Source of the DNA: Methylophaga sp.
Lineage (GTDB): Bacteria; Pseudomonadota; Gammaproteobacteria; Nitrosococcales; Methylophagaceae
Direction: 5' to 3'
Assembly (NCBI GenBank): GCA_011053005.1
Contig: DRHW01000005.1
Span: 62,001-126,000 of the forward strand
Length of the DNA stretch: 64,000 bases
In this document: in pieces, positions 1 to 64,000 of the stretch
Numbering within the stretch: position 1 is the stretch's first letter
Layout of the letters: each line of letters begins with the position of its first letter
Position numbers and translations under genes: made by a program
Notes under the pieces: model-generated
Databases searched by the model: none
Seen by the model: only the letters and a program-made list of their open reading frames with translations
What the model was told of the DNA's origin: nothing

Positions 1-263
1 TATAATTCTGCCGCGATACCAATTTCACCTCTTTGGCCTGCTATTTCTGCGGTCAAAATGTCATAGACCAACTCTGCGCTTAACGGCAAATCGGGCTGCT
101 TTTTAGGTTCTACTACTTCTGCGGAAGCAACCTCTTGCGGCGCAGGCTCTATTGATTGAGCGGGTGCGACAGCGCAGGCCACCAATAAGATAGATGAAGC
201 AAAAACAACGCTTCGTTGAATAGAGAACACTGAACGAAGCCAATGTGATGGTAATAAATCCAT
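1..263 (-). CDS. TPR-type protein, 5' part only (cut by window edge)
   Basis: This is the N-terminal 87 codons of a minus-strand gene that runs off the left edge. The ATG at 263 is followed by a hydrophobic stretch ending in LLVACAVA (about residues 19-35), which resembles a signal peptide or lipoprotein signal. An Ala/Pro/Glu-rich linker follows, then a segment ending LVYDILTAEIAGQRGEIG. That last motif is typical of the first helix pair of the TPR protein encoded divergently from hemA in Pseudomonas-like genomes (LbcA, partner of the protease CtpA). The match rests on this motif and on the position beside hemA; most of the protein is not visible. Confidence 0.6.
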   Translation of the reverse strand, partial: MDLLPSHWLRSVFSIQRSVVFASSILLVACAVAPAQSIEPAPQEVASAEVVEPKKQPDLPLSAELVYDILTAEIAGQRGEIGIAAEL

Positions 264-389
264 AATAAAACAACCTGAACGATTGATTTTGGTAGAATGG
301 CACATTGATTTAAACAATCTGCCCCCAAAATATAAATTAACGGTTGTAGAGTTTACCAGCATTTAACGACGATTTATCACCAAAAAAAT

Positions 390-1649
390 ATGCAATTTGT
401 CACCTACGGTATTAACCACAACACAGCTCCTATAAGCATACGTGAAAATATTGCGTTTAATGCTGACGTGCTGCCTGCTGCGTTAGCCTCTCTGAAACAG
501 CAGCCGTATGTGGTTGAGGCCGTCATATTGTCGACGTGTAACCGAACCGAAATTTATTGTTATATTGATGATGATTGCCAAATACTCATCAATGAATGGC
601 TGCATGAATTTCATCAACAAACCGAAAATTCGTTGAATGAACACCTTTATTGCTATCAAGACAATGAGGCTATGCGACATTTATTACGCGTGGCCTGCGG
701 CTTAGATTCAATGATGCTCGGCGAATCGCAAATTTTAGGACAAATCAAAACCGCTTATAGTGACGCGCTGAACGCTCAAACATTAGGCAAAATGTTAGGG
801 CGATTATTTCAACATGCATTCACTGTCGCCAAACAAGTGCGTACAGACACTGCTATTGGCGATAGTCCGGTTTCAGTCGCGTTTGCCGCTGTTAGTCTGG
901 CTAAACAAATTTTCAGTAATTTAGCGGATTCCACTGCATTATTAATTGGTGCCGGCGAAACAATAGAATTAGTCGCGCGACATTTGCACGATAATGGCGT
1001 TGGTCGCATTATTATTGCTAATAGAACGATTGAACGCGCACACGAATTAGCACGACAGCTTGATGGTTATGCGATTAGCTTGAGTGAAATGCCTAATCAC
1101 TTAGCCGAAGCCGATATCGTCATTAGTTCAACTGCAAGTCAGTTACCAATTTTAGGTAAAGGAACGGTTGAACGCGCACTTAAACAACGAAAACGCCGGC
1201 CGATTTTTATGGTCGATATTGCCGTACCACGCGATATTGAGCCTGAAGTGGGCAACTTAGAAGATATCTATCTGTATTGTGTAGATGACTTGCATGGCAT
1301 CATTAAAGAAAACCTGCAATCACGACGTGAAGCAGCAGTACAAGCAGAAGAAATTATAGACAATCAAGTAGAACATTTTATCGCATGGCTACGAACACAA
1401 GATGCTGTTCCTGTAATTAGAGCCATTCGTGAAAAAGCAGAAATAGAAAGTGAATACTTACTTGAAAAAGCAAAAAAACGATTAGAACAAGGCCTGCCCG
1501 TTGAAGCAATATTAGAAGATCTGGCCAGAACCCTAACCAATAAATTATTACATGAACCAAGTAGACAGCTACGCCAATCGGGCTTTGATACCGACAACCA
1601 TTTAATTGAAGCAGCGCGTAGCCTCTTCAATCTTAAGGATTTACCGTGA
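390..1649 (+). CDS. hemA: Glutamyl-tRNA reductase
   Basis: It reduces glutamyl-tRNA(Glu) to glutamate-1-semialdehyde with NADPH, the first committed step of the C5 route to haem. The 419 residues are full length. The catalytic cysteine is C50 in STCNRTE. The substrate-pocket motif GESQILGQ lies at 111-118, a Rossmann NADPH domain follows (LLIGAGE, about 185), and the C-terminal helical dimerisation domain carries [10 protein letters not shown]. The stop overlaps the prfA start by four bases, so the two are translationally coupled. The start at 390 has no strong Shine-Dalgarno sequence but matches the family N-terminus. Confidence 0.97.
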
Positions 1650-2740
1650 AAGACTCCATAAAAAGTAAGCTAGAAAGCTTAATTGAACGCCAAGAAGAAA
1701 TTAGCGGCTTATTATCCGATCCTCAAACGATGGCTGATCAAAATAAATTTCGCACATTATCACAAGAATATGCGCAATTAGAGCCGGTAGTGCGCAACTT
1801 CACTGCGTATAAAGTTGCTTTACAAGCGTTTATTGATGCTAAAACCATGATGCAAGAAGATGATGCTGAAATGCGTGAAATGGCTAAAGAAGAATTAGCA
1901 GAAGCAGAAGCAGATGAAGAAAGATTAGAACTCGTTTTACAAAAACTACTGTTACCCAAAGATCCTAATGATCAGCGCAACATCTTCTTAGAAGTTCGTG
2001 CCGGAACGGGCGGCGATGAAGCGGCCATCTTTTCAGGTGATTTATACCGCATGTATACACGCTATGCCGAATCACAGCGCTGGAATATCGAAGTCATTAA
2101 CTCTCAAGAAGGCGAACATGGCGGCTATAAAGAAGTCATCATGCGAATAATTGGTGATGGCGCTTATTCACGACTCAAGTTTGAGTCTGGCGCGCATCGC
2201 GTGCAACGCGTTCCAGAAACTGAATCACAGGGCCGTATCCATACTTCTGCCTGCACCATCGCAGTGATGCCAGAAGCCGATGAAATTGATGAAATTGAAA
2301 TCAATCCTGCTGATTTAAAAATTGATACTTTCCGCTCGCAAGGCGCCGGTGGACAACATGTTAATACTACCGATTCTGCTATTCGAATCACTCACATTCC
2401 TACTGGCACTATCGTCGAATGTCAGGAAGAACGGTCACAGCATAAAAACCGTGCGACGGCGATGTCTGTTCTTAAATCTCGTATCATGGCTGCAAAACAT
2501 GAAAAACAAGATGCAGAACAAGCTGAAACACGTAAATCATTAGTGGGCAGTGGTGATCGTAGTGAGCGGATCCGCACCTATAACTATCCGCAAGGTCGTG
2601 TAACAGATCACCGCATCAATCTGACTTTATACAAGCTGGCCGAAGTTATGGATGGCGATCTCGATCAAGTCATTGAGCCGCTGATCAATGAATATCAAGC
2701 GGATCAGTTAGCCTCGTTAGCCGGTGAAAATGAGCTGTAA
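1646..2740 (+). CDS. prfA: Peptide chain release factor 1
   Basis: RF1 recognises UAA and UAG stop codons and triggers peptidyl-tRNA hydrolysis on the ribosome. The 364 residues are the usual length. The codon-reading tripeptide is PET at 190-192, in the position of the E. coli PAT/PxT motif. The catalytic GGQ is at 235-237 within AGGQHVN. The start is GTG, embedded in GTGA with the hemA stop. In most relatives the next gene is prmC, the methyltransferase that modifies this GGQ glutamine; here a Sel1 protein follows, so prmC must lie elsewhere or be absent. Confidence 0.97.
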
Positions 2741-2786
2741 TATCGACTTTTATATGTTGATTAGACTTTAAAATTAAGGAAACTTC

Positions 2787-3290
2787 GTGGCTGTAAACGA
2801 ACAACTGTCTCAACAAGATTACGTAAAAAAATGTAAAAAAGCGGCTGAGCAAGGTCATGTTATCGCCCAAAATACCTTAGGTTTTCTGTATCTCAACGGC
2901 CAAGGTGTTGTTAAAGATTACACCCAAGCCGTTAAATGGTATCGCCGCGCCGCGGAACAAGCGTACGACGTGGCGCAGTTCAATCTAGCCGTTATGTATA
3001 AGCTCGGCAACGGTATTGAACAAAATCATACCGAGTCCCTAAAATGGATGACGGCGGCAGCTGAACAAGGCCATGCTGATGCACAAAGCAATCTGGGTAA
3101 TATGTATTACCAAGGTTTAGCGGTGATGCAAGATTATGTTTTGGCCTATAAGTGGTGGCTATTGGCAGAACACAGTGGCGCTAAAGATCTTGAACATAAT
3201 AAGAAAGAATTATTGAAAAAAATGCAGCCATCTCAAATCAAAGAGGCTGAACAATTAGCCCAGCAATGGCGGCAACAACATGGTCAATAA
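2787..3290 (+). CDS. Sel1-repeat (SEL1-like TPR) protein
   Basis: A 167-residue protein built almost entirely of Sel1 repeats. Three repeats can be read with the usual GxGVxxDYxxAxxWYRxAAEQG pattern: around residues 29-58 (NGQGVVKDY), 65-94 (LGNGIEQNH) and 101-130 (QGLAVMQDY). Such repeats form an alpha-solenoid scaffold for protein-protein contacts. There is no signal peptide, so it is probably cytosolic. The start is GTG with AAGGA about seven bases upstream. It follows prfA by 46 bases and may be co-transcribed. No specific partner can be inferred. Confidence 0.88.
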   Translation: MAVNEQLSQQDYVKKCKKAAEQGHVIAQNTLGFLYLNGQGVVKDYTQAVKWYRRAAEQAYDVAQFNLAVMYKLGNGIEQNHTESLKWMTAAAEQGHADAQSNLGNMYYQGLAVMQDYVLAYKWWLLAEHSGAKDLEHNKKELLKKMQPSQIKEAEQLAQQWRQQHGQ

Positions 3291-3369
3291 ACCGATTTTA
3301 TTTTTTCAACGGCATTATCTCTAACTCGCTAAACTGCATGTAATTGGCTCCTCAACCGATAGGCATAAT

Positions 3370-4224
3370 ATGAAAACACCCAATCGACTCCAGCCCTTAG
3401 TAGATGATGGTTTAGTAGATGAAGTTATTCGCCGCTTAATGAGCGGCAAAGAAGCGGATGTATATGTTGTTCGCTGTGGCAATGAGATCCGTTGCGCCAA
3501 AGTGTATAAAGAAGCCGCAAAGCGTAATTTCAAACAAGCCGTTCAATATCAAGAAGGCCGTAAAGTACGTAATAGTCGCCGTGCACGAGCGATGGAAAAA
3601 GGTTCTAAATTTGGCCGAAAGCAACAAGAAGAAACCTGGCAAAATGCCGAAGTCGATGCTTTGTATCTATTAGCTGGCGCGGGCGTTCGCGTGCCGCAAC
3701 CTTATGATTGCTTGAATGGTGTGTTGATTATGGAGCTGATCACCGATGAATCTGGTGAAGTCGCACCACGATTAAATGATGTTTCAATGTCGGCTGAACA
3801 AGCGATAGAAGATCACGCCTTAGTGATGCGCGACGTAGTCAGAATGCTCTGTGCAGGTGTCGTTCATGGTGATTTATCTGAATTTAATGTGCTGGTAGAT
3901 GAGTATGGTCCGGTGATTATTGATCTACCGCAAGCCGTTGATGCCGCAGCGAATAATAATGCTAAAATCATGTTGACCCGTGATGTGAATAATATGGCGC
4001 GTTACTACGGCCAATTTGCACCCGAACTTATTAAAACTCAATATGCTGAAGAAATTTGGGCTCTATACGAAGACGGCCAATTAACACCAGATACTGAATT
4101 GACAGGCCTTTATGCAGAAAATACAGAGGCCGCCGACATCGATGCTGTTATGTTAGAAATTCAATCGATCTTAGCTGAAGAAGATGCCAAACAAGCTCGC
4201 TTACGCGAAGCCGATGAATCATAA
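3370..4224 (+). CDS. RIO-family serine protein kinase
   Basis: An atypical protein kinase of the RIO1 type, 284 residues. The flexible nucleotide loop is SGKEADVYVV (25-34), the invariant lysine is K44 in CAKVY, the catalytic loop is HGDLSEFN (166-173, D168 the base), and the metal-binding motif is IIDLPQ (183-188, D185). A basic RNA-binding-like stretch (RKVRNSRRARAMEKG) lies between the loops. All catalytic residues are present. RIO kinases act in ribosome maturation in archaea and eukaryotes; the role of bacterial members is not established. The gene converges on the next one with only five bases between. Confidence 0.88.
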   Translation: MKTPNRLQPLVDDGLVDEVIRRLMSGKEADVYVVRCGNEIRCAKVYKEAAKRNFKQAVQYQEGRKVRNSRRARAMEKGSKFGRKQQEETWQNAEVDALYLLAGAGVRVPQPYDCLNGVLIMELITDESGEVAPRLNDVSMSAEQAIEDHALVMRDVVRMLCAGVVHGDLSEFNVLVDEYGPVIIDLPQAVDAAANNNAKIMLTRDVNNMARYYGQFAPELIKTQYAEEIWALYEDGQLTPDTELTGLYAENTEAADIDAVMLEIQSILAEEDAKQARLREADES

Positions 4225-4229
4225 ACCCG

Positions 4230-4772
4230 TTATTTGAAAAACGCGGTCTCGCACTGAGTGCAAATATAATCAAATGCTGCGGTAAATTGATGATACGTTG
4301 CTTGCTGACAGGTACTACATTCACAAAAATTGTCCGCTTCTGAACTATCGTTAATCACCGTATCAACCAAAACTTGGCGTGCGATAAAAAACTCGGCAAT
4401 CGTTTGTTTCAGTATTGCGGTCACTCGAGTGTCACCATCTAATTGCGCTAAATCTTGATGCAACACTTCTATTTGAACCGACATTAGCTGGGCAAGTTTT
4501 GCGACATCTAATATGTTGAGTGCTTGCTGATTCTGCACAGCATTGATGATTGATGTGTTTTCCGGCTCAACTATTGTTACGCATTTCAACGTAATAATGG
4601 TGTGTAATTGCACAAACAAATCATCGAGTAAACCAGCTACCGACACCGATTCATCATCATCGACAGGCAAAATCGCTTGTAGTCTGCGTATTTCATTTTC
4701 TATCTGATCAATCTGCTGATCGAAATTCACATCAAATGTCTGATTTTGGTCCGGTTGATTAATAAAACTCAT
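4230..4772 (-). CDS. Uncharacterised protein with C-terminal four-cysteine cluster
   Basis: I do not recognise this family. From ATG 4772 (AAGGA about ten bases upstream, so preferred over ATG 4811) the protein has 180 residues. The N-terminal part is acidic with heptad-like helices (DQQIDQIENEIRRLQ), the middle is helical and Leu/Gln-rich, and the C-terminus holds CECSTC then CTQC before ending AFFK. These cysteines could form a zinc ribbon. There is no signal peptide or membrane segment. It is convergent with the RIO kinase gene and divergent from the small YjfB-like gene. Function unknown. Confidence 0.7.
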   Translation of the reverse strand: MSFINQPDQNQTFDVNFDQQIDQIENEIRRLQAILPVDDDESVSVAGLLDDLFVQLHTIITLKCVTIVEPENTSIINAVQNQQALNILDVAKLAQLMSVQIEVLHQDLAQLDGDTRVTAILKQTIAEFFIARQVLVDTVINDSSEADNFCECSTCQQATYHQFTAAFDYICTQCETAFFK

Positions 4773-4882
4773 TGCTCTGGGTTCCTTAGTTTCTGCATTG
4801 CCATTTATCACTTAACGCCTTTTCAGAAGATGCCATTCGCGTTATCATGGAACCCTGCCAACCTAAATATTAAGGAAACATG

Positions 4883-5074
4883 ATGAATATTAATGGAATA
4901 GCACAAATATCGACCCATATTTCAGCACAACGTACTGCAACCGAAATCAATGTCGCAGTACTGAAATTAGGCAATGACCAAATTAAAGCGGAAGGCCAAG
5001 CGGCATTATCGTTAATTCAATCCGTTCCACAAGCAACGGCAAGCGTCGGCAATAACATCAATATCGCCGTTTAA
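4883..5074 (+). CDS. Small YjfB-like putative motility protein
   Basis: A 63-residue protein with the pattern of the YjfB family (named putative motility protein): an N-terminal helix ending AVLKLGNDQIKAEGQAAL, then LIQS, and a C-terminal glycine/asparagine turn with GNNINIAV. The family has the same helix with a Q-rich register and an ending like GxxIDIxL. The SD AAGGA at 4872-4876 is better spaced for ATG 4883 than for the adjacent ATG 4880. No flagellar genes are in the window, so the motility label is only a family name here. Confidence 0.6.
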   Translation: MNINGIAQISTHISAQRTATEINVAVLKLGNDQIKAEGQAALSLIQSVPQATASVGNNINIAV

Positions 5075-5110
5075 TCACCTGCCAATCGCTTGAATTCAAA
5101 CTCAATCAAC

Positions 5111-6766
5111 TTAAGATGATTGATCACCCAAAATAGCTAACGCCACTGCTTGTGCGACTTTAATACCATCAATCGCCGCAGAGAAAATCCCACCAGCATA
5201 ACCTGCACCTTCGCCCGCAGGGTATAAACCACGAGTATTAATACTTTGGAAATCTTTGCCGCGCTGGATGCAAATCGGCGCCGAAGTACGTGTTTCAACA
5301 CCGGTCAAAATCGCATCCGCCATCGCGAAACCTCTGATTTTGTCATCAAACTTCGGGATTGCTTCACGAATCGCCGCAACCGCATAGGACGGTAATACTT
5401 GTGTTAAATCACCGAGCGCCACACCTGGTTTATAAGATGGCGCAACGGTGCCCAATTCTGTTGACGGTTTGTTTTTCAAAAAATCACCGACTAATTGCGC
5501 TGGTGCTCTAAAATCACCGCCACCCACTTCATAGGCCAATTTTTCTAAGTCACGCTGCAAATCAATACCGGCTAATGGATAGCCCGGAAAATCAACTTCT
5601 GGATCGATACCCACCACGATTGCTGCATTCGCATTTCGTTCATTACGTGAATATTGTGACATTCCGTTAGTAACTACTCCGCCCTCTTCCGAAGCGGCAG
5701 CAACCACAGTTCCACCAGGACACATGCAGAAGCTATAAACACTACGACCGTTTTTGCAATGATGTACTAATGAATAATCAGCAGCGCCTAAAATAGGATT
5801 ACCCGCTTCTTCACCAAACCGTGCTTTATCAATCACTGATTGTGGATGTTCAATACGGAAACCAATCGAGAATGCTTTCGGCTCAATAAATACGCCATAT
5901 TCCAATAACATTTCGAAGGTATCACGCGCACTATGCCCAATAGCTAAGATAATATGCTCGCCGGTTAAAACTTCACCATTACTCAAAGTTAAACCGGTAA
6001 TTTTGCCGCTGTTATTCGGTGTATCACCATCAAGCTCACGTTGAATGCTTTCGACTTTGCTATCAAAACGAATTTCACCGCCAAGGCTGATGATTTCATT
6101 ACGCATATTTTCGACCATTTTAACGAGCTTAAAGGTGCCGATATGCGGTTTACTGACCATTAAAATTTCTTCTGGTGCACCCGCTTTAACAAATTCGTTT
6201 AAAACTTTACGACCTAAAAACTGTTTATCTTTCACTTGGCTATACAGTTTTCCATCCGAAAACGTACCTGCACCGCCTTCGCCAAATTGAACATTCGATT
6301 CCGTATTTAACTTACCTTTCTGCCAAAGCTCCCACGTGTCTTGGGTGCGTTGCTTCACTGCTTGGCCACGTTCAACAACAATTGGCTTCAAACCCATTTG
6401 TGCTAAAACTAGAGCCGCTAAAATACCGCAAGGCCCAAAACCAATGATAATTGGACGATCTTGATTCTCTGCTGGGAAATCAGCGGGCGCTTGAGCAACA
6501 AATTTGTATGACGTATCTGGACTTTCTTTGACAAAAGATTGTTTAGCAAACTTGTCTAGCACGGCCTTTTCATTTTCATCAGATAATGTGACATCTAAAT
6601 GATAAATCAGCAGGATATTGGACTTTTTACGGGCATCATAACTACGTTTAAAGATAGAAAAGCCGAGCAATTCATCATGTTTAATGCCAAGCGTATCGAC
6701 AATCGCTGCAGGCAGCTCATCTTCTGTGTGATGTAACGGTAATTTGATTTCTGTGAGTCGTAACAT
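5111..6766 (-). CDS. NAD(P)/FAD-dependent dehydrogenase (COG2509 type)
   Basis: A 551-residue flavoprotein of the uncharacterised FAD-dependent dehydrogenase family. The first 100 residues form the small N-terminal domain typical of the family. The dinucleotide fold begins at IIIGFGPCG (about 107-114) with the ribose-binding acid in VVERG. A conserved central block reads GEGGAGTFSDGKL (about 170). The C-terminus carries GVETRTSAP and the FAD-contact motif GLYPAGEGAGYAGGI. The substrate of these enzymes is not known. It is a single gene whose upstream region has no neighbour in the same direction. Confidence 0.9.
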   Translation of the reverse strand: MLRLTEIKLPLHHTEDELPAAIVDTLGIKHDELLGFSIFKRSYDARKKSNILLIYHLDVTLSDENEKAVLDKFAKQSFVKESPDTSYKFVAQAPADFPAENQDRPIIIGFGPCGILAALVLAQMGLKPIVVERGQAVKQRTQDTWELWQKGKLNTESNVQFGEGGAGTFSDGKLYSQVKDKQFLGRKVLNEFVKAGAPEEILMVSKPHIGTFKLVKMVENMRNEIISLGGEIRFDSKVESIQRELDGDTPNNSGKITGLTLSNGEVLTGEHIILAIGHSARDTFEMLLEYGVFIEPKAFSIGFRIEHPQSVIDKARFGEEAGNPILGAADYSLVHHCKNGRSVYSFCMCPGGTVVAAASEEGGVVTNGMSQYSRNERNANAAIVVGIDPEVDFPGYPLAGIDLQRDLEKLAYEVGGGDFRAPAQLVGDFLKNKPSTELGTVAPSYKPGVALGDLTQVLPSYAVAAIREAIPKFDDKIRGFAMADAILTGVETRTSAPICIQRGKDFQSINTRGLYPAGEGAGYAGGIFSAAIDGIKVAQAVALAILGDQSS

Positions 6767-7031
6767 GTGTGTGTCGCTTGCTTATAAGTGGAAAGAGTTT
6801 TAATGGCGGAATTTTACCATGGCTAGCCAGATGTCGTATTTATATAGCTATCAAGCTTAGCTGTTGACACTGCTTGAACACGATTTAGCGGAGCACCAAC
6901 AAAATAGTAACCATTCAGCTCCACTATCGGAGCAATTGAATGGCTTATTCATGCTGAAAATACCTCTAAATGTCTTTCACTGTAAAACATAGTTTACTGT
7001 CGATTATCTAGGGCGTTTACGATAACCAAGC

Positions 7032-7712
7032 TTACTTAGTAAGCGCTTTTAATAATATCTTGGCAGCTTCACTTGATGATGCGGGGTTTTGACCTGTAAT
7101 CAGTAACCCATCTTGAACAACATAAGATTCCCAATCATCACCTTTCGAGTAATTCCCTCCATTTTTGATCAGCTCATCCTCTACTAGAAATGGCACGATA
7201 TTAGTTAGTCCAACAGCTTCTTCCTCTGTGTTCGTGAAACCCGTTACTTTCTTACCTTGCACGATTGAATTGCCATCTACATTCAAAACATGCCGTAAAA
7301 CACCCGGAGCATGACATACCAACGCAACCGGTTTATTGTGTGCAAGCGTTGAACTAATGAGATTGATAGAGTTTTTATCTTCAGCCAAATCCCATAATGG
7401 GCCGTGCCCGCCTGGGTAGAACACGGCATCATAATCCGCTTGATCTACTGTATTTAATGCTATGGTATTGGACAAGGCGGTGTTTGCTTCTGAATCAGCT
7501 TCAAAACGGCGGGTTGCACCCGTTTGAAAGTCAGGTTCATTACTTTTAGGATCCAATGGCGGTCGACCACCAAGTGGAGAAGCAAGCACCAATTCTGCGC
7601 CTGCATCCTTAAACACATAATAAGGTGCCGCGAGTTCCTCCAGCCAAAATCCTGTCTTCTTTCCCGTGCTGCCAAGTTGATCGTGCGATGTTAATACGAT
7701 TAGAACTTTCAT
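7032..7712 (-). CDS. DJ-1/PfpI family protein (Hsp31-like)
   Basis: A class I glutamine amidotransferase-like protein of 226 residues. The nucleophile is C133 in VCHAPG with H134 next to it, and the conserved glutamate is at 25-26 in GFWLEE. FYPGGHGP (about 98-104) forms the oxyanion turn. This set matches the single-domain Hsp31-type glyoxalase III/chaperone branch, which removes methylglyoxal or repairs glycated groups; which activity applies cannot be told. The start has AGGAG about six bases upstream. It stands alone, with a non-coding 313-bp region between it and the PhoX gene upstream. Confidence 0.88.
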   Translation of the reverse strand: MKVLIVLTSHDQLGSTGKKTGFWLEELAAPYYVFKDAGAELVLASPLGGRPPLDPKSNEPDFQTGATRRFEADSEANTALSNTIALNTVDQADYDAVFYPGGHGPLWDLAEDKNSINLISSTLAHNKPVALVCHAPGVLRHVLNVDGNSIVQGKKVTGFTNTEEEAVGLTNIVPFLVEDELIKNGGNYSKGDDWESYVVQDGLLITGQNPASSSEAAKILLKALTK

Positions 7713-8025
7713 ATCTTTCTCCTAAAATTTATTGTTGGGAAAAGTAAATGATGTTTATTTGAATTGTAGAATATTTCGAGGATGTTATATATATCATCTT
7801 TTTTACAGCCAGTTGGTCATCGTAATGAAAAAAGCTTGATAAAACAATACGGTACTAATCATCTTGAACACTAAGAAGAATGAAGGCCCCGTCAATGGAT
7901 GAAACGAGAGAAGGGTAAAAGCAGCATTCAACAAGGTTTTGTTCAAGAACAATTGAACAATCTGGCCGAACGACTTAGAAAACAACAGCCCTTAATTTTG
8001 GGCTGTAATAAACTGAACGCCTAAT
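7713..8025. other. Intergenic region between phoX end and DJ-1 gene
   Basis: It holds the leader of the DJ-1 family gene at its left end and the phoX terminator at its right end. Two short ORFs (60 codons minus, 41 codons plus) lack ribosome sites or family resemblance, and the plus one runs through the terminator stem, so I treat the remainder as non-coding. An AT-rich TTATATATAT stretch at about 7785 could be part of a promoter but no convincing -35 pairs with it. Confidence 0.6.
7973..8006 (-). terminator. Rho-independent terminator of the phytate/phosphatase operon
   Basis: A perfect 7-bp stem (ACAGCCC at 8006-8000 pairing with GGGCTGT at 7991-7985, minus-strand sense) has an AT-only 8-base loop and is followed by TGTTTTC. 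It lies 20 bases after the phoX stop and ends the six-gene operon. The U tract is interrupted, so strength may be moderate. Confidence 0.7.
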
Positions 8026-10002
8026 TTAAGAGCCAATCACCCCACCATCATTTTTAGTAATCATCACGGTGGTAGCTCTTGGACGTGTAACACCATCAGA
8101 AGCTGGATAGCTAATACCAGGATGTTGAATATTAACCCACATGGTCGTGTAATCTGGACTCCAAGTAATACCCGTTAATTCACAACCTCGTGGCCCGACG
8201 AGAAAACGCTTTACTTCTTTTGTTGTCGGATTTGCACATAGCACTTGATTTGTCCCCATATTGTGCATGGCAGCGTTATCATCATCATAATCCGTCAGAA
8301 TCCATAAACGTCCGTCTTGATCAAACCCTAATCCATCAGGTGATGAAAAAATATCACCATTAATATTGCCGATTAGATTTTTAGGAATAGCTTGACCCTC
8401 TTTATCAACGGACCCTTTACGTTCACCTGCTAATAAAAAAATATCCCAGACAAATTGAGTGGCCGCTGGATCAGCATCATCTTCGACAATTTTAATAATC
8501 TGTCCATGTTCATTATCAGGTCTTGGGTTGGCAGCATTGAGCTCGAAGTCTAAACCGCGTTTTGTATTATTGGTCAGTGAGACATAAACATCTAGATTAT
8601 GTGGGTTGATAGTGGCCCATTCTGGTCTATCCATAGGGGTTGCGCCTAATAAATCGGCTGCTGCTCGTGCATTAACCAAGACCTCCGCTTGACTTACAAA
8701 GCCATTCTCAGCGTTAAGTGCACCTTGACCATGAACTAACGGTAACCAAACGCCAGAGCGGTCATCATTAAATCTAGCAACATACAATGTACCGTCATCT
8801 AAATAGTCATTAGTATGCGGCGTTTTTCCTTTCTCAAATCGTTGTTTTGGCACAAATTTATAAACATATTCGCCCCTCGTATCATCACCAGAATAGAACG
8901 CCATTTGACCATTTTCGGCGACTGAAGGAGCGACACATTCTCGACAAAAACGACCGAAAGCCGTTCGTTTAACCGGCTTACTGGTTGGATCAAAAGGATC
9001 GATTTCAACAACCCAACCAAAACGGTTTGGCTCATTAACAAACCCTTGGTGAGGCAAGTCATTCTTAGGAGTAGCATCATAACGCTGGTCGGCAGTATTC
9101 CAGGCGTACTTGTTCGCCTTGTTATCTGTTGAGATGCCATAACGACGATGCGATATACGTTGATTCCAATCATCTTTATTCTGATTTACAAAGTAGTTAT
9201 GCCAATTTTCTTCACAGGTTAAATAGGTACCCCAAGGTGTGAAACCATTAGAACAGTTATTAAGTGTACCCATGATTTCAACGCCTTCTGGATCAGCCAT
9301 CGTTTTCATTAAATCATGTTGAGCCAACGGGCCACTAATTTTCATGGGTGTTAAGTTTGAGATACGGCGGTTATAGCTAGAAGGATAGACGCGTTGCCAT
9401 TGATTATCTTTGTCTTTTTTAAGTTCAATGACACTGACACCGTGGGCGGCTTGTTCTTTTTTTACCTCCTCCAATGGTCGTTTACCATCGATATAAGCAA
9501 AGCCATTTTTATGCAAGGTTGGATTTACATATTCATGATTAACAACTAATAATCCACGGTTAACATCATCAGGAAATGCAAAAAAATGCATTCCGTCATT
9601 ATTATCGCCCGCTTGTTTTAACTGTTCTTGCCATGTATTGCTCGCATCTTTTTTCCAATCAACGGCACCCGTTACTACTTTGTCACCCCATGAGAAGAAG
9701 GCTTGTGCTTTATACCCATCAGCCACTACAACGCTATCAAAGTCAGGACCCGTTTGCGGCTGGATATTGTTAAAACCAATAAAAGGAATATTGAGTGGCG
9801 TTTTATCTGCTGCAAAGACAAGTTTGCTGGTTAATCCTAAGCTAAAAAAACTAATTGCGGCGGCACTTAAGCTGCCTTTCAAAAGTTGACGGCGTGTTAA
9901 GTCTAATGACTCTAACCTTGGGTTATCAGAAGGATTAATTACACGATCATCTAATTCAGATACCGTTTGATGAAAATCAGCAGGGTTTTTGTACTCAATC
10001 AT
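8026..10002 (-). CDS. phoX: PhoX-family alkaline phosphatase, Tat-exported
   Basis: PhoX enzymes release phosphate from phosphomonoesters and need calcium and iron rather than the zinc of PhoA. The 658 residues are of family length. A twin-arginine signal is plain: TRRQLLKGS at 36-44 followed by a hydrophobic run ending VFA-AD at about 65, so it folds in the cytoplasm and acts outside it. Family blocks include DPEGVEIMGTLNNCSNGFTPWGTYLTCEENW (about residues 235-268, C of NNCSNG and E of EEN being metal/active-site positions), FGRFCRECVAP and SPDGLGFDQDGRLWI. It is the last gene of the operon, 14 bases after tonB. Confidence 0.93.
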   Translation of the reverse strand: MIEYKNPADFHQTVSELDDRVINPSDNPRLESLDLTRRQLLKGSLSAAAISFFSLGLTSKLVFAADKTPLNIPFIGFNNIQPQTGPDFDSVVVADGYKAQAFFSWGDKVVTGAVDWKKDASNTWQEQLKQAGDNNDGMHFFAFPDDVNRGLLVVNHEYVNPTLHKNGFAYIDGKRPLEEVKKEQAAHGVSVIELKKDKDNQWQRVYPSSYNRRISNLTPMKISGPLAQHDLMKTMADPEGVEIMGTLNNCSNGFTPWGTYLTCEENWHNYFVNQNKDDWNQRISHRRYGISTDNKANKYAWNTADQRYDATPKNDLPHQGFVNEPNRFGWVVEIDPFDPTSKPVKRTAFGRFCRECVAPSVAENGQMAFYSGDDTRGEYVYKFVPKQRFEKGKTPHTNDYLDDGTLYVARFNDDRSGVWLPLVHGQGALNAENGFVSQAEVLVNARAAADLLGATPMDRPEWATINPHNLDVYVSLTNNTKRGLDFELNAANPRPDNEHGQIIKIVEDDADPAATQFVWDIFLLAGERKGSVDKEGQAIPKNLIGNINGDIFSSPDGLGFDQDGRLWILTDYDDDNAAMHNMGTNQVLCANPTTKEVKRFLVGPRGCELTGITWSPDYTTMWVNIQHPGISYPASDGVTRPRATTVMITKNDGGVIGS

Positions 10003-10016
10003 GGTTAGAAGTCTCT

Positions 10017-10859
10017 TTATTTAAGACGATATTCGAAGGTGTTTTTTACACGTTTAACGACAACAGCCTTGCCATCAATCATTCTGGGTTTATAACGGAA
10101 GTCTTTGGTTGCCTCTAACGATGGTCGCTTAAACAACGGGTGGCATTCACCCATAATCTCAGGCGATACAACACGGCCTTGCTCATTGACATCATATTGC
10201 ACAGTACAATCACCCTCGAGATTTTTCCGCATTGCACCTTTAGGGTATTTGGGCGCCGTTTTATCTATCGGTAGATACTGTTCTATCTGTTGTGCATCTC
10301 CTGTATTTTCTGCTGCCATCGCCTTTACATTATTATTCACTTTGTGAGGGGCACTTGCCGATGTAGCAGGCTTGCTGACCTTTTTATTGTCTATTAGTGT
10401 CGGTTTAGTTTTTTGAGATTTAACCTGGTTTTCTATAGGCTTAGCCTGAACTTTGGGTTTCGGTTTTACTTTTGGTTTGATATTAGGCTTTACCTGTTTT
10501 TTTACCACGGGAATAGGCTTTACTTCAGGTTCGGCTTTTTTTACTCGTTCGAAAGCTAAATCTTGTTTCACAACGGGTGGCTTTATTTCAGGCTTTAGTA
10601 CAATGGGTTCTGACACTATTGGTTCAGGCTCGTTCACCATTTCAACAGGTTTAACTACCGGTTTAGGCAAGGTATACATCTGAATATTGATGGTTTTAAC
10701 AGCAGCAGGTGGGTGCTCACTTACAGACCAAGAGCCAAATAGCAGAAAGGCCACTGCTCCATGTAATAAAACCACTTTCAACAGTGCTATATTATTCATT
10801 TCATTAGGAATTATGGGCGAACTGATATAGCTTAGGTTCGCCATGCTATGACTAGACAT
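10017..10859 (-). CDS. tonB: TonB-family energy transducer
   Basis: A 280-residue TonB protein that couples proton flow through ExbB/ExbD to outer-membrane receptors. One membrane anchor lies at about 24-44 (ALLKVVLLHGAVAFLLFG), followed by a long Pro/Lys/Val-rich periplasmic spacer (about 55-150). A C-terminal TonB domain (about 195-280) has APKYPKGA, GDCTVQYDVNEQGRV and a final FEYRLK. Its start overlaps the exbD stop by eight bases. Lying between the phytase receptor and phoX, it is probably dedicated to that receptor rather than being the cell's only TonB. Confidence 0.92.
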   Translation of the reverse strand: MSSHSMANLSYISSPIIPNEMNNIALLKVVLLHGAVAFLLFGSWSVSEHPPAAVKTINIQMYTLPKPVVKPVEMVNEPEPIVSEPIVLKPEIKPPVVKQDLAFERVKKAEPEVKPIPVVKKQVKPNIKPKVKPKPKVQAKPIENQVKSQKTKPTLIDNKKVSKPATSASAPHKVNNNVKAMAAENTGDAQQIEQYLPIDKTAPKYPKGAMRKNLEGDCTVQYDVNEQGRVVSPEIMGECHPLFKRPSLEATKDFRYKPRMIDGKAVVVKRVKNTFEYRLK

Positions 10860-11301
10860 CTGGCGATTCCGTTATCAAACCAACATCATTAATGCCCGCT
10901 TGTTGCAATGCTGCTATAGCTTTGATGACCGAGAGGTAATCTGTTGATTTATCACCACGAATAAAAAATAAAAGATCGGAATGTTGCTGTTTGATCCGTT
11001 CGATTTTGGCAACCATATCATCTAAGGTCACCGCCTGATCAGATCGCAATTTAATATCCACTTCAGAACCTACATTCCAATAATAATTGCCATCCGATAC
11101 TACCGATAACGTAAGAATAGTTTTTTTAGTATCGGTCGGTAATGCTTTGGCAGCGACTTTGGGCAAGTCTAACTTCACACCCTGAACTAAAAGTGGAGCG
11201 GTTACCATGAAGATAACGAGCAATACCAACATTACATCAATATAAGGCACCACATTCATTTCAGCCTTAGGTGCATATTTGGGCGTAGGCCGTTTTAACA
11301 T
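10852..11301 (-). CDS. exbD: Biopolymer transport protein ExbD
   Basis: The proton-channel partner of ExbB, 149 residues from ATG 11301, which has GAGG eight bases before it; an upstream ATG at 11409 lies deep in exbB and is rejected. The N-terminus is cytosolic (MLKRPTPKYAPKAEMN). One membrane helix is VVPYIDVMLVLLVIFMV with the essential aspartate D23 in YIDVM. The periplasmic domain carries the usual FFIRGDKSTDY and AGINDVGLIT motifs. It starts seven bases after the exbB stop and overlaps tonB, so the three are translated as a unit. Confidence 0.94.
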   Translation of the reverse strand: MLKRPTPKYAPKAEMNVVPYIDVMLVLLVIFMVTAPLLVQGVKLDLPKVAAKALPTDTKKTILTLSVVSDGNYYWNVGSEVDIKLRSDQAVTLDDMVAKIERIKQQHSDLLFFIRGDKSTDYLSVIKAIAALQQAGINDVGLITESPDV

Positions 11302-11308
11302 GTCGACC

Positions 11309-12010
11309 TCACGCAGCTTTTGATAATGGAGTGTGATGCATAATACGCTGCAAGCGAGTAATGAACTCATTACCGAAATGGTAATAACGAGTCCCAATAC
11401 TGCCAGCACGTTTACTAAGTTGGTTATAAGCCACTACCGCAGGAATCGCTGCAAACAAGCCCATTGCAGTTGCAATAAGTGCTTCCGCAATACCCGGTGC
11501 AACCGTATTTAACGTGGCTTGTTCAACTTGAGAAAGGCCAATAAATGAATTCATAATGCCCCAAACCGTACCGAATAAACCGATATAAGGGCTTACCGAA
11601 CCAATCGTAGCAAGATACGATAAGCCTTTTTCCAGTTCAACTTCTTGTTCACCGATATTAACCATCATTGCACGTTCGACATTATCAACAATGTCATCTT
11701 GATACAGTGTTCCAACGGTCTTAAACTTAGAGTATTCAATCATCCCCGTTTGATAAATGCCTTCAATAGCAGGTGAGAGCATGCCTGTATCATCGCTTAG
11801 TTGTAGGCTTCTGATATCTGCCGTTTGACGAAATTGTTGTTGAAATTGGTGATTCTTCTTTTCTAGTTTACCCAGCACATTTGAACGCCAAATTATTAAA
11901 TACCAACTCAACATTGAGGCTGCTACTAAAATCAGCATCACCACTTTAACCAGCATGCTAGCATCGCTGACTAGCCCCCAAATGGTCATTTCATTTAATG
12001 TATTTTCCAT
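11309..12010 (-). CDS. exbB: ExbB/TolQ-type proton channel
   Basis: A MotA/TolQ/ExbB family inner-membrane protein of 233 residues with three helices: about 20-40 (VVMLILVAASMLSWYLIIW), about 135-155 (LSYLATIGSVSPYIGLFGTVWGIM) and about 170-195 (PGIAEALIATAMGLFAAIPAV). The family signature GLFGTVWGIMNSF and the conserved threonines of the second and third helices are present. Its placement with exbD and tonB and next to a TonB-dependent receptor makes ExbB function more likely than TolQ. It starts 12 bases after the phytase gene stop. Confidence 0.92.
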   Translation of the reverse strand: MENTLNEMTIWGLVSDASMLVKVVMLILVAASMLSWYLIIWRSNVLGKLEKKNHQFQQQFRQTADIRSLQLSDDTGMLSPAIEGIYQTGMIEYSKFKTVGTLYQDDIVDNVERAMMVNIGEQEVELEKGLSYLATIGSVSPYIGLFGTVWGIMNSFIGLSQVEQATLNTVAPGIAEALIATAMGLFAAIPAVVAYNQLSKRAGSIGTRYYHFGNEFITRLQRIMHHTPLSKAA

Positions 12011-12022
12011 AACGAATTCCTA

Positions 12023-13957
12023 TTAATATCTATTTAATTTAAGTTGTGAAGCGATGCGTGACCAAGGAATATATTTGAAGTTTTGGTTTTGCTCTGGCAT
12101 CCGGTTACGACCATCTTGAACCACCAACATACCTTGATTCCAGACCCCTCCTAAATTGACGGAAGTTACATCAAGGCCATCGGTTTCAGAAGCACCATCA
12201 ATACCTGCAGCTGGATTAATACCCACTTGGAATGCACCACGATAGGTAAACGGGGGCAAGGCATCAGTGATGACATAACTGTTATTACCTTGGCTTGAAA
12301 TCACAAGATAACGCTCTTTCGTTCCCTGATATAAACTAATACCTTCAATATCCGCTTTTAGATTTTTACCCACCGACATAACTTTCATCATCTTAGTTGA
12401 AGCGTCAGCCCGTGCATCTAATGTCCACACGGCAACATTTTCTTCACCGATAAATAAGCGATTATTCGCATCATCTGCAACACAGCCTTCCGGTTGTGTA
12501 TCAACGTTAAATTCACGTACGAGATCTGCTGATATTTGGCCCTTGGTCACTTTCATGTGATATTGGATAAAACGACCATCTTTATCATTAACGATGGTGT
12601 AAATATCACCTCGAGTGTTTTTATACATACACAGGCCATAAATATCATCAAGTGTCGTGTCTATTTCGCCTAACTCAGAAACCTCGCCGGTGCTGGGCTC
12701 AATAGCAAAAGCCTGAAGTGTATTGTTGTCACGGTTACTGGCGACAGCTAAATCAATGGGGTGATGATTGAAGTTGAAACCCGTTCGAATATCGACATTA
12801 TTGATCCTGCCCACTGGCAAGCTTTGCTTGAGTTTACCTACCATGTCATAGACTAATAAGCCTCCTTGTTTATTCGTTACCAATACACGACTTTGTTCGG
12901 GAAATTGTTGATTGACCCAAATGGCAGGGTCATCAGCTGCATCGCCCAAACTAGGGACTGCATCTGTTTCAACTTCAGGCATAACAGAAGGGATAATAGA
13001 TATTGATTTTGTTGCTTTTTCAATCCAGGGCAAAGTATAAAAAACCAATCCGTCATCATGCTGAATGGCAATATCTAACTTATCTTTATTGATTAGCGTA
13101 CTTACGTTCTTAGGTGAGTTTAATGCAGCCAGTGAATAAACCGATTTTAAAGACCATTGTTTAGCCTGCTCGGTGTAGACCTGAAGGTCTTTGGCTTGCT
13201 CATCAATGACTAATAAACCATTCGGTATCAACTGCATGCCCAGTGCACTGCTTTTTATCTTGCCAAATGGTTGAGCTAGCGCAACAGGGTTACGAACAAG
13301 ATCGGCTTCAGCATGAGCATCATAAGCCCAGATACCGACTTTTTCTTCATTTACAAACAGTAATGAAGCTGCATCATCAACCTGACAAAACTCGCTATTA
13401 GGGGGTGTGCTTAAATTACGAATTAACTTTGCCTGCTTTAAGCTGTTAGCACTGTCTGCCACCAACCATTGCTGACCCTGCCCTTCTTCACCGATCAAAA
13501 ACAAGAAGCCATTCTTAACCGAGTCTTGGTATAGGCAGACGCCCTCAATTTTAAAATTAGTCTTCGGAATTCGTTGCAGATTCGTCCACTCTTTTGTGCG
13601 CTTATTAAATACTGTGACTAAAGCTTGCTGGTTTTTAGTATCCACTGTGGCCAGTAATAAACCATTTTTAACGAGTCGATGATCGATACTGCCAAAATCA
13701 CCTTTGATTAAACTCAGCTGTTTGCCATCCTTATTTTCGACGGCAATTCCTTTGTGTTTGTAGGCCGTAACACGATCAGCATCTGGCATGAAGTCGATAT
13801 TTTCTAACAATTGTGAGGCTTCAATTTTGTGCTCAAGCTGTTGGCCAACACGCTGTAAATCGCTATCAGCCAACACAGTAGTCGCACTTATTGCTGCGAA
13901 ACAACTCAATAGAATAGTCGAGGTTTTTTTTAAACGTTCATTCATCATTCTTTTCAT
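12023..13957 (-). CDS. Beta-propeller phytase with duplicated propeller
   Basis: Beta-propeller phytases remove phosphate from calcium-phytate (inositol hexakisphosphate) outside the cytoplasm. The 644-residue protein has a signal peptide (cleavage near VLA-DS, about 30). The C-terminal half (about 325-644) is a canonical phytase: DAADDPAIWVN, VTNKQGGLLVYD, NNVDIRTGF, DDIYGLC, QPEGCVADD, IGEENVAVW, ADIEGISLY and DGLDVT. The N-terminal half (about 32-320) is a diverged copy: SEFCQVDDAASLLFVNEEKVGIW parallels PEGCVADDANNRLFIGEENVAVW, while its DxDxP-type calcium ligands are not evident. It lies 24 bases after the receptor gene. Single-domain phytases are about 350-380 residues, so this is a tandem form. 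Confidence 0.92.
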   Translation of the reverse strand: MKRMMNERLKKTSTILLSCFAAISATTVLADSDLQRVGQQLEHKIEASQLLENIDFMPDADRVTAYKHKGIAVENKDGKQLSLIKGDFGSIDHRLVKNGLLLATVDTKNQQALVTVFNKRTKEWTNLQRIPKTNFKIEGVCLYQDSVKNGFLFLIGEEGQGQQWLVADSANSLKQAKLIRNLSTPPNSEFCQVDDAASLLFVNEEKVGIWAYDAHAEADLVRNPVALAQPFGKIKSSALGMQLIPNGLLVIDEQAKDLQVYTEQAKQWSLKSVYSLAALNSPKNVSTLINKDKLDIAIQHDDGLVFYTLPWIEKATKSISIIPSVMPEVETDAVPSLGDAADDPAIWVNQQFPEQSRVLVTNKQGGLLVYDMVGKLKQSLPVGRINNVDIRTGFNFNHHPIDLAVASNRDNNTLQAFAIEPSTGEVSELGEIDTTLDDIYGLCMYKNTRGDIYTIVNDKDGRFIQYHMKVTKGQISADLVREFNVDTQPEGCVADDANNRLFIGEENVAVWTLDARADASTKMMKVMSVGKNLKADIEGISLYQGTKERYLVISSQGNNSYVITDALPPFTYRGAFQVGINPAAGIDGASETDGLDVTSVNLGGVWNQGMLVVQDGRNRMPEQNQNFKYIPWSRIASQLKLNRY

Positions 13958-13981
13958 AATAGTTCTTTATTTTTAATGGCT

Positions 13982-16477
13982 TTAGAAGTCAGTTAATGTA
14001 AATCCAATTTTCAACGCAGGACCATACTCTTCATACTGAGCGTTATATGAGTTCTTACCTGTATACACATAGTAGTGTTCATCAGTTAAGTTCTTGGCTT
14101 CAAAGGTAATTTGGGCATGCTTAGTGACAAAGTAACTAGCACTGAAATCAACAAAGACTTGCGAGTCAACATACAAGTCATGCTCTTTATCTTCTATTGC
14201 TGCCACTTCTTTTAAATAGTTTGATTTGTAATTAGTTGAAATACGCATACTGAGCTTGTCATTTTCCCAACCCAGCATCAGGTTTCCAACACGCTTAGAT
14301 TGCCCAGGCAAGTCAATTTCACGTTGGTTATTTTTACCACTTATCTCAGCATCAGATTGACTGAAGGTCGCATTAGCACCAATAATGACGCCACTCCAAA
14401 TGCCCGGTAACCAATCGAGCTTCTGATTGTAAGCAACCTCAATACCATAAACCTCTGCTTTATCACCATTCGCAAACGTTTTAGCTTCTTTAAAGTTTTC
14501 ATAAGCACCAGGCGTCTCAGCGACATCGGTGTTATAAACAAAATCTGAGATGTCTTTATAGAATACAAAAGTAGATACAGCACCTGCTCGGCCCATATAA
14601 TGCTCAATACCTAAGTCCAAATTACTTGATTTCATAGGGTCGAGATCGGGGTTACCAAATTCTGCTTTATCATCATCGATGTACACACCGGGTGTTAAAG
14701 CCTCAAATGTTGGTCTTACTACCGTGTTAGTCCAAGCGGCGCGAACTTGAGTGTTGTCATCGACATAATAACGGGCATGGAGACCAGGCAATAAATCACC
14801 ATAACTGTTATTTTTAGTAGTGGAAGAGAACGTTTCGCTGTCTTTATCAAAGCTAGTGCCTTGCGCTTTAAAATCAGTGTGCTCATAACGCAAGCCGGTG
14901 ATAATGGTCCAGCTATCTAAATCTAGCGTATTCATCACATAAGCAGCATCAATATCTTCATGCATTTCAAAATCATTAATGCGTGAATCTTCTTCATTGT
15001 ATTCTTTAGTGAGATTACCCAGCTGCGATGTTAATTTCTGCGTGCTGATGGCTGGACCAAATTGATTCAAACTGTAATCTACACTGCCTGAAGTCACATC
15101 CGCTAAGGCTAAATTTCCCTCATAAGTCCATGCTTCGCCATCATTTGTTTTTTCGCGACGAGAGAGCTTGCTACCAAATTTAACTTGTGAAGCATAACCA
15201 TTAACCTCAAAATCACGTGCTATATCAAATTTAATATTCTTTTCAGTATCTTCAGTATATTGGTTTTCCAATTCGACCTTATCTAAGGTGAAATTAGCGG
15301 GGTTATAGTAGCTACTACTAGCCGTTAAATGCGGTTGGCGATTATCGGTAAAACCAACATTATTAAATGAATCACCTTCAAACTTTGCTTTGGCAATATG
15401 ATCAGGGGTGTCTTCACTAGATTGGCTATAACCAATTTGGCCATTAACAGTCCACAGCCCAATGGCTTTATCACCACCAAACACAAACGACTTAACTTCT
15501 TGGGTTTCTTTTCGATCTTTTAATTCACGCGTACCCTCTGCATCATTACCTATTTCACCGGCTGAAAGTGCATCATCAAATTTAATAGAAGCGGCTTGTC
15601 GTGTTTCAGTATCACTAAACTTACTATATAAGGTACGTAAGTAGAAATTGGTCTCGTTATCGTATTTATAGTCAAAGTTAAGACCAAAACCAAGGCGCTC
15701 ACGTGTTATTTGGTAATCACGCTGATCAAATTCTTCTAATTTAGCGCCATCACTAAAATCCCAAGCCCCACCGGTTTCAACATTATCTGAACCAAAGTCA
15801 CGCTCTTGCCAGCTCAATGCAGCAGCAATACCTAAGTTATTCGTCCCGTTACCTACACTAAAAATATCACTGACAGCACCTGAGCCTTTCGGGCTGGTTT
15901 TTTCGACATTGCTATCGTAGTTTCCCTCACCTGATAGCGTGTAAAACAAACCGTCATGATCAAAGGCAGATAAGCTTCTTACATTGATTGTCCCTCCTAG
16001 TGAATTAGCATCCATGTCAGGTGTCAGCGTTTTTACTACTGATAATGATTGAATCAATTCACTCGGTAATACATCTAACGCAACCGCGCGGGTACCACTT
16101 TCAGGAGAAGGGATGTTGGTGCCATTAATGGTGACATTATTTAATTCAGGGGCCAAACCACGTACGGAAACAAAGCGACCTTCACCTTGATCTTGTTCAA
16201 CAGACACACCGGGTATGCGTTGCAATGCCTCAGCTGCATTATCATCAGGTAACTGGCCAATACCATCAGCATGAACCACACTTTCAATACTGTTTGAATT
16301 GCGCTGCTCTTTTAAGGCCTTATCAACTTGTGCTGCTTGGCCAAACACTTGAACCGTTTCTAAGTTCACTTCTTCGGCAAAAGTAACATTATTAGCACCG
16401 AAACTGCTGGCCATTGCTAACCCAAGTAAGGTTCGTTTAAACAAGCGCGGTTGCGTGTTATCTAGGTGAATATTCAT
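13982..16477 (-). CDS. TonB-dependent outer-membrane receptor, likely for phytate or its products
   Basis: A plug-and-barrel receptor of 831 residues from ATG 16477, which has AGGA nine bases upstream; ATG 16498 is possible but has no ribosome site. The signal peptide ends near TFA-EE. A TonB box ETVQV follows at once. The plug (about 40-165) has IPGVSVEQDQGEGRFVSVRGL and SLGGTINV. The barrel ends in phenylalanine (TLTDF), as outer-membrane assembly requires. It is first in the operon with phytase, exbB, exbD, tonB and phoX. Substrate is inferred from that context only; beta-propeller phytases are known to occur beside such receptors in aquatic proteobacteria. Confidence 0.9.
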   Translation of the reverse strand: MNIHLDNTQPRLFKRTLLGLAMASSFGANNVTFAEEVNLETVQVFGQAAQVDKALKEQRNSNSIESVVHADGIGQLPDDNAAEALQRIPGVSVEQDQGEGRFVSVRGLAPELNNVTINGTNIPSPESGTRAVALDVLPSELIQSLSVVKTLTPDMDANSLGGTINVRSLSAFDHDGLFYTLSGEGNYDSNVEKTSPKGSGAVSDIFSVGNGTNNLGIAAALSWQERDFGSDNVETGGAWDFSDGAKLEEFDQRDYQITRERLGFGLNFDYKYDNETNFYLRTLYSKFSDTETRQAASIKFDDALSAGEIGNDAEGTRELKDRKETQEVKSFVFGGDKAIGLWTVNGQIGYSQSSEDTPDHIAKAKFEGDSFNNVGFTDNRQPHLTASSSYYNPANFTLDKVELENQYTEDTEKNIKFDIARDFEVNGYASQVKFGSKLSRREKTNDGEAWTYEGNLALADVTSGSVDYSLNQFGPAISTQKLTSQLGNLTKEYNEEDSRINDFEMHEDIDAAYVMNTLDLDSWTIITGLRYEHTDFKAQGTSFDKDSETFSSTTKNNSYGDLLPGLHARYYVDDNTQVRAAWTNTVVRPTFEALTPGVYIDDDKAEFGNPDLDPMKSSNLDLGIEHYMGRAGAVSTFVFYKDISDFVYNTDVAETPGAYENFKEAKTFANGDKAEVYGIEVAYNQKLDWLPGIWSGVIIGANATFSQSDAEISGKNNQREIDLPGQSKRVGNLMLGWENDKLSMRISTNYKSNYLKEVAAIEDKEHDLYVDSQVFVDFSASYFVTKHAQITFEAKNLTDEHYYVYTGKNSYNAQYEEYGPALKIGFTLTDF

Positions 16478-16515
16478 TGCTTTGTATCCTGCAGTCATAA
16501 GTTAAGATGACGCAC

Positions 16516-16549
16516 AGTCTAGTTTCACAAAATGACAAAGATGTGACAG
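16516..16549 (-). promoter_or_regulatory. Pho box and -10 element upstream of the receptor-phytase operon
   Basis: Minus-strand reading gives CTGTCAC (16549-16543), four bases ATCT, TTGTCAT (16538-16532), then ten bases and TAGACT (16521-16516). This is the 7-4-7 direct repeat recognised by PhoB (CTGTCAT repeats) with a -10 at the spacing of PhoB-activated promoters and no sigma-70 -35. Transcription would begin near 16509, about 30 bases before ATG 16477. The match is seen directly; PhoB control is inferred. Confidence 0.7.
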
Positions 16550-16767
16550 AAAAACCCAAAAACATATTAAATCAATGACTTACATAGTTACCCTTGTAGG
16601 TAATGAGCTCATTTGACTCAATACAGACTTCCCATTTTGATATTAAAAACGCGATGGAGCACACAGTAATACTGGTGCAACAGTATCTTGAAGAGATCAC
16701 AGTTCATAAACCGTTATGATTATTATCATTTTTCACACACTATTTATGAGCTAATTTGACTACTCAC

Positions 16768-16801
16768 CTGTAATTAACTTGTCATACTTATCGCGTAACT
16801 T
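16768..16801 (+). promoter_or_regulatory. Second, weaker Pho-box-like site upstream of the GGDEF/AraC pair
   Basis: Plus-strand reading gives CTGTAAT (16768-16774), TAAC, TTGTCAT (16779-16785), ten bases, then a poor -10 candidate TAACTT (16796-16801). The 7-4-7 layout and ten-base gap repeat those of the divergent operon. The rest of this 348-bp divergent region (16499-16846) holds no ORF I would call. Confidence 0.4.
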
Positions 16802-16846
16802 GCCAACCATATAAAGCATTTTCAGGTTAAAAGGTTCCGCAAGTTA

Positions 16847-17761
16847 ATGAAAAACAGTCTATTTTTATACCGTTCTTACTGTTATGGATTGGTCGCCGCA
16901 TTAATCATCGGCACCAGTATTTTTATCTACAATGGTAATACTAAAGCGACCAGTGAGATCAGTTGGCTGGATGTGTTTTCTGAAGGCGGCATGGTGTTAC
17001 TAGCCACGTTTTGGTTGATTCTATTATTACGTAGCAGACCGGCTGGGCGGGTCACCCAATTATTAGCCCTAGGGTTATGCGGTATTGTTTTTTCATGGTC
17101 AATGGACTTTCTAGATGAGTTTTTACGTTTACCTTCAACTCTATTCTGGCGTCATTGGTTAGAAAGTCTGCCAATACCTGCATCATTATTATTTTTAAGT
17201 ATTGGTATCTATCATTGGCATCAAGAAGAAATGGCCATCAGCGCACAAATGGTGAAGCGCGAACGCTATTTTAGGGAGCACCGCTTTTTTGACAAGTTAA
17301 TTCCTGTAGGTAGTGCAGCGTATCTACGTGAACAGCTAAAGCTATCACTTAGCGAAGCTAAAAAAGAACAGCAAGCACTGGCACTTATTGCGATTGATAT
17401 TAATGACTTTAGTGCAATTAACCGGATTCATGGCAGTGAAGAAGGTGATCATATCTTGCAATTACTATGTCAATTATTACTTATTAACCTGCGAGATGAT
17501 GATTTGATCTGCCGCCTTGCCGGTGATCGTTTTGTGGTTATTTTAAGTAATACCGACGAACATGAAGCGAATGAAACGAGTCGCGATTTACAACGTGCCG
17601 TAGCCAACTTCACTTATCGTAATAAACAAACTAATCAACGGATAACGCTGTCTGCATCGGTTGCTGTCACGATGGCGCAGACAGATGATTCTGATTCCTT
17701 AATAAAACGTTTGAACCTTAATTTGGCCAATGTTAAACAACTTATACAACATGCTGTTTAA
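16847..17761 (+). CDS. Membrane protein with degenerate GGDEF domain
   Basis: A 304-residue protein with four predicted membrane helices in the first 125 residues (about 12-28, 44-62, 72-90, 104-122), a short linker, and a C-terminal diguanylate-cyclase fold (about 145-300). The fold shows IAIDINDFSAINRIHGSEEGD, but the signature GGDEF reads AGDRF, in RLAGDRFVVIL. The metal aspartate survives, while the first glycine and the glutamate are changed, so c-di-GMP synthesis is doubtful and a sensing or binding role is more likely. The AraC regulator starts two bases after its stop, so the two are one transcription unit. Confidence 0.82.
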   Translation: MKNSLFLYRSYCYGLVAALIIGTSIFIYNGNTKATSEISWLDVFSEGGMVLLATFWLILLLRSRPAGRVTQLLALGLCGIVFSWSMDFLDEFLRLPSTLFWRHWLESLPIPASLLFLSIGIYHWHQEEMAISAQMVKRERYFREHRFFDKLIPVGSAAYLREQLKLSLSEAKKEQQALALIAIDINDFSAINRIHGSEEGDHILQLLCQLLLINLRDDDLICRLAGDRFVVILSNTDEHEANETSRDLQRAVANFTYRNKQTNQRITLSASVAVTMAQTDDSDSLIKRLNLNLANVKQLIQHAV

Positions 17762-17763
17762 TA

Positions 17764-18792
17764 ATGGTTATTGAGCAAAAAATTCGATCTTATGATATCG
17801 ATACCGCCTTTATACCCGCTCACTACCAGCCAGCTATCCTAATTCATCAGGCTTTATCACGTGATATCGATAGCCGCCAATTATTACGTGGCACACGTAT
17901 TCGCCTAGACGATATTGAATCATCTGATACCTTAATTAGCCCCGATCAATACTTGACACTTATTGCCAATAGTCGAAAATTATTAGCCGCTGATGACACA
18001 AGCTTTATGTATGCTCAGCAGCTATTGCCAGGGGCTTTTGGCTTTTGTAGCCAAGCATTACAACAGGCTTCTAATTTTCGCCAAGCAATGGACATTGTCT
18101 GCGAGTTTCATGCGATTTTATCGCCCCTACAAACACCACGCGTTTATGAAACTGACGAACACTTTTGTATTTATTGGCAAGATAGCTGTAGCACTAGAGA
18201 ACATGTCTTTTTAATAGAAGTTGCTATGACAGCCATTATCTCAATGGTGTCATGGTTAGCCCGTGAAAAAGTAAATTGGCAATGTGATTTTACCCACCTA
18301 GAACCTGATTATATCGAACAGTATTGGGTTAATATCGGACACGATTTAAGCTTCAACCAACAAATGAACTGCATGCGCTTGTCTAAATCTTGGGTCGACA
18401 AACCATGGCCCAATCCGGCTCCACTGAGTATTCAAGCGAGCCTAAGAGAGAGTCGAAAGCAATTGGCCCAACTGAAAAGCCATCAAAGTTTTCTAGACCA
18501 AATCTATAACTATATCTTTACGAATATTTCCAAACCTCTCAATCTAGATAAAGTGTCGATGGCCTTTGATATTAGTCCCGCATCGATGAAACGTAAGCTA
18601 AAAAAACACGACACCACATTCCAAGAACAAATTGATTTAGCGAGAAAAAACACTGCCATTTATTTGTATAGCGTTAAACATTTCAATAATCAGCAAATTG
18701 CTGAATATTTGTGTTTTAACGATATGAATAATTTTAGACGTGCATTCAAACGCTGGACAGGGATATCACCTTATATCTTGTTTGCTCAATAA
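17764..18792 (+). CDS. AraC-family transcriptional regulator
   Basis: A 342-residue regulator. The N-terminal 200 residues match the arabinose-binding-like domain of the OruR/PA-type AraC subfamily (RGTRIRLDDIES, LLPGAFGFCSQALQQASNFRQAMDI). The C-terminal 100 hold two helix-turn-helix motifs (LNLDKVSMAFDISPASMKRKL and NQQIAEYLCFNDMNNFRRAFKRWTGISPY). Co-translation with the degenerate GGDEF membrane protein suggests that the pair senses one signal, and the divergent phytase operon is an obvious candidate target. That link is inference; no operator was identified. Confidence 0.9.
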   Translation: MVIEQKIRSYDIDTAFIPAHYQPAILIHQALSRDIDSRQLLRGTRIRLDDIESSDTLISPDQYLTLIANSRKLLAADDTSFMYAQQLLPGAFGFCSQALQQASNFRQAMDIVCEFHAILSPLQTPRVYETDEHFCIYWQDSCSTREHVFLIEVAMTAIISMVSWLAREKVNWQCDFTHLEPDYIEQYWVNIGHDLSFNQQMNCMRLSKSWVDKPWPNPAPLSIQASLRESRKQLAQLKSHQSFLDQIYNYIFTNISKPLNLDKVSMAFDISPASMKRKLKKHDTTFQEQIDLARKNTAIYLYSVKHFNNQQIAEYLCFNDMNNFRRAFKRWTGISPYILFAQ

Positions 18793-18876
18793 ATAAACGA
18801 CATCAGTTTTGAGATCGGGATAATCTTGACCATATCTTCTAGCACCACTCATCATTATTTAACTATGCAGCAACCG

Positions 18877-20136
18877 CTAAACAAACAGGCCAGCGCTGTA
18901 GCCTGAAGACCATGCCCATTGGAAATTATAGCCGCCTAAGTGCCCTGTTACATCCAACACTTCGCCGATAAAATAGAGTCCTGCTTGCTGTTTAGCTTCC
19001 ATTGTTTTGGAGCTAATGCCATCAGTATCAACCCCACCTAGCGTGACTTCCGCTGTTCTATAACCTTCGGTCGCCGACGGTTTTAAAATCCAACTATTAA
19101 GATGTTCGCCAATGGTTGTTAACTGTTTATCACTAAATTCAGCTAAAGCTAAATTTGCAGCATTAGGCCACCACAAAGCTTGTAACTCACTCACCAAGGT
19201 CTTCGATAATTTATAACTTAAGATGGTTTTTAACTGACTTTTACCATGTTGCTGTTTTGCTTCTAGTAGCCATTTTGTTGCATCAAAATGAGGCAATAAA
19301 TCGATCGTTATCTCATCACCGGGCGACCAGTAATTAGATATCTGCAAGATAACAGGGCCACTGATCCCACGATGAGTAAATAATATATTTTCCGTGAATG
19401 ATCGGCCATTGCAGCTCACAACGACCTCTAAAGCCAATCCAGCTAAACGTTCGCAAACCGGCTTCATCGCATCACTAAACATGAAAGGCACTAACCCCGC
19501 TTGTCGTTCCGTCAGTGCCAAAGAAAATTGCTTTGCAATGTCATAACCCACGCCACTACCACCTAGAGAAGGAATAGACAATGCGCCGGTGGCAACCACA
19601 ACCGACTCGCTTTCAACTGTAAATTTACTGTCCGCTTGTGAAATATTTAGGCGATAACGGTTACGTTTATTATTAGTGGAAGATTGATTTGAGTCGACTG
19701 AGTCATTAGCCACTAATGATGTGATAGCATTAAAGTCACAACCCGTTTTAATCTCAACACCCGCAGCTTCGCATTCCGCCAGCAACATCGCCAAAATTTC
19801 TTTTGCCGAATTTTTACAGAATAACTGACTATGCGACCGTTCTTCATACTCAATATCATAACGCTCAACCATAGCGATAAAATCCCACTGGCTATAACGT
19901 GTTAGTGCCGCCTTACAAAAATGTGGGTTCTTTGAAATGAAATTGTCGGCTTCAACAAAATGATTGGTGAAATTACAACGACCACCACCTGACATTAAGA
20001 TCTTCTTACCCACTTTATTGGCTTTTTCTAACACCAATACGCTTCGCCCACGCTGGGCAGCCGTAAACGCGCAGAATAAACCTGATGCACCAGCACCTAA
20101 AATAATGACATCGTAATTTTTTGAAGAGGGTTTCAC
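18877..20136 (-). CDS. NAD(P)/FAD-dependent oxidoreductase, HI0933/YhiN family
   Basis: A 419-residue flavoprotein of the HI0933-like family (also called BaiN/RdsA). The FAD fold starts with IILGAGASGLFCA (about 10-22), the family block KKILMSGGGRCNFTN follows at about 43-57, and the C-terminus ends VTGHLGGYNFQWAWSSG, the usual FAD-closing motif. The physiological substrate is unsettled across the family. The gene lies downstream of tRNA-Met on the same strand, behind that gene's terminator, and is likely transcribed alone. Confidence 0.9.
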   Translation of the reverse strand: MKPSSKNYDVIILGAGASGLFCAFTAAQRGRSVLVLEKANKVGKKILMSGGGRCNFTNHFVEADNFISKNPHFCKAALTRYSQWDFIAMVERYDIEYEERSHSQLFCKNSAKEILAMLLAECEAAGVEIKTGCDFNAITSLVANDSVDSNQSSTNNKRNRYRLNISQADSKFTVESESVVVATGALSIPSLGGSGVGYDIAKQFSLALTERQAGLVPFMFSDAMKPVCERLAGLALEVVVSCNGRSFTENILFTHRGISGPVILQISNYWSPGDEITIDLLPHFDATKWLLEAKQQHGKSQLKTILSYKLSKTLVSELQALWWPNAANLALAEFSDKQLTTIGEHLNSWILKPSATEGYRTAEVTLGGVDTDGISSKTMEAKQQAGLYFIGEVLDVTGHLGGYNFQWAWSSGYSAGLFV

Positions 20137-20228
20137 TGCGACTTTATCCGAAAATTATTAATATCATCACTCCACATGCTTAACCAGCAGTGCCTTATAA
20201 ATGGCAACTTCTAAAGCCCAGATACACG

Positions 20229-20251
20229 AAACCCCGCACTGGGCGGGGTTT
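20229..20251 (-). terminator. Terminator downstream of tRNA-Met
   Basis: A GC-rich 9-bp stem (AAACCCCGC with GCGGGGTTT) around a five-base loop lies 34 bases past the tRNA 3' end. The stem is near-symmetrical and could also work on the plus strand, where it is followed by TTAGG. Confidence 0.7.
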
Positions 20252-20284
20252 TAGGTGTTCGCTAAATGGTAACGATAGTATAAC

Positions 20285-20361
20285 TGGTGGCTATACCTAG
20301 ATTCGAACTAGGGACCCCATCATTATGAGTGATGTGCTCTAACCAGCTGAGCTATATAGCC
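20285..20361 (-). tRNA. tRNA-Met (CAT), elongator
   Basis: A 77-nt cloverleaf can be folded from the minus strand: acceptor GGCTATA/TATAGCC, D arm GCTCAGCTGGTTAGAGC, anticodon stem CATCA/TGATG with loop CTCATAA (anticodon CAT), T arm CCTAG-TTCGAAT-CTAGG, and an encoded CCA end. The anticodon arm and D arm match the E. coli elongator tRNA-Met rather than the initiator (acceptor base pair 1-72 is paired) or the lysidine-modified tRNA-Ile2. Confidence 0.95.
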
Positions 20362-20375
20362 ATACCAAGCGAAGC

Positions 20376-20404
20376 ATTTTACGATGTCATAAATAAAACA
20401 TCAA
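20376..20404 (-). promoter_or_regulatory. Sigma-70 promoter of tRNA-Met
   Basis: TTGATG (20404-20399), a spacer of exactly 17 bases, and TAAAAT (20381-20376), followed by a GC-rich discriminator GCTTCGC. That discriminator is typical of growth-rate and stringently controlled stable-RNA promoters. Confidence 0.75.
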
Positions 20405-20421
20405 GAAATTACTTTAAATAT

Positions 20422-21462
20422 TTATAACCAATCAGATAATAAGACACCAACACCGATACTATTCGAGTAAGCATCGTAATCAATAAGGCTTTCACCATAC
20501 CCATTAAACCACTGAACATAGCCCTTTACATTCTTTGATAAAGGGAAGCTATAGTTTAACTGGAATGCACCATGATTATCATTGTCACTTAGGTTGTTTC
20601 TAATCATAAAATCTAAGTTTTTATTACCCATTTTATATAGGCCACTAAACTCAAAATTACCTAAATAATCATCGATATCTGGATTATTATCATCTTTAGT
20701 GCTTTCAGGGATCCGCCACCATGGTTTCGCAGAGAAGAACCAATTACCTTTTTCAAAGATAAAATCAGCATACACTCTATTCCAGCTTCGAGATAACGTG
20801 CCTGCTTGACCATTTGATTGATGAACTAAACCTGTACGAATAACTGAGTTATGAAAGCCAAACAGCGTCATATCATTTCTAAACGATAACCACATTTCAG
20901 GCTCGTGATCCGACTCTCTAAAGGGTGAAGAGCCTGCTTTATTAAACTGTTGCCAGAACGATCGATTGGTATAAGCAGCAAAAAGGTCACCATAACCATA
21001 AATCAAACCACGAGCAAGTGGAACTTTAAGACTCAATTGAAACTTAGTTTCCCATGGCTGAAAATTTACATTTCTATCAGGGAATGCTTCTTTAAACGGT
21101 TGCTCATTTGCCGATGCCAAATTATTACTAATAATGATGTAGTTAGGCTTGTGCGGAAGAAGTGAGAACGGACTGTTGTGCTCTGACTCAAATGTTAATC
21201 GACGCGCTAAGGCTGACTCTACGGTCACTGCACCTTCATCCACAGCAGGAGTAACCGCTACTTCGCCATCCTTCTTTTCAGTGTCATCTTCAATACGTAT
21301 CACTGTTGATGTATCACACAACGCTTTTAGCTCACCTATCGTGACGGAGTCTGATGCCGTCGCCATCTGATTTTGGAGACACTGGTCAATATTTGCTGCG
21401 TCAACAAATTGCATGAAGAAAAATCCCCAGCAACCGGCCAACATACTCATCGTAAATTTCAT
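20422..21462 (-). CDS. pldA: Outer-membrane phospholipase A (PldA/OMPLA)
   Basis: PldA is a 12-strand outer-membrane barrel that hydrolyses misplaced phospholipids. The 346-residue protein has a signal peptide (cleavage near VDA-AN, 23). The active site is HQSNG with H214 and S216, and N228 in SRSWNR, the same arrangement as the His-Ser-Asn triad of the E. coli enzyme. The N-terminal 85 residues before LTFESEHNSPFSLLPHKPNY are an extension with an acidic low-complexity stretch (IEDDTEKKDGEV), making it longer than the 289-residue E. coli protein. Strands alternate to the C-terminal SDWL. Confidence 0.93.
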   Translation of the reverse strand: MKFTMSMLAGCWGFFFMQFVDAANIDQCLQNQMATASDSVTIGELKALCDTSTVIRIEDDTEKKDGEVAVTPAVDEGAVTVESALARRLTFESEHNSPFSLLPHKPNYIIISNNLASANEQPFKEAFPDRNVNFQPWETKFQLSLKVPLARGLIYGYGDLFAAYTNRSFWQQFNKAGSSPFRESDHEPEMWLSFRNDMTLFGFHNSVIRTGLVHQSNGQAGTLSRSWNRVYADFIFEKGNWFFSAKPWWRIPESTKDDNNPDIDDYLGNFEFSGLYKMGNKNLDFMIRNNLSDNDNHGAFQLNYSFPLSKNVKGYVQWFNGYGESLIDYDAYSNSIGVGVLLSDWL

Positions 21463-21514
21463 TTTAATTTAATCCAAAAAATCAGTTAGTTACTCATATT
21501 CTCAGTATTATTCA

Positions 21515-22654
21515 TTATTTTAGACGAACATTAAACCGTAATAATAAAGCAATCAATAGAAATGCCGCTTGCCCTAATACGAAGTATAACCATTCGGCAT
21601 TTAATAGCGGCACCGCGACACTTGCGACCATCGCACAAATCGACATTTGAATGAAACTTTGCATCGCTGATGCTGCACCACGATTATCAGGAAAACAGTC
21701 TAAAGCCAAAATTGTTACGGCTGGCATAATGATCGCCATACCCAGTGAATACAGCACCAATGGCGGAATAACCGTCATGATTTTTGCATCAAAAAACCAA
21801 ACCAACATCATATTACTAATAACCGCTGTCAGCATTATGGCAAGCCCCAAGGTAATTGTTCTTAACGTGGGCCAGTAATGTGCCAAACGACTACTGATAT
21901 AAGAACCCAACATCATGCCGCCAACCATAGGTATAAATTGCAGACTAAAATCATGACGATCAAGCCCTAAAAAGTCGTAAATAACGGTTGGTGCGCCAGC
22001 GATGTAGAGAAATAAGCCTGCAAAGGCAAATGAGACCGAAAATACTAATGCTAAAAATCGACCATGCACTAACATTTGAGCATACGTTTTAATCACTGCA
22101 AGCGGGTGTGCTGATTGTCGCCGCGATCGACTCAGCGTTTCATCCACAAACAGGACCAATACAATTAATAAACCGCCCAAACTAGTCAAAAACCAGAAGA
22201 TACTATGCCAGCCCCACTCATCATATAACCAAGCACCTACCAGCGGCGCAATAGCGGGTGCAATGGCAAACATCAACATGACATGAGACATTGCCTTATG
22301 TGCATTTTGTGCAGAATAGGCATCACGGATCATCGCTCGACCTGCGACTAAACCACCACTCGCAGCTAAACCTTGCAAAATGCGTAGTAGCAGAAAACTA
22401 TCGATATCTTTAGCTAAAGCACAACCTACCGATGCCAAAACATAAATGATGGAACTACCTAAAATAACAAGTCGACGACCAATACGATCTGATAAAGGCC
22501 CCCAAAATAAAGTTGAAATAGCAAACGCCGCCAAATAAGCACCTAGACTTTGTGAAAGCGTCGCTCGCCCGACACCAAATTCGGCTTCAATACCAGGAAA
22601 TGCAGGCAAGTAAGCATCAATGCTAAAAGGTGCCAGCATCGATAATAAGGCCAC
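21515..22654 (-). CDS. Bcr/CflA-family MFS drug exporter
   Basis: A 12-helix major-facilitator exporter of the Bcr/CflA branch, which expels antibiotics or small metabolites by proton antiport. Signatures are APFSIDAYLPAFP in helix 1, GPLSDRIGRR in the loop between helices 2 and 3, and LQGLAASGG in helix 4. GTG 22654 is the only conventional start in the open frame, but it clips helix 1 and has no ribosome site. The frame stays open upstream with a family-like NKTVSPHITIIV, and an ATC at 22693 sits eight bases after GGA, so the real start may be non-canonical (392 residues). Confidence 0.87.
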   Translation of the reverse strand: MALLSMLAPFSIDAYLPAFPGIEAEFGVGRATLSQSLGAYLAAFAISTLFWGPLSDRIGRRLVILGSSIIYVLASVGCALAKDIDSFLLLRILQGLAASGGLVAGRAMIRDAYSAQNAHKAMSHVMLMFAIAPAIAPLVGAWLYDEWGWHSIFWFLTSLGGLLIVLVLFVDETLSRSRRQSAHPLAVIKTYAQMLVHGRFLALVFSVSFAFAGLFLYIAGAPTVIYDFLGLDRHDFSLQFIPMVGGMMLGSYISSRLAHYWPTLRTITLGLAIMLTAVISNMMLVWFFDAKIMTVIPPLVLYSLGMAIIMPAVTILALDCFPDNRGAASAMQSFIQMSICAMVASVAVPLLNAEWLYFVLGQAAFLLIALLLRFNVRLK

Positions 22655-22693
22655 TATAATGGTGATATGTGGACTAACAGTTTTATTATTGAT

Positions 22694-23000
22694 AGTGAAG
22701 TTCCATAAAGATGAAGTAAAAACGGTCGATAATTAAGGGCCGATCATAAACTGAGAGAATGACAATTTGAAGTGACATCACATTTTATCGAGAGCTCAGC
22801 AATTTGAACTTACTTGCTGGAAAAAAACAATTTTATTTTTGTTACACTTTTAGCTCGCCAAAATAGCAAGTAAGCTGTATTTCATAAGTAAAATAATCTA
22901 TTTTTTATGACGGAAAATATAAACATCCGTCTCTCCAAAATGAGTTTTACTTACTCATTAAAATGGACATGAAAGTCCCAACCTGAAGGATAAGTCTACG
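22694..23000. other. Divergent non-coding region between the MFS exporter and arfB
   Basis: No ORF of interest. It holds a 7-bp inverted repeat (AATGAGT at 22939-22945 and ACTCATT at 22953-22959), a tiny GGAC/GTCC hairpin near 22970, and the arfB ribosome site AAGGA. The first repeat has no U tract and its purpose is unclear. Confidence 0.5.
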
Positions 23001-23414
23001 GTGTTACAGATCTCAGCCAATGTTTCATTACCCGATGATGAGATAGAACTCACCGCCATCCGCGCTCAAGGTGCTGGCGGGCAAAATGTAAATAAAGTGT
23101 CATCGGCGATTCATCTACGGTTTGATATTACTGCCTCGTCATTGCCTGATTTTTATAAAGAACGTTTGTTAGCATTACGCGATCAACGGATCAGTAAAGA
23201 AGGCATCATTGTCGTCAAAGCCCAGCGATTTCGTACCCAAGAAAAAAACCGACAAGAAGCGCTCGAACGTTTAAAAGAAATGATCAAATCAGCCGTTATT
23301 GTGCAAAAAATACGACGTGCAACCAAAGCTACAAAAGGTTCACAAAAAAGACGAATGGATCGTAAAACTCAGCGTGGCAAAACCAAAGCCTTACGCGGCA
23401 AAGTATCTGACTAA
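23001..23414 (+). CDS. arfB: Ribosome-rescue peptidyl-tRNA hydrolase ArfB
   Basis: ArfB (YaeJ) enters the empty A site of ribosomes stalled on broken mRNAs and hydrolyses the peptidyl-tRNA. The 137-residue protein has the catalytic GGQ at 26-28 (RAQGAGGQNVNKV) but lacks the codon-recognition domains of true release factors. The C-terminal tail is strongly basic (KATKGSQKRRMDRKTQRGKTKALRGK), the part that lies in the mRNA channel. The start is GTG with AAGGA upstream. A DUF188 gene follows after 47 bases. Confidence 0.95.
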   Translation: MLQISANVSLPDDEIELTAIRAQGAGGQNVNKVSSAIHLRFDITASSLPDFYKERLLALRDQRISKEGIIVVKAQRFRTQEKNRQEALERLKEMIKSAVIVQKIRRATKATKGSQKRRMDRKTQRGKTKALRGKVSD

Positions 23415-23461
23415 GTTAAAATAAACATCGATCAATCATCCTTAAACGAGAACCAACTATT

Positions 23462-23914
23462 ATGAAAATATGGGTAGATGCCGATGCCTGTCCCGGTGTC
23501 ATTAAAGATATTTTATTTCGCGCGGCTGAGCGAACCAACGTTCAAATGACGCTGGTTGCTAACCACAGCATGCGTATTCCGCCATCCAGTTATATTAATT
23601 TTCTGCATGTCACACAAGGATTTGATGTCGCTGATAATGAAATTGTACAGCGACTTTCCGCTGGTGACTTAGTAATAACGGGTGATATTCCACTGGCATC
23701 TGAAGTCATCGATAAAGGGGCACATGCGCTTAATCCGCGTGGCGAGTTATATACCACCGATAATATTAAAGCACGGCTCAGCATGAGAGATTTAATGGAA
23801 ACATTACGGGATAACGGCATCAATACTGGTGGGCCCGCGCCATTAAGCCAAAGTGATCGCCAAGCCTTTGCTAATCAATTAGATAGTTTTCTTACTAAAC
23901 ATCACTCGCGCTAA
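23462..23914 (+). CDS. DUF188 (YaiI/YqxD family) protein
   Basis: A 150-residue member of the DUF188 family, which has a PIN-like nuclease fold by structural comparison but no settled function. Family blocks are [21 protein letters not shown] at the N-terminus, [26 protein letters not shown] in the middle, and [19 protein letters not shown] at the end. The aspartates of VDADACP, DVADNE and TGDIPLA are placed like PIN metal ligands. It follows arfB in the same direction and converges on arsJ. Confidence 0.9.
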
Positions 23915-23936
23915 GCCAATCAAGTATTCAGTTCAT

Positions 23937-25175
23937 TTAACGTTCTAAAGCTAAACCATCTCTATTTCTAGGTAATTTTGTCGACAATAAAGCCGCAGCA
24001 GCGATCAATAAAGAAGACGTGATTAAACAGCCAATTAAACTATATTGTTGATAAATCAAACCTGATAAAACCGTACCGACTAATCGTCCACCCGCATTCG
24101 CCATATAATAAAACCCGACATTCATCGCGACCTTATCATGGTCGGACCATTCAACGATAAGATAAGAATGCACAGCTGAATTCAGTGCAAATACAACCGC
24201 AAACAAACTTAAACCAATAATGATGACACTAGCTGGATCAAATTCTTGATAGAGTGCGAAAGCCATCCCTGCCGGTAAGAACAATAATAAAACAGCTAAA
24301 TGCTGTGTTGTTTTACCATCAGGAGAATGCCCTTGTTTTTTGTTTTTGAGCAATCTAGGTGCTGCCGCTTGTAATAGACCATAGCCAATAATCCACAAAG
24401 CAAAAAAACTACCAACTTGTGCAAAATCCCAGTTCAAGGTTGAGGTTAAATAAACCGGTAGACCAACCACAAACCAAACATCGCGTGAACCAAACAAAAA
24501 GAACCGAGCAGCGGATAACCAATTAATCGCCGGATCATTAGCAAAGACCTGTGTAAATTTGGCTTTAGTTTTTGTCTTACCAAGATCATCGGGCAATAAA
24601 AACCACGTCAGTAATAAAACAGCAAATAATCCAGCAGCTAAGACATATAAAGCGCCTTTAAAGCCATACGCTGATAATAATAAACCGCCCAAGAAAAACC
24701 CAACGCCTTTTAAGGTATTTTTGGAGCCCGTTAAAATCGCAATCCATTTGAATAATCGATTTGAGCCCTTATTGTCGGTTGCTGTTGGCACAAATAATTT
24801 AACGCTGGCTTTGGCACTCATTTTATTGAGATCTTTGGCAATGCCTGACAAAGCTTGAGCGGCCATGACATAGACAATCGTCAAATATTCTGTCGGCACA
24901 GTCAGCATTAATAATGCAAAGACTTGTAATAACATCCCGACATGCATCGTCGTATTCAGGCCAAATCGTGCGCCTAACCAGCCTCCGACCAAATTAGTGA
25001 TAATGCCAAAAAACTCATAAAACAAAAACAAACTGGCAATGGCTAGTGGCGTGTAACCAAGCTGATGAAAATACAACACCACCAGCATCCTAATCGCACC
25101 ATCAGTCAGAGTAAAAGCCCAATAACTACCGGTTATTACGGCATAATTTCGTATATTATTGGCAGTCGTATTCAT
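23937..25175 (-). CDS. arsJ: 1-arseno-3-phosphoglycerate exporter ArsJ
   Basis: ArsJ is an MFS permease that expels 1-arseno-3-phosphoglycerate, which then breaks down outside to arsenate. The 412-residue protein has the family N-terminus NIRNYAVITGSYWAFTLTDGAIRMLVVLYFHQLGY and 12 hydrophobic segments. The identification is secured by context: the gene begins two bases after the gapdh partner stop, with arsR at the head of the operon. This gives resistance to arsenate specifically, without reduction to arsenite. Confidence 0.95.
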   Translation of the reverse strand: MNTTANNIRNYAVITGSYWAFTLTDGAIRMLVVLYFHQLGYTPLAIASLFLFYEFFGIITNLVGGWLGARFGLNTTMHVGMLLQVFALLMLTVPTEYLTIVYVMAAQALSGIAKDLNKMSAKASVKLFVPTATDNKGSNRLFKWIAILTGSKNTLKGVGFFLGGLLLSAYGFKGALYVLAAGLFAVLLLTWFLLPDDLGKTKTKAKFTQVFANDPAINWLSAARFFLFGSRDVWFVVGLPVYLTSTLNWDFAQVGSFFALWIIGYGLLQAAAPRLLKNKKQGHSPDGKTTQHLAVLLLFLPAGMAFALYQEFDPASVIIIGLSLFAVVFALNSAVHSYLIVEWSDHDKVAMNVGFYYMANAGGRLVGTVLSGLIYQQYSLIGCLITSSLLIAAAALLSTKLPRNRDGLALER

Positions 25176-25177
25176 TA

Positions 25178-26191
25178 TTAGATTGTCCGAGCAATCATAT
25201 GAGCAATATCAATCATACGGTTCACATAGCCCCATTCATTGTCATACCACGCTAATATTTTCACTTGCGTACCATTAATTACCATCGTCGATGGCGCATC
25301 AATAATTGCTGAGCGGGGATCATTCGTATAATCAGCTGACACTAAAGGCCGCCTTTCATAGCCTAAAACAGGCTTCAATGAATTTTCTGCAGCCGCTTTA
25401 AATAAGCCATTCACTTCTTCGGCACTGGTTTCTGTGTTGGACTCAAACACGAAATCGGTCAGAGAACCATTTAATAAAGGGACACGCACAGCTAAACCAT
25501 TCAACTTGCCAGCTAACTCAGGGAAGATCTTGGTAATCGCCTTGGCCGATCCCGTTGTTGTTGGAATCAATGATTGACCACAAGCACGTGCACGGCGTAA
25601 ATCTTTATGGCCTTTATCAACAATCGTTTGTGTATTGGTGATGTTGTGAATCGTGGTCATCGAACCATGTTTAATACCTAATGATTCATGCATAACCTTA
25701 ACTATTGGCGCTAGACAATTTGTCGTGCACGATGCCGCCGTCACAATATGATGCTGTGCAGGATCGTATTTATCGTGATTAACACCATAAACAATATTAA
25801 GAGCGGGATCAGGACAAGGTTCTGATACCAGTACTTTTTTAATTCCTTGATCTAAATAGGTTTGCAGTTGCTCTGGTGTCTTGAACTTTCCTGTGCATTC
25901 CAAAACCAAATCAATATCATAATCTGCCCAATTAACCTCTTCAGGCGAACTGCAATGACTAAAACTAACGTGCTGATTATCAATCTGTATCTGATTCTCT
26001 GTACTGGATATTGTTTTATCTTGCCCCCAACGGCCATGCACTGAATCAAATTGCAGTAAATGAGCATGACAAGCGGCATCGCCTTTTATCTCATTAATAT
26101 GTACAAACTCGAGCTCATCACTCTCCCAACCCGCTTGCAAAGCCAGCTTGCCCATCCGTCCAAAACCATTAATTCCTACCCGTATTGCCAT
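25178..26191 (-). CDS. gapdh (ars): ArsJ-associated glyceraldehyde-3-phosphate dehydrogenase
   Basis: This GAPDH uses arsenate in place of phosphate to make 1-arseno-3-phosphoglycerate for ArsJ to export. The 337 residues hold the NAD site [12 protein letters not shown] (3-14), the nucleophile C155 in AASCTTNC with its partner histidine in the [11 protein letters not shown] segment, and the C-terminal WYDNEWGY. It differs in length and composition from the glycolytic enzyme mainly in insertions. Its position in the arsR-gapdh-arsJ operon shows it is the arsenate version and not the central metabolic gene. Confidence 0.94.
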
Positions 26192-26206
26192 TGTGAACTC
26201 CCGTTT

Positions 26207-26557
26207 TTAACAACATGTTTGATTAGGACGATCTGACATAGTCTGCAAAGACTGGCGATCATCCTGAAATGGCGAGGTATTAGAAATACCCACAATGGTA
26301 GTTTGAATAACCTGCGTTGCCCATTCCGGCAATGCATCACTCACTCGGTAGTAAACCCATAAACCTTGGCGACGGGACAATAACAGCCCCGCTGCTTTGA
26401 GTTGGGCAAGGTGGCGTGAAATAACAGGCTGCGCTAAGGCGAGCGCATGTGTCAGCTCACATACGCACAACTCGCCTTCTTGTTGGAGCAAGACTAAAGC
26501 CCGTAATCGCATCGGATGCGATAAGGCGGAATAAAAATCATCGGCTTGTAAATCCAT
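26207..26557 (-). CDS. arsR: ArsR-family arsenic-responsive repressor
   Basis: A winged-helix repressor that lets go of DNA when it binds trivalent arsenic. From ATG 26557 (GAGGTG nine bases upstream; the longer reading from 26617 would include promoter sequence) it has 116 residues. The metal motif ELCVCEL gives C31 and C33 in the DNA-recognition region, as in the classic type I ArsR. A terminal CC pair (115-116) could add ligands. The recognition helix is AQPVISRHLAQLK. It heads the operon with gapdh (start 15 bases on) and arsJ. Confidence 0.94.
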   Translation of the reverse strand: MDLQADDFYSALSHPMRLRALVLLQQEGELCVCELTHALALAQPVISRHLAQLKAAGLLLSRRQGLWVYYRVSDALPEWATQVIQTTIVGISNTSPFQDDRQSLQTMSDRPNQTCC

Positions 26558-26585
26558 AACATGACACCTCAAACAAAACATACTG

Positions 26586-26617
26586 AAAACTATATATATG
26601 GTTTTGTAGATATGCAA
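26586..26617 (-). promoter_or_regulatory. arsR promoter with overlapping palindromic operator
   Basis: Minus-strand TTGCAT (26617-26612), 17 bases, and TATAGT (26594-26589) form a near-ideal sigma-70 promoter. A 20-bp palindrome with one mismatched pair (arms AAAAC and GTTTT at 26586-26605) covers the -10 element, where ArsR would block polymerase. Operator identity is inferred. Confidence 0.7.
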
Positions 26618-26703
26618 GTGTTAATGTATAAAAAGAACAATGATTCATAACAGATCGAATAAACCTCAACCAGGCAACCGTTTATTTCCGCTGTATAAAC
26701 GCA

Positions 26704-26741
26704 AAAAAGTCGTGTCAGCAAGCTTGCTGACACGACTTTTT
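26704..26741 (-). terminator. Strong bidirectional terminator
   Basis: A long perfect hairpin: GTCGTGTCAGCA and TGCTGACACGAC around AGCT, flanked by A6 and T5. It lies about 37 bases after the stop of the SH3-domain gene on the minus strand and separates it from the ars operon downstream. Confidence 0.85.
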
Positions 26742-26777
26742 ATATTCGGAACTGATTTAAGTAAAAAGTAGACGCGC

Positions 26778-27452
26778 TTAAAAACTACCCCAGCTATCTT
26801 TTTTCTGGAAGCGTAAGCGAGGTAAGATTAGACCTAGTAACAAACCGCCAAACAACACTGCCGAACCGATCAAAAACCAACTTTTTGCATCATTATCTTT
26901 CAAAGCACTATTTTCGATGACCAGCAGTTGTGTGTCATGATCAACTTGTTGCAATTTTTCTTTTAATTGACGGTTTTCATTATCTAAACCCACTGCATTT
27001 GATGCCGTTTTACGAAGATCATCTAACTCAGTGCTTAAGCGCTGCGCCGTTTCTCTCAACGCCATGTTTTCGCCGTCAGCATCTGTGTTTTTAGAGCTTA
27101 AATTCTCAAGTTCTTCTTTATATTTTGTAACTTCTAACTGCAAATTAGCTACTTTTTGTTCACTAGCAGCAATGCGATCACGTGCACTGGGTGTATTTGA
27201 TAAATAACGTGATAACACCCAACCTTCAACACCTTGTTCAGTTCGAACTTTAGAATAGCCTGTAGGATCGGTTTCGAGCACTTCCAACTTCGCACCACTT
27301 GTTAGCATTTTACGAATGCCAAATTTGACACCTTGACCGCTACGCATGGTGATTTCAAGCTCATCAGACACATAGCGACTTGCCCCAGCCATGCTAAGTA
27401 AAGGAGTGAGTAAGGGAATGACGAGGAGCATGCTTAGAAGCATTTTTTTCAC
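26778..27452 (-). CDS. SH3-domain, coiled-coil membrane protein (TIGR04211 family)
   Basis: A 224-residue envelope protein. It has a signal peptide (cleavage near SMA-GA, 23), a bacterial SH3 domain (about 26-88: YVSDELEITMRSGQGVKFG and VEGWVLSRYL), a coiled coil (about 93-185, rich in E/K/L/Q), and one C-terminal membrane helix (WFLIGSAVLFGGLLLGLIL, about 191-210) with a basic tail. This layout matches the YgiM-type TIGR04211 family. The SH3 domain should sit in the periplasm and may contact peptidoglycan. It is transcribed alone and closed by a strong terminator. Confidence 0.88.
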   Translation of the reverse strand: MKKMLLSMLLVIPLLTPLLSMAGASRYVSDELEITMRSGQGVKFGIRKMLTSGAKLEVLETDPTGYSKVRTEQGVEGWVLSRYLSNTPSARDRIAASEQKVANLQLEVTKYKEELENLSSKNTDADGENMALRETAQRLSTELDDLRKTASNAVGLDNENRQLKEKLQQVDHDTQLLVIENSALKDNDAKSWFLIGSAVLFGGLLLGLILPRLRFQKKDSWGSF

Positions 27453-27776
27453 GATAAACCTGCTATATCATAGAGTTAAAAAATATATTTTATCAGATGA
27501 TCCCACAGCGCAGGTCATTACATCACAATAAATTATTCGCTTTATTGCCAGTGCACAGCACAATTTTGCGTATTTACGTCTGTTTTTGAAGCATTTTTTC
27601 ACTAAAGACCCGGCATAAAAAAGAATCCTAACCAGCTCGATTTAACCCTGCTTATGAACAAGCAATATTGAACCCCACTTGAACTTTACGCATCAAAAGA
27701 CTTCATCATCCGTTTCATCACTTTGTAATATTAACTTGCTATCTTTCCATCAGTTAATAGCAAAGGTAATAAAACA
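27453..27776. other. Divergent non-coding region between the SH3 gene and arsC
   Basis: No ORF or stable repeat of note. It must carry both divergent promoters. A TAATAT at about 27727 upstream of arsC is a possible -10 without a good -35. No copy of the arsR palindrome is visible, so ArsR control of arsC is not supported by sequence. Confidence 0.5.
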
Positions 27777-28196
27777 ATGGACAAAATGAGAATACTATTT
27801 TTGTGTACCGGTAATGCCTGCCGCTCACAAATGGCCGAAGGATGGACCAAGAAACTTGCCGGAAATCATGTCGAAGTCATATCCGCAGGCATTGAAGCCC
27901 ACGGTCAAAATGATCACGCCATTATTACGATGGCAGAAATAGGCATTGATATCTCGGAACAAGAATCCATTCGCGTCAATGGTGAAATGCTGGAATGGGC
28001 TGATTTATTGGTCACACTTTGTGACAACGCTGAAGAACAATGTCCAGTACTTAATCCTCTCACCATAAAGCTACATTTACCGATGCCTGATCCTGCCAAA
28101 AAGAAAGGTTCAGATGCCGAGATCCAAGCTGAATTTCGTGAAGCACGAGAAAAAGTTAAACAACGTGTCACCTATGTGCTTGAACACCTGAACTAG
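27777..28196 (+). CDS. arsC: Arsenate reductase, thioredoxin-coupled (LMW-PTPase type)
   Basis: It reduces arsenate to arsenite using three cysteines in relay and thioredoxin as donor. In this 139-residue protein the phosphatase-like loop is C10-TGNAC-R16-S17, and the relay cysteines are C82 and C89 in LCDNAEEQC. These numbers equal those of the staphylococcal plasmid enzyme, which supports the start at 27777. The aspartate of MPDPAKKKG is the general acid. It is not in the arsR operon, about 1.2 kb away on the other strand, and no arsenite pump (arsB or acr3) is in the window. Confidence 0.94.
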   Translation: MDKMRILFLCTGNACRSQMAEGWTKKLAGNHVEVISAGIEAHGQNDHAIITMAEIGIDISEQESIRVNGEMLEWADLLVTLCDNAEEQCPVLNPLTIKLHLPMPDPAKKKGSDAEIQAEFREAREKVKQRVTYVLEHLN

Positions 28197-28199
28197 ACA

Positions 28200-30098
28200 C
28201 TAATAATTAGCCCATATTTTGGTCGCTTCCAGTAGTGTTGACGCGCTGCTGTCATTCACTTTATTCACCAATGTCAACTGTCTATGATCTTCATCTTGCT
28301 CGGCCTCAATAGTAATATCCGTCACTTTCAATTGAACTAGACTATTCCCACTCACTTTTTTAGCCATCGACTTGGCTAATGTCGCATGTTCAGACAAATC
28401 AGCCTCATTGTTTATCGTGTCAAAATCGAGCAGCCTTACCGCACCAATCGACAAACACAATAATGGAAAAAATACGCTATTTCCATGACGATCTTGTGCT
28501 GTGATCCCCTGCTCTTTTAAATGTTTATGTGAGTATAAATCTGTCTGGTGCTCAGTAAATGTCGTTAAAATATCATGACAACGTCTTTGCCAATCTTCAC
28601 TTTCAAATAAAATAATAAAATCATCGCCGCCTACATGGCCCACAAAATCCAGCTGAGGATTAATATGCGCCGTTAAGATATTCGCCGTTGTATTAATTAC
28701 TTTATCGCCTTTTCCATAGCCATAAATATCGTTATAAGGCTTAAAGTTATCCAAATCAAAATAACAAATCACCGCATCTCGACCTTGAGTTATCACCTCG
28801 GTGGTTTGTTCGCTAATCGGCACATTACCTGGCAAACCACTTAAAGGATTGGCATGACGCGCCGTGGTAATTTGTAAATCGGTAATTTGTCGGAGCAAAT
28901 CCATCAAACTACCGACACCTCTATACCGATCACTTTCCGTAATGATGAACATACCGTGCTGTAATGTCGTGTCTTGACTGGTAATACGCTGGCTTAAATT
29001 TTTAAGCGGTAAAGCAACATCGGCGATGGTCGGGTTGGCATCCATAAAGAGATGAATCGGCTTCCTACCATGCAGTTCACGCCCATAACGGCTTGCATAT
29101 AAATTCATAATTTCATCACGCCACACTATGCCAACCACGGAGTTATCAACATTAATAACGGGTAATGCAATCAGATCGGCCACATGTTGAAAACGCTCAC
29201 CAACAGCCGTTACATCATCGTGCGCCATCACAGGTGCCATCGGCGTTAATAAGCTTGAAACTAAAGTATTGGCACGTGGCGCGCCCGCTCTAAACATCGA
29301 AACCGATTTCCTCTTTGCAAATAAAGCCTCGTCAATACTTCGTTCGGGTTGAAAAGCAGGTCGGCCAAAATAATAACCTTGTACAAACTCAATATTCATT
29401 TCATCAACGGTACGATATTCCTCTCGTACCTCAATGCCTTCACCGACGATACGGCAATTAATGCCCTTAGCAATATCCACCATCGATTGAACAAACTGAC
29501 GTTTATGACGATCTTGATGAATATTTTGCATAAAATGACGATCAAGTTTGACAAAATCAGGCTTAATTTCTGACCAAGTACGCAAGCCAGAATAGCCCGC
29601 CCCCAAATCATCAATCGCAATCGAAAAGCCCATGTCACGATAATGTTCGGTAGCACTTCGCATCAACTCATAGTCATCAATGGGATATTGCTCGGTCAAT
29701 TCGATCACTACTTTGTCAGCCGATAAACCTGATTTTTTGACAAAGTCGAGCGTTAAACCATGTTGATAATCCTGCTGTAATAACACTTCAGGAATCGTAT
29801 TAATAAAGAGCTTTGCATCCAACTGAAATTTGCCAAATTGCTTAATCGACACTTCCCGGCACAATAAATCTAACTCTGCAAGACGACCATGACGACTTGC
29901 TGCATCAAATAAATTAATTGGTGAATGTAATGGTCCATCAGAAGGCCCACGAATCAGCGCCTCATAACCATATATTTTATTTTCTTTAATTGAAACAATT
30001 GGTTGAAACATAGGCGTCAGCGTAGCATTGCGCAATATATCATCCAGCAATTGATATTGTGCATATTCATCTTTAGTCATCTTTAATCCAATGTTCAA
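28200..30098 (-). CDS. EAL-CBS-GGDEF c-di-GMP signalling protein
   Basis: A 632-residue cytosolic protein with the phosphodiesterase domain first. The EAL domain (about 20-265) keeps YEALIRG, VIELTE, the DD pair in AIDDLGAGYSGL, VKLDR and GEGIE, so it should cleave c-di-GMP. Two CBS motifs (about 290-410) may bind nucleotides. A GGDEF domain (about 440-600) reads GGDDF; it lacks the upstream RxxD inhibitory site (PQLD instead). No membrane segment or signal peptide is seen. Its start lies just after the porin terminator, so it has its own promoter; its stop meets arsC's with three bases between. Confidence 0.92.
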   Translation of the reverse strand: MNIGLKMTKDEYAQYQLLDDILRNATLTPMFQPIVSIKENKIYGYEALIRGPSDGPLHSPINLFDAASRHGRLAELDLLCREVSIKQFGKFQLDAKLFINTIPEVLLQQDYQHGLTLDFVKKSGLSADKVVIELTEQYPIDDYELMRSATEHYRDMGFSIAIDDLGAGYSGLRTWSEIKPDFVKLDRHFMQNIHQDRHKRQFVQSMVDIAKGINCRIVGEGIEVREEYRTVDEMNIEFVQGYYFGRPAFQPERSIDEALFAKRKSVSMFRAGAPRANTLVSSLLTPMAPVMAHDDVTAVGERFQHVADLIALPVINVDNSVVGIVWRDEIMNLYASRYGRELHGRKPIHLFMDANPTIADVALPLKNLSQRITSQDTTLQHGMFIITESDRYRGVGSLMDLLRQITDLQITTARHANPLSGLPGNVPISEQTTEVITQGRDAVICYFDLDNFKPYNDIYGYGKGDKVINTTANILTAHINPQLDFVGHVGGDDFIILFESEDWQRRCHDILTTFTEHQTDLYSHKHLKEQGITAQDRHGNSVFFPLLCLSIGAVRLLDFDTINNEADLSEHATLAKSMAKKVSGNSLVQLKVTDITIEAEQDEDHRQLTLVNKVNDSSASTLLEATKIWANY

Positions 30099-30108
30099 TT
30101 ATTAAGTT

Positions 30109-30143
30109 AAAAAAAAACCTCACCCAAATAATCAGGTGAGGCC
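30109..30143 (-). terminator. Terminator of the porin gene
   Basis: Minus-strand GCCTCACC, a 9-base loop, GGGTGAGG, then nine thymidines. A textbook Rho-independent terminator about 50 bases after the porin stop. Confidence 0.9.
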
Positions 30144-30190
30144 TTTTAGGTTACGAGAGTAACTGTAACTTTTTCGGTTTAGGCAACGGC

Positions 30191-31519
30191 TTACCAGTAC
30201 GCTTGTGCACGGAATTTAAGTGCTGATGGTTCGTAATTTACATTCGTACCATTTACTTGCAAATCTGTGACGTTGTCATAGTTCAGCATCAAACGTGTGT
30301 TTTGTGTTGGGTAGTAATTTACACCCAAAGTCCATTTATCAGCTTCATCACTGTTTCCGCTATCATCAATTTCAAGCGTTTCGAAACGAGCCGCAAGCTG
30401 CCATGCACCTGCAGGCGATTTAGGTGTAATGCCTGATGTGTAACCATTTTTCCACTTTAAAGATTCGCCTGTTAAGAAGTAACCTGCTTCGATAGCGTAA
30501 CCCTTAATATCAACATCTGAACCCGTTTCTCTCTCAGCGGTGTAATCGTTGTACTCTGCGATAGCATGGAATGAACCAAATACACCCAAAGCGTCTAATG
30601 TATAAGCATTAGAACCATCAGTTGCAAATGTTCCTGTATCTAAATGACGAGTCGCATCTTTGTGACTGACTAAGCGCTGTCTGAAACGGAAATCATCACC
30701 GCCACCTTTAGTTAATAAGCCTGCACCCAATTGGACTAAGTGGGTTTTATCTTGCATGAAAGGCACGAATGTAGCGCGGGCAGCAAATGTGCTTCCGTTA
30801 CTATCAGTAGAACCTGATTCAATTTCACCATTTGTTAAACTTGTCGCTAATGACCATTTGTAATCAGCTGCAGCAAGTGAAGCAACAACACCGCTCTCAC
30901 GAGCAGGAGATACTGAGCTATCAGCAAACAACGGACGATCCATGAATGTCATGTACTTAGAGCTGATCTTTGTATTTAAGCCATAAGCTACGTGTGATTG
31001 ACCCAATTTAACGTCATATCCCAAGTCATTAAATTTGTTGCCGTAGCTGATGTAAGCATCTTTAATTGATGTGTCGCCAGTAGCGAAATCACCTTCAAAT
31101 TTGTAACCCCAATCGTAGATTGAACCTTCAAAACCTAAACGTGCACGACGTAATTCTGTACCTTGAAAATCTTCGGCACCAGAGTCATCTTCATCGGTAT
31201 CAATCGCATCCCACATTACACGACCGATTGGTTGAAATGACCAATTACCATCTTGGCTTTCAATTTTAATCTTGCCATCTGTAGTAATTTTAGGCATTTC
31301 TGATTTTGCAGTTTTTAAATCATTTTTAACTGCTTCCACTTCTTCTGCATCTGCTTTAGATGCATTGGTTAGCAATTCATAGTTTTCAGAAGTAATCGTA
31401 CCTTGATCTTTTAGAACTTTAAGCAAGTCCATCATGGCATCGTTGTTTGCTTGTGCTGGTAAAACTGCTGAGCCAAATAATGCACCAGCAATTAAGAGTG
31501 AAGATGTTTTTAATTTCAA
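30191..31519 (-). CDS. O/P-family (phosphate-selective type) porin
   Basis: A 442-residue outer-membrane porin of the OprO/OprP family. It has a signal peptide (cleavage near AQA-NN, 25), a short helical/coiled segment (about 28-75: DLLKVLKDQGTITSENYELL and a KN/KA-rich part) for trimer or wall contact, and then barrel strands beginning FQPIGRVMWDAIDTDED with the family block ELRRARLGFEGSIYDWGYKFEGDF. The last residues FRAQAYW end in an aromatic. The start is TTG with AGAGGA upstream. The family includes phosphate and pyrophosphate channels, but members also pass other anions and no Pho box was found in front. Confidence 0.88.
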   Translation of the reverse strand: MKLKTSSLLIAGALFGSAVLPAQANNDAMMDLLKVLKDQGTITSENYELLTNASKADAEEVEAVKNDLKTAKSEMPKITTDGKIKIESQDGNWSFQPIGRVMWDAIDTDEDDSGAEDFQGTELRRARLGFEGSIYDWGYKFEGDFATGDTSIKDAYISYGNKFNDLGYDVKLGQSHVAYGLNTKISSKYMTFMDRPLFADSSVSPARESGVVASLAAADYKWSLATSLTNGEIESGSTDSNGSTFAARATFVPFMQDKTHLVQLGAGLLTKGGGDDFRFRQRLVSHKDATRHLDTGTFATDGSNAYTLDALGVFGSFHAIAEYNDYTAERETGSDVDIKGYAIEAGYFLTGESLKWKNGYTSGITPKSPAGAWQLAARFETLEIDDSGNSDEADKWTLGVNYYPTQNTRLMLNYDNVTDLQVNGTNVNYEPSALKFRAQAYW

Positions 31520-31828
31520 GGGGATATCCTCTTGGTAGTTTATGAAAAAATTGTCCGGAGCCCTGTCCGAGTTCGCTTACCTTAACGATTAAATATTTCA
31601 AAAATATGACGACGGTGAAATTATTTGCTTTTGCGAGACAAAGTTTATTTATTGTTGTTTTACTGCAACACAAACATCTAACGTGACCGCACCTTGAAAA
31701 GCAGTGTCTTTGGCACAATCTACCTTTAAGTAAAGAATCAATACGCAGAGCAGATTCACTGAATAGTTAATGAGTCATGCTCTTTAAGCGTTATCAGTAA
31801 CGCTTTGTCATCCTGAAAGGAAAAAAGA
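31520..31828. other. Divergent non-coding region between the porin gene and fxsA
   Basis: It carries the leaders and ribosome sites of the porin (AGAGGA, minus) and fxsA (AAAGGAA, plus). I searched it for a 7-4-7 Pho box on both strands and saw none, and no ORF here is convincing. Confidence 0.5.
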
Positions 31829-32284
31829 ATGTTTCGCTCTTTATTTTTACTATTTCTACTCGTGCCAATGATTGAGATTTATTTCTTAATTAAAGTTGGC
31901 TCGGTAATCGGTGCTGGCTGGACGATATTTGCCGTTATTGGCACGGCAGTATTGGGAGCAGGTTTATTGCGCATACAAGGTTTAAGTACCTTTCAGCGTG
32001 CACAGGCAACGATGGCTAATGGCGAAGTGCCAGCGGTGGCGATGTTAGAAGGTGTGGCGTTAGCATTAAGTGGCTTTCTATTATTAATGCCTGGCTTTTT
32101 TACTGATACCATCGGATTTCTATTGTTGATACCAATGCTTCGTCAATCACTGATCAAACGCGCCATGAAAAACAATCCATTTTTCTATCGCAGCCAAACA
32201 ATGCGCCCCCATCAGACTTACAATCAATCGACCATTATTGAAGGTGAGATTGTTGATGATGACTCGGATAAATACATCAAATAA
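31829..32284 (+). CDS. fxsA: FxsA family membrane protein
   Basis: A 151-residue inner-membrane protein with hydrophobic segments at about 2-22, 27-47 and 72-102. Family motifs are PMIEIYFLIKVG at the N-terminus and LMPGFFTDTIGFLLLIP in the last helix, followed by a hydrophilic tail. In E. coli, FxsA overproduction relieves exclusion of phage T7 by the F plasmid; its normal role is unknown. As in E. coli, it lies directly upstream of groES-groEL, with a heat-shock-type promoter in between. Confidence 0.92.
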   Translation: MFRSLFLLFLLVPMIEIYFLIKVGSVIGAGWTIFAVIGTAVLGAGLLRIQGLSTFQRAQATMANGEVPAVAMLEGVALALSGFLLLMPGFFTDTIGFLLLIPMLRQSLIKRAMKNNPFFYRSQTMRPHQTYNQSTIIEGEIVDDDSDKYIK

Positions 32285-32296
32285 TTTCATCTCTCA

Positions 32297-32325
32297 CCCC
32301 TTGAAGTTTATTTTTACAACCCCAT
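32297..32325 (+). promoter_or_regulatory. Sigma-32 (heat-shock) promoter of groES-groEL
   Basis: CCCCTTGAA ending at 32305, 14 bases, and CCCCAT at 32320-32325. These match the sigma-32 consensus (CCCTTGAA, 13-17 bases, CCCCAT). No CIRCE element is seen, so control is by RpoH and not HrcA. Confidence 0.85.
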
Positions 32326-32371
32326 CTTTGTGGTTCGTATTTTATTGTTAGATATTTTTGAGGTTATATAG

Positions 32372-32662
32372 ATGAATATTCGTCCCCTTCATGATCGGGT
32401 AGTTGTACGTCGCACAGAAGAAGAAACAATGAGCGCGGGTGGTATCGTGCTTCCTGGTAGCGCAGCTGAAAAACCAGCACAAGGTATTATCGTTGCAGCG
32501 GGTAACGGCAAAATCACAGATTCTGGTGATGTTCGTACAATGGACGTTAAAGTTGGCGATAAAATCTTGTTCGGCAAATACGCTGGAACAGAAATCAAAG
32601 TCGACGGTGAAGAATTATTAGTCATGCGTGAAGATGACATCGTTGCGGTAATCGAAGCTTAA
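32372..32662 (+). CDS. groES: Co-chaperonin GroES
   Basis: The 10-kDa lid of the GroEL folding chamber, 96 residues, full length. It opens with [14 protein letters not shown]. The mobile loop that binds GroEL reads [15 protein letters not shown] (about 17-31), with the IVL tripeptide intact. The end is [12 protein letters not shown] good ribosome site GAGGT lies about seven bases before the ATG. It is separated from groEL by 176 bases, far more than the 40-odd of E. coli, because of a palindromic insert. Confidence 0.98.
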
Positions 32663-32677
32663 GCAACTAAAAACATC

Positions 32678-32767
32678 GTTATTCCTTCTGAAAATTAATA
32701 GGATTCCATGCTAAAAACGAATCATTTTTAGCATGTTGGACAGCCCATTAAGTCAGCAAGGAATAAC
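32678..32767. repeat. 90-bp near-palindrome between groES and groEL
   Basis: Outer arms of 10 bp match perfectly (GTTATTCCTT at 32678-32687 with AAGGAATAAC at 32758-32767). Inner arms of 11 bp match perfectly (CATGCTAAAAA at 32707-32717 with TTTTTAGCATG at 32725-32735) around a 7-base loop. Between them CTGA/TCAG and TTAAT/ATTAA also pair. The whole could fold as one imperfect hairpin of about 40 bp in DNA or in the groESL transcript. It may be a small palindromic or MITE-like element, or a transcript-processing or attenuation structure. Confidence 0.8.
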
Positions 32768-32826
32768 ACCAAAGATAACTTAGATTAAACCCAATACCGG
32801 TTAATTTAAGACTTTCAAAATATTAA

Positions 32827-34476
<1,650 letters not shown>

Positions 34477-34584
34477 GCAAACGCTTACTTATAGTCCATT
34501 TAAATCAATGCGTTACAAAATATCGTAGGTATTGATGTAGGAAGGTTTAACAACGAACTTTTCTACCACTTTACGACAAACTAG

Positions 34585-34622
34585 AAACCCTCAATCATTT
34601 ATTTGATTGGGGGTTTTCTTTT
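34585..34622 (+). terminator. Terminator of the groES-groEL operon
   Basis: AAACCCTCAATCA pairs with TGATTGGGGGTTT around a short AT loop and is followed by TCTTTTTT. It lies about 110 bases after the groEL stop and isolates the next gene from heat-shock transcription. Confidence 0.9.
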
Positions 34623-34745
34623 TTGGGTTAACAAAATCCTTAAACGTATTTTGACTAATATCTTATTAATTACTCTTAACTCAGATTATTCGCTAAAATC
34701 GGATGATATAAATTACATTACAAATTAAAACCAGAGACTACTGCG

Positions 34746-36071
34746 TTGATAAGAAAAGCATCCGAATTACTTGAACTATTTATTCAAGCAGAAACTAACG
34801 TATTAGCTGACATTAAAATGCCTCATATGCCTACATTAGGTAGCGCATATGAAGAAGTGACAAAACAAGGTATAAATAAAGATTTTGCCATTCCAAAAAA
34901 CTTACACTTAAATGTAGTTTCAGGTTTTATATCAATTAATGGCGAAATGCTTACGCAGCAAATTGATTGTATGCTTATTCATGGAGAAGGTGAGCAATAT
35001 GGATTAACGGAACAATATATTTGTGATATCGAAATGGTTCTGTGTATCTTTGAAGTAAAAAAAACGCTAAGAAAACAAGATTATAGTGATGCTATAGATC
35101 ATCTTGCTGTTATTCGAAGGAAGTTTGCTGATTATTTTGAACACAAACTAACTATTGAAGGCTATAAGCCTGATATTACTCAATCAAGAAAGCATTTTTC
35201 TCAAATAACAGGAAAAATTGCTCCCGAAGATTATTCAGGAATCCATCAATTGTCCCAAAGTGATAGCATCCTTTTTTACTGCCTTGTTCAGGAATCTCTA
35301 GCTCCTGTAAGTATTATCCATGGCTATGATGGATACAAAACGGAGAACGGATTGCGAACAGCATTTATTGACATTTTGGAAGAAAAAAAAACAGAAAATG
35401 ACCAAGGATATGGAATTCCTTGTATTCCATCTTTAGTTACTTCCAACCAGTATTGTCTTGTAAAGGGAAATGGCTTTCCATTCTTAACTATAAAAGATGA
35501 AAATGAGTGGGTAGCAGTTTCTTCAACACGCCACAACTCGGCAAAACTAATTCTTGAATTAATCTGGTCAAAAATATCTTTTCACTTTGATATAAAAATG
35601 CCATGGAATGACGGGCTTCACATGGATAACTGTGAGCCTCTCTTAATAGCAAAAGCGATACAAATTGATGATAAGGCTGGCTGGATGTTCAATACGATCG
35701 AGTATAGAGAAAAGTATCTTCAACGCAATGATGATTGCGTTTGGGAGCCAGCTTGTTTAAGCAAGGTGGAAATATCAGCTATAAATCTCATGGCATCTAA
35801 CGGAGGATACCTCCATTTAGTAGATAAAAAATTGAATGATTATTTCAAAAATAAATATAACTCTACAATTTCTGATGTTAGTTTTAATTTGTTACAGACT
35901 AGATTTTTTATGGCGGAAGGAGAATACCTTCGACCAATTAATTCATACACCCTAATTGCAACTTTAGAAGACGGTAATGGTTATGTTTTTACTGAAAGAG
36001 ATAGATTCGAACTTTGGTGCCATAAAAATGGCGCTTCACCACAATATATGAGTCTAATATTTATAGAATAA
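34746..36071 (+). CDS. DUF6602-like protein with PD-(D/E)XK-type signature
   Basis: A 441-residue protein whose first 160 residues resemble the uncharacterised DUF6602 domain: MPTLGSAYEEVTKQGI, LNVVSGFI, QQIDCMLIHGEGEQ and CIFEVKKTL. The spacing D74 ... E103-x-K105 is that of a PD-(D/E)XK nuclease core. That is pattern reading; no nuclease activity is known for the family. The C-terminal 280 residues are not recognised. The start is TTG with a weak ribosome site, and upstream in-frame alternatives are not better. Codon use (more AGA, ATA, AAA) looks less biased than in neighbours. It stands alone behind the groEL terminator and may be an acquired gene. Confidence 0.75.
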   Translation: MIRKASELLELFIQAETNVLADIKMPHMPTLGSAYEEVTKQGINKDFAIPKNLHLNVVSGFISINGEMLTQQIDCMLIHGEGEQYGLTEQYICDIEMVLCIFEVKKTLRKQDYSDAIDHLAVIRRKFADYFEHKLTIEGYKPDITQSRKHFSQITGKIAPEDYSGIHQLSQSDSILFYCLVQESLAPVSIIHGYDGYKTENGLRTAFIDILEEKKTENDQGYGIPCIPSLVTSNQYCLVKGNGFPFLTIKDENEWVAVSSTRHNSAKLILELIWSKISFHFDIKMPWNDGLHMDNCEPLLIAKAIQIDDKAGWMFNTIEYREKYLQRNDDCVWEPACLSKVEISAINLMASNGGYLHLVDKKLNDYFKNKYNSTISDVSFNLLQTRFFMAEGEYLRPINSYTLIATLEDGNGYVFTERDRFELWCHKNGASPQYMSLIFIE

Positions 36072-36170
36072 AGCATAAAAAAATTTACAATTTTACATTT
36101 CGCTCAATGTACTAAAGAGTGTTAATACTGTTCATAACAGCGTAAACACTAATAAAATCAGAGATAACTC

Positions 36171-37199
36171 ATGGATGTAACAAAAAATAAGCTAGATGGC
36201 GCGGTCGCTGAAAATATCATTTCAGCTCAGCAAGCGGTTGCTCTTTATCAATACTTAACGATTCAGTCACAAGATAGCCCGAAATTTACCTTTACCCACG
36301 TGCTTTATTACTTGGGCGGGCTGATCGCTATTGGCGCGATGACCTTATTCATGACATTGGGATGGGAATCATTCGGCGGCGCGGGCATCGTATCAATCTC
36401 GGTGCTCTATGCTGCCGTTGGTTTAAAAATCACCAATGCACTTTCTGCTAAAAATTTAGCTATTCCAGCGGGCATTTGTGCCACTTTTGTCGTGTGTTTA
36501 ACACCATTAGCAATTTATGGTCTTCAGCAATGGCTTGGCGTGTGGCCTGATGATAGTGTGTATCGAGATTATCACCGATATATTCAATGGCATTGGCTAT
36601 ATATGGAGCTTGGCACGTTAGCCGTTGGCGTTATGGTTGCGTGGAAGTATAAATATCCTTTCTTAATCATGCCGATTGCGGTCACGCTTTGGTATATGAC
36701 AATGGATATTTCAGCGATGCTTTCTGGTGGTGATATTACGTGGGAGTTACGAGCATTAATCTCTATGTACTCGGGTTTGCTAATGATAGGTTTGGCTTTT
36801 TGGGTTGATATTAGGTCTCATCAAACAGCGGATTATGCCTTCTGGCTTTATATATTTGGCGTTATTGCATTCTGGGGTGGCTTATCGTCACAAAATTCAG
36901 ATGATCAATTATCGAAATTTATCTATTTCTGCATCAATCTTTTAATGATCGGTGCCGGCGTATTATTGGTTCGTAAAGTATTTGTTATTTTTGGCGCGCT
37001 GGGCAGTTGCGGTTATCTTGGTTATTTGGCATTTGATGTTTTCCAAGACAGTTGGCTATTTCCGATTGTCTTGACAGCAATTGGGCTTGGTATTGTTTTC
37101 CTTGGCATTCTTTGGCAAAAACATGAGAAAACCATCACTCAAAAGTCACGTTCATGGCTTCCCGCTCCACTTAGAGAGTTGTTGGAAGCAAGGTCGTAA
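36171..37199 (+). CDS. DUF2157 multi-pass membrane protein
   Basis: A 342-residue inner-membrane protein with an N-terminal soluble piece (DVTKNKLDGAVAENIISAQQAVALYQYL, about 2-29) typical of DUF2157, then about nine hydrophobic segments from residue 42 on (FTHVLYYLGGLIAIGAMTLFM, and so on). A soluble tail rich in basic residues ends the protein. The function of the family is unknown. It is flanked by the DUF6602-like gene upstream (99 bases) and converges on the SCO gene. Confidence 0.82.
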   Translation: MDVTKNKLDGAVAENIISAQQAVALYQYLTIQSQDSPKFTFTHVLYYLGGLIAIGAMTLFMTLGWESFGGAGIVSISVLYAAVGLKITNALSAKNLAIPAGICATFVVCLTPLAIYGLQQWLGVWPDDSVYRDYHRYIQWHWLYMELGTLAVGVMVAWKYKYPFLIMPIAVTLWYMTMDISAMLSGGDITWELRALISMYSGLLMIGLAFWVDIRSHQTADYAFWLYIFGVIAFWGGLSSQNSDDQLSKFIYFCINLLMIGAGVLLVRKVFVIFGALGSCGYLGYLAFDVFQDSWLFPIVLTAIGLGIVFLGILWQKHEKTITQKSRSWLPAPLRELLEARS

Positions 37200-37214
37200 A
37201 CTTACTCTAATTGC

Positions 37215-37880
37215 CTATTTGTCAGCCAGGTCCTCACTTTTTGCGTAAAAATAGCGAAGTTTGAGAAACTCAGCTTGAATACGTGCGTGATTAAACGGCG
37301 GTTTAAAGGTGGCATAAACACGTCCTTTAGGATCAACCACAAACAGGTGGTGTTCTTGTTCGATTTGATAACTGCCATCGTCATAATCCGTTTGAAGGAA
37401 CAAGGCAATAAAGCTTCTAGCGAGCTCTTCAATGATGCTGGCCGATCCGGTTGCGACGTTAAAATCAAGCTGCTGTCCCTGTAAAAAAGCAGCTAATTGT
37501 TCAGCCGTTTCATGCTCGGTATCTAGCCCAATCACTAAAAACTGAAAGTCAGCATTCGCAAAGGAAGATTTAAGCTTATTCATTTCTTCTAATGCTGGCT
37601 GACACGCGGGCACACAATGACCATGTGAAAAATAGACAAAACTCCATTTTCCCTCAAACCAATGATGAGTAAATGCCGATTTATTAGGCGTATTCAGTGA
37701 AAATTCCGGCAGTTGTCGAGCAGGCGATGCAATGTAGCTTTGCATATCTGTAGGAATATCTCGATGCTCTTCATTCATTAGCGGTAGGCGGTACATCCAT
37801 AATACTAATAAAAATCCGACAATCATGAGATAAGAAATCAAAAAACACTTAGAATTAAGCCCTTTACACCGTTTGGCCAT
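37215..37880 (-). CDS. SCO1/SenC/PrrC family protein
   Basis: A thioredoxin-fold copper chaperone or thiol protein of 221 residues. It has one N-terminal membrane anchor (about 11-30), so the rest lies in the periplasm. The copper/redox motif is C89-VPA-C93 in GHCVPACQP, and the third ligand is a histidine at 177-178 in EHHLFVVDPKGR. SCO proteins load copper into cytochrome c oxidase or reduce its site. No oxidase genes are nearby, so the partner is unknown. It is divergent from murJ with 63 bases between. Confidence 0.88.
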   Translation of the reverse strand: MAKRCKGLNSKCFLISYLMIVGFLLVLWMYRLPLMNEEHRDIPTDMQSYIASPARQLPEFSLNTPNKSAFTHHWFEGKWSFVYFSHGHCVPACQPALEEMNKLKSSFANADFQFLVIGLDTEHETAEQLAAFLQGQQLDFNVATGSASIIEELARSFIALFLQTDYDDGSYQIEQEHHLFVVDPKGRVYATFKPPFNHARIQAEFLKLRYFYAKSEDLADK

Positions 37881-37943
37881 CGTTCACTCTTCTCAATATT
37901 TGATGTGAAAAGGTCAAATCCTACCATTAATCTGGATTTATGA

Positions 37944-39491
37944 ATGAGCGAAAAACTATTTAAGTCAACGGCTATCGTCAGCATTATGACTTTTGTATCG
38001 CGGATCCTCGGCTTTGTACGAGACATTGTTATCGCTAGATTATTTGGCGCAGGTTTAGGCGCTGACGTATTTTTTGTCGCGTTTAAAATCCCCAACTTCT
38101 TACGACGTTTATTTGCCGAAGGCGCCTTTTCACAGGCCTTTATTCCTGTGCTGGCAGAATATCGAAATAAAGGTGATCGCGACCTGAAAGAATTAATCGC
38201 CAGCACCAGCGGCACATTGGCTGGCATCTTATTTATCATTACCGCCATTGGTATTTTTGCCGCGCCAATATTAATCACGATCTTCGCGCCGGGCTTTGTA
38301 GAGAATCCAGAAAAAGTAACGTTAGCTAGCGACTTACTACAAATTACCTTTCCTTATTTATTTTTTATATCGCTGACGGCTTTAGCTGGATCTATTTTAA
38401 ATAGTTTTGGCAAATTTGCCGTACCAGCACTTACGCCAGTATTTCTCAATTTATCGATGATTGGTTGTGCTTTATGGTTGTCGCCACAACTCGAACAACC
38501 GATCACCGCGTTAGCGTGGGGCGTTTTTATTGGTGGACTGGTTCAGTTACTTTTCCAGATTCCGTTTTTATTAAATATAAAACATCTGCCAAAACCGCGC
38601 TGGGGCTGGAAAGATAGCGGCGTACAAAAAATATTAAAGCTGATGATCCCTGCCATGTTTGGCGTATCGGTTGCTCAGATAAACTTATTGCTTGATACCG
38701 TATTGGCTTCATTTTTAGCGACAGGCAGTATTTCTTGGCTATATTATTCCGATCGTTTGGTTGAATTTCCTCTGGGCGTGTTTGGCATAGCCTTATCAAC
38801 CGTGATTTTGCCTAGCTTGTCGAAAAAACATGCGTCTGCTTCTAAAGCGGAGTTCTCATTCACAATAGATTGGGCATTACGTTGGGTGTTTCTTATTGGT
38901 ACGCCAGCCGCTGTGGGCCTTATTTGGCTTGCCGAACCTTTACTCCTTACCTTATTCCAATATGGCGAGTTTACAGCCTTAGACGCGCATCAAGCATCGC
39001 TCAGCCTGATGGCTTATGGACTAGGTTTATTGCCATTTATTTTCATTAAGGTATTAGCGCCTGGTTATTATGCTCGGCAAGATACTAAAACTCCCGTTAA
39101 AATCGGCATTATCGCGATGGTGACCAATATGGTGCTCAATGTCATCTTGATGATGCAATTTGCTCACGTTGGCCTTGCCTTAGCGACCTCGATAGCGGCA
39201 GTATTAAACGCAGCCTTATTATTTATCGGTTTACGTAAATTAGGCGTGTATATTCCCGTTGCAGGTTGGGGACGGTTTATTATCAAACTATTGGTTGCCA
39301 ATGCCAGTTTGCTTACTTTATTGATGCTGTTAACACCTATCACGAGTGAATGGTTAAACTGGCATGCTGAACAGCGTTTTGCCGTATTATTTGGCTTAAT
39401 TATCAGCGCTGGCGTTATTTATTTTGCAGTACTGGCTATTGTCGGTATCAAAATTAAAACGCTATTAAATCCTAATCAAGCGATAGACTAG
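37944..39491 (+). CDS. murJ: Lipid II flippase MurJ
   Basis: MurJ moves lipid II across the inner membrane for peptidoglycan synthesis. The 515-residue protein is full length with about 14 membrane helices. Family motifs include STAIVSIMTFVSRILGFVRDIVIARLFG at the N-terminus (the essential arginine of SRILGF), KIPNFLRRLFAEGAFSQAFIPV in the next helices, and PGYYARQDTKTPVKIG near 370. It is a single gene, closed by a bidirectional terminator shared with topA. In many relatives murJ precedes ribF; that is not the case here. Confidence 0.96.
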   Translation: MSEKLFKSTAIVSIMTFVSRILGFVRDIVIARLFGAGLGADVFFVAFKIPNFLRRLFAEGAFSQAFIPVLAEYRNKGDRDLKELIASTSGTLAGILFIITAIGIFAAPILITIFAPGFVENPEKVTLASDLLQITFPYLFFISLTALAGSILNSFGKFAVPALTPVFLNLSMIGCALWLSPQLEQPITALAWGVFIGGLVQLLFQIPFLLNIKHLPKPRWGWKDSGVQKILKLMIPAMFGVSVAQINLLLDTVLASFLATGSISWLYYSDRLVEFPLGVFGIALSTVILPSLSKKHASASKAEFSFTIDWALRWVFLIGTPAAVGLIWLAEPLLLTLFQYGEFTALDAHQASLSLMAYGLGLLPFIFIKVLAPGYYARQDTKTPVKIGIIAMVTNMVLNVILMMQFAHVGLALATSIAAVLNAALLFIGLRKLGVYIPVAGWGRFIIKLLVANASLLTLLMLLTPITSEWLNWHAEQRFAVLFGLIISAGVIYFAVLAIVGIKIKTLLNPNQAID

Positions 39492-39510
39492 ACCTATAAA
39501 TATCAGGCAT

Positions 39511-39540
39511 AAAAAATGCGTTCCTAAGAACGCATTTTTT
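39511..39540. terminator. Bidirectional terminator between murJ and topA
   Basis: AAAAAATGCGTTC and GAACGCATTTTTT form a 13-bp stem round a four-base loop, with A6 before and T6 after. It serves both convergent genes. Confidence 0.92.
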
Positions 39541-39576
39541 ACCGCTTAAATCTTGTAACTTTTTGTAAACTAGCAG

Positions 39577-41859
39577 CTATTCCGATTCTACTTTTTCACT
39601 AAAGTCACATTCTTTTTGTGGACACACTTTTTCTGTACCACGACTTTTGGTGGTTTTGATCGTCAAAATAGGCCATTTACATTTAGGGCATTCTTCTTTT
39701 AACGGTTCATTCCACAAAGCGTAATCACAATCAGGATAATCCGAACAAGAATAGAAGATTTTACCGCGACGCGATTTGCGAGTAAGAATCTCGCCTTTAT
39801 TACATTGCGGACATGTCACACCTGTATTAGTAGGTTGTTCTAATGATTCAATATGCTTACATTTTGGATAACTACTACAACCAATGAATTTGCCATATTT
39901 ACCTGTTCTGACCCATAAATCAGACTCACATTTAGGGCATTTACGATCGGCAACCACTTCTGGCTCACTCGCTGTTTCTTCACCGTTAATATTACGTGTG
40001 TAATCACATTCAGGGTAAGCAGTACAGCCAATAAAACGACCACTACGGCCTAAACGGCTAGATAGTTTTTTACCACATTTTGGACAATCTTCATCCAATA
40101 ATTCTTGGGTAACATCACTACGCTGCACTTCTTTATCTTTGGTTTCGACTTGTTCTTTGAACGGGCCCCAGAAATTACGTAATAAGGGCACCCATTCTTG
40201 TTCGCCGCGAGCAACGGCATCAAGCTCATCTTCTAGTTTTGCAGTGAAATCATAGTCGACATATTTAGTGAAATGTTCTGCCAGAAATTTACCGACAACA
40301 CGGCCAACATCGGTTGGATGGAAACGTTTTTTCTCAAGCTCAACGTATTCACGCTGCAACAAGGTTGAAATGATGCTGGCATAGGTTGAAGGACGACCAA
40401 TATCATGCTCTTCTAAAGCCCGAACTAAACTCGCCTCACTAAAGCGCGGGGGTGGCTCAGTAAAATGTTGTTCAGGTCTAATCGCAAGTAATTCAACGAT
40501 ATCGCCCACTTCCATTACAGGCAAAATACGCTCATCTTTATCTGCTTTACCCGCATCATCTTGACCTTCAAGATACACACTCATAAACCCAGGATTCACC
40601 ACTGTTGAACCATTTGCACGGAAGTTATTACCCGCACCACAAGCCAAATCAACCGCGACCGTATTCATTGTGGCATGCACCATTTGACAAGCAACCGTAC
40701 GCTGCCAGATCAAGGTATAAAGTTTTAACTGATCGCTAGACAAATATTTAGTCAGTGATTCAGGTGTACGTAAAACCGATGTTGGACGCACCGCTTCATG
40801 CGCTTCTTGAGCATTTTTAGATTTAGTTTTATATTCTTGTGGCTTAGCTGGCACCGCTTTAGCGCCATACTTTTCAGCAATATAGCTACGTAACTCTTCA
40901 ACCGCTTCACCGGCTAAACTCACAGAGTCAGTACGCATATAGGTGATTAAACCCACCGCGCCATCGCCCGTATCAGTACCTTCGTATAATTGCTGCGCTA
41001 CACTCATTGTGCGTTGTGCGCCAAAACCTAATTTACGCGATGCTTCTTGTTGCAATGTTGATGTCGTAAATGGCGCGGCAGGATTACGTTTGCGTTGTTT
41101 TTTATCAACTTTCGTAACCAGCAATTTACCTTGAGCAGCCTTGTTAAGCGTGGCAACGACTTCAGCTGATTGCTCACCATTATTGACGGTAAATTGTGAT
41201 AATTTTTCATCTTTATAATGGGTTAATTTGCCATCAAAATTTTGTTTTTCAAATGCCGCATCCGCTTCAATTGACCAGTATTCTTGTGGAATAAAGGCCT
41301 CGATTTCTAATTCACGTTCAACGATCATTCTTAGCGCAGGACTTTGCACTCGACCAGCGGATAAACCACGGCGAACTTTTTTCCATAATAATGGCGACAA
41401 GGTAAAGCCAACCAGATAATCAAGTGCTCGACGTGCTTGCTGGGCATTGACCATGTCCATCGATAATCCACGAGGATTGGCAACAGCATCATTGACCGCT
41501 TGCTTGGTAATTTCATGGAATACCACGCGATGAGTTTCTTTATCTTTCAACACGCCGCGTTTTTTTAATAACTCTAATAAATGCCATGATATTGCCTCTC
41601 CCTCGCGATCCGGATCGGTTGCGAGATATAAGACATCGGCCTTCTTCATTGCTTTGGCAATGGCATCGAGATGTTTACTGTTACGATCAATAATTTGATA
41701 CTTCATCGCAAAATCATTGGCAGTATCAACCGCCCCTTCTTTAGGTAATAAATCACGAACGTGACCATAAGATGCGAGCACCTCAACATCTTTACCTAGA
41801 TATTTTTGGATCGTTTTTGCCTTCGCTGGCGATTCAACAATAACTAATTTTTTTCCCAT
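39577..41859 (-). CDS. topA: DNA topoisomerase I
   Basis: Type IA topoisomerase that relaxes negative supercoils. From ATG 41859 (MGKKLVIVESPAKA, the family start; the ATG eight codons earlier has no ribosome site) the protein has 760 residues. The TOPRIM domain has E9, then TDPDREGEA at 81-89. The nucleophile is Y307 in LITYMRTDS. The C-terminus has four Cys4 zinc modules (beginning CPKCGKK, CPKCESD, CPQCNKG and CPKCKWP), one more than E. coli's three classical ones; this number varies among relatives. It is last in the LysM-dprA-smg-topA run. Confidence 0.97.
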   Translation of the reverse strand: MGKKLVIVESPAKAKTIQKYLGKDVEVLASYGHVRDLLPKEGAVDTANDFAMKYQIIDRNSKHLDAIAKAMKKADVLYLATDPDREGEAISWHLLELLKKRGVLKDKETHRVVFHEITKQAVNDAVANPRGLSMDMVNAQQARRALDYLVGFTLSPLLWKKVRRGLSAGRVQSPALRMIVERELEIEAFIPQEYWSIEADAAFEKQNFDGKLTHYKDEKLSQFTVNNGEQSAEVVATLNKAAQGKLLVTKVDKKQRKRNPAAPFTTSTLQQEASRKLGFGAQRTMSVAQQLYEGTDTGDGAVGLITYMRTDSVSLAGEAVEELRSYIAEKYGAKAVPAKPQEYKTKSKNAQEAHEAVRPTSVLRTPESLTKYLSSDQLKLYTLIWQRTVACQMVHATMNTVAVDLACGAGNNFRANGSTVVNPGFMSVYLEGQDDAGKADKDERILPVMEVGDIVELLAIRPEQHFTEPPPRFSEASLVRALEEHDIGRPSTYASIISTLLQREYVELEKKRFHPTDVGRVVGKFLAEHFTKYVDYDFTAKLEDELDAVARGEQEWVPLLRNFWGPFKEQVETKDKEVQRSDVTQELLDEDCPKCGKKLSSRLGRSGRFIGCTAYPECDYTRNINGEETASEPEVVADRKCPKCESDLWVRTGKYGKFIGCSSYPKCKHIESLEQPTNTGVTCPQCNKGEILTRKSRRGKIFYSCSDYPDCDYALWNEPLKEECPKCKWPILTIKTTKSRGTEKVCPQKECDFSEKVESE

Positions 41860-41942
41860 ATTTAACAGTACCAAAATGAACAATATCGAACCATGTAAGC
41901 TTATCTACACGGAGAGTATTTATGATAGTTATCACTATCTTT

Positions 41943-42437
41943 TTAGTGAACGACTGCCTCCAAATCTTCAAAAACCAAGTCTTCCATCCAAGCATAAGCT
42001 GCTTCACGGCCAGGCTGATAAAACAATACCATCAACACGACCCATTTCATTTGGTCTAAATCAATTTCATCAGTATCTAATGCCATGACACGCTCGATGA
42101 CGACTTCTCGTGTTTCAGCATCTAACACGCCTACCTGCTCTAAAAACAATAAGTATCCTCGGCACTGTAAATCAAGTCGAAGTAGTTCTTGTTCGCTATA
42201 AAATCGCATCGCGGATGGAGGTTTAGACTCATCTTCATCAGAATCTGAACTCGATGAATCTTCTTCAATCACCGTCATGCTTTCTAGCCAGTCAAAAGCT
42301 TTATGAATTTCGAGATTTTGAAAGCCAACACCTTCAAGCTCCGTCTCTAAAGCATCCTTATCAGGTTTATTTGAATCATCCGTGTCGATGTAGTTTTCAA
42401 ACAGATACAACAATACATCAAATACATCTTCTTTCAT
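41943..42437 (-). CDS. smg: DUF494 family protein Smg
   Basis: A 164-residue acidic cytosolic protein of the Smg family: MKEDVFDVLLYLFENYID at the N-terminus, FDWLESM in the middle, and SEQELLRLDLQCRGYLLFLEQVGVLD then MALDTDEIDLDQMKWVVLMVLF towards the end. Function is unknown. The position between dprA and topA is conserved in many gammaproteobacteria. A short Ser/Asp-rich run (SSSSDSDEDES) interrupts the family core at about 76-86. Confidence 0.95.
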   Translation of the reverse strand: MKEDVFDVLLYLFENYIDTDDSNKPDKDALETELEGVGFQNLEIHKAFDWLESMTVIEEDSSSSDSDEDESKPPSAMRFYSEQELLRLDLQCRGYLLFLEQVGVLDAETREVVIERVMALDTDEIDLDQMKWVVLMVLFYQPGREAAYAWMEDLVFEDLEAVVH

Positions 42438-42471
42438 TTAATTCCTCTGGGGATCTCTATATAAAGGAGGG

Positions 42472-43542
42472 TTAATGTCCAATGCGGACATAGCGTCCAC
42501 CAGGCAATGATTCAACCTGACCTTGTAGCTCTAATAATAACAGCATGGAGGAAACAACATCAGCCGTCAATCTGCAGCGTTCTATCAATAGATCGATTTG
42601 TATCGGGTCATAACCTAGGTGATTAAGTAAAAGCTGATAATCATCATCTAACTTTAACGCTGGTTCGACATCATCAATATTATGCTTTTCTTCGCCGTGC
42701 ACACCGGCTAATGAACCGAGCTCTTCTAAAACATCTTGCGCCGTTTCGACAAGTTTTGCGCCATCACGAATGAGTTGATGACAGCCTCTCGCTAAGGGGT
42801 TATGAATAGAGCCCGGAATAGCAAACACTTCCCGACCTTGTTCTAATGCCATTCTCGCGGTAATCAATGAACCACTTTGCAAAGCCGCCTCAACCACTAA
42901 TGTGCCTAATGATAGACCACTAATAATTCGATTGCGTCGCGGAAAATTCTCCGCTCGAGGTGCGGTGCCTAAAGCAAACTCTGAAACAATAGCACCTGTT
43001 GATACGATATCGTGTGCCAGGTCTCGATGTTTTGCTGGATAAACGCGATCTAATCCAGTGCCAATAACAGCAATGGTTTTACCTTGTCCTGCCAAGGCGC
43101 CTTGATGTGCTGCCGCATCTATTCCCATTGCCAAACCACTGGTAATCGTCAAACCAACCTGAGCCATGTAACGAGCAAATTCGTAAGCAGTATCTCGTCC
43201 TGATGCAGAAGGATTACGGCTGCCCACCATTGCAATCTGCCACTGCGATAATAAGTCTACATCGCCCTGAACAAACAACAGACTAGGCGGATCAGCAATT
43301 TGTTTCAGTAATTCTGGATACCGAGGATCATGTAGCGTAATAATATGGCGATCCGGCTCAGCAAACCACGCTAAGTCTTGCTCGACCTGATTCCAATCAG
43401 GATCAATTAAAGCACTACGTGTTCGAGCAGAAATATTTTCTGCGGTATTAGGCTTATTAAATACAGCCTCAGGATCCGAAAACTGCGTGAGTAAACGAGC
43501 AAACGTTATAGGTCCAACACCCGGTGTGCGGTGTAGCGCCAA
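42472..43542 (-). CDS. dprA: DNA-processing protein DprA
   Basis: DprA protects incoming single-stranded DNA and loads RecA in natural transformation. The Rossmann-fold core is clear: MVGSRNPSASG (about 105-115), SGLAMGIDAAAHQGAL, TIAVIGTGLDRVYPAKH, and FPRRNRIISGLS with the ssDNA-binding arginines. A C-terminal winged-helix domain follows. TTG 43542 (356 residues) opens mid-motif. The frame is open upstream to a stop and offers only CTG 43584, which has GAGGG eight bases before it, so the real start may be CTG, giving 370 residues. Other competence genes are not in the window. Confidence 0.94.
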   Translation of the reverse strand: MALHRTPGVGPITFARLLTQFSDPEAVFNKPNTAENISARTRSALIDPDWNQVEQDLAWFAEPDRHIITLHDPRYPELLKQIADPPSLLFVQGDVDLLSQWQIAMVGSRNPSASGRDTAYEFARYMAQVGLTITSGLAMGIDAAAHQGALAGQGKTIAVIGTGLDRVYPAKHRDLAHDIVSTGAIVSEFALGTAPRAENFPRRNRIISGLSLGTLVVEAALQSGSLITARMALEQGREVFAIPGSIHNPLARGCHQLIRDGAKLVETAQDVLEELGSLAGVHGEEKHNIDDVEPALKLDDDYQLLLNHLGYDPIQIDLLIERCRLTADVVSSMLLLLELQGQVESLPGGRYVRIGH

Positions 43543-43657
43543 CCAACAAGCTAAAGACCGCTGTTCATTAGAAAACCTATTCAGCTTAAGTACCCTCGAT
43601 TAAACCGCTGCGATAAAAAGCATATTAGTTACTAGTCATCGTCAACGAAATCACGTT

Positions 43658-44692
43658 TTATTCTACTTCACGTACCTTATCATTCAGATGAATAGCGTTG
43701 TTCGCTTTCATAACAATGGCATAGCTGACTTTTTCAAATACTTTAAATACCATCGCTACGCCAGCAGATTCATCCGGCAAGGTCACCGTGTCATCTTTAT
43801 CAGCAGTAACCGCATCTTTAACCGTTCCACCTGCCCGCATGACCTTTAATACATGTCCGACTTCTATCGATTCTCTGGTACCAAGATTCAACACCACGAT
43901 TTGATATTGACCGACTTGCGACACGCCATCAAAAACCGAAATAATACGTCCATTCACTGGGTTTTCTGGTGAATGAGGGAAGAAATTCATTTCATTCTCG
44001 CCATCATCAACAGGCAACAATCTATCGCCCGCTAACACTTCACGATTGGTGTTACGCAACATGACAGTAGCAGTCTCACCAGGCGTTTCTAAAGTCGCAT
44101 CAGCCGTATAAATAGCTTCATAACCTAACACTTCTCCGGTTTCAGGGTCGTTGTATACCTTGCCACCACGAAACACGCTGAACTGATCAATATCATCGCC
44201 TTTAATGCCTCGAACATAGGCTTTATCGCCAGCACCTAGAATCAAACGTTCATCAGCACTTGCCAGAATATAAGGTGCACTATTTAAGGTATCTTCACCC
44301 ACCACCAACGGTTTTGATAAAAATGCTGCTATCGCAGAACGAGGAATCGTTGAAATCGCTTGCTCTAGTTTAATTTCTCTCGCTTCTGGCGATAATTTAT
44401 AAGCGGTCAAACCTCGGGTTAAGCTCAACACTGGTCGGCCATTTATATAACTTAATGAAATAACATCACCAGGATAAATTAAATGTGGATTCTTAATTTG
44501 TGGATTAACCTGCCAAATTTCTGGCCACTGCCAAGGTCTTTGTAAGAATTTACCGGAAATATCCCACAAGGTATCGCCTTTAACAACTTGATATGTTTGT
44601 GGATGGCTGTCGTTCAATATTACATCTTTGGCAAACAATGGCAGGCTGAACAATACAAACAAAACACTTAAATAGGCGTAGCGAATCATCAA
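43658..44692 (-). CDS. LysM-domain envelope protein
   Basis: A 344-residue protein with a signal peptide (cleavage near LFA-KD, 21) and one LysM domain at about 32-80 (YQVVKGDTLWDISGKFLQRPWQWPEIWQVNPQI), which binds peptidoglycan glycan. The rest (about 85-344) is a conserved region of this family without known function. The pairing of such a gene directly upstream of dprA is widespread (PA0020 and dprA in Pseudomonas). It is divergent from the cytochrome c gene. Confidence 0.9.
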   Translation of the reverse strand: MMIRYAYLSVLFVLFSLPLFAKDVILNDSHPQTYQVVKGDTLWDISGKFLQRPWQWPEIWQVNPQIKNPHLIYPGDVISLSYINGRPVLSLTRGLTAYKLSPEAREIKLEQAISTIPRSAIAAFLSKPLVVGEDTLNSAPYILASADERLILGAGDKAYVRGIKGDDIDQFSVFRGGKVYNDPETGEVLGYEAIYTADATLETPGETATVMLRNTNREVLAGDRLLPVDDGENEMNFFPHSPENPVNGRIISVFDGVSQVGQYQIVVLNLGTRESIEVGHVLKVMRAGGTVKDAVTADKDDTVTLPDESAGVAMVFKVFEKVSYAIVMKANNAIHLNDKVREVE

Positions 44693-44897
44693 AATATCCT
44701 CATGGATAACTAAATTATTGTCCTAAATTTCTGACAGACGCAGACAATATCAGAATCATAGTGTGTTATAAGCGTGAAAAGGAATCAAGCTTCATGGCTA
44801 AATTGACCGTAATAGCTAGCTTATTCAGCTTATTGCTATAATATGCCATAAATAAATGATTAATTACCTCGCTTTGAGGTTGTTTGAGGAGAAAACC

Positions 44898-45215
44898 ATG
44901 AAAAATCTCGTTTTACCAATAATCGCTATCACCGCATTGCTTAGTGCTAACACAGTATTTGCAGCAGGCGATCCTGTAGCAGGGAAACAAAAAGCAGCAC
45001 TCTGTGCAACTTGCCATGGTGCAAATGGTATCGCTATTGCGCCAATGTATCCAAATCTTGCAGGTCAAAATGAAGCTTACTTAATTTCAGCTTTACAAGC
45101 CTACCGTAGTAAAGAACGTAATGGTGGCATGGCGGCCATTATGCAAATGCAAGCCGCTAATTTATCAGATGCAGATATTGACGATCTTGCCGCTTATTTT
45201 TCTAGCTTAAAATAA
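44898..45215 (+). CDS. Small class I cytochrome c
   Basis: A periplasmic mono-haem cytochrome of 105 residues from ATG 44898 (GAGGAG seven bases upstream; an ATG 14 codons earlier has no ribosome site). The signal peptide ends near VFA-AG. The haem site is CATCH (about 38-42), and the axial methionine is probably the one in [10 protein letters not shown]. Lengths and motifs suit the c5/c4-half type that carries electrons to oxidases or peroxidases. No partner oxidoreductase is encoded next to it. Confidence 0.92.
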
Positions 45216-45232
45216 TGTAATTTGATAAAAAT

Positions 45233-45270
45233 ACAGGGTGTAATCAGTATGCATTACGCCCTGTTATTTA
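45233..45270 (+). terminator. Terminator of the cytochrome c gene
   Basis: ACAGGGTGTAAT pairs with ATTACGCCCTGT (one G-T/G-mismatch position) round an 8-base loop, followed by TATTTATT. It begins 17 bases after the stop. Confidence 0.85.
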
Positions 45271-45491
45271 TTCACTTTTTTTAATTAAAGTCCTCTACCA
45301 ACATAAAATCAATTAGAAATCTCATCGTGAAAGATTTCTCTTCCCCCCTCAGTCAGTTACAATAAGTCCCGTTTTAGGATAAGTATTTTTTCGTCACGCT
45401 GATGAAACACAACTCTACCAAAGAGTCTCGTAATAGTTATCCGATGAAGATGGCCCATTTCGGTCAATTATTTAATCTTTTAGGTTTATTT

Positions 45492-45995
45492 ATGGCGCTA
45501 CTTGAAATCCTTCACTTTCCTGATCCACGGTTACGCAAAAAAGCGACTGAGATCACTAAAGTAACCCCTGAAATACGTAAGCTGGCAGAAGATATGCTAG
45601 AAACAATGTATGACGCACCCGGAGTTGGCTTAGCCGCCAACCAAGTTAATGTGCAAAAACGTCTTATTGTGATCGACGTATCAGAAGACAAATCTGGCGC
45701 CTTAGTTTTCATTAATCCAGAAATTATTGATAAACAAGGTGAACGTGAGCACGAAGAAGGTTGTCTATCCGTACCAGAAGCTTATGAATTAGTGACGCGG
45801 GCAGATACTGTGCGGGTAAAAGCGCTCGATGTTGAGGGTGTCGCATTTGAATTAGATGCCGATGAATTATTAGCGACCTGTATCCAGCATGAAATTGATC
45901 ATTTAGATGGCAAATTATTTGTTGATTACATTAGTAATTTAAAACGACAACGCATTAAAAAACGCTTAGAAAAACAATTCAAACAACAACGCTAG
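45492..45995 (+). CDS. def: Peptide deformylase
   Basis: It removes the formyl group from new proteins. The 167-residue reading from ATG 45492 (AGG upstream) matches the family start [15 protein letters not shown]; the 30 extra codons from ATG 45402 are not homologous. All three motifs are present: GVGLAANQV (about 44-52), EGCLSVPE (metal cysteine) and QHEIDHLDG (metal histidines and catalytic glutamate). It leads the def-fmt-rsmB run, seven bases before fmt. Confidence 0.97.
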
Positions 45996-46002
45996 GATAA
46001 CA

Positions 46003-46932
46003 ATGCGCATCATTTTTGCTGGAACCCCTGACTTTGCAGCAGAAACACTCAAAGCCTTATTGACGACAAATCATGAAATTTGTGCCGTTTATACTCAACC
46101 AGATCGGCCTTCAGGTCGTGGTCGAAAATTAACCGCTAGTCCAGTAAAACAACTTGCTGTTGAACATAATATCGCTGTCGAGCAACCGCTGAATTTCAAA
46201 CAAGATGATGCAAAACAGATATTGGCCGATTATCAAGCGGATCTGATGATCGTCGTGGCATACGGTTTATTGTTACCACAGACAGTGCTTGATACTCCGC
46301 GTCTTGGCTGCATCAATATTCATGCCTCTTTATTACCTCGCTGGCGTGGCGCAGCGCCGATTCAACGAGCGATTCTTGCGGGCGATACTGAAACCGGCGT
46401 CTGCATTATGCAAATGGAAGCGGGATTAGATACTGGGCCAGTTTTATCGCGAGCAAGTTGCCCTATTAAAGCGGAAGATACCGCGGAAACATTGCATGAT
46501 CGACTTGCGATTTTAGGCGCTGAAACATTATTACAATCATTACCAAATCTCGTTGAATTGCAAAGCAAGGCACAAATCCAAGATGATGGTTCCACTTGCT
46601 ATGCCGCCAAATTATTAAAGCAAGAAGCAGACATTGATTGGCAGCTGCCAGCAAGCCAAATTGTTCGTCAAGTTCAGGCTTTTAATCCTTGGCCTGTGGC
46701 GCAAACGAGTTGGCAAGATCAGGTGTTTAGAGTTTGGGCAGCAGTGCTGGTTGATGAAAAAGCCACAGCACCAGCAGGCGATATTATTATGGTAAACAAA
46801 GACAGCATTGATGTTGCAGCTGGAGATGGCATTGTGCGTTTAAAGCAGATTCAAATGCCAGGAAAACGCGCCATGCCCGTCGCCGATTTTTTGAATGCCA
46901 ATCTGATAAAAGCGGGTGAACATCTTGGCTAA
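46003..46932 (+). CDS. fmt: Methionyl-tRNA formyltransferase
   Basis: It formylates initiator methionyl-tRNA from 10-formyl-THF. The 309 residues include the start block RIIFAGTPDFAAETL, the active site INIHASLLPRWRGAAPIQRAI (about 106-126, N and H catalytic), and the C-terminal tRNA-binding barrel. It lies between def, which later removes the same formyl group, and rsmB. The 3' end overlaps the rsmB start by 17 bases if GTG is used there. Confidence 0.97.
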   Translation: MRIIFAGTPDFAAETLKALLTTNHEICAVYTQPDRPSGRGRKLTASPVKQLAVEHNIAVEQPLNFKQDDAKQILADYQADLMIVVAYGLLLPQTVLDTPRLGCINIHASLLPRWRGAAPIQRAILAGDTETGVCIMQMEAGLDTGPVLSRASCPIKAEDTAETLHDRLAILGAETLLQSLPNLVELQSKAQIQDDGSTCYAAKLLKQEADIDWQLPASQIVRQVQAFNPWPVAQTSWQDQVFRVWAAVLVDEKATAPAGDIIMVNKDSIDVAAGDGIVRLKQIQMPGKRAMPVADFLNANLIKAGEHLG

Positions 46933-48235
46933 ACCTCAAAAACATACCGCGCGAGCCAGTGCCGCTCGTGTTATTGCCGAAGTTATCCACAAAAAACATT
47001 CGCTAAATGGGGTATTAACCGCGGCGTTAGCTTCACTACCTGATAATGAACGTAGTTTATGCCAACAGCTTTGTTACGGCGTTATCCGTTGGCAACCACA
47101 ATTAGCAGCGATTAGCCAAAGCTTACTCACCAAGCCATTACGTGCAAAAGACGGCGATATTGCTGCGCTCTTGCTCTGTGGAATTTATCAACTACGAGAT
47201 ATGCGTGTTCCTTCACATGCCGCAATCTCAGAAACAGTCAATGCATGTAAAACCCTCGGCAAACCATGGGCGACCGGATTATTAAATGCTTCGCTGCGAA
47301 ACTATCAACGTCAACAAGAAGACATTGAAGCTAAAATTCAGCAACAAGAATCAGCAAAATTTGCCCATCCTGACTGGCTTATTGAGCGGTTTAAACAAGA
47401 TTGGCCTACACAATGGCCAGCCATTTTAGAAGCCAATAATTTACAACCACCGATGATGTTGCGCGTAAATACCCAACATGGATCTCGTGAAGATTATTTA
47501 GCTAGACTGGCTGAAGCAGATATTGATGCTAGCGCGCTTGATGACTGCATTGATGGCATTCTATTGGTCTCATCTTGTGATGTATTTCAATTACCTGGAT
47601 TTGCCGAGGGTCAGGCATCTGTGCAAGATGGCGCAGCGCAATTAGTCGCTAAAACACTCAACTTAAAACCTAATTTACGGGTTCTTGATGCCTGCGCAGC
47701 ACCGGGCGGCAAAACGTGTCATATTTTGGAACAATTTCCAGATAATCATATGGTTGCACTCGATATTGATCCGCGTCGCTTATTACAAATTAAACAAAAT
47801 ACTGATCGCCTCAATCTAAATGCTGAACTCATCGCAGCTGATGCCGCTGATGTCGAGAACTGGTGGGACGGCCAACTGTTTGACCGTATTTTAATTGATG
47901 CGCCCTGCTCGGGAACCGGCGTAATAAGACGTCATCCCGATATTAAATTACTTCGCAGACCGGATGATATTGCAAGCCTTGCCGAGCAACAGCAGCAATT
48001 ACTCAATAAGTTATGGCCATTGCTCAAGCCTGATGGCGTATTAGTTTATACGACCTGCTCTGCACTCAAACAAGAAAATGAAGACCAAGTTGCGGCATTT
48101 TTGAAGGATCATCCCGAAGCGCAAGAAAATATCATTTCACCCGCTCCAGCAGAACGCCGCTCTGTCGGTTATCAGCGTTTGCCTGGCGATAATATATTAG
48201 ATGGTTTTTATTATGCCAGCCTCAGTCACCGCTAA
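46916..48235 (+). CDS. rsmB: 16S rRNA m5C967 methyltransferase
   Basis: It methylates cytosine 967 of 16S rRNA. The 439-residue protein has an N-terminal NusB-like RNA-binding domain (about 10-140) and a SAM methyltransferase domain. The latter has DACAAPGGKTCH (about 259-270), the catalytic PCSGTG motif (about 325-330) and TTCS (about 379-382) with the second cysteine. Start is GTG 46916 or TTG 46925; both lie in the end of fmt. The DUF4390 gene overlaps its 3' end by 35 bases. Confidence 0.95.
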   Translation: MNILAKPQKHTARASAARVIAEVIHKKHSLNGVLTAALASLPDNERSLCQQLCYGVIRWQPQLAAISQSLLTKPLRAKDGDIAALLLCGIYQLRDMRVPSHAAISETVNACKTLGKPWATGLLNASLRNYQRQQEDIEAKIQQQESAKFAHPDWLIERFKQDWPTQWPAILEANNLQPPMMLRVNTQHGSREDYLARLAEADIDASALDDCIDGILLVSSCDVFQLPGFAEGQASVQDGAAQLVAKTLNLKPNLRVLDACAAPGGKTCHILEQFPDNHMVALDIDPRRLLQIKQNTDRLNLNAELIAADAADVENWWDGQLFDRILIDAPCSGTGVIRRHPDIKLLRRPDDIASLAEQQQQLLNKLWPLLKPDGVLVYTTCSALKQENEDQVAAFLKDHPEAQENIISPAPAERRSVGYQRLPGDNILDGFYYASLSHR

Positions 48236-48791
48236 AATTTCTGGCTTACTCGTGCTTGTGCTAATGCTGAGCTTTATGAGCTCGACTCAAGCAATCACAT
48301 TTGAAGTCTCTGCCGCCAACATCACAAAAATCGGTAATGGTCATGTGCTTGATGCAAGCATCCGTTATCCCCTTACGCCACGCGTGATTGAAGCCTTAGA
48401 CAATGGCATACCCATCGTTTTTTTCCAAGAATTCAAACTCGTTGATGTGACGCCACTATTAGCTGGATATTGGGAATGGGAAGATACGCTGTGGGACACC
48501 AAAATCAGTTATGAATTACGTTATCACGCACTCGCGCAACAATATGTTTTACAAGATACCGCTACTGGCAAGGAACGTTTTTTCCCTTCTCTCGAAGGCA
48601 CACTTCATGCCTTAGGTACTATTCAAAATCTGACTTTACCTCCTAAACATATGACTGATAATAAGCAGCTAGTATTCGAACTTCGTAGCGGTATTGATTT
48701 ATACCAGTTACCCACACCGATGCGACCCGGTGCTATTGTTTCGAGTAAATGGCACCTCACTAGCCCTTGGACACCCGCGCAATGGCATTAG
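48201..48791 (+). CDS. DUF4390 protein, exported
   Basis: A 196-residue protein with a signal peptide or N-terminal anchor (about 8-31, ending STQA-IT) and the DUF4390 core: NGHVLDASIRYPLTPRVIEALDNGIPIVFFQEFKL, YELRYHALAQQYVLQD and a final SSKWHLTSPW. Function is unknown, but the family is regularly encoded directly before an NtrY-like kinase, as here, where the kinase gene overlaps its stop by ten bases. It could be an input partner of that kinase. Confidence 0.9.
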   Translation: MVFIMPASVTAKISGLLVLVLMLSFMSSTQAITFEVSAANITKIGNGHVLDASIRYPLTPRVIEALDNGIPIVFFQEFKLVDVTPLLAGYWEWEDTLWDTKISYELRYHALAQQYVLQDTATGKERFFPSLEGTLHALGTIQNLTLPPKHMTDNKQLVFELRSGIDLYQLPTPMRPGAIVSSKWHLTSPWTPAQWH

Positions 48792-50944
48792 GTTTTATTA
48801 AACGACTTAGCTCAGGCTCCGCGCCTTATGTCACGCTAGGGATTTTATTACTTCCTCTGGCTTATTTACTCAGCGCTGCAACCCAAGACAGCTCTAGGTT
48901 TAATGATTTATTTTTAGTCATTTTCGGGCTCGGTATTGCCACGCTACTTTTGTTAATGGCGATCTTAGGTCGCAGCTTGTTTCGGCTTTATCGTGATTTC
49001 AAAAGCAACCAAGCAGGCTCGAGACTTACGGTTCGCCTCGTTAGTTTATTTGTCTTACTCATTCTTGTTTCGACCACGATTGTATATAGTTTTTCTATGC
49101 ACTTTTTACATCGAGGCATTAATAGTTGGTTTGATATCAAAGTTGAACAAGCACTCAACGATTCTTTAGAATTAAGCCGTACTGCTTTTGGCATTCGTAT
49201 GCGTACATTATTAAGACAAACACGAATGATGGCAGGCTTATTAAACGAGCTGCCAGCACAAGATGTGAATCACAACTTACATGAACTCTCAAAGCTCAGC
49301 GGCGCGATTGAACTCAGTCTTTGGACGATGGATGGTCAGCTGATCACTTCGAGTATGGAAAGCACCGTTATCTTTATTCCAAGTCGACCTAGTGAAACCA
49401 TTTTTCATCAGTTAGAGACGCAAGACTCTTATATCTCGTTAGATCCTGACCAAGATAACCTACAGCTTAGAGCCGCCGTTTTGCTCCCACCTAAACAAGG
49501 CATTCTGCAAGAGCGCTTTTTACAAGTTATCTTTCCGGTGAATGATCGCCTTAGTGATCTTGGTAAAACCGTTCAAGATGCGTATACCGATTACAAAGAA
49601 CTTAGCTATCTTCGAAAACCTTTAATTAGTGTGTTTACACTGACATTGAGTCTGATTGTTTTACTCACATTACTGGCTTCAATGTGGTTTGCGATTTGGA
49701 TTTCTCGTCGTATCGTTGAGCCTTTGCAAGCACTTGCTGCCGGCACTCAATCTGTCGCATCGGGTAATTACGATACCCAACTCAACGTATCGGGACATGA
49801 TGAAATCGGTTTCTTAGTCCGTTCATTTAACCAAATGACACAGCGCCTAACTCACGCGCGTAATGCTACAGAACACAGTCATCATTTATTGGAACAACAA
49901 ACTAACTATCTGACGACAGTATTAGGCAGTTTATCTAGTGGTGTAATTACCATTGATAATAAATTGTTTTTACGCACAGCCAATATAGCGAGCAGCAAAA
50001 TATTGCACCTTAATTTACAGCAGCGATTAGAAAGTACACTTGATAGACTTTCTGTTCAAACACCACATTTAGTCGGCTTCACCCAACTGATTGAACAAAA
50101 AATCGCCTTAGGTGAAAGCTGGCAACAACAGATTGAACTACAGAAGAAAAAATCGTTGCAGACCTTGATGTGTCGAGGCACGCAACTGCCTAATGATACC
50201 GGATGGGTTATTATTTTTGACGATGTCACCACCTTACTACAAGCGCAACGTAATGCCGCTTGGGGTGAAGTCGCAAGACGATTAGCACATGAAATTAAAA
50301 ACCCACTGACGCCGATTCAACTGTCTGCAGAGCGTCTACAGCATAAATATTTACCAATGTTGCCCGCCGATCAATCGAGCACGCTAACGAAGCTGACCAA
50401 CACCATTGTGCAGCAAGTTGAAGCGATGAAAAACATGGTCAATGATTTTTCTGATTATGCGCGAAACCCAGGTTTACAATTACAATTACAACCAATAGGC
50501 AAACTTATCAGCGAAGTGCTGACGTTGTATCAAAGCAATAGCAGTCACCAATTCATCCTATTAAAAAGCCAGCAAGAAATATCGATAAATATTGATAGTG
50601 TTCGCTTTCGACAGATCCTGCATAATTTGCTGAAAAATGCGATTGAAGCCAGTGAAGATGCCCATTTAGCGGTTGATATCATCATCAGTTACCACACAGT
50701 GATTCAGGATCAGACCCAATGGCTTGAAATTAGTATTCGTGATCACGGGCCAGGCATTCCTGTCAGTATGGAAAACAAACTGTTTGAACCTTATGCCAGC
50801 AATAAAACAAAAGGCACCGGACTCGGTCTCGCCATCGTTCAAAAAATTGTTGAAGAACATGGTGGCCATGTTTGGGCTGAAAATCTCCTGCCAACAGGAG
50901 CGAGTATAATAATACGATTACCTCTGGAGGGAACTACGCCGTGA
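48782..50944 (+). CDS. NtrY-like membrane sensor histidine kinase
   Basis: A 720-residue kinase from ATG 48782, which overlaps the DUF4390 stop. It has membrane helices at about 12-30, 40-58, 80-102 and 280-300 with a periplasmic sensor loop between the last two. A HAMP domain (about 300-350), a PAS-like domain (about 375-480), HisKA with the phospho-histidine H503 in RRLAHEIKNPLTP, and HATPase with DHGPGIP and GTGLGLAIV follow. The layout is that of NtrY. The response regulator gene overlaps its end by four bases. The signal is unknown. Confidence 0.92.
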   Translation: MALGFIKRLSSGSAPYVTLGILLLPLAYLLSAATQDSSRFNDLFLVIFGLGIATLLLLMAILGRSLFRLYRDFKSNQAGSRLTVRLVSLFVLLILVSTTIVYSFSMHFLHRGINSWFDIKVEQALNDSLELSRTAFGIRMRTLLRQTRMMAGLLNELPAQDVNHNLHELSKLSGAIELSLWTMDGQLITSSMESTVIFIPSRPSETIFHQLETQDSYISLDPDQDNLQLRAAVLLPPKQGILQERFLQVIFPVNDRLSDLGKTVQDAYTDYKELSYLRKPLISVFTLTLSLIVLLTLLASMWFAIWISRRIVEPLQALAAGTQSVASGNYDTQLNVSGHDEIGFLVRSFNQMTQRLTHARNATEHSHHLLEQQTNYLTTVLGSLSSGVITIDNKLFLRTANIASSKILHLNLQQRLESTLDRLSVQTPHLVGFTQLIEQKIALGESWQQQIELQKKKSLQTLMCRGTQLPNDTGWVIIFDDVTTLLQAQRNAAWGEVARRLAHEIKNPLTPIQLSAERLQHKYLPMLPADQSSTLTKLTNTIVQQVEAMKNMVNDFSDYARNPGLQLQLQPIGKLISEVLTLYQSNSSHQFILLKSQQEISINIDSVRFRQILHNLLKNAIEASEDAHLAVDIIISYHTVIQDQTQWLEISIRDHGPGIPVSMENKLFEPYASNKTKGTGLGLAIVQKIVEEHGGHVWAENLLPTGASIIIRLPLEGTTP

Positions 50945-52221
50945 GTCAAGACAAACCGTTAATTTTGGTTGTTGATGATGAGCCTGATATTCGGGAACTT
51001 GTTAAAGATATTCTTGAAGATGAAGATTACCGTGTTGTCATTGCCGGCGATGGTACCGAGGCACGCACTGCTTTTACATCACTCTCGCCAAGTCTCATCT
51101 TGCTTGATATTTGGATGCCTGACGTGGATGGTATTAGTCTGCTCAAAGAATTCAAACAACAAGATCCCAACATCACGATTGTGATGATGTCTGGGCATGG
51201 CACGATTGAAACGGCAGTAGAAGCAACACGTTTAGGCGCTTATGATTTTATTGAAAAACCGCTTTCAATGGCCAAGCTACTTCGCAGTATCGAGCTTGCG
51301 TTTGAAAGCAGTCAGAAAAAAGCCTCGATACGACAACATCATGCACAAGCACCGGTCGGAAAAAGCACCCAAATAACCTTGTTACGCGAGCAATCACAAC
51401 GTGTTGCCCAACATGATATGCCGATATTATTACTGGGTGAAGGCGGCACAGGTAAACACTGTTATGCCCATTATTTACATAGTTTAGGTAAGTTTTCTTC
51501 GGGTAAATTTATTGAAATAACGCCAGCGAGTTTTCCATCTGACAGCCTAAAACTAACATCATTAGCACAAAATAATTGTCTATTTATTAATGACTTATCT
51601 TTATTGTCGACCAATGCTCAAGCACTGCTTTCTCATTTATTAAATACCAACAAGCTAGTGAACTGTCAGTTAATTTGTGCGACTCAATATTCACTAGACA
51701 TGGCGGTTAATAACGGCACATTTTCTGAAGGACTGTTATACCAACTGAACAGTATTACACTCGCTATTCCACCGCTACGCGAGCATATTGAAGACATTCC
51801 TGAACTGGTTCATTACTTTGTTGATGAACAAACCACCGCATCTGAAATGGCCTATCGTCACTTCACCGTCGCAGCGCAAAACCGCTTACGCAATCACCCT
51901 TGGCAAGGTAACGTGCTTGAGCTAAAAAATGTTATTCAGCGTTTGCTCGTACTCGGCGAGGCGGATGATATTGATGTCGCTGAAGTCGATCAAACCTTGC
52001 GTGAAACGTCTGAACAACAAACTCAGTTCGGCGAACTAGATAGCATTAATTATGATTTGCCCTTGCGTGAGGCACGGGAACAATTTGAACGTATTTATTT
52101 ACTGCAAAAATTACAAGAAACAGAAGGTAATGTAGGTAAAGCCGCCAAGCTAGCGGGTATGGAACGAACGCATTTATATCGCAAACTTCGTTCTTTAGAT
52201 ATTGATAGTAAACAAGTTTAA
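50941..52221 (+). CDS. NtrX-like response regulator lacking the sigma-54 loop
   Basis: A 426-residue regulator with a receiver domain (about 5-125, phospho-acceptor D56), an AAA+ domain (about 140-350) and a C-terminal Fis-type helix-turn-helix (NVGKAAKLAGMERTHLYRKL). The AAA+ part is degraded. Walker A is GEGGTGK with K172 kept. The stretch between it and Walker B is about 25 residues short and lacks FGHEKGAFTGA, and the Walker B acidic pair reads FINDLS instead of FLDE. It is unlikely to activate sigma-54 promoters and probably acts as a repressor or sigma-70 regulator. Start GTG overlaps the kinase stop. Confidence 0.9.
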   Translation: MSQDKPLILVVDDEPDIRELVKDILEDEDYRVVIAGDGTEARTAFTSLSPSLILLDIWMPDVDGISLLKEFKQQDPNITIVMMSGHGTIETAVEATRLGAYDFIEKPLSMAKLLRSIELAFESSQKKASIRQHHAQAPVGKSTQITLLREQSQRVAQHDMPILLLGEGGTGKHCYAHYLHSLGKFSSGKFIEITPASFPSDSLKLTSLAQNNCLFINDLSLLSTNAQALLSHLLNTNKLVNCQLICATQYSLDMAVNNGTFSEGLLYQLNSITLAIPPLREHIEDIPELVHYFVDEQTTASEMAYRHFTVAAQNRLRNHPWQGNVLELKNVIQRLLVLGEADDIDVAEVDQTLRETSEQQTQFGELDSINYDLPLREAREQFERIYLLQKLQETEGNVGKAAKLAGMERTHLYRKLRSLDIDSKQV

Positions 52222-52230
52222 GGTTGCAAC

Positions 52231-53604
52231 ATGAAAATTCTGATTCTCGGAGCCGGACAAGTTGGCGCTTCAGTAGCGGCATCACTAGTGAGAGAAAACG
52301 ATGATATTACCGTCGTTGACTCGAACAGTGATTTATTACTCAAGCTGCAAGATCACTACGATATTCGTACGATACAAGGTCATGCATCGCACCCAGACGT
52401 ATTAGCCCAAGCAGGCGCGGCCGATGCCGATCTAATTTTAGCCGTCACCAACAGTGATGAGACTAATATGATCGCCTGTCAGATTTGCCATAGTCTCTAT
52501 AAAACGCCAACTAAAATCGCTCGCATTCGCAGTACAGAATATTTATCCAAGCCTGAGTTATTCGGCAATGATGCTATCGCGATAGATATGCTGATAAGCC
52601 CCGAGCAAATCGTCACCGATTATATTGAAAGACTGATTAGTCACCCCAATGCCTTACAAGTGCTTGATTTTGCCGGTGGTAAAATCCAACTTGTTGCAAT
52701 GAAAGCCTTTCACGGCGGTCCTCTAGTCGGTAAACCAATATCAAATTTACGCGTTCGTATTCCGAAAATACCAACGCGCGTTGCCGCCGTATTTAGAAAT
52801 GGTTATCCGATCATTCCTAAAGGAAAAACCGTTATTGAAGCCGATGATGAAGTCTTCTTTATTGCCGCCAAAAATGATATTCATGCTGTAATGAATGAAC
52901 TTCGCAGAATGGATAAACCTTATAAACGCATTATGCTTGCCGGCGGCGGTCATATTGGTGAGCGTTTGGCAAAAGCGCTCGAACATGATTATCAAGTCAA
53001 AATTATTGAAGCTAATCCTAAGCGCGCCGAACACCTTTCTGAAGAGCTAACCAACTGCATCGTGTTATTGGGCGATGTAGCCAATGAAGAATTGTTGCAA
53101 GAAGAAGATATCGATAAAGTCGATTTATTCTGCGCGCTGACCAATGATGATGAAGCGAATATTCTCTCCGCAATGCTGGCTAAACGCTTAGGTGCACGCA
53201 AAGTATTATCGTTAATTAATCGCGCTGCTTACGTTGATTTAATAGAAAGTAGCACCATTGATATTGCTCTATCGCCCCAACAAGCCACCATAGGTAGTCT
53301 TTTAGCGCATATTCGTCGAGGTGACATTGTCGCTGTTCACTCGCTACGCCGTGGTGCTGCAGAAGCAATGGAAGTCATTGCACATGGCGATAAAAACTCA
53401 TCGCTGGTTGTCGGTCGTCGTATTGATGAAATCAATCTACCGCCAGGCACCACTATTGGCGCCATTGTTCGTGGTGAAGAAGTGATCATTACTCACCATG
53501 ACAGTGTCATCGAAGCAGAAGATCACGTTATTTTATTTCTAATTCATAAACGTTACGTCAAAGAAGTTGAGCGTTTATTCCAAGTAGGGTTTACGTTTTT
53601 TTAA
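52231..53604 (+). CDS. trkA: Trk potassium transporter NAD-binding subunit TrkA
   Basis: The cytosolic gating subunit of the Trk potassium importer, 457 residues. It has two tandem RCK halves, each with a Rossmann NAD site: [16 protein letters not shown] (1-16) and [15 protein letters not shown] (about 234-248), each followed by a TrkA-C domain. It directly follows the NtrX-like gene (9 bases) and overlaps algH by one base. The membrane subunit TrkH is not in the window. Confidence 0.97.
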
Positions 53605-54167
53605 TGCTTATGGAACAATCATTACAACACCATTTTCTTATCGCCATGCCGACATTAATAGATTCCTTTTTCTATCGTTCGGTTATCTATATTTGCGAAC
53701 ATAATGAAGATGGCGCGATGGGATTAATCATTAATCATCCCACACAAATTATGCTCGATGAGCTGTTTTCACATTTAGAAATCGACAATGTCTCATCAGC
53801 GACTAAAACCACATCGGTATTATTTGGTGGTCCAGTACAGAAAGAACAGGGGATGATTATTCATGATAGCCCTCATCAATGGGTGAGCACCAAAGCACTT
53901 AATGATGAATTATATTTGACCACTTCGACCGATATTTTAGACGTGGTTAGTACACCTTCTGGCCCCGATAATTTTATTATCACGCTTGGTTATGCAGGTT
54001 GGGAAACGGGCCAACTAGAACAAGAAATTGCTGACAATAGCTGGCTCACTGTACCTGCGAATAAAGACATCTTATTTAAGACGCCTGCCGATCAACGCTG
54101 GCTAGCAGCAGGTAAATTACTTGGTGTTGATATGAACTTGATGACACCATCGATGGGACATGCATGA
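53604..54167 (+). CDS. algH: YqgE/AlgH family protein
   Basis: A 187-residue member of the YqgE/AlgH family. Motifs are LQHHFLIAMPTLIDSFFYRSVIYICEHNEDGAMGLIINHP (about 5-45), VLFGGPVQKEQGMIIHD and GYAGWETGQLEQEIADNSWL. The family is named after an alginate regulator in Pseudomonas, but a molecular function is not known. It overlaps trkA (TAATG) upstream and ruvX (ATGA) downstream; the algH-ruvX-pyrR order is the Pseudomonas order. Confidence 0.95.
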   Translation: MLMEQSLQHHFLIAMPTLIDSFFYRSVIYICEHNEDGAMGLIINHPTQIMLDELFSHLEIDNVSSATKTTSVLFGGPVQKEQGMIIHDSPHQWVSTKALNDELYLTTSTDILDVVSTPSGPDNFIITLGYAGWETGQLEQEIADNSWLTVPANKDILFKTPADQRWLAAGKLLGVDMNLMTPSMGHA

Positions 54168-54583
54168 CCACGCCGCGTACCCTTCTCGGCTTTGATTTTG
54201 GACTCAAAAATATTGGTGTTGCTGTCGGTCAAGAGCTTACCGGTAGCGCAAGTGGTATTGCCGTTATTAAAGCGCGTGATGGCATTCCCGACTGGAATGA
54301 TATTAAAAAAGTCATCGAACAATGGCAGCCGCAATTATTAATCGTTGGCCTGCCGCTTAATATGGATGGTACAGAGCAGGAAATGACTGCTGCTTGTCGA
54401 AAATTTGGTAATAGACTGAATGGCCGCTTTCAACTCCCTGTTGAATGGCAAGACGAACGTTTAAGCACCTATGAGGCATTGGAACAACTAGGAATTCGTG
54501 ACAAAATGCAATCCAAGCGGCGAGGTGATGTTGATCGCATCTCAGCTCAACTTATTCTTCAATCATGGTTGAATCAACAATGA
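54164..54583 (+). CDS. ruvX: Holliday-junction resolvase-like protein RuvX/YqgF
   Basis: An RNase H-fold protein of 139 residues, linked to 16S rRNA 5' maturation. Family blocks are LLGFDFGLKNIGVAVG (first catalytic Asp at 10), LLIVGLPLNMDGTEQEMT, DERLSTYEA and a final DRISAQLILQSWL with the last acid. It overlaps algH upstream and pyrR downstream by four bases each, so the run is translated as a coupled unit. Confidence 0.95.
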   Translation: MTTPRTLLGFDFGLKNIGVAVGQELTGSASGIAVIKARDGIPDWNDIKKVIEQWQPQLLIVGLPLNMDGTEQEMTAACRKFGNRLNGRFQLPVEWQDERLSTYEALEQLGIRDKMQSKRRGDVDRISAQLILQSWLNQQ

Positions 54584-55116
54584 CAATTCCAGCAACGAAT
54601 ACCGATATCCAGACCTTGCTAACGGGAATGGCGGATGAAATACACGACACGTTAAATGGCAAAGATCCCTTAATCATTGGCATTCATACGGGTGGTGTTT
54701 GGGTCGCCCAACAACTTGTCGAAATATTAGGTGCAGATTTTTTTGATGCGCCACTTGGCACATTAAATATTGCTTATTATCGGGATGACTTCACCCGTAT
54801 TGGCATGCATCCACAAGTGACGCCTTCCGATCTGCCTTTTGCCGTTGATGATCGTCATTTATTGTTAGTGGATGATGTTTTATACAGTGGGCGAACAATT
54901 CGTGCGGCACTGAATGAGATTTTTGATTATGGCCGACCAGCGAGTGTGACGTTTGCGGTATTGATTGAACGAAATGGTCGTGAATTACCGATACAAGCGG
55001 ATATTATTGGTCAATCACTCACCATGACGGAAAACGAACATATAAAACTACACAATAACAATGGTTTAACGTTGACACTGTCGGCAACAAAACCAGGGGA
55101 AGATGATGTCGCATAA
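54580..55116 (+). CDS. pyrR: Bifunctional pyr regulator/uracil phosphoribosyltransferase-like PyrR
   Basis: A PRTase-fold protein of 178 residues from ATG 54580 (ATGA overlap with ruvX; ATG 54565 is also open). The PRPP-binding loop is [17 protein letters not shown] (about 93-109), and [15 protein letters not shown] is the other family block. In Bacillus PyrR is an RNA-binding attenuator; in Pseudomonas-type genomes it controls pyrBC' by uncertain means. I looked for a PyrR-binding leader between pyrR and pyrB and saw none, since the two genes overlap. SD signals are weak. Confidence 0.92.
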
Positions 55117-56080
55117 CCAACTAACAGAAAGTGGGCGACTACATCATTTTCTGAGTATTGAAGGGTTAAAACGACCTTTGTTGACAGAAATAATGGATCG
55201 CGCCGAACAGTTTTCAAGCATTTCTCATCAACAAGTAAAAAAAGTACCACTATTACGTGGTAAAACCATTGTTAATCTGTTTTTTGAAAACAGCACTCGC
55301 ACTCGCACTACTTTTGAACTCGCAGCAAAACGCTTATCAGCCGATGTGATGAGCCTCAATATCAATACCTCGTCCGCTTCAAAAGGCGAAAGCCTACGTG
55401 ACACGCTGCACAACCTTGAAGCAATGCACTGCGACATGTTTGTGGTACGCCACAACCAAAGCGGCGCTGCCGAATTTATCGCACAACATGTCGCGCCTCA
55501 CGTTAGCGTTATTAATGCTGGCGATGGCTGTCATGCACATCCTACGCAAGCGATGCTGGATATGTTCACCATTCGCCGTCATAAACAGCATTTCCCTAAT
55601 CTACGAGTAGCGATCATTGGCGATATATTACATTCCCGTGTTGCACGCTCACAAATTCAAGCCCTCGCGACATTAGGCGTTGGCGAAATCCGAGTTATTG
55701 CACCTAAAACATTATTGCCCACCGACACTAAAACGCTTGGCGTACATGTTTATCATGATATGGAAGCCGGATTAAAAGACGTCGACGTAGTCATCACTCT
55801 CAGATTACAGCTAGAAAGAATGCAGGGGGCCCTGTTACCGAGTGCTCGCGAATACTTTCAATGCTACGGATTAACGGAACGAAAACTAAGCTTCGCTAAA
55901 CCCGATGCTATCGTGATGCATCCGGGCCCAATTAATCGAGGTGTTGAAATTGCATCCGCCGTCGCAGATGGCCCACAATCCGTAATTTTAGAACAAGTGA
56001 CACACGGTATTGCAGTAAGAATGGCGATTATGTCGATGGCACTGGGTTCACAAGCAGAACTGCATGAGGCGACAGCATGA
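55106..56080 (+). CDS. pyrB: Aspartate carbamoyltransferase catalytic chain
   Basis: It condenses carbamoyl phosphate and aspartate in pyrimidine synthesis. The 324-residue protein has the phosphate-binding [12 protein letters not shown] (about 57-68), the loop [12 protein letters not shown] (about 90-101), [10 protein letters not shown] and the aspartate-loop LRLQLER. ATG 55106 has AGGGGA five bases upstream and is preferred over the adjacent 55103. There is no pyrI; in this class the chain assembles with the inactive dihydroorotase homologue encoded next, which overlaps by four bases. Confidence 0.96.
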
Positions 56081-57375
56081 ATCTACACATAAAAAATGGT
56101 CGCGTCATTGATCCAGCAAACCAACTTGATGCCCAACACGATATTTTTATTCGTGATGGCAAAATTATCTCTATAAGCACGTATCTTGATGGTTTCATTG
56201 CCGATCAAACTATTGACGCCTCAGGCTTGATTGTTTGCCCGGGTTTAGTTGATTTAAATGCCCGTCTTCGAGAACCTGGGCAAGAACATACCGCTACGAT
56301 AGAAAGTGAAACCTGTGCTGCCGTTGCAGGCGGTATCACATCATTATGCATTCCACCTGATACCGATCCGGTTATTGATACGCCAGCGGTTGTAGAGCTC
56401 ATTGAAGATCGTGCTAAAAAATCAGGTCGTGCAATGGTTTATACCATCGGCGCGTTGACCCAAAAATTGCAAGGTGAACTACTCACCGAAATGGCAGCAT
56501 TAAAAAAGGCTGGCTGCATTGGTGTTAGCAATGGCCTTTCACCGATTAAAAACAGTCTCATTCTTCGTCGAGCAATGGAGTATGCCGCGACATTAGATCT
56601 GACTTTATTTATTAATGCCGTCGATCCTTGGCTACAAGGTAACGGCTGTGTACATGAAGGGGCGATTAGTGCCAGACTCGGCCTCACCGGCATTCCAGAA
56701 ACAGCTGAAACGGTAGCCGTAGCACGTGATCTGTTATTGATAGAACTAACTGGAGTACGCGCTCACTTTCACAATATCTCCTGCGGAAAAACTGTTCAGT
56801 TAATTAAAGATGCACAAAATAAAGGCTTAGCGGTTACTGCTGATGTCAGTGCTCATCACCTGCATCTTAGTGAACATGATATTGGTAACTACGACACGCT
56901 GAGTCATGTGATGCCACCATTACGCAGTATTCGCGATCGTGAACAATTACAACAAGGCTTACGTGAGGGCATTATTTGTGCGATCAGCTCCCATCATCAA
57001 CCTCTAGATAATGATGCAAAACTAGGCCCTTTTGCAGAAACAATGCCCGGAATATCCGGACTAGAAACATTATTAGCCTTAACAATGAAACTGGTCGATG
57101 ATGAGGAGATTACACTTAATCATGCGATTGCTAGTTTGACCTCTCATCCTGCTGACATTCTTGGTATTAAGGCAGGCCAACTGAAAGTAGGTGTACAAGC
57201 AGATATTTGTATTTTTAATCCGAATATTTACGATGAATGCCAGCCCTCGACCTTTGTAAGCGCAGGTAAAAATAGTCCTTTTTCTGGCTGGTTATTCAAT
57301 AATAAAGTAAGTCATACTATATTTAATGGCAAACTGGTCTTTGAGCAGGATAAAATTGATCGGATTACGGTCTAA
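56077..57375 (+). CDS. pyrC': Inactive dihydroorotase-like subunit of aspartate carbamoyltransferase (PyrC')
   Basis: A 432-residue dihydroorotase homologue. True enzymes have a DxHxHLR metal site; here the segment reads [11 protein letters not shown] (about 59-69), so both histidines are gone. Later metal-site positions are also changed (for example SAHHLHLSE is kept, but no carbamoylated lysine block is evident). In Pseudomonas the same degenerate protein, PyrC' or PyrX, is needed for the PyrB dodecamer but has no activity. Thus an active pyrC must lie elsewhere in the genome. It is last in the coupled pyr run. Confidence 0.9.
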
Positions 57376-57418
57376 TTGCCAAAATGATCTCAAATTTATA
57401 ATTATAAGGATTGATAAT

Positions 57419-57883
57419 ATGAATACTAAAAAATTAGCTGCATTAATCATCATGTCGAGTTCACTCACAATCAGTGGCTGTGCAAGCAGCTTGCAAGGTG
57501 ATACTTATTCACGCGATGATGCTCGCCAAGTACAAAACGTACAATACGGCACCGTCGACTCGCTTCGCATGGTAGTGATTGAAGGTACTAAAACGCCTAT
57601 TGGTGCAGCAGCAGGTGCCGTTGTTGGTGGTGTTGCAGGTAGCAGCGTCGGCGGTGGCAAAGGCTCAATCATTGCGGGTGTGCTTGGTGCGGTAGCGGGT
57701 GGTTTAGTCGGAAGCGCAGCTGAAGAAGGCATTACAAAAGAACAAGGTGTTGAATTGGTTATTCGTAAAAGTGATGGCCAAACGATTTCGGTTGTTCAAC
57801 AATACGAGCCTAACAATCCATTCCAAGTGGGTGATCGAGTACGTTTAATGTCGCTTAATGGTGAAGTTCGAGTCACTCGATAA
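57419..57883 (+). CDS. Glycine-zipper outer-membrane lipoprotein (SlyB/17-kDa antigen type)
   Basis: A 154-residue lipoprotein. ATG 57419 has AAGGA nine bases upstream and is preferred over an ORF start 31 codons earlier inside pyrC'. The lipobox is ISGC (C20 lipidated). The middle is a Gly/Ala-rich zipper (GAAAGAVVGGVAGSSVGGGKGS to GGLVGSA, about 82-120), as in SlyB and the rickettsial 17-kDa antigen. A C-terminal soluble domain (DGQTISVVQQ, FQVGDRVRL) follows. Such proteins help outer-membrane integrity. Confidence 0.88.
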   Translation: MNTKKLAALIIMSSSLTISGCASSLQGDTYSRDDARQVQNVQYGTVDSLRMVVIEGTKTPIGAAAGAVVGGVAGSSVGGGKGSIIAGVLGAVAGGLVGSAAEEGITKEQGVELVIRKSDGQTISVVQQYEPNNPFQVGDRVRLMSLNGEVRVTR

Positions 57884-57900
57884 GCTTTCGAGTAAATCGT

Positions 57901-58080
57901 ATGATCGTAATAAACAGACTGTTAGCATTTCCAATGGCGTTATTTTTTCTCATAACCCTCTCGGCCTGCTCACCAGAAGTCGGTAGCGATCAATGGTGTG
58001 CAGATATGAAAGCTACACCATCGGGCGACTGGAGCATGAATCAAGCGGCAGATTTTGCCAAACACTGTATGTTGAAATAA
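57901..58080 (+). CDS. DUF3012-like small lipoprotein
   Basis: A 59-residue protein, short enough to be missed by ORF cut-offs. It has a signal with lipobox LSAC (C23), followed by SPEVGSDQWCADMKATPSGDW then MNQAADFAKHC, matching the DUF3012 pattern of small lipoproteins. Two further cysteines could form a disulfide. It lies 17 bases after the glycine-zipper lipoprotein and five bases before the HAD hydrolase gene, so it belongs to that run. Function unknown. Confidence 0.75.
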   Translation: MIVINRLLAFPMALFFLITLSACSPEVGSDQWCADMKATPSGDWSMNQAADFAKHCMLK

Positions 58081-58085
58081 AGCCG

Positions 58086-58838
58086 ATGTCTAATACCAAA
58101 CTATATGCATTTGATTTCGATGGTGTTATCTGTGATAGCGCCATCGAAACAGGAATAACTGGCTGGAAAGTTGCCTGCCAACTATGGCCAGATATGCCGA
58201 CAGAAACACCGCTCGGTATACTTGAAAAATTCCGGCAAGTTAGACCCGTGATGGAAACGGGCTATGAAGCGATTTTGATCATGCGTAAGCTTTTTGAAGG
58301 TATTACTCCCCAGCTTTTATTAGAGCAATTTAAAACGCAGATTAAAACGATTATTAGGCGAGATGAACTTAGTATTGCGGGCCTAAAACGTCGCTTTGGT
58401 GAGCAGCGTGATAAATGGATAGAGGCGCATCTTGATGAATGGATCATGATGAATCCTTTGTTTGAGGGCGTAGCAGAAAAGCTCCGCCAAATTGATCATG
58501 CTTTTACTTATATCATCACTACCAAACAAGAACGCTTTGTAAGCAAAATACTCAAAGCGAATAACATTATATTTCCTGCCGAACGTATCTATGGTTTAGA
58601 TCGCGACCTAAGCAAACAACAAGTTCTTGCTGATTTGTCAAAACGTCACCGTAATCAACAAATTATGTTTGTAGAAGATAGACTGCCGACACTACTCGAT
58701 GTGATTAATGATGATCGTTTATCAGAGGTGCAATTATATTTTGCTGATTGGGGTTACAACACCGACCAAGATAAAAAATCAGCAAAACAACACGCTACAA
58801 TAACAACAATTAACCTTGCTGAAATGCTTGTTTTATAA
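58086..58838 (+). CDS. HAD-superfamily hydrolase
   Basis: A 250-residue haloacid-dehalogenase-type phosphatase. Motif I is AFDFDGVICDS (nucleophile D9, acid D11), motif II is the TT of YIITTKQ, and motif IV is FVEDRLPT (acidic pair). A helical cap (about 20-130) lies after motif I, as in C1-type members. The likely start is ATG 58086; a longer in-frame reading from 57993 overlaps the small lipoprotein gene in another frame and lacks homology. Substrate unknown. Confidence 0.9.
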   Translation: MSNTKLYAFDFDGVICDSAIETGITGWKVACQLWPDMPTETPLGILEKFRQVRPVMETGYEAILIMRKLFEGITPQLLLEQFKTQIKTIIRRDELSIAGLKRRFGEQRDKWIEAHLDEWIMMNPLFEGVAEKLRQIDHAFTYIITTKQERFVSKILKANNIIFPAERIYGLDRDLSKQQVLADLSKRHRNQQIMFVEDRLPTLLDVINDDRLSEVQLYFADWGYNTDQDKKSAKQHATITTINLAEMLVL

Positions 58839-58952
58839 GATATAAATAATGTAATCCAATGTTAATGCAGATCGTTTGAACAAGACGAATCAGCGAGCAT
58901 TAACATTCGTTTATCTGCCGTTGTGATTGCAAGCCCTTTGAGTAAACAGACC

Positions 58953-60020
58953 ATGCCTTACGTTCGCTTATTATTTCTAGCAGCTGCCCTAATAATGATG
59001 ACGGCTTGTACAGAACAATCAGCACCAGCCGAAAAGGTCGCTAAGCCTCATCTTGTTGAAATAATTACCGCCAAAAGCCAAAACTTGAATCTTCAACGTG
59101 AACGTAACGGCACACTGACAGCATTACGCGAAATTCAAATTTATAATCAAGAAGAAGGTCAAATTACCGCTTTGCCTTTTTATGAAAATGACCAAGTCAA
59201 AAAAGGCGATATTGTTGCCAAACTCGATGACCGTTTACTCAAAGCCCAGTTAGAACGCACCCAAGCATTACGACGCAAAGCCGAAGAAGATCTAAAACGT
59301 TTTAAAAACTTGGGAGATCGAGGTTTAACCCCCAAGACTGAAATCACCCGCGTAGAAACTGAACTTGCAGTTGCCAAAGCCGATGAACATGCCCTATTAA
59401 CACGTTTAGATTACACAGTGATCCGCGCACCGATATCAGGCATCGTTAGCCAACGACTCAGCGAACAAGGCAATATTGCAGAGCGTTATACGCATTTATT
59501 AACACTATCCGATCAAAGTTCGCTAATAACTGAAGTCGCGGTATCAGAATTGCTCATTAATAAATTGCATGTTGGTGACAAACCCGAACTTTCAATTGAT
59601 GCTTTAGGTGATCTCGATCCGCCTTTACACGGCACGATTACCCGTATTTACCCTAATCTTGATCCCTTTACACGCACCGGAACCGTTGAGATTACTCTCA
59701 ATCCTGTTCCTGCAGGTACCAGACCCGGTCAATTAGTGCGTGTTACGTTAAAAACTCAACAAGCCAAACGTTTATTGATTCCTTTCACATCACTTCGACG
59801 CTCTACCAAGGGTGATTATGTCTTCACTATCGATAATGATAAAAAAGCCCAAATTACGCCAGTCGTCACCGGTTTAAACGTGAATGATCAAGTTGAAATT
59901 CTTAGCGGCCTACAAGAAGGTGCGGCTGTCGTTGTACGTGGTTATACCAATCTGCATGCAGGTAAAACCGTGACTATTGTGAATATACCAACGCTCGTAC
60001 AGAAAACGCCCAATGAATAA
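58953..60020 (+). CDS. RND efflux periplasmic adaptor (membrane-fusion protein)
   Basis: A 355-residue adaptor from ATG 58953 (a GTG ten codons earlier is weaker). The signal ends in lipobox MTAC (C19), so it is a lipoprotein. It has the MFP order: barrel-sandwich half (about 50-85, EIQIYNQEEGQITALPFYENDQVKKGDIVAKLDD), helical hairpin (about 86-140), second sandwich half (VIRAPISGIVSQRL), and beta-barrel (VRVTLKTQQAKRLLIP). It overlaps the permease gene by eight bases. Confidence 0.92.
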   Translation: MPYVRLLFLAAALIMMTACTEQSAPAEKVAKPHLVEIITAKSQNLNLQRERNGTLTALREIQIYNQEEGQITALPFYENDQVKKGDIVAKLDDRLLKAQLERTQALRRKAEEDLKRFKNLGDRGLTPKTEITRVETELAVAKADEHALLTRLDYTVIRAPISGIVSQRLSEQGNIAERYTHLLTLSDQSSLITEVAVSELLINKLHVGDKPELSIDALGDLDPPLHGTITRIYPNLDPFTRTGTVEITLNPVPAGTRPGQLVRVTLKTQQAKRLLIPFTSLRRSTKGDYVFTIDNDKKAQITPVVTGLNVNDQVEILSGLQEGAAVVVRGYTNLHAGKTVTIVNIPTLVQKTPNE

Positions 60021-63000
60021 AAGCAGTATCGCTGCATGGTCGATTCGCCATCCAATAGGCGTCAGCATGCTTGCCTTAACGGTTGTCATCATCGGCTTTT
60101 TTAGCCTCACGCGTCTAGCCATCGATCTATTGCCACAAATTATCTACCCCGAGGTTCGGGTTCGTATTATTGATAATGGCGTGCCAGCATCCGTATTAGA
60201 AGATAGCGTAACGCGACAACTTGAAGAGCAATTGGCAATCACCGAAGATTTGATTGGTATTCAATCTCATACTGAACGTGGCATAGCGACCGTGGATCTG
60301 TCATTTGATTATGGCAAAGATATTGATATTGCACTGCGCGATGCCAGTACAAGGCTTGATAGAGCAAAACGGTTTTTACCCGATACGATTGATCCACCGA
60401 CTATTTATAAGCTCGATCCCTCGCAAATTCCTGTTATGGAGTTTGTCATTAGCTCGGAATTACGAGGTGAAACCGAGCTGCGAAGCTGGGTGGATGATGT
60501 ATTTAGTAAATGGTTTATCAATGTATCCGGTGTTGCGTCAGCGGAAGTCGGTGGCGGCCTGATTCGTGAGATTCAAGTTATCCCCGATCAACAGCGCTTG
60601 GCAGGTATCGGTTTAAGTTATAAAGACATTATTGACGCGCTGCAAACGTCAAATAAAGATGAGGCAATGGGTCGATTGCAAATGCCGGCCCATGAAATAA
60701 CAGGACGCATTACGGGTCGCTTAAAAGACATTAATGATATTAAAAACCTCGCTATTGCTCATAATGCAGGCAATACCGTTTATTTAAGTGATGTAGCTCA
60801 AATCGTCGACACCCATGTTGAAGAACGTATAAAAGTACGCGCTGATGGTGTCAGTGGCGTCAAACTGTCGATACAAAAACAACCTACCGCCAATACAACA
60901 GCTGTAGTTGAGGCCGTGAAAGAACGACTGGATTGGCTTAAAGCACAAAAAATTCTACCTGATGATGTCACACTCACAACGGTCAGTGATCAATCAATCT
61001 ATATAGTGCAATCGCTTAAAAATGCTAGCTGGTCAGCGATAACAGGCGCATTTTTAGCGATGGCAGTGGTGTATCTTTTTCTTGGTAATTTACGCCGCAC
61101 GCTGATTATTGGCAGCGCGATACCTATTGCCATCATGTTTACCTTTGTATTAATGGCGCTAGGTGGACTAACACTCAATATCATGACACTGGGTGGTTTG
61201 GCACTCGGTGTCGGCATGTTGGTCGATAATACGATTGTAATGTTAGAAAACATTTATCGACATCAAAGAGAGAATACCGATTCCTTCGTTGCAAGTACTG
61301 AGGGCGCTAACGAAGTGACTAGTGCGATCATCGCTTCTACATCAACCAATTTATCTGCCGTTTTGCCCTTTTTGTTTATTGGTGGCCTGACAGGGCTATT
61401 GTTTAGCGAATTAATATTTACCATCTCAGCGGCTATTTTTGCTTCGATGATCATTGCTGTGACCATCGTGCCGGCTTATGCCGCCAAAGTAACAAACATT
61501 AAAACCAATCGAGTGAGGCATGTTATCGATAGTGGCGTTGATCGATTGCAGCGAGCTTATGCAAGCAGTATTGGTGCTTTATTACGATTTCGTTGGTTGG
61601 TTATTTTGAGCTTTATTATTGGCTTAGGATTCAGTATTCCTGTTTTCCTAAGTGGTAAACACATTGTGTTGCCCAATTTAGATAACGGCAATATCACCGT
61701 TAAAATAACGGGCGATACCGGTGTTTCATTAGCGGAAATGGATCAAAAAACTAAGCTGATTGAAGCTCTATTTGCCAAACAAGCAGAAACAGAAACGGTT
61801 TATAGCTTGGTCGGTGGCTCAGTATATGGACGTTCACAGCGAGAAACGCCAAGTGAAGCCAGTATTACTGTGCAATTAAAACCGCTGTCAGTGCGCCAAA
61901 TCAGCAGTGGTGACTGGATTAACCGGATGGATAAACTGATTGCAGAACAACAATTAGCAGGTTTTGATGTTCGGATGACGCAACGAGGTATACGCGGTAT
62001 TCGCACTAATAAAGGCGATGAAGATATTAGCTTACGACTACAAGGCGCTAACGAGATTGAACTTAAAAAACTCGCCGACGACATTGCTGAAAAAATGCGC
62101 CTGATTCCCGGCATTACTAACGTTGCCCATTCAGCGGAAGATGAACAGTTTGAACTAGCGATGACGATTGACCGCGAACGTGCGGCGAGCTTAGGCGTGA
62201 ACTTACAAGACATCAAACAGGCGACTCAAATCGCATTACAAGGTGTTGTGGTCAGTGATTATCTTGACGATGATAAAAGCTATGACATCCGACTTAAGCT
62301 GGCTGAAAATGAGATAAAAAGTCCGCAGGATATGGAGTCAATTTTATTATTTCCTGCCAAAGACAATACGGGTCCGATTTACCTTGGCACGGTTGCTAAT
62401 ATTGAGTTACTCAAATCACCCATAAGTATTTTGCGTGATAATCAAATGCGTATTGTTGAACTAACCGCCTCATTGAGTGATGGCAATACACTTGGCGAAG
62501 CATTAAATTCACTTTCTGAACTACGGGCGAATATTACATTACCTAAGGGTTACACCCTTTATGATGGTGGTTCGCAAAAAGCCCTGCAAGATCAACAGCG
62601 ATTAACGGAAGTATTATTGTTGCTTGCCCTGTTTTTAGTGTTCGTGGTGATGGCCGTTCAATATGAATCATTACTCAATCCATTGATCATTATTCTCAGT
62701 GTGCCATTTTCAGCAATAGGTATCGCCTTAGCGATCGATACATTAGCACTTCCATTATCAATGCCTGTTTGGCTGGGCATGATCATGTTGGTCGGTATCG
62801 TGGTCAATAATGCGATTTTGCTGGTTGAATATATAGAAATCGAGCGAGATACAGGCAAAGATATCAGCGCATCTATCGTCGCAGCGGCTCGTTTACGACT
62901 TCGCCCAATTTTAATGACAACACTCAGTACCGTTGTCGGCATGATACCGTTGGCATTGGGCTGGGGAGAAGGCGCCGAAATGTTACAACCCTTAGCTGTT

Positions 63001-63120
63001 ACTGTTGTTTGGGGCTTAACATTTTCAATGTTGGTCAGTTTATTAATGGTGCCTGTTATGTACCATTTATTGCATTCGTTTAAGACGCGTAATAAGCAAA
63101 AAACACTTATCGCTGGTTAA
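60013..63120 (+). CDS. RND efflux permease
   Basis: A 1035-residue inner-membrane resistance-nodulation-division pump, proton-driven, with the usual twelve helices and two large periplasmic loops (about 35-330 and 560-860). Family blocks are SIRHPIGVSMLALTVVIIG in helix 1, GGLALGVGMLVDNTIVMLENI in helix 4 (the proton-relay aspartates), and GIVVNNAILLVEYIE in helix 10. No outer-membrane channel follows, so a shared TolC-type protein is likely. Substrate unknown. It converges on the esterase gene. Confidence 0.94.
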   Translation: MNKSSIAAWSIRHPIGVSMLALTVVIIGFFSLTRLAIDLLPQIIYPEVRVRIIDNGVPASVLEDSVTRQLEEQLAITEDLIGIQSHTERGIATVDLSFDYGKDIDIALRDASTRLDRAKRFLPDTIDPPTIYKLDPSQIPVMEFVISSELRGETELRSWVDDVFSKWFINVSGVASAEVGGGLIREIQVIPDQQRLAGIGLSYKDIIDALQTSNKDEAMGRLQMPAHEITGRITGRLKDINDIKNLAIAHNAGNTVYLSDVAQIVDTHVEERIKVRADGVSGVKLSIQKQPTANTTAVVEAVKERLDWLKAQKILPDDVTLTTVSDQSIYIVQSLKNASWSAITGAFLAMAVVYLFLGNLRRTLIIGSAIPIAIMFTFVLMALGGLTLNIMTLGGLALGVGMLVDNTIVMLENIYRHQRENTDSFVASTEGANEVTSAIIASTSTNLSAVLPFLFIGGLTGLLFSELIFTISAAIFASMIIAVTIVPAYAAKVTNIKTNRVRHVIDSGVDRLQRAYASSIGALLRFRWLVILSFIIGLGFSIPVFLSGKHIVLPNLDNGNITVKITGDTGVSLAEMDQKTKLIEALFAKQAETETVYSLVGGSVYGRSQRETPSEASITVQLKPLSVRQISSGDWINRMDKLIAEQQLAGFDVRMTQRGIRGIRTNKGDEDISLRLQGANEIELKKLADDIAEKMRLIPGITNVAHSAEDEQFELAMTIDRERAASLGVNLQDIKQATQIALQGVVVSDYLDDDKSYDIRLKLAENEIKSPQDMESILLFPAKDNTGPIYLGTVANIELLKSPISILRDNQMRIVELTASLSDGNTLGEALNSLSELRANITLPKGYTLYDGGSQKALQDQQRLTEVLLLLALFLVFVVMAVQYESLLNPLIIILSVPFSAIGIALAIDTLALPLSMPVWLGMIMLVGIVVNNAILLVEYIEIERDTGKDISASIVAAARLRLRPILMTTLSTVVGMIPLALGWGEGAEMLQPLAVTVVWGLTFSMLVSLLMVPVMYHLLHSFKTRNKQKTLIAG

Positions 63121-63138
63121 TTAACGAGCCTTTACCCT

Positions 63139-64000
63139 TTACTTAGACGGTTCAGTCAATGCTCTGCCGTTATAATGATTATAAAAAGCTATCGCTTTAT
63201 TTTCTGCATCTCGTCCAAAGATAAACATCGAAATATGCCCCCATAACGGATGTAAATATAGCTCCGCTGGCACACCTGCTTTACGCAAAGCATTGTAGTA
63301 ATTAATCGACTGTTCTTTTTCGACTAATTGATCGCGTTTGCCATGATATAAAAATACCGGCGGATCTTCTGGCGAAACATGAGTAATCGGCGAAGATTCA
63401 CGGTAAAGCTGAGGATTTTCGTCTCGCTTAGCTCCTAAAAAAGGCACAATAATCGGGCTATTATTGTAAACACTCAGATCAGCTGGCGTACCTTCAGCAA
63501 CAACCGAGTGAATTTTTGGCAGCGGTGGCGATAAATTAAGTGTTTGTGCTTCGCCCGGTGTCACGCCAGCCACTAATGTCACCAAATGGGCGCCTGATGA
63601 GAAACCCCAAGCATTTAGCTTGTTTAAATCAAACTGATATTTTGCCGCATTATTTTGTATCCAGCGCAGCGCCATTTGTAGATCTTGAACGGGTGCGGGA
63701 TAAAGAAACTGAGGCACTAAACGATATTCAACATTCAAAACCGCGTAGCCATGTTCTGCCAATTTTCCTGATATAAAATTCATATCCGTGCGATCACGGT
63801 TTGACCATCCGCCACCATGTACCATCAAAACGACAGGCCAAGCCTTTACTTTGGATGGTAGTTTTCGTGGTAAATAAAGATCTGATGCTAGCGCTTTTGG
63901 CCAATCTTCCGGTGTGTAGATTATGTTTTCTATAACATCATAATGAGGGTCTTTGATCTCGTCATAGTTATATGACATACCAGGGGAATCGATATAGTTT
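63139..64000 (-). CDS. Alpha/beta-hydrolase esterase, 5' end beyond window edge
   Basis: An esterase of the hormone-sensitive-lipase/carboxylesterase type. The oxyanion motif is VHGGGW (residues 53-58 from ATG 63978), the nucleophile serine is in GFSSGAHL, the acid is D in HGKRDQLV and the histidine is in WGHISM. ATG 63978 has no ribosome site, and the frame is open through codons for YIDSPG up to the window edge. The gene therefore probably starts outside, perhaps with a signal or lipoprotein peptide. Confidence 0.85.
   Translation of the reverse strand, partial: NYIDSPGMSYNYDEIKDPHYDVIENIIYTPEDWPKALASDLYLPRKLPSKVKAWPVVLMVHGGGWSNRDRTDMNFISGKLAEHGYAVLNVEYRLVPQFLYPAPVQDLQMALRWIQNNAAKYQFDLNKLNAWGFSSGAHLVTLVAGVTPGEAQTLNLSPPLPKIHSVVAEGTPADLSVYNNSPIIVPFLGAKRDENPQLYRESSPITHVSPEDPPVFLYHGKRDQLVEKEQSINYYNALRKAGVPAELYLHPLWGHISMFIFGRDAENKAIAFYNHYNGRALTEPSK

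Follow-up and report, generated by a model that had tools for sequence, protein, structure and literature searches.

The chaperonin genes groES and groEL lie next to each other in the stretch of Methylophaga DNA analysed here (64,000 nucleotides, referred to below as the window) and are separated by a nested 90-bp palindrome, which raises the question of where this structure came from and whether it acts in the chaperonin mRNA. The coordinates given for the palindrome in a first-pass annotation are exact, and its perfect 10-bp outer arms, perfect 11-bp inner arms and 176-base spacer in the genome of the window (G000) are all borne out by the sequence (Table 1). The outer arms are complementary without mismatch over their whole length, while the inner arms, read from the sequence, are contained in a 14-nt inverted repeat (93%). 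The patches between outer and inner arms, which that annotation had described as complementary, do pair in the predicted fold of the 90 nt.

Table 1. Features of the groES-groEL region in the window, and copies of other palindromes in groESL and further loci (L handles)
Feature	Position	Strand	Basis
groES (96 aa)	32372..32662	+	ORF; query for locus search
Nested 90-bp palindrome, probable fossil CGTC-type REP dimer with a predicted fold as one long hairpin; 5' end 15 nt past groES stop	32678..32767	+	fold, inverted repeats, kinship via G012/G020, compensatory changes
Outer arm, 5' side, GTTATTCCTT (GTCACTCCC in G012 and G020)	32678..32687	+	
Inner arm, 5' side, CATGCTAAAAA	32707..32717	+	
Inner arm, 3' side, TTTTTAGCATG	32725..32735	+	
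Outer arm, 3' side, AAGGAATAAC (CGGGAATGAC in G012 and G020)	32758..32767	+	
Second, smaller hairpin, between palindrome and groEL ribosome-binding site; also in G012 and G020, where one pair shows a double compensatory change	32779..32810	+	
groEL Shine-Dalgarno-like AGAGG	32827..32831	+	sequence, folds
groEL (545 aa)	32839..34476	+	ORF; tblastn identity 78-98% to 26 other groEL stretches
Terminator-like hairpin 3' of groEL	34584..34617	+	consensus scan
Family A copies	L053:377-520, L060:385-518, L200-L215		
Family B copies	L070:228-339, L220-L228		
Family B-type copies 3' of groEL	L028:3165-3273 (G004), L036:3187-3295 (G005), L042:6-114 (G015), L034:9-119 (G008)		

As RNA the palindrome has a predicted minimum free energy of -29.8 kcal/mol, against -12.2 +/- 2.9 kcal/mol for 200 dinucleotide shuffles (z -6.0; 0/200 as good). 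By raw energy alone 14 of the 2131 forward-strand 90-nt tiles of the window fold equally well or better, and the fold is unusual given the A+T-rich composition of the palindrome (34% G+C vs 41.5% for the window). A second hairpin, missed in the first-pass annotation, follows it (-8.3 kcal/mol, z -4.3, 1/200 shuffles as good), and the two hairpins occur together also in the spacers of two relatives, G012 and G020. The spacer has no Rfam match above the gathering score, only sub-threshold ones, and nothing resembling a terminator or a promoter was found in it. A strong hairpin past a stop codon could stop part of the transcription and so reduce groEL compared with groES, and partial termination had indeed been proposed for this site; however, a consensus scan, which recognises simple intrinsic terminators only, finds none in the spacer and one after groEL, and no T-run follows either spacer hairpin. 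With no such site between the two genes, the proposal is not supported, and we regard termination as scarcely credible here.

The palindrome is single in its own genome (2.89 Mb in 44 contigs, 99.96% complete). A BLAST search of G000 with the spacer returned the locus itself, its reverse strand (E 9e-7) and nothing else below E 0.24, and a covariance model of the palindrome, trained on its three known copies, found the locus only, at E up to 1. Similarly the dispersed-repeat pattern GTCAYYCCN{50,80}GGRATGAC has 0 matches in G000, and a pattern of the A/B type, two further palindrome families treated below, found nothing there. Many copies in the genome had been named in advance as the mark of a MITE or REP; because BLAST, covariance model and pattern found no other copy, this expectation fails for G000 and a multicopy MITE or REP in that genome is rejected.

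The groES query gave 591 pattern matches, 585 of which encode relatives, and 80 loci were kept. Among 29 genomes of the genus, 23 matched groES/groEL DNA; the other six gave no groES-groEL match and their spacers are unseen. The spacer is 28-56 nt long in 17 of the 23 and long in six, namely G000 (176 nt), G012 and G020 (181 nt each), G005 (179 nt), G015 (169 nt) and G021 (178 nt). Among the relatives, a hairpin of the window type was seen in G012 and G020 only, and none of the 79 spacers obtained from the 80 loci in the named collection contains GTCAYYCC and GGRRTGAC 30-90 nt apart. In a groEL tree of 25 rows, built without G021 and G026 (groEL stretches under 600 nt), the three carriers form the clade G000+(G012,G020) with support of 100/100, and the next branches are G010+G017, with spacers of 51 and 52 nt, and then G019, with 56 nt. 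The simplest history would be a single gain on the stem of the three-carrier clade. The comparison with relatives for an empty site, as the first-pass annotation had proposed, yields the short spacers, but neither a target-site duplication nor an exact empty site is cleanly readable by eye against the G010 and G017 spacers. G012 also contains a second, more distant groES-groEL pair (L069, G012:C82:14148-14900; 62% and 83% identity) with a 91-nt spacer, which would be either a paralogue or a contaminant and is excluded from the count of 23.

Dispersed repeats of the type GTCATTCC...GGAATGAC, with the canonical dimer GTCATTCCC, are found elsewhere in the genus. The pattern GTCAYYCCN{50,80}GGRATGAC matches in 14 of the 29 genomes with up to 36 forward-strand matches per genome (G005 36, G015 35, G004 31, G007 27, G016 11, G009 9, G012 8, G010 5, and one each in six other genomes, the groESL copy of G020 included), while the reversed control pattern has 0 matches in all 29. 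The three-copy covariance model, applied to the 29 genomes with a cut-off of E 1, gave 24 match rows outside groESL (E 9e-4 to 0.9), which lie in six further genomes and in G012. Twenty-one loci of these rows, 77-101 nt in length, were inspected; 20 carry GTCAYYCC...GGRRTGAC, the remaining one (L235) misses it by one base, and many contain nested half-sites such as GCGGGAATC...GATTCCCGC. In a rough reading of the open frames around 33 dispersed copies, 16 lie between codirectional, nine between convergent and two between divergent frames, two are inside a frame and four were left unassigned. ATTCCC-8-GGGAAT, which we take to be the dRS3 form, is present in 6 of the 42 copies first collected.

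The link between these repeats and the groESL palindrome runs through the sister copies. The fetched loci held 42 distinct repeat copies, from which the groESL copy of G020 and one copy from another organism were dropped, and an HMM of the remaining 40, none of them from groESL, matches the G020 palindrome over its whole length (19.3 bits) and that of G012 over most of its length (16.5 bits), with no match in the 12 other spacers given, G000 included. With nine bases fixed at each end, 0/1000 interior shuffles reach the real score for either G020 or G012, and the best of them score 14.4 and 12.6 bits. This reciprocal test is not fully independent because gathering the 40 copies relied in part on the window-type model and on a pattern that it had informed, and the kinship of the window copy rests on G012 and G020 because the repeat HMM does not match the window copy itself. 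The hairpin is very probably what is left of a small palindromic repeat of a common kind, which arrived a single time in this lineage and whose base-pairing persisted, and the palindrome of the window is thus most likely a fossil REP dimer.

The dispersed copies fit the CGTC-tagged REP dimers, a class that includes neisserial dRS3 and the Rickettsia elements RPE-4 and RPE-6 (Di Nocera, De Gregorio and Rocco 2013, PMC3733652). According to that description, CGTC repeats are mainly intergenic, often near the 3' end of the upstream gene, their dimers may form one large stem-loop, and a dedicated transposase is apparently absent (PMC3733652). The groESL palindromes resemble them in having two apparent half-sites, head to head around a structured spacer and capable of forming one large stem-loop, and in lying directly past the 3' end of a gene whose neighbour runs in the same direction; the G012 and G020 copies likewise start with CGTCACTCCC and finish with GGGAATGACA. 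In contrast, the window copy is single in its genome, where relatives hold up to 36 forward matches, and forms one long predicted hairpin inside groESL. The tag, often TGTC or CCTC, is replaced in the window copy by CGTT and TGTT, one at either end, whereas the ends of the G012 and G020 copies are CGTC and TGTC, so that the tag is present in the sister copies only. The described REP unit, a stem-loop of 8-9 bp with a 4-5 nt loop and a CCA-like tail, is absent from the predicted folds of the window, G012 and G020 copies, and many copies in the genus have loops longer than the 4-5 nt described. Described dimers mostly have spacers of 20-100 bp; the outer arms of the window copy are 70 nt apart, and the HMM aligns end to end with G020 but does not match the window copy. 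Because the CGTC tag and the half-site stem-loops have been lost, the window copy would be a descendant of the class and not a member in good standing. Four loci of G004, G015 and G016 (L241, L243, L246 and L247) hold CGTC-type dimers between short inverted flanks TTGAAACTGCA...TGCATCTTCAAGT, in which they resemble the dimers inside palindromes described for H. neapolitanus (PMC3733652). Papers that matched the letters of the repeat were taken for primer or chance matches.

Comparison of the three carriers, which represent about two independent lineages, shows that pairing outlived the letters. RNAalifold on the three spacers gave 41 pairs, four of them with changes on both sides. Between G000 and G012, 40 pairs carry eight changes on the left and five on the right, and five pairs are changed on both sides (hypergeometric P 8.5e-5), four of which are compensated; two one-sided changes keep a pair and one breaks it, the broken one being an outer pair that is C.A in G012 and G020, and one of the pairs that differ on both sides is unpaired in G000. 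These counts come from a MAFFT alignment not fitted to structure, to which the C.A pair was added by hand. The comparison of G000 with G020, not independent of the first, gives five coincidences and four compensated pairs (P 4.7e-4). Of the four compensated pairs, the palindrome contains three and the second hairpin one, and all four are transitions. At two of the three in the palindrome G012 and G020 hold C-G, a frequent state in the dispersed repeats, so the window's lineage appears to have gone from C-G to U-A at those two pairs.

The rate of change differs along the spacer. The palindrome differs between G000 and G012 at 34/94 sites, the same rate as groEL fourfold sites (97/266), while the whole spacer (42/174, P 0.007) and the second hairpin (3/31, P 0.002) are slower than fourfold sites. 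Between G012 and G020 the spacer differs at 8/178 sites against 38/269 groEL fourfold sites (Fisher P 0.0008) and the palindrome at 4/96 (P 0.008). The 100 nt after groEL align in the three genomes at 60-66%, compared with 59-61% for shuffled sequence. Over the G000-G012 distance the letters of the palindrome are thus not conserved and only the pairing is: the fold was kept while the letters drifted, because the four pairs changed on both sides stay paired.

Pairing kept through compensatory changes is what is expected of an RNA hairpin and gives some support to that reading; templated repair could do likewise. An idle old REP dimer, of the same origin as proposed above, with arms held complementary by nothing but templated repair of quasi-palindromes, would explain why the palindrome drifts at the fourfold rate between G000 and G012 and why the four compensated changes are all transitions. 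It accounts poorly for the separate small hairpin, which also carries a double change and evolves more slowly than fourfold sites, for the slow palindrome between G012 and G020, and for similarity that is still recognisable when that after groEL was lost over the same time. We assign to this idle state a minor share of the probability of the common origin. Selection on an RNA is a likely cause but not the only candidate, because templated repair could also keep the arms complementary.

The same data bear on a different origin, a native intercistronic RNA structure of groESL that is unrelated to repeats, arose in the clade and was selected as a regulatory hairpin. The compensatory pairs, the slow evolution of the spacer between G012 and G020 and the second conserved hairpin would all suit such a structure, as would the lack of another copy found in G000 and of an HMM match for the G000 copy. 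However, the G020 palindrome matches the dispersed repeat end to end and that of G012 matches mostly, also when set against the fixed-end controls, and 17 of the 23 relatives are without a long spacer, so that we consider a native structure unlikely. The first-pass annotation had left the choice between a small palindromic mobile element and an RNA hairpin. Both halves find a place in the present results, the short spacers and the match of G012 and G020 to a dispersed family pointing to a REP- or MITE-like origin and the compensated pairing to a hairpin, but the single copy in G000 does not agree with an element multiplied in that genome.

The proposed course of events begins with a head-to-head CGTC-type REP dimer that would have entered the short groES-groEL spacer once, just past the groES stop, in the common ancestor of G000, G012 and G020. 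Read-through transcription would then place the palindrome in the groES-groEL mRNA as one long hairpin, followed by the second small one, and its sequence would have drifted while its pairing was retained, probably because the hairpin acts in the mRNA. Such a hairpin might block 3' exonucleases and protect groES, or might be a substrate for a double-strand ribonuclease and so uncouple the groES and groEL mRNA levels. That the base-pairing was kept suggests that the hairpin survives as a structure in the chaperonin mRNA; taken alone, a role of the hairpin as RNA has, in our estimate, slightly less than an even chance. The insertion by mobility, the transcription, the RNA role and its direction are steps that we infer from sequence comparison and prediction.

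Known repeats offer precedents for a hairpin of this kind. REP/BIME elements between the genes of enterobacterial operons stabilise the upstream mRNA, as in the malE-malF case, and the groESL mRNA of Agrobacterium is cleaved. The window palindrome is similarly placed past the upstream stop codon, and an uncoupling of upstream and downstream mRNA would be expected of it too; it differs in being probably related to CGTC-type repeats, while the enterobacterial elements are of the GTAG type and linked to RAYT transposases (PMC3733652). Compared by description, ERIC and Correia/NEMIS elements are likewise palindromic, mostly intergenic and transcribed in mRNAs, Correia elements being cleaved by RNase III and transcript levels changing where ERIC has inserted at the 3' end of a gene (PMC10969869), whereas no terminal duplication is read in the window palindrome. 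Among the papers listed by literature searches, no direct precedent was seen for groESL mRNA processing of this kind or for REPs near groEL.

An RNA switch would be another way for the hairpin to act, the 5' arm pairing in turn with its partner arm and with the Shine-Dalgarno region of groEL in a thermometer-like control of groEL translation, and the 5' arm region is 74% complementary to the groEL start region over 23 nt. However, the 5' arm of G012 and G020 has three T/C differences from that of G000, which the partner arm matches at two, the third being the C.A pair, while the Shine-Dalgarno stretch AAAGAGGAATAAAC is invariant in the three genomes. Neither the predicted fold of the isolated spacer nor the centroid of a 261-nt stretch pairs the AGAGG, and in the minimum free energy fold of that stretch it sits in a weak 4-bp hairpin with the near CUUU and not with the 5' arm. 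Because the partner arm, and not the Shine-Dalgarno stretch, changes alongside the 5' arm, a switch is disfavoured and appears very improbable.

The other long spacers of the genus, in G005, G015 and G021, hold other palindromes that are multicopy in the genus (families A and B, in G005/G015 and G021, respectively). As modelled, family A is about 145 nt and family B about 110 nt long, and the arms of both covary. The models R1 (family A) and R2 (family B) have no match in the groESL loci of G000, G012 and G020 at E up to 10, and over the whole window R2 has none and R1 one, elsewhere, at E 1.2; membership of the window palindrome in either family is rejected. The two families look related because their models match each other's copies, R1 all four B loci given (E 7e-7 to 0.02) and R2 three of the five A loci given (E 5e-9 to 1e-6), missing the groESL copies of G005 and G015. 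None of the A and B loci given to Rfam had a match above threshold. The family A fold was examined in an alignment (A2) of 17 copies, made from 20 by leaving out L214, L216, L217 and L219, which have an extra internal stretch, and the weak L218, and by adding L053 and L060. There 14/34 pairs are changed on both sides and 95.1% of cells are paired; 0/500 shuffles were as high on four measures and 10/500 on a fifth, controls that are generous because the structure was derived from the same alignment. The extra stretch of the four copies, about 50 nt and similar in sequence, is possibly an insertion within the element.

In a scan of the taxonomic family that scored 55 candidates per genome under stricter filters, 20 of the 57 genomes had R1 matches with E no higher than 0.001, with up to 19 rows per genome, some of them both strands of one place, and with none in G000, G012 and G020. 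The copies of both families lie close to gene ends. For 18 copies (13 A, 5 B) out of the 20 A and nine B fetched, the aligned element edge was compared with open frames of at least 80 codons, and in all 18 it falls between -6 and +9 nt relative to the stop codon of such a frame; this comparison looked from -14 to +32 only and contains two pairs that are the same gene in two species. Several of the adjoining frames resemble gatC, fliE, glnA, ilvC, argJ, trxA, dapD and slyD. On rough open-frame context, 12/17 A and 8/10 B copies lie between codirectional frames and two A copies between convergent ones, the rest being unassigned. Family B copies at the same gene junctions in different species, with similar flanks and frames, are L221, L223, L224 and L225 on the one hand and L220 and L222 on the other; because these junctions are common to different species, some family B copies were probably inherited and not freshly inserted. 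In the groESL gap itself, family A must have been gained twice, lost or exchanged, because the groEL tree does not place G005 and G015 as sisters, and the spacer of G004, which is the sister of G005, is short. A family B-type copy, matched by R2, is also found downstream of groEL in G004, G005, G008 and G015, 5 nt past the groEL stop in all but G005, whose groEL frame could not be followed. That frame appears shifted near codons 28-51 (L036, about 1542-1700; two tblastn pieces in different frames), either through an assembly error or in reality.

The structure in the groES-groEL gap is real, and a worn REP dimer is a fairly ordinary origin for it; the interest lies in the pairing that was kept and in the other palindromes that entered the same gap in sister lineages. 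The gap may have taken up different palindromes separately within the genus (a CGTC-REP dimer, family A and family B), which were then kept as mRNA hairpins and so supplied raw material for tuning GroES to GroEL, a generalisation that we put forward as a tentative and rather doubtful one. If it is true, families A and B would constitute a class of structured RNA elements at 3' ends, roughly 100-145 nt in length and unmatched in Rfam, that lie no more than a few nucleotides from the stop codons of core genes across the taxonomic family. As a rule, dispersed palindromic repeats are investigated where copies are plentiful. In the present case one copy survives alone in an essential operon, the corresponding sites of close relatives are short and a sister species carries a multicopy family, so that the step from a mobile repeat to a kept mRNA hairpin is open to examination; the case also offers a concrete way to ask whether hairpins of this kind determine the ratio of groES to groEL. 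Elsewhere in the window, positions 26704-26741 form a perfect 38-bp palindrome, AAAAAGTCGTGTCAGCAAGCTTGCTGACACGACTTTTT, which is terminator-like and could act on both strands.
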